Positions 1 to 22,841 of a stretch of 22,841 nucleotides of DNA are shown one piece after another. Every line of letters begins with the position of its first letter. Position 1 is the stretch's first letter. The position numbers were made by a program, and so were the translations under genes. The DNA comes from a virus: positions 1 to 22,841 of IMG/VR virus record IMGVR_UViG_3300025141_000816; one strand, 5' to 3'. The notes beneath the pieces were generated by a model. It searched no databases. It worked only from the letters and a program-made list of their open reading frames with translations, and had not been told where the DNA came from.

Positions 1-264
1 GATATAGTTAATGCTTTAAAACCTATTGAGTATACTAGAATACCAGATGAATCTAAAACACAACATTTTGGATTTTCGGCACAACACGTTAAAGAAGTTA
101 TGTTGAGATTAGGATATGGTGAAAATACTATATATTCAGAAGAATATTCTGAGGAAAAAGATGATACTAATTGGGGGATAAAGTTACCTGAATTAATTGC
201 TCCATTAGTGTCAGCCATACAAGAATTATCAGAAAAAATTAAAAAGCTTGAGGAGGAAAAATAA
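1..264 (+). CDS. Tail fibre/tailspike C-terminus with S74-type intramolecular chaperone domain (partial, 5' end outside window)
   Basis: Frame 1 is open from the window edge to a TAA at 262-264 and gives 87 residues. The residues LKPIEYTRI, then QHFGFSAQHVKEVM, then LPELIAPLVSAIQELSEKIKKLE match the conserved end of Peptidase_S74/intramolecular chaperone domains, which trimerise tail fibres or spikes and often cut themselves off afterwards. The last 15 or so residues form a charged amphipathic helix, as is usual for these trimeric chaperones. The Ser/Lys self-cleavage dyad would lie upstream of the window and cannot be judged. The stop overlaps the next start by one base (TAATG), so the two genes are probably co-translated. 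The family assignment is firm; the type of fibre is unknown. Confidence 0.85.
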   Translation, partial: DIVNALKPIEYTRIPDESKTQHFGFSAQHVKEVMLRLGYGENTIYSEEYSEEKDDTNWGIKLPELIAPLVSAIQELSEKIKKLEEEK

Positions 265-449
265 TGCCAGACGTAACAATAAGTTTTACAGATGCCCAAT
301 GGACAAGAATAGTTGCTGCAACTCCTAGTATAAAAAGAATTGATGAATCAGGAGATGTTGATGCAGCCTATTTAGCAGCAAAATGGAAAGACCAAGTGGA
401 AAAGTGGGTAAAAGCCCATGAGAGTGTTCAAGCCGTATCAGAGTTTTAA
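264..449 (+). CDS. Small phage protein of unknown function next to tail fibre
   Basis: This 61-residue acidic protein has no recognised domain. It starts at an ATG overlapping the fibre stop and has a strong GAGGAGG ribosome binding site at 250-256. The sequence begins with a short beta-like stretch (VTISFTDAQW) and continues with a tryptophan-rich helix around KWKDQVEKWVKAH. Position directly after a fibre gene would fit a small tail accessory or fibre-assembly protein, but nothing in the sequence proves this. Composition and start signal support it being real. Confidence 0.7.
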   Translation: MPDVTISFTDAQWTRIVAATPSIKRIDESGDVDAAYLAAKWKDQVEKWVKAHESVQAVSEF

Positions 450-453
450 ATAA

Positions 454-840
454 ATGCCTAAACGTAAACTAACTTCTAGAGAAAGAATACGTAAGTTTAG
501 ACGTAAAGACCCTATGATGCCAGCATCAGAAATGGCTAAAAAGCTTAATTTAACTAGAGGTAGAATTTCCCAAATACTTAAAAGTGAGGATATGATTACA
601 GCTTTTCCTCAACATAGTAGAGTATACTATTGTTGGGTATGTAATGATGTCCTAGAGAAAAAGGGAAGGTTCTGCAATTCTGAATGTAGGTTCAAATATT
701 ATCGAATTAGAGTTACTTGTGCATATTGTACAGTACCATTCTATCTCAGACGGGGCGAAATAATACAACGACATAATCGTGGATATAAAAATGTCTACTG
801 TTCTAGGACTTGTTTTTACAAAAGTGAGCGTAACGACTAA
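454..840 (+). CDS. Helix-turn-helix protein with two Cys4 zinc knuckles
   Basis: The 128-residue protein has a basic N-terminus (KRKLTSRERIRKFRRK) and a predicted helix-turn-helix at about residues 23-44 (ASEMAKKLNLTRGRISQIL). Two cysteine clusters follow: C60-x2-C63-x10-C74-x3-C78 and C89-x2-C92-x23-C116-x3-C120. Each looks like a four-cysteine treble-clef or zinc-ribbon unit. This suggests a DNA-binding protein, perhaps a transcriptional regulator or an HNH-type relative that lost its catalytic part; no HNH histidine motif is obvious. It starts 5 bases after the previous stop without a clear Shine-Dalgarno site, so it may rely on translational coupling. It ends just before the strong promoter at 845-874, a plausible place for an autoregulatory or early/late switch gene. 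Confidence 0.7.
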   Translation: MPKRKLTSRERIRKFRRKDPMMPASEMAKKLNLTRGRISQILKSEDMITAFPQHSRVYYCWVCNDVLEKKGRFCNSECRFKYYRIRVTCAYCTVPFYLRRGEIIQRHNRGYKNVYCSRTCFYKSERND

Positions 841-844
841 AAAC

Positions 845-874
845 TTGACATAAGCATTTGCTATATGATACAAT
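845..874 (+). promoter_or_regulatory. Sigma70-type promoter upstream of hsp20
   Basis: A perfect -35 TTGACA (845-850) is followed by an 18-base spacer and TACAAT (869-874). TG at 866-867 one base before the -10 box makes it an extended -10. A start near 881 would give a leader of about 60 bases before the hsp20 ATG. It is in the only non-coding gap of this part of the window. Confidence 0.8.
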
Positions 875-896
875 CTTCATAATCCGAAGGAAAAAA

Positions 897-916
897 CACT
901 TACATATACGTAAGTG
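897..916 (+). promoter_or_regulatory. 5' leader hairpin before hsp20
   Basis: CACTTAC (897-903) and GTAAGTG (910-916) pair perfectly over seven bases around a six-base ATATAC loop. The hairpin lies in the presumed leader, 10 bases upstream of the ribosome binding site AGGAG (927-931). It could stabilise the messenger or be an operator dyad. It does not itself cover the ribosome binding site, so a classical thermometer is not shown. Confidence 0.45.
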
Positions 917-939
917 AATAAATATGAGGAGAAATATAT

Positions 940-1371
940 ATGGTAAATAGATTTGGAAATAATACAAGTAGAAGAGTGTTAGGAGATGTATTCACAGAAA
1001 TGAATAAAGTTTTTGATACTAATCTTACAGAGGGGATATTACCTTTAGACATCATTGAATATGGTGATTCTTTTAAAATAGAGGTAGCTGTTCCCGGTTT
1101 TCGTAAAGAAGAGATGGTAGTTAAAGTAGATGATGGTTCTTTAGTTATAAAAGCAGAAAAAGATACTAATACTACAGAGGATACAGAGGCAAAATATCTT
1201 TATAGAGGTATAACTTCCTTTAATTTCTCTAGACAACTACCAAATATTGAAGAGAAGTTTAAAGTTGATTGTGAAGCTATCACATCTGCGTATGAAAATG
1301 GTATTCTGACGATTACTATGCCTAAAAAAGCCGAGCTGCAACCCAAAACAGTTGATATAGAGGTTAGGTAA
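940..1371 (+). CDS. hsp20: Small heat shock protein, Hsp20/alpha-crystallin family
   Basis: This 143-residue protein is an ATP-independent holdase that keeps unfolding proteins soluble. The alpha-crystallin domain covers about residues 34-128. It shows the IEVAVPGFRKEEMVVKV segment, the RGITSFNFSRQLP strand and the diagnostic A-x3-N-G-I-L-T-I motif (AYENGILTI, 117-125). The C-terminal tail ends in an I-E-V anchor (140-142), which plugs into neighbouring dimers in oligomers of this family. Length is typical of bacterial Hsp20. A GAGGAG ribosome binding site lies 8-13 bases upstream, and the gene is first behind the promoter at 845. Phage-borne Hsp20 genes are known in several tailed phages; a role in virion assembly or in protecting proteins during infection is inference. 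Confidence 0.95.
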   Translation: MVNRFGNNTSRRVLGDVFTEMNKVFDTNLTEGILPLDIIEYGDSFKIEVAVPGFRKEEMVVKVDDGSLVIKAEKDTNTTEDTEAKYLYRGITSFNFSRQLPNIEEKFKVDCEAITSAYENGILTITMPKKAELQPKTVDIEVR

Positions 1372-1556
1372 TGCGTATATTAGTCATTTCTAGCGTTTTA
1401 GCGGGAGCGCATTTTTTTGAAGACTTAGCATTATTACTATTAGGACGGTATACTGAAATAAATATACCGATCCTACTAGTAGCTACAGTTTTATTTAGTA
1501 TTTTAATTGGGGGGGTATCCCGCAACCCTAAAGTCAAGAGGTTTTTAAGTACATAA
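1371..1556 (+). CDS. Small two-segment membrane protein, unknown function
   Basis: The 61-residue protein has a hydrophobic segment at about residues 2-26 and a second at about 31-48 (INIPILLVATVLFSILIGG), then a basic tail (SRNPKVKRFLS). The positive end predicts a cytoplasmic C-terminus. It starts on the hsp20 stop (TAATG) and its own stop overlaps the sigma-factor start in the same way, so it is part of one operon. Size would allow a holin or an inner-membrane effector, but no lysin gene is next to it and no family is recognised. Confidence 0.65.
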   Translation: MRILVISSVLAGAHFFEDLALLLLGRYTEINIPILLVATVLFSILIGGVSRNPKVKRFLST

Positions 1557-2068
1557 TGGAAATCAATGACGACTTAATAAAACAATGGGAACCTAAAATA
1601 GTGCGTATGCTATCAAATACCTTTGTTATAGGTATGGATTGGGATGATTTAGCCCAAGAATTACGGATAGCTATTATGAAAGCGGCTCATGGGTTTGATG
1701 AAGATAGAGGTGTGATATTTCATACATATCTCCATACTTCTATGGTTAATACTTTACGAACTTTAATCTCAAAAGCCCAACGTCACCAGACCCCACTAAG
1801 TTTGGATGCCGCATACTACGATAACGAACAACCATTATTAGATCAATTAGCAGATTCATTATCTATTGGAATAGATATAGACAATGATTTAGAATTACGA
1901 GAGTTATTAGACTCTTTACATCTATCCGCAGAAGAACGTAAATATATTTTATTGCGTATTGAAGGATTAACAATGGAAGAAATAACAGAAGATTTAAAAA
2001 GTTCAGCGTATAAAATTAAAGACACTTTAAAACTTAGATTGGAGTATCTATTACATGCTGGGGAGTAA
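1556..2068 (+). CDS. Phage-encoded RNA polymerase sigma factor, sigma70 family
   Basis: The 170-residue protein redirects host RNA polymerase to chosen promoters. Residues 25-76 (MDWDDLAQELRIAIMKAA, then GFDEDRGVIFHTYLHTSMVN) match sigma region 2, including the DL-QE-x6-A helix that contacts core polymerase and the F-x-T-Y-L segment involved in -10 recognition. Residues 122-165 (LSAEERKYILLRIEGLTMEEI, then the recognition-helix region) resemble region 4. Regions 1 and 3 are missing, as in compact ECF-like or SigH/SigF-like factors. It follows hsp20 in the operon behind the promoter at 845, and a perfect-consensus promoter lies 32 bases after its end. A middle or late gene switch is likely; its target promoter sequence is not known. 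Confidence 0.85.
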   Translation: MEINDDLIKQWEPKIVRMLSNTFVIGMDWDDLAQELRIAIMKAAHGFDEDRGVIFHTYLHTSMVNTLRTLISKAQRHQTPLSLDAAYYDNEQPLLDQLADSLSIGIDIDNDLELRELLDSLHLSAEERKYILLRIEGLTMEEITEDLKSSAYKIKDTLKLRLEYLLHAGE

Positions 2069-2285
2069 AAAGCAAGATTTTGGATTGTTTAAAACTCACT
2101 TGACAGACGAAACTGCGATCTATATAATTGTCGGTGTAAATCATAAAACTGAGAAAGTTACTCGTTACGGAACGTGTACAACAGTAAATGAAGTTAAAGA
2201 AAAGTTAAATCAAATTACAGATCGAGGAATCACCTTATCAGTTTATACTGAGGAAAATCGAACTGTATATAGAGAGGTAAGATAA
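2055..2285 (+). CDS. Small protein of unknown function, overlaps sigma factor
   Basis: This 76-residue protein starts 14 bases inside the end of the sigma-factor gene, with GGAG at 2041-2044 as a ribosome binding site. The composition suggests a compact alpha/beta fold (ETAIYIIVGVNHKTEKVTRYG, then a helix VNEVKEKLNQI, then ITLSVYTEE). No family is recognised. Its codons at 2100-2128 contain a full consensus promoter, so part of this gene doubles as regulatory DNA for the replication module. Overlap with the sigma gene could make it a regulator of that factor, but this is only inference from position. Confidence 0.65.
   Translation: MLGSKKQDFGLFKTHLTDETAIYIIVGVNHKTEKVTRYGTCTTVNEVKEKLNQITDRGITLSVYTEENRTVYREVR
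2100..2128 (+). promoter_or_regulatory. Perfect-consensus sigma70 promoter inside a coding gene
   Basis: TTGACA (2100-2105), a 17-base spacer and TATAAT (2123-2128) match the bacterial housekeeping consensus at all 12 positions with optimal spacing. Transcription would start near 2135 and run into the helicase, primase and polymerase genes. The match is too complete to expect by chance in 23 kb. Confidence 0.8.
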
Positions 2286-2287
2286 GT

Positions 2288-3532
2288 ATGGAGAGTTTTG
2301 ATTATATTGAATCAGGAATTGTTTTTGGGTTAGATTCCAAGAATAATCTACGAACATTTAATAAGCATTCCGTGGATTTTTCAGTTCATGGGGGTGCATA
2401 TAAATTTGTAATAAAGTATTTTGATGACTATGGGGAGTTTCCAAGTGAATCTACATTAGTAGAGAACTTCCCTAGTCTAGACCCATCAGCATCTTCTTTA
2501 AAATGGGAATATGCAACTAAGATATTTAATAATCAAGTATTGTATAGGAATATGGTTGGCTTAATTAATTCTAATAGAGATTTAATTCATACCGAACCTA
2601 AAAATGCAATGACTAAAATTATGATGGGGCTTCAAGATTTAGAGGTATTGCATGATGATGATATACAAAGTTATGCAAGAGCGTCTGAGTCTAGGATGGA
2701 TGAATGGAGAAAACGAAAAGAACGACGTAAATTAGGAGATGGCATTATGGGAGTACCTACAAGTTTCCCTAGTGTTAATGCTACTGGTATTGGTTGGCTT
2801 CCCGGAGAATTAATTTCGGTGTATGCTAGACCAACAGTAGGAAAAACGTGGATGTGTGTACATGCAGCAGCAACAGCAGTCTCAAAAGGTTTTAGAACAT
2901 TATTAATTTCGACTGAAATGCCTGTATCTCAAATTAGTTTACGTACTGATGTTGTTCTAGCTAATATGATGGGATTCAATCTCTCTCATAAAGCAATAAG
3001 AGCAGGGGATGAAATAGATGAGGATGAGTACCAACGCTTCCTCGACGCTATTCATGAGCAACAATTATTGATTTGTGATCATATTGAAGGTGCAACTAGT
3101 ATATCAGTAGAAAATATAGCGGGATTAATTAGAAAACACAAGCCCGAATTAGTAGTTATTGATGGTATATACCTTGTAAATACAGGAGTAGGCAATAGAA
3201 AAGCTATGTGGGAACAGTCTCATTCAGTCTTTTATGGCATGAAGAATCTAGCTCAGACAACCAATACTCCGATATTTGTTTCTACTCAGGCGAATAGGGA
3301 TGCAGCTCACATGTATTCCCCACCTCGTCCTGATCAAGTAGCTTTCGGTGACGCTTTAATTAGAGCCTCAGATGTAGCAATGGCTATGTCTTTAGTCGAA
3401 GATGAGGATAACAAACGATTAGTTCAATTTCAAAAGTATAGAGATGGAATTCTCCCAATTGAAACAACCGCAATGATGTGGAATGTCGATAGTGGAGAAA
3501 TTCACGAAACCACCTTCGGTGGATTATATTAA
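2288..3532 (+). CDS. dnaB: Replicative DNA helicase, DnaB/gp4-like RecA-fold ATPase
   Basis: The 414-residue protein is a hexameric 5'-3' helicase that opens the phage fork. The ATPase domain begins with GWLPGELISVYARPTVGKTW: the Walker A is R181-P-T-V-G-K186-T187, where most DnaB proteins have GRPSMGKT. Strand H2 reads LLISTEM with the conserved Glu at 210. Walker B is LVVID (288-292). The sensor-like STQANR (332-337) and the FQKYRDG segment (381-387, arginine-finger region) follow the usual order. The N-terminal 170 residues lack an obvious DnaB N-domain and probably bind primase or a loader. The ribosome binding site GAGG is about 10 bases upstream. Together with the primase at 3751 it forms the priming helicase pair of the module. 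Confidence 0.9.
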   Translation: MESFDYIESGIVFGLDSKNNLRTFNKHSVDFSVHGGAYKFVIKYFDDYGEFPSESTLVENFPSLDPSASSLKWEYATKIFNNQVLYRNMVGLINSNRDLIHTEPKNAMTKIMMGLQDLEVLHDDDIQSYARASESRMDEWRKRKERRKLGDGIMGVPTSFPSVNATGIGWLPGELISVYARPTVGKTWMCVHAAATAVSKGFRTLLISTEMPVSQISLRTDVVLANMMGFNLSHKAIRAGDEIDEDEYQRFLDAIHEQQLLICDHIEGATSISVENIAGLIRKHKPELVVIDGIYLVNTGVGNRKAMWEQSHSVFYGMKNLAQTTNTPIFVSTQANRDAAHMYSPPRPDQVAFGDALIRASDVAMAMSLVEDEDNKRLVQFQKYRDGILPIETTAMMWNVDSGEIHETTFGGLY

Positions 3533-3544
3533 AGGAGGATAGTA

Positions 3545-3751
3545 ATGAGTTTAATAGATTGGTTTACAGGTTCAAACAAGAATAGCAACAATCATAGTGA
3601 TGAAGGTATTATTGTACGGAACATTAAAAGTAAAGGCCCAACTGCTGAATCAGTAGCACTCACCGTAGGAGATATTCGTAGCGGTAGAGTAACAGACACT
3701 ACTGGATACACTAGTGACGTAGTTTTATTTCTACGCAAGGGGAAAAAATAA
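3545..3751 (+). CDS. Small protein between helicase and primase, unknown function
   Basis: The 68-residue protein has a very strong ribosome binding site (AAAGGAGGA, 3532-3540) and overlaps the primase start by one base. The N-terminus (MSLIDWFTGS) is a short amphipathic stretch, followed by a Ser/Asn-rich linker and a small beta-like domain ending in a basic tail (LRKGKK). No family is recognised. Its position suggests an accessory to helicase loading or primase recruitment, but there is no direct evidence. Confidence 0.6.
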   Translation: MSLIDWFTGSNKNSNNHSDEGIIVRNIKSKGPTAESVALTVGDIRSGRVTDTTGYTSDVVLFLRKGKK

Positions 3752-4608
3752 TGGATTGGGGCAGTATCTTATTGGACATGGGAATAGATACACCGTCTGA
3801 TCGAGATGAATTTCAAATTCCTTGCCCCTTCCACGACGATTCACGACCTTCATGTTCAATTAATGTGGAAAAGGGTATGTGGATTTGTTTTAGGGGTTGT
3901 GGGCAAGGTAGTTTGAAGTCTTTTATAGGACAGTACTTAAACTTTACATCGGATGAAGTAGAAGAATATCTACTAAAAAACGGTATACAGATTGAGCTTT
4001 GTTCGTTTGATGGCTTTGAAGTTGAAGATGGTGATCTAGACGAAGTTGAAATACCTTACCAAAAGGGATACGTCCCCGATTGGATTTTTAAACGAGGTTT
4101 TGATAAGCAAACATTATTAGAGTGGGGGTGCGGAATAGATAGTTATAGAAATCTTGTTATTCCCATTCATGATGTTGCTAATAGAGAAGTGGGATGGGTA
4201 ACCCGACAATATAAACAAGAACCCAAATATTTATATTCTAAGGGTCTAAAGAAATCTAAGGTTTTATTTGGCAGTCATAAAATATCTAAGTGTGATTTTG
4301 TCTGTATTACTGAAGGTACTCTGGATACTATGTGGTTAAATCAAAATGGTTTTAACTCTGTAGCATTATTAGGGGCGCATATGTCTAAAATCCAAGAGGA
4401 ACTTTTAGTGAAACTACCAACAAATGAATTAGTATTATGTTTAGATAATGATGAGGCAGGGAGAATGGGAAGCGAGAAAATTAGTGCTTGCATCTCCAAA
4501 CGCTTTGTGGTATCATATACGCAGTTGCCAACTGAATATAAAGATGTGCAGGACATTAGAAATAAAGAACAGTTACAACAAATAATAAACACAAGAACAT
4601 TTTGGTAA
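3751..4608 (+). CDS. dnaG: DNA primase, DnaG-like with zinc and TOPRIM domains
   Basis: The 285-residue protein makes RNA primers for replication. The N-terminal zinc domain shows C25-x2-H28 (PCPFHDDSRPS) and C46-x3-C50 (WICFRGCGQGS), the CHC2-type pattern that picks the priming site. After a linker, the TOPRIM catalytic core shows the Glu motif ITEGTLD (186-192, E188) and the metal-binding LDNDEAG (231-237, D232 and D234). The protein is about half the length of E. coli DnaG and lacks its C-terminal helicase-binding domain, as in many phage primases. The start sits on the stop of the small upstream gene. Confidence 0.9.
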   Translation: MDWGSILLDMGIDTPSDRDEFQIPCPFHDDSRPSCSINVEKGMWICFRGCGQGSLKSFIGQYLNFTSDEVEEYLLKNGIQIELCSFDGFEVEDGDLDEVEIPYQKGYVPDWIFKRGFDKQTLLEWGCGIDSYRNLVIPIHDVANREVGWVTRQYKQEPKYLYSKGLKKSKVLFGSHKISKCDFVCITEGTLDTMWLNQNGFNSVALLGAHMSKIQEELLVKLPTNELVLCLDNDEAGRMGSEKISACISKRFVVSYTQLPTEYKDVQDIRNKEQLQQIINTRTFW

Positions 4609-4626
4609 TATAAGGAGGAATTTATT

Positions 4627-5334
4627 ATGACAAGTGGTATATCAAGAATAGCACAAAAACAAGAGAACGCAGGAAGTGGAAATTCGGGGGGAGGAACTCC
4701 CGGAAGAGAAGTTTGGTTTAGAGATGGAGATCAAGCATTTCTATCACCCGTCGCAACAGGCGAAGAAGGTGATGAGAAGTTTGATGAAATATATATGTAT
4801 ACGTATAGAGTGGATAATCGTTGGACAAATAAACTATCTGACGATGGAGTAGACACTAGTGATATCCCTGAAAACACTAGACCCGCTCATAAGTTTGCTT
4901 TTTGGGCATATGTACATGAAATCCTGCATCCAGAAAGACGAAACGAGTCATGGATGGAAATACAGGGGCCAAGTGGAAGAAAACTATATAAGGAAGAAGT
5001 TAATGATTTCAGAGTTGTTGCTTTAACCTTTGGACGATCAAATTACATATGGAACCAGTTGGTTGATATTTACAATGATTGGGGAACCTTGAATAAAGGT
5101 GTACTGAGAATTAAAAGAACTGGTACTGGAATGTATGATACGTCCTACACACTAGCAGCAACTGCTCGTGGTGAGGAAATACCTGACGATAAATTGGCAG
5201 AAGTAGACGACTTGCCTACTATTAAAGGGTACTTTAGGGAACGATATAGTGGTAATCCCGCTCCGTCTTTAAACGGAGTAACTAATGCCGAAGTCGTGAA
5301 CCTTACGACTGACAAAGAAAATTTGTTCAGTTAA
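4627..5334 (+). CDS. Probable phage single-stranded DNA-binding protein
   Basis: The 235-residue protein is preceded by a near-perfect AAGGAGG site (4612-4618) and lies between primase and polymerase, where many phages encode their SSB. After a Gly/Ser-rich N-terminus it has VWFRDGDQAFLSP, a segment seen in several phage gp32-like or OB-fold proteins, then aromatic-rich strands (KFDEIYMYTYRVDNRW, KFAFWAYVHEILHPER, WNQLVDIYNDWG). The C-terminus is acidic and ends in ENLFS, loosely like the acidic tip that SSBs use to bind partners. No cysteine zinc knuckle is present. The assignment rests mostly on context and aromatic pattern; a structural comparison would decide it. Confidence 0.55.
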   Translation: MTSGISRIAQKQENAGSGNSGGGTPGREVWFRDGDQAFLSPVATGEEGDEKFDEIYMYTYRVDNRWTNKLSDDGVDTSDIPENTRPAHKFAFWAYVHEILHPERRNESWMEIQGPSGRKLYKEEVNDFRVVALTFGRSNYIWNQLVDIYNDWGTLNKGVLRIKRTGTGMYDTSYTLAATARGEEIPDDKLAEVDDLPTIKGYFRERYSGNPAPSLNGVTNAEVVNLTTDKENLFS

Positions 5335-5335
5335 T

Positions 5336-5438
5336 ATGAGCAGACAAGATACGGAGCAAGGTTTAAAGGGATTTTACTGCTCTTTCGTGGCAAGGCTTGC
5401 TGGGAGGGCTACACCTGAAAGCCCACCAAGGAGAATAA
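5336..5438 (+). ncRNA. GC-rich structured leader upstream of polA (candidate cis-regulatory RNA)
   Basis: This 103-base gap is about half G+C, well above its neighbours, and can fold into three hairpins in a row. The first pairs 5351-5358 with 5378-5382 and 5386-5388 (ACG-GAGCA with TGCTC, TTT bulge, CGT). The second pairs GCAA (5390-5393) with TTGC (5397-5400). The third pairs GGGCT (5406-5410) with AGCCC (5420-5424). The polA ribosome binding site AAGGAG (5428-5433) follows directly. A 37-codon frame (5336-5449) also exists here but has no ribosome binding site and uses GC-rich codons unlike the other genes. No known riboswitch class was recognised. Confidence 0.4.
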
Positions 5439-7412
5439 ATGATAGTTGATAATGAACAAAAATATAAAGAAGCTATGGATAATTTACTCTCCTCTAATAC
5501 ATGGATAGTAGACGTAGAAACAAATGGATTAGATTATTTTGGGATGAATCAAATATGCGGTATTGGCATAGCATTGAATTGCGAAGGCATAAATAGTTCC
5601 GCATATTACTTCCCCTTTAGACATCAACAAGGAATAAACCTACTTCCTAAATTCTTAATTGATCTTATGCAATATATGAACCAGAGAGAGGTTTTAATTG
5701 GTTACAACATTAAATTTGATTTACATTTCTTAGAACAGGAAGGTTTAGATGTAACTAATATTGAATTAATTGATGTATTAGTAATGGTTAGATTAACAGA
5801 ACCCGCTGTAGTAAAGGATTTAGATTTAACAAGTACTTTAAAACGTAGTTATGGTGAAGAAGCAGGAGCTTATGATATTGAAACAAAGAAAATATTACGA
5901 TCTAATAAATGGAATAAAGACTTTTCGTTAGCACCGCCAGACATACTCGGCCCTTATTGCATAAAAGATGTTGAATGGACTGAGAAATTATATAGAGATC
6001 GATTAGCAAAGCTACAATCCACGGATCAAATTAAGATTTTTGATATGGAAAAAGCTTTAACGAAAGTTTTATTTAATATGGAAGATGCTGGCATTTCAAT
6101 AGATAATAAATATGCAGAACAAGTAATGGGTAAAATAGAACAACGAAAAGGGGAGATTGAAACTCAAATATATAAAGATGTTGGAGAGTTTAATATAAAT
6201 AGTACAGCACAACTAGGAGAAATCTTTAATGATAACGGTATTTTTTCTCCTGAAAAGACACCAAAAGGGAAACAATCTTGGGGTGAAGCAGCATTAATTC
6301 AAATTAATCATCCACTCGCAGGATTAGTTAGACAATACAGAACACTAGAGAAATTACGATCTACTTATATAGAACCATATTTAGAAAAACCTGTTATGCA
6401 TACATCCTTTTGTAATTGGGGAACCTTAACTGGAAGATTATCTTCTCGTGAACCCAACCTTCAAAATATTCCACGTAATTACTTCAAATTATCTAATGAA
6501 GAGTTATCAAGTGATCAATTACGAGATGTACGAACTAGAGTATCGGCATTGATAGCTTCTAAAGGTGGAACAACGCAAACTGAATTATCGGATAAAGTTA
6601 TTCAAACGTGGGGTTATTTAGGGGATGAATACTATGATGAGAAAGATAAGACTCAGATAGCTATACGTAGATTGTTTATATCTCGTCCAAACAAAACCCT
6701 AGTTGGTTTTGACTATTCGCAAATGGAAGTTAGGGTTTTTCTGAGTTATTTGAAGAATGATGAGATTGATGAACTCTTAAAAAGATCAGATACTGATTTT
6801 CATGGGGAAGCAGCAAAATTAGCTTTCAATGTAGAGGAAGAATCTAAAGATTTTAAATTTTATAGACAGATGGCTAAGGCTATTACGTTTGGAACTATAT
6901 ATGGAATTGGGCGAAATAAGTTAGCCGTACAGTTAGGAACGACTCCAATTGAAGCAGGGCGATATAAGAAACAATACTTTGCAGGATTGAAAGGATCAAA
7001 AGAATTCTTTGATTCTGTCGTTAGTACTGTGGAGAATAGAGGGTGGATACGCAATAGATACGGACGATTATATAGAATTAAGAAAGAGTTAGGTTATAAA
7101 GGAGTTAATTATCTTGTTCAAGGTACAAGTGCAGACATTTTAAGTGAACGAATGATTGCAGTATCTGCTTATCTAGCCGATAAGAAGAGTAATATGTTGT
7201 TGCAAGTACATGATGAGATTATTTGTGAGATAGATAACTCTGAATTAGAAGAGGTTCCTAATCATATTAAATCATTATTAGAAGAAAATAGTTTAGATAT
7301 ACCTTTATATGTTGATATGGAGAAGTGTTCGCCATCATGGGCAACGAAAAAAGACTTTATGTATGAAGCAGTCGTAAAAGAATCATGCGAAAATTATATA
7401 GATTGGGAGTAA
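5439..7412 (+). CDS. polA: Family A DNA polymerase with 3'-5' exonuclease
   Basis: The 657-residue replicative polymerase has an N-terminal proofreading domain: ExoI VDVETNG (D25, E27), ExoII NIKFD (N90-D94) and ExoIII YCIKD (Y173, D177). The polymerase domain shows motif A FDYSQMEVR (D425), motif B RQMAKAITFGTIYG (R476, K480, F484, Y488) and motif C QVHDE (H591-D592-E593). The residue equal to E. coli Pol I 762 is Phe (F484), the ancestral state, rather than the Tyr or Leu found in many phages. The 5'-3' exonuclease domain is absent. About 60 extra residues (347-409) sit between LQNIPR and motif A compared with E. coli Pol I. A good AAGGAG site lies 5 bases before the ATG. Confidence 0.95.
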   Translation: MIVDNEQKYKEAMDNLLSSNTWIVDVETNGLDYFGMNQICGIGIALNCEGINSSAYYFPFRHQQGINLLPKFLIDLMQYMNQREVLIGYNIKFDLHFLEQEGLDVTNIELIDVLVMVRLTEPAVVKDLDLTSTLKRSYGEEAGAYDIETKKILRSNKWNKDFSLAPPDILGPYCIKDVEWTEKLYRDRLAKLQSTDQIKIFDMEKALTKVLFNMEDAGISIDNKYAEQVMGKIEQRKGEIETQIYKDVGEFNINSTAQLGEIFNDNGIFSPEKTPKGKQSWGEAALIQINHPLAGLVRQYRTLEKLRSTYIEPYLEKPVMHTSFCNWGTLTGRLSSREPNLQNIPRNYFKLSNEELSSDQLRDVRTRVSALIASKGGTTQTELSDKVIQTWGYLGDEYYDEKDKTQIAIRRLFISRPNKTLVGFDYSQMEVRVFLSYLKNDEIDELLKRSDTDFHGEAAKLAFNVEEESKDFKFYRQMAKAITFGTIYGIGRNKLAVQLGTTPIEAGRYKKQYFAGLKGSKEFFDSVVSTVENRGWIRNRYGRLYRIKKELGYKGVNYLVQGTSADILSERMIAVSAYLADKKSNMLLQVHDEIICEIDNSELEEVPNHIKSLLEENSLDIPLYVDMEKCSPSWATKKDFMYEAVVKESCENYIDWE

Positions 7413-7416
7413 TAAT

Positions 7417-7611
7417 ATGAAAAAGACAAAAATAGTTGGGATTGTTGCAGGAGTAATCGGTGGAGCGGCTGGAATAGTTGGAGGTGTATACGCTACCTAT
7501 AAAGCTAATAAACGTTATAAAGAATATAAGGATTTAAAAACAGAGATAGATGCCATTCCACATCCAATAGAATATAAAGAAAGTAGTTATCCATATGACA
7601 GAAAAAGTTAA
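7417..7611 (+). CDS. Small single-span membrane protein with glycine-zipper segment
   Basis: The 64-residue protein opens with KKTK and a hydrophobic stretch IVGIVAGVIGGAAGIVGGVYATY (about residues 6-28) rich in evenly spaced glycines, then a highly charged helix (KANKRYKEYKDLKTEID). This suits a signal-anchored protein with a soluble cytoplasmic or periplasmic tail; glycine-zipper spans often self-associate. No lipobox is seen. Function is unknown. It ends inside the next gene (17-base overlap), so the pair is probably co-translated. Confidence 0.6.
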   Translation: MKKTKIVGIVAGVIGGAAGIVGGVYATYKANKRYKEYKDLKTEIDAIPHPIEYKESSYPYDRKS

Positions 7612-7888
7612 TACACCACATGGAACAGCGTCTTTAAAAGATAATTCTCAATGGGGAGATAAATTAGAAATAGCTACAAAAATACAGGATTTACATGCTA
7701 GGATAGGAGAGATTCAAGATTTGTGGTATAGAGCAGACGAAACTAGTAAAGGACATAAGGAATTATATTCAGAAACATTAGATAATGTAGTACGTTTAGC
7801 TGCTTTTGCATCAGGACTTGGAGCAGACCTACATGTTTATGTATTAAATAAGGTTCAAAAATGGGAGAAAGAAGATGCGTCAGAGTGA
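7595..7888 (+). CDS. Helical protein of unknown function
   Basis: The 97-residue protein is mostly predicted helix (LEIATKIQDLHARIGEIQDLWY, then ELYSETLDNVVRLAAF). No catalytic motif or family is recognised. It overlaps genes on both sides (17 and 14 bases). It ends with UGA followed directly by a second UGA (7886-7891), which shows that UGA works as a normal stop in this genome; this matters for the recoded UGA at 17865. Confidence 0.6.
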   Translation: MTEKVNTPHGTASLKDNSQWGDKLEIATKIQDLHARIGEIQDLWYRADETSKGHKELYSETLDNVVRLAAFASGLGADLHVYVLNKVQKWEKEDASE

Positions 7889-8171
7889 TGAAACCTTTGA
7901 TCAGGCATGTCGTAACATCGCTTTAGAGGTGGCTAGGACGGTCATAGAGAAGCATAAAGACTATGGCCCTGATAACATATTAGTTTTCAAAGAACAGGGC
8001 TTAATCGTCCGCCTATGGGATAAAATAGGTAGATTGAAACATCTATTGTGGGAAGCAAAGCAACCTAAACACGAAGCGATAGAAGATAGCTTTACTGATT
8101 TGGCAGGATATGCTATAATTGGTTTAATGTTACAAAGAAATTGTTTTACATATAAATTAGAGGAGGAATAG
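7875..8171 (+). CDS. DUF1599/Nmad1-like protein, all-alpha NTP-pyrophosphatase relative
   Basis: The 98-residue protein has the arrangement EKHKDYGPDN (K28-D29-Y30-G31), then GLIVRLWDKIGRL (R46, D49, K50), then EAIEDSFTDLAGYAIIGL (E70, D71, D75). This matches DUF1599, which is also listed as nucleotide modification associated domain 1 and is common in phages. Relatives fold like MazG/dUTPase-type helical pyrophosphatases and are thought to act on nucleotide pools. The start has GGGAG at 7863-7867. A candidate promoter for the following genes lies inside its 3' end (8092-8120). Confidence 0.75.
   Translation: MRQSDETFDQACRNIALEVARTVIEKHKDYGPDNILVFKEQGLIVRLWDKIGRLKHLLWEAKQPKHEAIEDSFTDLAGYAIIGLMLQRNCFTYKLEEE
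8092..8120 (+). promoter_or_regulatory. Candidate internal promoter before the recombination module
   Basis: TTTACT (8092-8097, 4 of 6 consensus bases), a 17-base spacer and a perfect TATAAT (8115-8120) with TG at 8112-8113 form an extended -10 promoter inside a coding gene. It would drive the genes from 8173 through recA. The evidence is sequence only. Confidence 0.4.
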
Positions 8172-8172
8172 T

Positions 8173-8397
8173 ATGGCAAAAGTAAGTATGCATTTAGGGT
8201 TTACATTTCGTATAGGAGACTTGAGTACAAATCAATATGCTCGTATAGATGTAAATGTAGATCAAATCGATACCGGAGTCCCGGTTGACGTACAGTTAGC
8301 TGAGGTTAAAGATACCGCTAATCAAATTTGGGGGTATATGAAGGAAGAAGTCGATAATAAAATAATAGAGGTATTAGATGAAGGATCAAATAATTAA
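8173..8397 (+). CDS. Small protein of unknown function
   Basis: The 74-residue acidic protein has a ribosome binding site GAGGAGG at 8160-8166 and starts one base after the previous stop. The first half looks like beta strands (SMHLGFTFRIGDLS, YARIDVNVDQID) and the second half a helix (VKDTANQIWGYMKEEVDNKIIEVL). Short phage proteins of this general pattern are common, but no named family is recognised. It overlaps the next gene by 20 bases. Confidence 0.65.
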   Translation: MAKVSMHLGFTFRIGDLSTNQYARIDVNVDQIDTGVPVDVQLAEVKDTANQIWGYMKEEVDNKIIEVLDEGSNN

Positions 8398-8644
8398 AAA
8401 CGAGGTTACTAGAGCAATAGTTTTAGAAGCAGTCTTAGGAGAAAGAGAACGTCAAGACCTAATGTACGGTAACCAATCAGGACATTCTGATGAATATTGG
8501 AATGTTATAGCAACCGAAGAGAATGGAGAGGTAGCACGAGCTATTTGGGAGCAGGATGATGATAATATGTATGAGGAGATTATTCAAGCCTGTGCTGTAT
8601 ATTTTGCATGGGCAGAAGCAATTCATCAACGTAAGGAGGCTTAA
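8378..8644 (+). CDS. MazG-like helical nucleotide pyrophosphatase-type protein
   Basis: The 88-residue protein shows GERERQDLMYG (20-31), then IATEENGEVARAIWE (44-58) and MYEEIIQACAVYFAWAEAI (64-82). The E-E-x2-E pattern (E47, E48, E51) with later E66/E67 matches the metal-binding helices of MazG-like families. These enzymes cleave non-canonical or excess NTPs to NMP and pyrophosphate. It is the second nucleotide-pool-type protein in this cluster. A GGAG-containing stretch precedes the start weakly; it probably depends on coupling with the upstream gene. Confidence 0.65.
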   Translation: MKDQIIKNEVTRAIVLEAVLGERERQDLMYGNQSGHSDEYWNVIATEENGEVARAIWEQDDDNMYEEIIQACAVYFAWAEAIHQRKEA

Positions 8645-9586
8645 ATGAAAAATAGTGCTGAAGAAGTAATAGAATCTCTATTACAAAATAAAACAATGAA
8701 TTTAAGGAGGGGTAATAGCGATGAATTTTCTTTTGGAAGAATTCCTTTCAATATCCCTGTTCTTGATAATCTTACTGGTGGTGGCATACCTAAAAAGAGA
8801 ATGACTATTTTGTACGGGCCAACTAACGTAGGCAAGTCATATTTAGCATCTCAAGTTGTCGCAAACGCCCAGAAAAATGGGGGGACTACAGCATGGATAG
8901 ATACCGAACTATCTTGGGACTCAGCTTGGGTCGAGAGATGTGGTATAGATGCATCTAAAGTTATGGTAGCCCAACCAATTAATGGTGAGGAAGCAATGGA
9001 TACTACTAGAGAATTAATGAGATCAGGAGTAGATGTTATAGTTTTGGACAGTATTGCAGGACTTGTACCTACAGCTGTCCATAATGAAGACTTTTCTTAT
9101 AATCCAATGGCTTGGCAAGCACGATTTGTAAACAGTTCTTTGCCGAGAATACTACCCAATCTAAAACATGGTTCTGCTTTAGTAGCAATTAATCAAGTTA
9201 GAAGTAGTATAGGGCCGGTAGCTTTAGATAATATGCCCGGTGGATTAGCTCAAGCCTTCTTTGCCCATTTCTTACTACAAGTTAGGAGGAGTGGTTGGAT
9301 TAAAGAGGGTACACAAAATGTAGGTTTTGACATGGAAGTTCGTTTACGTAAAAGTAAAGTTGGGGGAGAGAATTGGAACTCCGCTACTGTACCCTTTAGA
9401 GTAGAAGGTGGCATAGATGTTACCGAAAGCTACATTAGAGACGGGATTGAAGCCAAGTTGATTACCCAAGCTGGCCCGTGGTATACTTATAAAGACCAGA
9501 AAGCTATGGGTTTGAACGGAGTACGTAAATTATTCTCAGAAAATCCTGAGTTGTTTGAGGTACTTAAAAGTGAACTTGCGACCTAA
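8645..9586 (+). CDS. recA: RecA/UvsX-like recombinase
   Basis: The 313-residue protein forms filaments on single-stranded DNA and catalyses strand exchange. Walker A is GPTNVGKS (58-65), the catalytic Glu lies in AWIDTELSWD (E88, as E96 of E. coli RecA), and Walker B is VIVLD (131-135). The DNA-binding loop L1/L2 region shows AINQVRSSIG (181-190) and PGGLAQAFFAHFLLQVRRSG, as in bacterial RecA (NQLR, GG-NALKF). The C-terminal domain ends in a winged segment (YIRDGIEAKLITQAGPWYTY). The AAGGAGG site (8634-8640) is excellent. It heads a run of recombination nucleases. Confidence 0.92.
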   Translation: MKNSAEEVIESLLQNKTMNLRRGNSDEFSFGRIPFNIPVLDNLTGGGIPKKRMTILYGPTNVGKSYLASQVVANAQKNGGTTAWIDTELSWDSAWVERCGIDASKVMVAQPINGEEAMDTTRELMRSGVDVIVLDSIAGLVPTAVHNEDFSYNPMAWQARFVNSSLPRILPNLKHGSALVAINQVRSSIGPVALDNMPGGLAQAFFAHFLLQVRRSGWIKEGTQNVGFDMEVRLRKSKVGGENWNSATVPFRVEGGIDVTESYIRDGIEAKLITQAGPWYTYKDQKAMGLNGVRKLFSENPELFEVLKSELAT

Positions 9587-9869
9587 AGACCATACTGAAC
9601 AAGAGAGACATATACAACATTTATTAGATGAGTCTGGTTTGCGTTATGATACGCAGTACTCATTCATTAATTATATTGTTGATTTTTGGATCGCAGAGCT
9701 TGGATTAGTTATCGAGGCTGACGGTGTTTATGGTCATCTTAAAAAAAGAGACACTAAACGAGATATGGAATTAATGCAGATAGCACAAATAAAGAATGTA
9801 CTGCATATTAAAGAAACAAAGAAGGAGGAAATTAAGGAAGTTTTATGGCAAGCATTAAACAACTTGTGA
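9570..9869 (+). CDS. Vsr/DUF559-like PD-(D/E)XK endonuclease
   Basis: The 99-residue protein has the Vsr-like core INYIVDFWIAELGLVIEADG (D38, E49, D51), followed by H56 and a basic RDTKRDMEL helix. This pattern is shared by very-short-patch repair and DUF559 nucleases. The zinc-binding residues of Vsr are not seen. I chose GTG at 9570 because GAGG (9557-9560) is well spaced; a TTG at 9555 would add five residues. It overlaps recA by 17 bases and the next gene by 25, and it ends with UGA. It probably nicks or cuts recombination or mismatch intermediates. Confidence 0.7.
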   Translation: MNLRPKDHTEQERHIQHLLDESGLRYDTQYSFINYIVDFWIAELGLVIEADGVYGHLKKRDTKRDMELMQIAQIKNVLHIKETKKEEIKEVLWQALNNL

Positions 9870-10585
9870 AGCAACAGAAGAAAAAGAAGCCACGAGCTAA
9901 ATCTTCTAAGCCACGAGTAATAAATCAAGATAGATGGTTTTTAAAACAGATAGATAATGTACTAGGATACAGTAGACCGTGGAAGGCGGTTCAGAAATTC
10001 TACCCATCAGCATTAGGTAATCCATGTGATAGGTATTTATATTTTGCCTATCATGGCGGACTACCAACACAGAAAATTAATCCACAAACGCAACGTGTTT
10101 TTGATACAGGTGGAGCTTTTGAGACTAGGATGGAGAAATATTTAAGGAAAGCCGGGTTATTTATAGCTGCGGAGCAAACATTAAAATTTGACAACCCTCC
10201 TATTTCAGGACGGTACGACTTTCTTATACGGTATAAAGATGTTGATAGAGCTATAGTTGAATTAAAAACTATTAATACACGAGGGTTTGAGAATTTAATT
10301 GATAAACCTAAACCCGAACATACGATACAATTACAAATATATTTAAATCTAATAGGTTTAAAGAATGGTATAGTTGTATATGAAAATAAAAATGATCAAG
10401 ATATGAAAGCCTTTAAAGTAACGAAAGACAAGAAAATATGGGATGAGGTATTAGAAAGATGTATTCGTATTATGAATATGACTCCTAATGAAGTTCCTAT
10501 TACATGTACAGGAGAATTTTATTGTGCTTGTAGGGAGGTAAAAGATGAAAATAGAAACAAAGCAAACAACATGGAGTCCAATTAA
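9845..10585 (+). CDS. Cas4/RecB-like PD-(D/E)XK exonuclease with four cysteines
   Basis: The 246-residue protein opens with a lysine-rich region (QKKKKPRAKSSKPR). The nuclease core shows SGRYDFLIRY (D125), AIVELKT (E139-L-K141) and the QLQIYLNLIG motif (Q162, Y166) typical of RecB/Cas4-type exonucleases. Cysteines occur at 61 (NPCDRYLYF), 221, 227 and 229 (CTGEFYCAC), the one-plus-three pattern that holds an iron-sulfur cluster in Cas4 and AddB. There is no CRISPR array or cas gene nearby, so this is best read as a phage end-resection nuclease working with the RecA-like protein. The start has AAGGAGG-like GGAGG (9823-9827) but at long distance, so coupling to the upstream gene is likely. Confidence 0.85.
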   Translation: MASIKQLVKQQKKKKPRAKSSKPRVINQDRWFLKQIDNVLGYSRPWKAVQKFYPSALGNPCDRYLYFAYHGGLPTQKINPQTQRVFDTGGAFETRMEKYLRKAGLFIAAEQTLKFDNPPISGRYDFLIRYKDVDRAIVELKTINTRGFENLIDKPKPEHTIQLQIYLNLIGLKNGIVVYENKNDQDMKAFKVTKDKKIWDEVLERCIRIMNMTPNEVPITCTGEFYCACREVKDENRNKANNMESN

Positions 10586-11060
10586 AGCGTTAGCAAATGC
10601 AGAAAATGAATTACGAACATTAAATGTTCCAGAGTTCAAAACAGATTTATCTGATAGAGACGATTTAGAGTTTGCAAATTTAATGAATCAAGATAATCGT
10701 AAATTAGAAGAGTTCTTAATTGCTTACGGAGGGTATAAAGCATATTTAGAAGCACAAGTTGCTGATTGTGAAGCCAAACGTAAAGCTTTAGAAGCAGCTT
10801 TTGAAGAAGGTTATGCCACCGCTATTTATAGAATAGCAGAAGAACGAGAAGAAGAAGGACATAAAAAATTAACTAGGGAAGAAGTTAGGGGAGCAGCATT
10901 AAGTAGGTATGCTTCACTAAAAGAACTACGCCAAGAAGTGATAGAACAAGCAGCTTTACACCAGAAAATGGGTGGGGTATTAAATGCTTATAAATCAGCT
11001 TATGATGCCGTCTCTAGGATAGTAACCTTGAGGACATATGGCGAATCAAGAAATAATTAA
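10545..11060 (+). CDS. Coiled-coil protein of unknown function in recombination module
   Basis: The 171-residue protein has a good GGGAGG site (10533-10538) and starts 41 bases inside the nuclease gene. Residues about 50-160 are heptad-like and strongly charged (EEFLIAYGGYKAYLEAQVADCEAKRKAL split by short turns, then REEVRGAALSRY and LKELRQEVIEQ). No enzyme motif is seen. The long overlap with the Cas4-like gene and short overlap with the resolvase gene suggest it works in the same complex, perhaps as a nuclease partner or mediator; this is inference. Confidence 0.65.
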   Translation: MKIETKQTTWSPIKALANAENELRTLNVPEFKTDLSDRDDLEFANLMNQDNRKLEEFLIAYGGYKAYLEAQVADCEAKRKALEAAFEEGYATAIYRIAEEREEEGHKKLTREEVRGAALSRYASLKELRQEVIEQAALHQKMGGVLNAYKSAYDAVSRIVTLRTYGESRNN

Positions 11061-11550
11061 TAAATATTATTTAGGTTTAGACTGTTCTAGTAAAGCAATT
11101 CATGGCGTAGTGATTGATCAGAATGAAGAGATTATTGCTCAATATAAATGGGGTAGTAAATCAAAAGATTTTGAGGGGCGGTTTCACCAATTTAGTAGGG
11201 AATTTTTAGCCGAACTTAGTACAATAAAACATACCCTTTTATTAAGGAATAATATGTTAGCGGCTGTAGAATCAGCCATCTTCATACAAAATCCAAAGGC
11301 TACTATTTCCATCGCTTCAGTAATTGGAGTTGTCCGTTTTGTCTGTGATATATTAGAAATTGATTGTTGTTTTGTAGACAACACAAAATGGAAAAAGGAT
11401 ATTGTAGGAAAGGGAAACGCTTCTAAAAAAGAAATTAAACAGTATGCAATAGATAAGTGGGGTGAAGTGTTTACAGAACAAGACTTTGCAGACGCAGCGT
11501 GTATTGCATTATGGAAGAAACAGGAGGATATAAATGGAACCAAAGAATAG
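11038..11550 (+). CDS. ruvC: RuvC-like Holliday junction resolvase (RNase H fold)
   Basis: The 170-residue protein opens with YLGLDCSSKAIHGVVID, the first RNase H strand with the catalytic Asp (D15). AAVESAIFIQN holds the second acidic residue (E78), and QDFADAACIALW supplies the late catalytic acids (D149, D152). The IASVIGVVRFVCD helix and VDNTKWKKDIVGKGNASKKEI match the RuvC pattern of a conserved basic loop before the last helix. The enzyme would resolve branched DNA before packaging. The family is clear; whether it is specific for four-way junctions is not visible. Confidence 0.85.
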   Translation: MANQEIINKYYLGLDCSSKAIHGVVIDQNEEIIAQYKWGSKSKDFEGRFHQFSREFLAELSTIKHTLLLRNNMLAAVESAIFIQNPKATISIASVIGVVRFVCDILEIDCCFVDNTKWKKDIVGKGNASKKEIKQYAIDKWGEVFTEQDFADAACIALWKKQEDINGTKE

Positions 11551-12016
11551 CCCAGATCAGATAAGAATTCAATACAATGAAGAATATCATGAACGGTTGG
11601 AATACGAAGATAGATTACCTGAAGGGGTAACTGAAGAGGATATGAAAAAAGAATATGGTAAGATAGTTTGGTGTGACTTTAAAGATTGTTTTTGGAATCG
11701 TAGAATCGAGGATTATCAACGAACTTATGGAACAGTTCAAGGAAATAAAAACTATAAACCAATTAATGAACAGGAAGCAGTATTCTCACGAATATGCGGA
11801 CGAGAAGATGAGATAGTATTAAAGTTTAAAACTGTACGAAATACATCAGGTGGTAAAGTAGATGTACCTTATTGTTATGTTGCAGCGAAAAACGGCAAGT
11901 TAGGCCACATAGATTTCTCTAGGCTTATGCAATCGGACGGTTCACCGTATGGTGGAAACATAGATTCTCAATCTGCGGATAAGTATGGTGGTACTGAAAC
12001 ATTTGGAGCAAGGTAA
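11534..12016 (+). CDS. Protein of unknown function between resolvase and terminase
   Basis: The 160-residue protein starts 17 bases inside the resolvase gene with AGGAGG (11522-11527) upstream. The first half is acidic and helical; the middle holds four cysteines (C47, C52, C88 and C120) that are not clustered enough to call a zinc site. The last 40 residues are glycine-rich and look disordered (DGSPYGGNIDSQ, KYGGTETFGAR). Its stop is immediately followed by the small terminase ATG. It could help hand concatemeric DNA to the packaging machinery, but no family is recognised. Confidence 0.65.
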   Translation: MEPKNSPDQIRIQYNEEYHERLEYEDRLPEGVTEEDMKKEYGKIVWCDFKDCFWNRRIEDYQRTYGTVQGNKNYKPINEQEAVFSRICGREDEIVLKFKTVRNTSGGKVDVPYCYVAAKNGKLGHIDFSRLMQSDGSPYGGNIDSQSADKYGGTETFGAR

Positions 12017-12520
12017 ATGCCTAAGAAATTACCTGAAGAGGTTAAACTTAAAGCGTTAGAGTTATATTTATCAGGAGATAATACCGCAGATACTATCTCT
12101 GACAAACTAAGTAAAGAATTTAATGTGAAGGTAGCAACTTCAACAGTTTATTCATGGATTAAGTTAGACGGGTGGAAGGATACTAAATTAGCCACCCGTG
12201 CTAATGCTATAACAAAAGTACAAGAGTCCGAAACACAGCGATACGCTAGATTACAAGAAGAGCATTTAAATGAGTATGAAGCTCTACGACACAAAGCTGT
12301 AAATGAATTAGGGACTTTAAATTTTAATCGTGCTTTTGATGCCGCTAAAGCATTGGATTTAAGTATTCAAGGGGAGCGGCATGTAATGGAAGGTTTAATT
12401 AATCTTCAATTTGTACAGGATGTTATGTCAGTATTAATTGACGAGATTCAAGACCCAGATTTGCTACAACGAGTAGCTTTTAAATTAAAAACATTAGTAC
12501 AAAAGGATGGAGATGGTTAA
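12017..12520 (+). CDS. terS: Terminase small subunit-like DNA-binding protein
   Basis: The 167-residue protein has an N-terminal helix-turn-helix (EEVKLKALELYLSGDNT, then VATSTVYSWIKLDGW), the usual DNA-recognition domain of small terminases. A long helical middle (QESETQRYARLQEEHLNEYE) would form the oligomer ring. It directly precedes the large terminase and overlaps it by 8 bases. Small terminases are poorly conserved, so position is part of the evidence. It would recognise the packaging start and activate the motor. Confidence 0.8.
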   Translation: MPKKLPEEVKLKALELYLSGDNTADTISDKLSKEFNVKVATSTVYSWIKLDGWKDTKLATRANAITKVQESETQRYARLQEEHLNEYEALRHKAVNELGTLNFNRAFDAAKALDLSIQGERHVMEGLINLQFVQDVMSVLIDEIQDPDLLQRVAFKLKTLVQKDGDG

Positions 12521-14195
12521 ACCAAATGATGTAACAACTTTTAGCAAAGCTTTTGAATTATTATCGGAGGGCTTAACGACCCATACGTCAACTCGTGTCG
12601 GTAGTTTTTGGGAGTTTTTACGGGATATTTGGTCACAAGGATTCGATCATCCCGAATATTTTAAAGCTTGGCATATAGGAGTTATTGCAGAGGATATAGA
12701 ACAATGTTTACAGGAAGATTTAAATTATGTAGCTGTGTTACCACGGTTTCATTTTAAGTCAACTATATTAGGACATGCCTTTAGTGTTTGGAGATTGTTA
12801 CAGTCTACACGAGACATGGCAGTTTTATACTTATCATATAGTGATGGTATGGCTAAATATCATATCTCTGAAATTAATAAGGAAATCGCAAGAAACCCTA
12901 TTCTTTCAGAAATGATGGTAAATAGAACTCCAAAAGCTGATTATTCATGTAGGTATTATTTACAAAATAAACCAATTGAAATTATGCATGGAGGATTATT
13001 TTCTTTTAAAAGAGGTTTACATGTTAATGGAGCCTTAATTGCTGATGACGTTTTACGTGATCCTGAAAACCCTTTGAACATGGGACAGATTACAAAAGTA
13101 GAGGATCACTTTATGACAGAGAGTTTATTCATTCCGCTTAAAGGAGTTCCTACAATTGTATTAGGAACACCTATGATGCCGGGTGACCTCTTGACAGTAT
13201 TGCAGAAAGATGATAGATTTAAATCAAGAATATTACCAGCTTTAGACCCCGCTCCAAATAGGCGAGTTCTAATGCCAGAGTTATATTCAGAAGATTGGTT
13301 ATTAACACAACAGAAGGCACGACCTAAATCGTTTGCTTCCGAGTTTTTGTTAGTACCCCATTTTTCAACTGAATCATATTTTAATACAGAGGATATAGAA
13401 AAATTAGAAGACCCAGAGTTGAGGAATTTACCTACAACTAAACCGTATACAGAGTCGGTTGACGAACAAATATTCGCTGGGTTTGATGTGGGGAAAAAGA
13501 GACATCCATCACATCTCGTTATTTTCAGAAAGATTGGAGATAAAGTAGAGCAGATACATCAATCATGGTTAGATGGTTGGAGTTATTCAGATCAAGTAGA
13601 GTATCTGAACGAAGCGGCAGAAAATTTTAATATTACACGAGGATATATAGACAATACTCGTGGAGAGTTAGAAGATAGAGGACTAGACCATAAATGGCGT
13701 TCCATGTCGTTTACATTAAAATCTAAGAATACGATGGCTCATATATTTGAGCAGTTCGTACATTCTGGGAATTTAAAACTGCTTCAAGATGAACGACAAA
13801 AATCGCAGATTTTATCTGTAAGTAACGAATTGAAAGCACCCGAAACACCTATGGGACACGGAGACGCATTCTTCTCAGTTGCAATGGCATTACAAGCATG
13901 TCATGAATTATCGCAAGATGTTTATACAACAGTAGGGAGTGCTACAGATTGGCTAGAGGCGGTATCGCCCGGAGAACAATCAGCACCAAAGGCAAGTGTA
14001 CAAATAGAAGCCACATTACGTGGCAAAAAAGACGGAATAAAAGATTTAGAATCAGGAGAAACTCAGTTATCATGGAATGATACAAAACAAGTTGGGGCAA
14101 CTGCTCCAAATCCTGACTGTCAAGAAGGCATCTGTGTCGAATCGTTTTGGGTTACAGAAAACAATTTATGTCTCTACTGTGGATATCGAGGATAA
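12513..14195 (+). CDS. terL: Terminase large subunit with C-terminal zinc-ribbon-like extension
   Basis: The 560-residue packaging motor has an N-terminal ATPase with a Walker A of PRFHFKST (77-84) and a Walker B of LIADD (175-179), where most have DE. A coupling motif region VLGTPM (216-221) follows. The RNase H-like nuclease has GFDVGKK (D325), GYIDNTRGE (D380) and HGDAFFSV (D451). After a Ser/Pro-rich linker the last 25 residues carry C536-x4-C541 and C553-x2-C556, a zinc-ribbon-like end that is not usual. I start at 12513 because AAGG at 12503-12506 is well spaced; an ATG at 12507 would add two residues but lies against the ribosome binding site. Confidence 0.95.
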   Translation: MVKPNDVTTFSKAFELLSEGLTTHTSTRVGSFWEFLRDIWSQGFDHPEYFKAWHIGVIAEDIEQCLQEDLNYVAVLPRFHFKSTILGHAFSVWRLLQSTRDMAVLYLSYSDGMAKYHISEINKEIARNPILSEMMVNRTPKADYSCRYYLQNKPIEIMHGGLFSFKRGLHVNGALIADDVLRDPENPLNMGQITKVEDHFMTESLFIPLKGVPTIVLGTPMMPGDLLTVLQKDDRFKSRILPALDPAPNRRVLMPELYSEDWLLTQQKARPKSFASEFLLVPHFSTESYFNTEDIEKLEDPELRNLPTTKPYTESVDEQIFAGFDVGKKRHPSHLVIFRKIGDKVEQIHQSWLDGWSYSDQVEYLNEAAENFNITRGYIDNTRGELEDRGLDHKWRSMSFTLKSKNTMAHIFEQFVHSGNLKLLQDERQKSQILSVSNELKAPETPMGHGDAFFSVAMALQACHELSQDVYTTVGSATDWLEAVSPGEQSAPKASVQIEATLRGKKDGIKDLESGETQLSWNDTKQVGATAPNPDCQEGICVESFWVTENNLCLYCGYRG

Positions 14196-14216
14196 TTTTA
14201 AGGAGGATTTTTATAC

Positions 14217-16106
14217 ATGACAACTACGTTAGAACCACATGCTGAAACTGTGGCGAGAAATCGTTACTACCTAAAAAATACTAAAGGGGAAACTATTGAA
14301 GATGGAAACGCTTTATTTAGTCGGGTGGCTGAAGCCATTGCGAAAGTTGAAGATGATTACTTTACTTTACCTGTTGAAAAGGATTTACTTAAACAAGAGT
14401 TTATAGATATAATGGAGCGGTTAGAGTTTATTCCTAACTCTCCAACTCTAATGAATGCTGGAACTGAACAAGGAACTTTATCAGCTTGTTTTGTATTACC
14501 TCTTGAGGATAGTATGCAAGAGATTATGAAAACGGCACAAGATATGGCGATGGTTCAAAAGTTTGGAGGAGGAACAGGATTTTCATTATCCCGTTTACGT
14601 CCTACAGGAACCAGTATTAAAACTACTCATGGTAAGGCATGTGGCCCTATTGAAGTATTAAAAACACTTTCACGAGTATCTTCTATGGTAACACAAGCAG
14701 GAAAACGAGACGGTGCTAATATGGCAGTCATGTCAGTTTATCATCCCGATATCCTTAATTTTATTGACTGTAAAGCAACTGAAGGGGATATTCATAATTT
14801 TAATATTTCTGTTGGTGTTGACTCTCGATGGATGAAAATGGTTGAACATGACATGTCGTATGGATTAATTGATCCACACACTAATCATCTAGTTGATATG
14901 TTATCAGCTCGATACGTATTTACAAAAATTGTTGAGGGGGCGTGGAGGAACGGAGAACCCGGAATGATTTTCTTAGACGAAGTTAATAAAGATAATAAAG
15001 TTTCAGAACAATATGGAGAAATGATTGCAACTAATCCGTGTGGTGAACAACCACTTCTTGGAAACGAGTCCTGTAATTTAGGATCAATTAATGTAGCTAA
15101 ATTCTATAGATCAGTACCTAGCTATGACGCATCGGGACTTGTGTCGGAGAATATAGATACATCATGGGAAGAACACATCAACTGGCAACGATTAGCTAAA
15201 GTTACAAAATTAGCTACTAACTTTTTAGATAATGTAATTGATGCAAATTATTATGCCACCCCTGAAATTGAACAGATGACCAAATCGACACGGAAAATTG
15301 GGGTGGGAATTATGGGATTTGCTGACTTACTTATACAATTAAGAGTGTCTTATAATAGTGAAGATGCACGAAAGATCGCAGGGATACTCATACAATTCAT
15401 AACACAAGAAGCTGATCTAGCATCTCTTGATCTTGCAGCAAGACGGGGAACTTTTCCTGCATGGGAACAAAGTTCTTTTGATCATGTAACTGAAACATAT
15501 AGAAATGCTTGTCGCATGACTGTTGCACCAACGGGAACCATTTCCATGTTAGCAGATTGTTCATCAGGTATTGAACCCACTTTTGCCTTAGCGTGGAGAA
15601 AACAGAATATTTTAAAAGAGGAAACTGGAGAAGCTCAAACTTTAACGTACGTTAATAAATACTTTGAACAAGAAGCTAAAGATCGTGAATTCTATTCTGA
15701 AGACCTTATGACGTATTTAGCTGAGGGTGGTAGTTTGCAGGATCGAACTGATGTTCCGAATGATATAAAGGAGATTTATATTACATCACCAGAATTACTT
15801 CCTGAAGAACATGTTTTAATGCAAGCAGCTTTTCAATCATATGTTGATTCAGGTATATCTAAAACTATTAATATGCCTAATGATGCAACAGTACAGGATG
15901 TATGGGATACGTATATGTTGGCATGGAAAACAGAATGTAAAGGTATTACTGTTTATAGGGCTGGAAGTCGAGAGAAAGAAATTCTTGTGAAAGGGATTAA
16001 AAATGAGGATGTAACATTTGATTGTTGCGAAAACCCAAAGATTATTTATGAGAGTGGTTGTCATAAGTGTTTATCTTGTGACTGGAGTGCCTGTGAAATT
16101 GCATAA
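14217..16106 (+). CDS. nrdJ: Class II (adenosylcobalamin-dependent) ribonucleotide reductase
   Basis: The 629-residue enzyme reduces ribonucleotides to deoxyribonucleotides. The redox cysteine pair is in LSACFVLPLEDSM (C91) and GNESCNLGSIN (C286), and the radical-site motif is NPCGEQ (N273, C275, E277). Substrate phosphate binding is indicated by PTGTISM. The C-terminal swinging arm is GCHKCLSCDWSAC (C615, C618, C621, C626), as in NrdJ. No small subunit follows and no glycyl-radical motif is seen, which supports class II, so cobalamin would be needed. The AAGGAGG site (14200-14206) is very strong. It is placed between terminase and portal, and the UGA-containing glutaredoxin lies 1.7 kb downstream as a likely electron donor. 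Confidence 0.93.
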   Translation: MTTTLEPHAETVARNRYYLKNTKGETIEDGNALFSRVAEAIAKVEDDYFTLPVEKDLLKQEFIDIMERLEFIPNSPTLMNAGTEQGTLSACFVLPLEDSMQEIMKTAQDMAMVQKFGGGTGFSLSRLRPTGTSIKTTHGKACGPIEVLKTLSRVSSMVTQAGKRDGANMAVMSVYHPDILNFIDCKATEGDIHNFNISVGVDSRWMKMVEHDMSYGLIDPHTNHLVDMLSARYVFTKIVEGAWRNGEPGMIFLDEVNKDNKVSEQYGEMIATNPCGEQPLLGNESCNLGSINVAKFYRSVPSYDASGLVSENIDTSWEEHINWQRLAKVTKLATNFLDNVIDANYYATPEIEQMTKSTRKIGVGIMGFADLLIQLRVSYNSEDARKIAGILIQFITQEADLASLDLAARRGTFPAWEQSSFDHVTETYRNACRMTVAPTGTISMLADCSSGIEPTFALAWRKQNILKEETGEAQTLTYVNKYFEQEAKDREFYSEDLMTYLAEGGSLQDRTDVPNDIKEIYITSPELLPEEHVLMQAAFQSYVDSGISKTINMPNDATVQDVWDTYMLAWKTECKGITVYRAGSREKEILVKGIKNEDVTFDCCENPKIIYESGCHKCLSCDWSACEIA

Positions 16107-16127
16107 TTCTGAGTTATCTAGTATAAT
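16099..16127 (+). promoter_or_regulatory. Candidate sigma70-type promoter before the membrane/beta protein
   Basis: TTGCAT (16099-16104) overlaps the end of nrdJ, followed by a 17-base spacer and a perfect TATAAT (16122-16127). The -35 box matches only the first three consensus bases. Transcription from about 16134 would begin at the foot of a bulged hairpin (16132-16152). Confidence 0.6.
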
Positions 16128-16131
16128 AAAA

Positions 16132-16152
16132 TAGGGAATTTATCTATTCCTA
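16132..16152 (+). promoter_or_regulatory. 5' leader hairpin, 7 base pairs with one bulge
   Basis: TAGG-G-AAT (16132-16139) pairs with ATTCCTA (16146-16152), leaving one bulged G and a six-base loop. No T-run follows, so it is not an intrinsic terminator. It lies just after the predicted start of transcription, an arrangement like that before hsp20, and may protect the 5' end of the messenger. Confidence 0.35.
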
Positions 16153-16174
16153 GTACTGAAAGCGAGGTGAGAAC

Positions 16175-17614
16175 ATGATACAACGGTTTTTAAAGAGTAT
16201 TTTATCAGTTATAGCAATACCTGAAATTAAAATACCGACTATTAAGTTACTTAAGATTAGTTTTAGCTCGCCAAACATTACCCTACCAAAAGTAAAGATA
16301 CCTGTTAAGCAGATGACTAAAACATTGGGAGTGGTAAATACAGCATTATTAGTATTAATGGGGAGTTTTGGATTAATATGTTCATACATTAATCCGATTC
16401 CGACACTTGCCCCTTATATACAGCTTAGTATAGCGAATAAATTATTTGATTTTGTTATTTATTTACAGGCAAATATAATACCTACAATTTCTGCATCGTC
16501 AGGTTTAATTGTTCTTGGATTATTATTGCACGTAGGTAATTTTAAAGCGTGGTGGAAGACTATTAAAGCTACACCAATGGTTATTGTAAGATCACCAATT
16601 AAAGCGTATCGAAAAATAACAGTCTGGAGAAACTGGCTGCTGGTTAAGATAGAATATTTAAATTCTGAATCAGCGAAATGGAAAACAGCCTTTAAAATTG
16701 TAATGTCTCCTTATTCTTTCTTGAGAATGATGGGATTAAGTCCACAAATGGCTATAGGCTTGTTAGCACTTGGTGGTACGGCGGGTACTGGAGTCGTTGT
16801 GAATGAGACGGTTTTAGCGGACAGAAGTTTCACAAATGGAGATAGTGGAATATACGCTGCTCCTGCTCTGAATCCTTCTCCTACATTGGAACAAACAATG
16901 GCATGGAGAAAAGAAAACAAAGAAGATAATACGTTAAGAATAGTTTTAACGGACACTCCTGTAAGGGAGATTAAGATTGAAAATGTAACAGTAGGTACGG
17001 TTTATACCGGGTCTGCGATACCTTCATCAGCACATACTTCTGCTGGTGGTACTGCGGCTGCGGCTACAGCAGTATTAATTGGAGGAACAGTAGTAACTGG
17101 AGAGAATGCAGTTCCCACTTTTCTAGAGGTAGGCGAATTACTGATCGAGAAGTCGAGATGTACGTTTATGTATTTCGATAATATTACGGCGCATACGATT
17201 AACGTAATTGGAAACGCCTCAGACGGGCAGTCGATTAATCAATCACCGGGAACCTCAAGAATGAGAGCAGTCGGTGGTGGACATCATCAGGCTGAAGCGA
17301 TGGTGACTTCGGGCGGATCATATGATAGAATACATATCGATGCCCCAACCTCATCGAAAAATGGGAAAATAGATAAACTAACCCTTTCAAATTTATTTAC
17401 TGAAGGGGGCGCATGTGTATTTGACCGGATGAAAATCGGCACATTAACTATTAAACTTAATGAGATAGGAGGAGGCGGTAATGCTGGTGCGGCTGATGGA
17501 TTTGCTACTAAGGAATTTAAAATTGCCGAAAGTGTCACAGCAGCCAACTGGAACGTTTCTGATAACGTTGAGGTAACTATTGCAGCACCAACTGAGACGG
17601 TGACTAACGAATAA
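16175..17614 (+). CDS. Multi-pass membrane protein with beta-rich C-terminal domain, unknown function
   Basis: The 479-residue protein starts with a repeated I-P-x-I/V-K pattern (IPEIKIPTIK, ITLPKVKIP) and then has hydrophobic segments at about 51-72, 91-120 and 188-208. The remainder (about 250-479) is rich in short beta strands, Gly, Ala and Thr (IVLTDTPVREIKIENVTVG, GGTAAAATAVLIGGTVVTG, KIDKLTLSNLF), suggestive of a beta-helix or beta-sandwich. It has a GAGGTGA site (16164-16170) and its own promoter. This could be a virion membrane/surface protein, a superinfection factor or a fibre-like protein held in the host membrane. No family is recognised and the topology is inference. Confidence 0.65.
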   Translation: MIQRFLKSILSVIAIPEIKIPTIKLLKISFSSPNITLPKVKIPVKQMTKTLGVVNTALLVLMGSFGLICSYINPIPTLAPYIQLSIANKLFDFVIYLQANIIPTISASSGLIVLGLLLHVGNFKAWWKTIKATPMVIVRSPIKAYRKITVWRNWLLVKIEYLNSESAKWKTAFKIVMSPYSFLRMMGLSPQMAIGLLALGGTAGTGVVVNETVLADRSFTNGDSGIYAAPALNPSPTLEQTMAWRKENKEDNTLRIVLTDTPVREIKIENVTVGTVYTGSAIPSSAHTSAGGTAAAATAVLIGGTVVTGENAVPTFLEVGELLIEKSRCTFMYFDNITAHTINVIGNASDGQSINQSPGTSRMRAVGGGHHQAEAMVTSGGSYDRIHIDAPTSSKNGKIDKLTLSNLFTEGGACVFDRMKIGTLTIKLNEIGGGGNAGAADGFATKEFKIAESVTAANWNVSDNVEVTIAAPTETVTNE

Positions 17615-17624
17615 AGGTGACACA

Positions 17625-17732
17625 ATGGAGCCAAAAAATTCAGATTTATGGGGGCTGCTAATACAATCGACAGTCCTCATCGCAGTCTTATTATTAGTAG
17701 GCGTTATTGTAATGGAGGGATTAAATGGCTAG
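17625..17732 (+). CDS. 35-residue single-span membrane microprotein
   Basis: ATG at 17625 follows an AAAGGTG site (17614-17620) and opens a 35-codon frame ending at TAG (17730-17732). After the polar start MEPKNSDLWG the rest is one hydrophobic span (LLIQSTVLIAVLLLVGVIV). It fills the gap after the large membrane protein and overlaps the next small gene by 8 bases, the same packing as accepted genes here. It might be a small holin-like or partner subunit; this is unproven. Confidence 0.55.
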   Translation: MEPKNSDLWGLLIQSTVLIAVLLLVGVIVMEGLNG

Positions 17733-17832
17733 AAGGAACTGGACAAAGTGTAAGTGTGGTGTTAAACTACACGTAAAGAAAGAACGTAGAGTATGCTACG
17801 TATGTGAACGCAAACAACGAAAGGAGACATAA
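17725..17832 (+). CDS. 35-residue zinc-ribbon microprotein
   Basis: ATG at 17725 has a very good GGAGGG site (17714-17719) and a 35-codon frame ending at TAA (17830-17832). The product is strongly basic and has C9-x-C11 (TKCKCG) and C24-x2-C27 (VCYVCERK), a minimal four-cysteine zinc site. It probably binds nucleic acid or docks to another protein. Its stop overlaps the glutaredoxin start (TAATG), so translation of the two is coupled. Confidence 0.6.
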   Translation: MARRNWTKCKCGVKLHVKKERRVCYVCERKQRKET

Positions 17833-18059
17833 TGGCAGATATAACAATATTCACATCTAATGGTTGAGGCCCGTGTATGGCAACCAAGTCTTGGTTAAAA
17901 AGCAAGGGACACTCTTTTACAGAGTATAATATCTCAGAGAATGTAGAATATGCAGATAGATTAGTACAAATGGGTTATAGAGTAACACCAGTAGTGGTTA
18001 TAGGAGGAGATACGATAGTGGGATTTAGCCCACAGAAACTAGCAGCAGCTTTAGAATAG
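17832..18059 (+). CDS. Glutaredoxin-family protein with in-frame UGA at the active site (candidate selenoprotein)
   Basis: ATG at 17832 has an AAGGAG site (17821-17826) five bases upstream. The frame reads MADITIFTSNG, then TGA (17865-17867), then GPCMATKSWL, and ends at TAG 18059. With the UGA read as selenocysteine the product is 75 residues with a complete thioredoxin-fold pattern: strand ITIF, active site U12-G-P-C15, helix, VTPVVVIGG with cis-Pro 53, and DTIVGF near the end, as in glutaredoxin/NrdH/YruB-type proteins. Without readthrough only 11 residues are made. An ATG at 17877 gives 60 residues but lacks a ribosome binding site, the first strand and the active site. UGA replaces exactly the nucleophilic cysteine. 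Alternatives are a TGT-to-TGA mutation or a sequencing error. Confidence 0.85.
17865..17896 (+). promoter_or_regulatory. Candidate bacterial SECIS element downstream of UGA
   Basis: The UGA at 17865-17867 is followed after 14 bases by AACCAA (17882-17887), GUC (17888-17890) and UUGGUU (17891-17896), a perfect six-base-pair hairpin inside the coding frame. The apex AGUCU has its G 21 bases after the UGA. Bacterial SECIS hairpins sit at this distance and need a G at the start of the apical loop; the E. coli fdhF element has GGUC at a nearly identical spacing (from memory). Confidence 0.65.
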
Positions 18060-18077
18060 AAAATAAGGAGTAGAATA

Positions 18078-18518
18078 ATGATAGGAAATATGTTAAGAGA
18101 TAGAGAAGTACAATATGTAGCGGTTAAAGACGATCTTACAAATACGTGGCGTATATTAGATACGTGGCACGAGGATTTAAAGTCTTTACAACCTGAAGAT
18201 GAAATTGATGATGAAACTGAGGCAGTTAAAATTCTAACAGAAGGTGAATTTATATCAATCGTAAAAGAGGCGGCACGGACAGGAATTTTAGCGAATGCAA
18301 ACTTTGGTAACGAAGAAGAATATAATGCAATGGTTACTGAAAAAAATGCAGAAATTCAAGATTTACGAGTAAAATTAGAAGCCGCAGAACTTAATACAAA
18401 AAATCCTGAGATTATCAGGGAGCCACGATCTGAAGAATATGAATTAAAAGAGAAAGCTATGAATTCAATTCTTAAACTAGTATCTATGGCGGATATGACT
18501 AATTTAGGTAGGGAATAA
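18078..18518 (+). CDS. Acidic protein of unknown function preceding portal
   Basis: The 146-residue protein has an AAGGAG site (18065-18070) and no recognised domain. Residues 1-35 look like a small beta segment (VQYVAVKDDLTNTWRILDTW). Residues 36-60 are very acidic, and residues about 85-110 form a predicted coiled coil (EEYNAMVTEKNAEIQDLRVK). It ends five bases before the portal gene. An acidic coiled-coil protein next to portal could act as a scaffold or head-assembly helper, but this is inference. Confidence 0.65.
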   Translation: MIGNMLRDREVQYVAVKDDLTNTWRILDTWHEDLKSLQPEDEIDDETEAVKILTEGEFISIVKEAARTGILANANFGNEEEYNAMVTEKNAEIQDLRVKLEAAELNTKNPEIIREPRSEEYELKEKAMNSILKLVSMADMTNLGRE

Positions 18519-18523
18519 AATAT

Positions 18524-20485
18524 ATGAAATTATCAGAATATTTACCAGAAGTGCCACAACTAGCACAACAATTAACTAATCTGAATCAACAGATTGATAT
18601 GATGCAGTTAATGAAAGGTGCTAGTGGTGCTGAAACTGGATCGGCTCCAAGTATAGGACTTGATCATGTGGTCAATACTTGGGTACGCCATCAAATGGCT
18701 TATCGACAACAATTAGTTATGGACTTACAGACTATTGTTATGTCAGTACAGGAAATACGATCACCTTTAAACCATATTACAAATGAGGTTTTTAGGAGAG
18801 GCTTAGAATGGAAAGCTTTAACAGATAATCCTGAAACTGAAACAAAAGAGGCACTTGAAAAATTTCTGAAGAATTGTAATATCTTCTCTCAAAGTTTTGA
18901 AGAAGTTATGAGACAATTCCATTTTGATTTAAACTCGATAGACGATGCGTTTTTATATTTAGCTAAGGAGTATTATAGTGATGGAGATGTCCTCCGATCC
19001 AAAGTTAAAGAGATCAGACGACTCAATCCAGCTTTGGTCGAATTCGACCTTGACACGGCTGGCTTACCTAAAAACGCACATTTTATATGCCCAATCCATA
19101 GAGAAGAACTCTCAGAAGGGCCGGGAACATGCGAAGAAGGTGGTTGTAAGAGAGAGATGCAAGCAGTCATGTATAAGTACTATCATAGAAATCAACACAT
19201 GTATATGTTGGAACACGAAGTTATACATGTATCTAAATTCTCTCCTTCGGAAACTTATGGTTGGAGTCCGATCCTTACGGTTTTTGAAAAAGGATTAACT
19301 CTTATTGGTATGGATAAAAATCTATACCGTTATTTCTTTGAAAGGAAAATGCCCGCTTCCATGATTATGGTAACAACTGATGATCCTGAGAGTCTACGTA
19401 GAGAAAGAGAGCATATAGCAGCCCAAACTCGTATAGACCCTAACTTTATTCCAATGGTAGCTGTTTCAGCTAGAAGTCAAAGAGGTCGAGTAGACCTTGT
19501 ACGACTTTTCCATACACTACAAGAAATGGATTATCTTCCTGTAAGAGAAGAAATACGAGAACGTATCGCAGCTATGTGGGGTGTAACTCCTGCATGGCAA
19601 GGCGCACCTGAAGCATTTGGGGGCTTATCGACACAGACTCAACAATTAGTTGTTATGAGTCGTGTTGTTGAATCAGATCAACGATTAATACATCAAAAAG
19701 TTATTCCTGCTTTATTGGACGCATTCGGCGTAACTGATTGGACATTAGAACTACCAAACCCTGAAGAGAAAGCTGAAGCTACTAAGATTAGTTTTATTCA
19801 GCAAAGGTCGCAAGTAATGCAAACCATGTCTCAACTAGGCTTTATGTTTACATTAAAAGAAGAAGGCGTTCCAATGGAAGATGCCGAATTTATTATTAGT
19901 GGCGATATGGTTCCAGCTGCTCAAATGCAAGCTGAACAACAAGCTATGCAATTGGCTCAACAGGAACAGCAATATCAAATGGCTCAAGCTCAACAGCAAA
20001 TGCAGGAACAGCAAATGGGAGGCGGTGAGGAAGGTCTTCCTGCTCCTCCGGGTGATGAGGGAGCAACTCCTATTCAGGCAATGCTTAAAGCTGATGGGAA
20101 GTTTGAAGGTCGTACCGCAGGACGAACTCCTGACTGGCATGATAAAGCTCCTAATGAAGAACGTGATATTGATGAATATGCAGAGGCACGAGCCAAGAAA
20201 GCAGAGAATCGTCAATTTGGATATAAAGAAGTTGGCGGGGCTATGAATAAAACATGGATGGGAGACTTAATGCAAAAAGGATTTTCTAGTCCAGTTGTTA
20301 AAGAGGTAAGTGCTGACGGTACTAAATTATGGTTTCTACAAAATGGTGTAGATTACGTAGCTGATCTAGGAATGAACGGTGTTTTAGCCATTGAAAAAGC
20401 TACTTTCAATACTACTAGACCAGAACGTCCTAAGACTCCTATTGACAATACACCAGCAGTACTAGATATTACCGAGGATATTTAA
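18524..20485 (+). CDS. Portal protein with zinc-knuckle insertion and Gln-rich tail
   Basis: The 653-residue protein is the dodecameric ring through which DNA enters and leaves the head. The core shows IRSPLNHITNEVFRRG, then the DAFLYLAKEYY region, VIHVSKFSPSETYGWSPI, and the stem/clip helix region IRERIAAMWGVTPAWQG followed by QTQQLVVMSRVVESDQ, all in usual order for large phage portals. Inserted at 189-208 is C189-x2-H192-x10-C203-x4-C208, a zinc-knuckle-like site. Residues about 473-508 are almost wholly Gln/Met/Ala. The C-terminal 100 residues form an extra domain (NKTWMGDLMQKGFSSP, WFLQNGVDYVADLG) ending with KTPIDNT, a motif that recurs in the next gene. Confidence 0.85.
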   Translation: MKLSEYLPEVPQLAQQLTNLNQQIDMMQLMKGASGAETGSAPSIGLDHVVNTWVRHQMAYRQQLVMDLQTIVMSVQEIRSPLNHITNEVFRRGLEWKALTDNPETETKEALEKFLKNCNIFSQSFEEVMRQFHFDLNSIDDAFLYLAKEYYSDGDVLRSKVKEIRRLNPALVEFDLDTAGLPKNAHFICPIHREELSEGPGTCEEGGCKREMQAVMYKYYHRNQHMYMLEHEVIHVSKFSPSETYGWSPILTVFEKGLTLIGMDKNLYRYFFERKMPASMIMVTTDDPESLRREREHIAAQTRIDPNFIPMVAVSARSQRGRVDLVRLFHTLQEMDYLPVREEIRERIAAMWGVTPAWQGAPEAFGGLSTQTQQLVVMSRVVESDQRLIHQKVIPALLDAFGVTDWTLELPNPEEKAEATKISFIQQRSQVMQTMSQLGFMFTLKEEGVPMEDAEFIISGDMVPAAQMQAEQQAMQLAQQEQQYQMAQAQQQMQEQQMGGGEEGLPAPPGDEGATPIQAMLKADGKFEGRTAGRTPDWHDKAPNEERDIDEYAEARAKKAENRQFGYKEVGGAMNKTWMGDLMQKGFSSPVVKEVSADGTKLWFLQNGVDYVADLGMNGVLAIEKATFNTTRPERPKTPIDNTPAVLDITEDI

Positions 20486-20486
20486 T

Positions 20487-22841
20487 ATGCCAGTCCGAAA
20501 AAAGGATGGTAAATGGTATTGGGGTGGACAAGGCCCATTCAATTCTAAGAAGAAAGCCGAAGAAGTTGCTCAAGCTGCTTATGCTTCAGGCTATACAAAA
20601 AAAGGATGGTTAACTAATCCTCGTGGTTCTACAGACAGTAATAAACACGAAGATGCTGCTGAAGAAGAACGTCAACAAGGTTTCCGCTATCGAAAAGGTA
20701 TGGGTGGTTGGGGACGAGGTGGTCAGCAAGAAGGAACCAAACCTACTATTCCACGCAGTAAAAACAGAAAACTAAAAAAAGATATGGCTTCAGGTTATGG
20801 TTCAGGGTTAAATGCCCAAGGTGACTCATTAAAACGTGGTGCTTATTGGGATCAAAGAACCAACAATAAAAAGACAGGGAATAAAAAAGAAGAGCATGAA
20901 GAAAGTGCTGTTCAAAAATTCCTGAAGTATGACCAAGGTAGGAGTATTAATCATCCTTCATATCCTCCAACACATAGTGGTCTACTTGGCCCTAAACGTA
21001 TTGATTGGAAAAAGAAACATAAGACTCCTATTGATAACACTCAACCTACAGAATTTGTAGAGAAGAACGTTCAAAAACAAGTTGATTTATTTGAGATGCC
21101 TGACTTCTGGTTATCTAAGTTTATTGATATTAATCGACAAAGAGGTTTAGCATATATTTTAAAACAGTCTGAAGATGAGGAGGAGGAAATTGATCCTTCA
21201 CCAGAGCCTGATGAACCTACACCAGATGAACCACAAGAAGATATTGATGGGGATGACGAACAAGATGTAGATGCTTCAGCAGGAGTAATTCAATGGGATA
21301 CTGAAACAATGGGGCCACTTCCCCCAGATCGAATTCCTATAAGAGATGTTAGTCAGGCTCCGAAAGGAGTTCGGATTATTCAAGGGCCAAGAGGAGGATT
21401 ATATTATTTAGAGGGGCAAGGTGATACAGCATCAAAACCCCCTGAATTTAATCGCCATACTGCAAATTTTGATCGCATTCGGGATAGTATGCAATCCGAA
21501 ATAACAAAGTTTGAGAATCATGATAAAGCAATTGAGAATATGTTCGATAAGCATATGGAACGTCTAAAAGCTGAACATGGATTAAGTAAGGATGACGAAG
21601 AATATGTAAATAAACTAGCTGAAGCTGCCATGAATGATAAAGAATATCAGACATTTGAAAAGGCTAAAGAAGCATTATTAGGAGAGAGACGAGATTTTTA
21701 TAGAGAACAGAGAAAGCCAATGGCAGAGGCTATGAATAGTTTATTTAAAAGTTTTGCAGACAATCCTCAAATTGAAGGTTTACCAGTACATATTAATCCT
21801 GATGTTACTTTACAAGCAGGGGCCGATTTTGCACAAACATTTATAAAACATGTTCAAGACGATGTGCATCAAGATTTTATGATGACAATGCATAGCGTAC
21901 CTGTTCCTGATCCTGAGAAGGATTACAAAGAAATGACAGAAATGTATGTAAGTGGAACTGATATATTAAAAGAATTTACACCGCATTTACTTGTAGAGAG
22001 TCTACAGGGTGAGCGTAAATATGTAGACCCTTCTAAAACTAAAGACGCACGAAAATCGTTAGCAACTCTTGCTGAAGGTAATATGAATGATCCTAGAACA
22101 GGTGAACCAATGACTAGAGATGAGATGGCATATTGGGATCGGGTACGTAGAGGTCTTGATTATCATGAAGCATATTTGGAACAAGTGCTGAAAAGTAAAA
22201 TAGAGCGTAAACATTTAGGTGGATATTATTTAGAGAAGGAGAATGTTCTTGCTCTTAATCCATTTCATGTGATAGATTTATTTGGTAATGATAAACAAAA
22301 CTTTATGGATGCAATGCAAACAGTATCTCACGAACTATTGCATAGTGGAAGTCATGGAGAAACAGGACGAGATAGGGTAAATATATTACGTGCTATGAAT
22401 GAAGGAATGGATAATATAAGATATTCTTCTGATGTAACAACATCACTTTATTCCAATGATGAAGGGGTTGTCGAACATTCAAATAAACTATTGGATCATT
22501 ATAAATACTTTGTAGAAGAATGTCCTGTAGAATTAATGTCGCATATTGTTTTAGAAGATAAATATGGTATATCTAAAAAACCTAAAAATCGAGAAGAAGC
22601 TGCTGATCTAAATATAGAAACGTCAGCATTGGGTTATCCAGACATAGTTCCGGGGTTTGCAAAATGGATGTTAGCAAAACATAATGATAGTCCTAAAGCG
22701 GCTCGGAAAGATATGGTAGCTTTTTTAAATACGAAAGACCATAATAAACTTCAAGAAGAGTATATAAATTATTCTGCTGTTCATGCTTTAAGCCATAAGG
22801 CAGCAACTGACGAGGCTAATAATACGAATCATCGTCATAGT
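20487..22841 (+). CDS. Large head-module protein with HExxH metallopeptidase motif (partial, 3' end outside window)
   Basis: The frame is open from ATG 20487 (two bases after the portal stop) to the window edge, 785 codons. The N-terminus (KKDGKWYWGGQGPFNSKKKA, then AAYASGY) matches a short motif common at ends of phage head-associated proteins. A Gly/Lys-rich segment and KTPIDNT follow, then an acidic stretch at about 228-265 and VRIIQGPRGGLYYL, another short module seen in phage head or polyvalent proteins. Residues 615-619 read HELLH with H623 nearby, a gluzincin/metzincin-type zinc motif, and E682 (CPVELMSH) is a candidate third ligand. It could be an injected polyvalent protein or an unusual head-maturation protease. 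No MuF or serine-protease signature was seen. Confidence 0.75.
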   Translation, partial: MPVRKKDGKWYWGGQGPFNSKKKAEEVAQAAYASGYTKKGWLTNPRGSTDSNKHEDAAEEERQQGFRYRKGMGGWGRGGQQEGTKPTIPRSKNRKLKKDMASGYGSGLNAQGDSLKRGAYWDQRTNNKKTGNKKEEHEESAVQKFLKYDQGRSINHPSYPPTHSGLLGPKRIDWKKKHKTPIDNTQPTEFVEKNVQKQVDLFEMPDFWLSKFIDINRQRGLAYILKQSEDEEEEIDPSPEPDEPTPDEPQEDIDGDDEQDVDASAGVIQWDTETMGPLPPDRIPIRDVSQAPKGVRIIQGPRGGLYYLEGQGDTASKPPEFNRHTANFDRIRDSMQSEITKFENHDKAIENMFDKHMERLKAEHGLSKDDEEYVNKLAEAAMNDKEYQTFEKAKEALLGERRDFYREQRKPMAEAMNSLFKSFADNPQIEGLPVHINPDVTLQAGADFAQTFIKHVQDDVHQDFMMTMHSVPVPDPEKDYKEMTEMYVSGTDILKEFTPHLLVESLQGERKYVDPSKTKDARKSLATLAEGNMNDPRTGEPMTRDEMAYWDRVRRGLDYHEAYLEQVLKSKIERKHLGGYYLEKENVLALNPFHVIDLFGNDKQNFMDAMQTVSHELLHSGSHGETGRDRVNILRAMNEGMDNIRYSSDVTTSLYSNDEGVVEHSNKLLDHYKYFVEECPVELMSHIVLEDKYGISKKPKNREEAADLNIETSALGYPDIVPGFAKWMLAKHNDSPKAARKDMVAFLNTKDHNKLQEEYINYSAVHALSHKAATDEANNTNHRHS

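Follow-up and report, generated by a model that had tools for sequence, protein, structure and literature searches.

In a small redoxin gene of this phage, the twelfth codon is TGA, and the question is whether that codon is decoded as selenocysteine (Sec), the rare 21st amino acid, made by a subset of bacteria, or has some more ordinary explanation. The window, by which we mean the whole stretch of DNA that was analysed, is 22,841 bases long and spans all of its viral record. Family and profile matches identify among its genes a terminase, a portal, a family A DNA polymerase, a DnaB-like helicase, a primase, a RecA-like recombinase and a class II ribonucleotide reductase (RNR). The redoxin gene lies between the RNR and the portal. 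The features around it are as follows, with the basis for each in brackets.

12507..14195, + strand: terminase large subunit (phrog_38, 2.5e-23)
14217..16106, + strand: class II (adenosylcobalamin-dependent, B12) RNR, NrdJ (TIGR02504, 637.7 bits, cut-off 400)
16175..17614, + strand: conserved 479-aa gene of unknown function between the RNR and the redoxin (conservation)
17725..17832, + strand: 35-aa Cys-rich, zinc-ribbon-like ORF whose stop overlaps the redoxin start as TAATG (sequence)
17820..17826, + strand: strong Shine-Dalgarno AAAGGAG, 5 nt 5' of the redoxin ATG (sequence)
17832..18059, + strand: NrdH-type glutaredoxin gene, very likely Sec-containing, 75 aa with TGA read as Sec (family, fold, relatives)
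17865..17867, + strand: in-frame UGA, very likely Sec12, at the N-terminal (nucleophilic) position of U-G-P-C (TGA kept in relatives, Cys in L021-L025)
17881..17897, + strand: SECIS-like hairpin (comparative pairing, covariation)
18078..18518, + strand: conserved gene directly 3' of the redoxin, without a family match (conservation)
18524..20485, + strand: portal protein (phrog_18178, 1e-40)

The 479-aa protein likewise has no family match, and it was not detected in the two Cys-phage loci that were fetched (L021 and L022). An HSP20 small heat-shock protein is also phage-encoded, at 940-1371 of the window. A DNA-level search of isolated phages found no relatives, and for the terminase large subunit only a 21% match, in Sinorhizobium phage Aussie, came up. 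Unannotated redoxins of the isolated phages Enterococcus 9184 and Staphylococcus Machias were considered as candidates and rejected, since they have Cys and not Sec.

The redoxin gene and its family

The reading frame starts at ATG 17832-17834, passes through TGA 17865-17867 (codon 12) and ends at TAG 18057-18059. With U for Sec, its translation is MADITIFTSNGUGPCMATKSWLKSKGHSFTEYNISENVEYADRLVQMGYRVTPVVVIGGDTIVGFSPQKLAAALE. The original prediction, made from the sequence alone, had given these coordinates exactly, together with a good AAGGAG site and a start coupled to the preceding gene, both of which held. It had also described a glutaredoxin with an intact strand before the UGA and an intact fold after it; that held as well, with NrdH-type redoxin being a better name than classical glutaredoxin.

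When Cys is read at the TGA, the protein matches the Pfam glutaredoxin family PF00462 with E = 3e-14 and 53.2 bits, above the gathering threshold of 22.9. In an AlphaFold model (pLDDT 94), helix 1 begins at U-G-P-C. The best PDB matches are to NrdH (4hs1 and 1h75, each with TM 0.87), and the Sec-Grx relative cGrx1 (7c10) is also a close structural match. The curated cut-offs were not reached for NrdH TIGR02194 (67.3 vs 85.75 bits) or for Uxx_star NF041212 (49 vs 66 bits). The fold and 75-aa size of an NrdH are met, as is linkage to an RNR, so that the protein is NrdH-type by likeness and not by curated membership.

Each of the nearest known systems shares part of this profile. The bacterial Sec glutaredoxins (PF00462 UxxC; cGrx1 of Clostridium/Alkaliphilus, and Geobacter) have the same fold, Sec as the first residue of UxxC, and a bacterial-type hairpin after the UGA, but they are cellular, whereas the phage redoxin is near a phage RNR, has the motif GUGPC and is of NrdH-like size. 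The NrdH-redoxins of TIGR02194 share the size, the fold and the RNR neighbourhood; known NrdH proteins use Cys, unlike the phage redoxin. The Uxx-star glutaredoxin-like (seleno)proteins (NF041212, NF041211, NF041114) are, like it, small and Grx-like with Sec, and no description of them from phages was found in the literature searched.

The TGA codon and the hairpin after it

A protein search recovered 25 viral loci, with TGA at the redoxin codon in 20 and TGC or TGT in five (L021-L025). A DNA pattern search of IMG/VR, beyond the window, returned 46 contigs; 44 of them, from about 23 samples, encode a GUGPC redoxin with TGA at the same codon, and the matches in L080 and L087 are due to chance. 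The pattern itself required TGA, so the 44 contigs give no Sec:Cys ratio; TGA-bearing relatives were also recovered by searches without that requirement. The TGA also stands in L001, L002 and L003, three contigs from other samples that are nearly identical (95-99% protein identity). An assembly error is ruled out as the source of the TGA at 17865-17867. The protein is conserved on both sides of it, with synonymous variation.

Elsewhere TGA functions as a stop. In the window it truly terminates genes at 7886-7888 and at 9867-9869, and it ends long ORFs in relatives. The 24 confident window genes stop at TAA (21), TAG (2) and TGA (1), and the remaining confident genes contain no in-frame TGA. 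An all-against-all scan for further genes with a conserved in-frame TGA yielded only apparent antisense shadows of real genes. Hence the original prediction held in its claims that UGA ends genes at 7886 and 9867, without a general code change, and that the UGA falls on the nucleophilic Cys of a CxxC site, where some orthologues have Cys. It had proposed looking for homologous phage contigs with TGA or with TGT/TGC, and both were found; its refutation, TGT or TGC at this codon in independent data, fails on the three near-identical contigs. Among the properties by which bacterial selenoproteins are recognised, an in-frame UGA conserved at a redox position with Cys homologues in existence, and UGA acting as a stop elsewhere in the genome, are both met.

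A further such property is a hairpin just 3' of the UGA with an early G in a small apical loop, as is known for bacterial SECIS elements (PMC1088965), and it is met as well. In the window, 17882-17886 pairs with 17892-17896, the outer C17881 and A17897 are mismatched, and the apical loop at 17887-17891 reads AGTCT, its G at 17888 being invariant. In the family generally, a six-pair stem starts 13 nt after the UGA, a fixed distance, and a 5-nt loop AGNNN starts at nt 20. The comparison comprised 30 distinct sequences 3' of the UGA, with the L098 type left out. The loop G is invariant (30/30), 98.3% of stem cells are paired, and the stem shows 13 double changes of C-G to U-A. The outer pair is C-G in 14 sequences and U-A in 13; the other three, which are of the window's type, have a mismatch there. 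Covariation is 0.241; shuffles give 0.178, none of 500 being as high, and sliding leaves at most 0.085. Both outer-pair types, C-G and U-A, occur in both large Sec clades of the redoxin tree; reading that tree by hand, we estimate that the outer pair switched about three times.

The synonymous positions are also constrained. The Lys codon at +7, in the loop, is AAG in 33 of 33 rows, against a genome usage of 26% AAG and 74% AAA, whereas these genes almost always use AAA for the Lys at codon +11. The Thr codon at +6, in the stem, is ACC in 30 of 33, against 11% ACC in the genome, and the Thr at codon -4 is ACA in 28 of 33. Of the codon pairs for the same residue, a fraction of 0.148 differ synonymously within the hairpin, compared with 0.365-0.544 in the surrounding codons. 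Since these wobble bases are fixed against the codon bias of the genome, the constraint acts on the RNA. The folding energy of the window hairpin alone is no better than that of shuffled sequence (z 0.4 to -1.4), and because single-sequence folding is not significant, the case for the hairpin rests on comparison.

The Cys orthologues lack the hairpin. In L021, L022 and L025, which have Cys at the site, the MATKSWL peptide is identical, and it is encoded with GCT-ACG-AAA vs GCA-ACC-AAG in the Sec phages. The wobble changes ACC>ACG, AAG>AAA and GCA>GCT break the stem and abolish the loop G.

Homologues with an apparent Sec also occur in cells. Dehalococcoidia redoxins (L053, L125-L129) have the GUGPC site of the phage at 43-50% identity, in genomes with tRNA-Sec. 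Their hairpin differs from that of the phage in its stem and register (GUGAAAG-UGUAY-CUUUCAC), and L129 shows a G-C to U-A change in it. Four IMG/VR contigs of 24-105 kb (L098, L101, L106, L116) represent a second, distantly related viral lineage with its own terminase and portal and a Sec redoxin; its hairpin (CGAAAG-CGUGG-CUUUCG) is in another register and resembles the Dehalococcoidia one. As separate observations, many of the Dehalococcoidia genomes L125-L152 encode at least one small Grx-like protein whose first active-site residue is an in-frame TGA (GUGPC, UGSC, UPYC, UAFC and others), and Acidaminobacter sp. JC074 (L067), whose genome has tRNA-Sec, encodes a Grx-like UPHC protein with an in-frame TGA.

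Since the TGA is conserved, the hairpin covaries and is synonymously constrained, the Cys orthologues lack it, and cellular Sec homologues exist, the Sec reading of the original prediction is supported, although Sec insertion has not been shown biochemically. We conclude that the gene at 17832-18059 very probably encodes a phage selenoprotein, an NrdH-type redoxin with an attacking Sec; there is no protein, selenium-labelling or reporter evidence.

Proposed function and rival explanations

From the sequence features, it is inferred that host SelB and Sec-tRNA-Sec would recognise the hairpin after the UGA and insert Sec instead of terminating. From synteny and family, the selenolate of Sec12 is predicted to attack the oxidised C-terminal cysteines (disulfide) of the phage NrdJ, and Cys15 would resolve the intermediate (U12-G-P-C15), by which the dNTP supply may be kept up during phage DNA synthesis. 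NrdJ is encoded upstream of the redoxin on the same strand, 1.7 kb away, and several Cys residues lie at its C-terminus (GCHKCLSCDWSAC). Among 35 related records, 22-23 contain an RNR; those without one are mostly short contigs. NrdJ is thus the probable partner, a judgement that rests on synteny and family only.

The TGA is one base from TGC or TGT, and it could have come from either by a sequencing or assembly error, or the gene could be decayed. Almost no room is left for this by the TGA at that codon in 44 further contigs (about 23 samples), by protein-level conservation with synonymous variation on either side of it, and by the conserved hairpin. Equally little room is left for TGA being generally a sense codon (Trp, Cys or Gly) in the phage or host. 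In favour of that reading, TGA is rare as a stop in such AT-rich genomes, but it ends real window genes and, in relatives, long ORFs, the scan showed no further conserved in-frame TGA outside apparent antisense shadows, and the hairpin would be needless. It is also conceivable that the UGA is recoded by ordinary readthrough (to Cys or another residue), or that it is a regulatory stop separating an 11-aa peptide from a 60-aa protein, since an ORF does begin at ATG 17877. A separately started protein would have neither the first strand nor the nucleophile, and there is no conservation of the internal ATG (A-M, K-M, K-V and T-T in relatives); the hairpin also has the geometry of a SECIS, and Sec and Cys exchange at the catalytic position. 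We regard both versions as very improbable.

A different kind of alternative accepts the Sec redoxin and assigns it to host thiol redox or oxidative defence, and not to the phage RNR. In its favour, known Sec glutaredoxins have other partners, such as the Sec MsrA that one of them reduces (reference 85 of PMC13188914), and a gene of unknown function separates the RNR and the redoxin here. But the nearest family and fold are NrdH, and the RNR is not only frequent in the related records but adjoins the redoxin in the Cys phages, so this seems unlikely. The preferred reading remains a Sec redoxin that serves the phage NrdJ.

Descent, host and meaning

The order TerL-RNR-redoxin-portal in the Cys phages (L021 and L022 loci) matches that of the Sec phages, with the redoxin directly after the RNR in the former. 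In the RNR tree, the Cys phages are nested within the Sec phages with starred support. Given this nesting, reversion from Sec to Cys is more economical than repeated gain of Sec. It is therefore probable, as inferred from one gene, that Sec is ancestral in the phage family and that at least one branch reverted to Cys.

A search of 14 viral records, 18-105 kb long and with contigs of 83-105 kb among them, gave no tRNA-Sec, SelA or SelB; all of these records may be fragments, SelD was outside the search, and G035 was outside that for tRNA-Sec. Dehalococcoidia controls were positive in the same search, and sub-threshold tRNA-Sec matches in phage contigs were identified by ARAGORN as tRNA-Tyr. Since the machinery is undetected in the phage records, the host must supply it, and the phage is likely limited to Sec-decoding hosts. 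The dependence on host SelA/B/C/D that had been proposed at the outset is in this way partly supported.

As to which host, nine of the 197 Dehalococcoidia genomes sampled have an RNR 57-60% identical to the phage enzyme, a group apart from the others, where the figure is about 50% or less; the best match of the phage RNR in 249 Bacillota genomes is 51%, and in isolated phages 42%. An RNR of the phage-like type is found in four of six tested Dehalococcoidia that carry GUGPC, and all Dehalococcoidia tested for tRNA-Sec were positive. The GC content is 36% in the phage vs about 60% on the Dehalococcoidia contigs examined. A host call from terminase relatives in three Dehalococcoidia MAGs was rejected as too weak (34-35% identity, on contigs of 59-62% GC with no other window genes). 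A Dehalococcoidia-like member of Chloroflexota is the leading candidate, which is possible but unproven; other phyla were outside the search, and the GC differs.

Both bacteria and marine metagenomes are known sources of Sec glutaredoxins (PMC1088965, PMC2398784, PMC13188914). A 2026 review of the prokaryotic selenoproteome (PMC13188914) does not mention phages or viruses, and neither it nor two marine selenoproteome surveys describe a phage selenoprotein; no published one was found, with subscription journals and preprints outside the search, and an earlier report is not excluded. This is consistent with the statement in the original prediction that no well-characterised phage selenoprotein of this type was known. 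Phage tRNA-Sec genes of unknown or conjectured function have been reported in Basilisk-like phages (PMC6145125) and in huge wastewater phages (PMC10747093). Those reports have the tRNA without a selenoprotein, whereas here there is a selenoprotein and no tRNA-Sec was found.

The bolder reading, which we consider likely, is that a widespread environmental lineage of tailed phages, and the second lineage as well (L098/L101/L106/L116), encode a selenoprotein wholly dependent on host Sec decoding. The phage's nucleotide reduction, and with it host range, would then hang on the selenium trait, and a natural reversion from Sec to Cys would have taken place within the family. If true, no family of phage selenoproteins would have been described before this one. 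Genes of this kind are cut short or given a wrong start by standard gene callers. The exchange of Sec and Cys at one orthologous locus is a natural experiment, and an RNR electron donor that is quicker or more robust would be a testable reason for a phage to bear the cost of Sec. A phage family in need of Sec would carry a host constraint that can be read from its genome.
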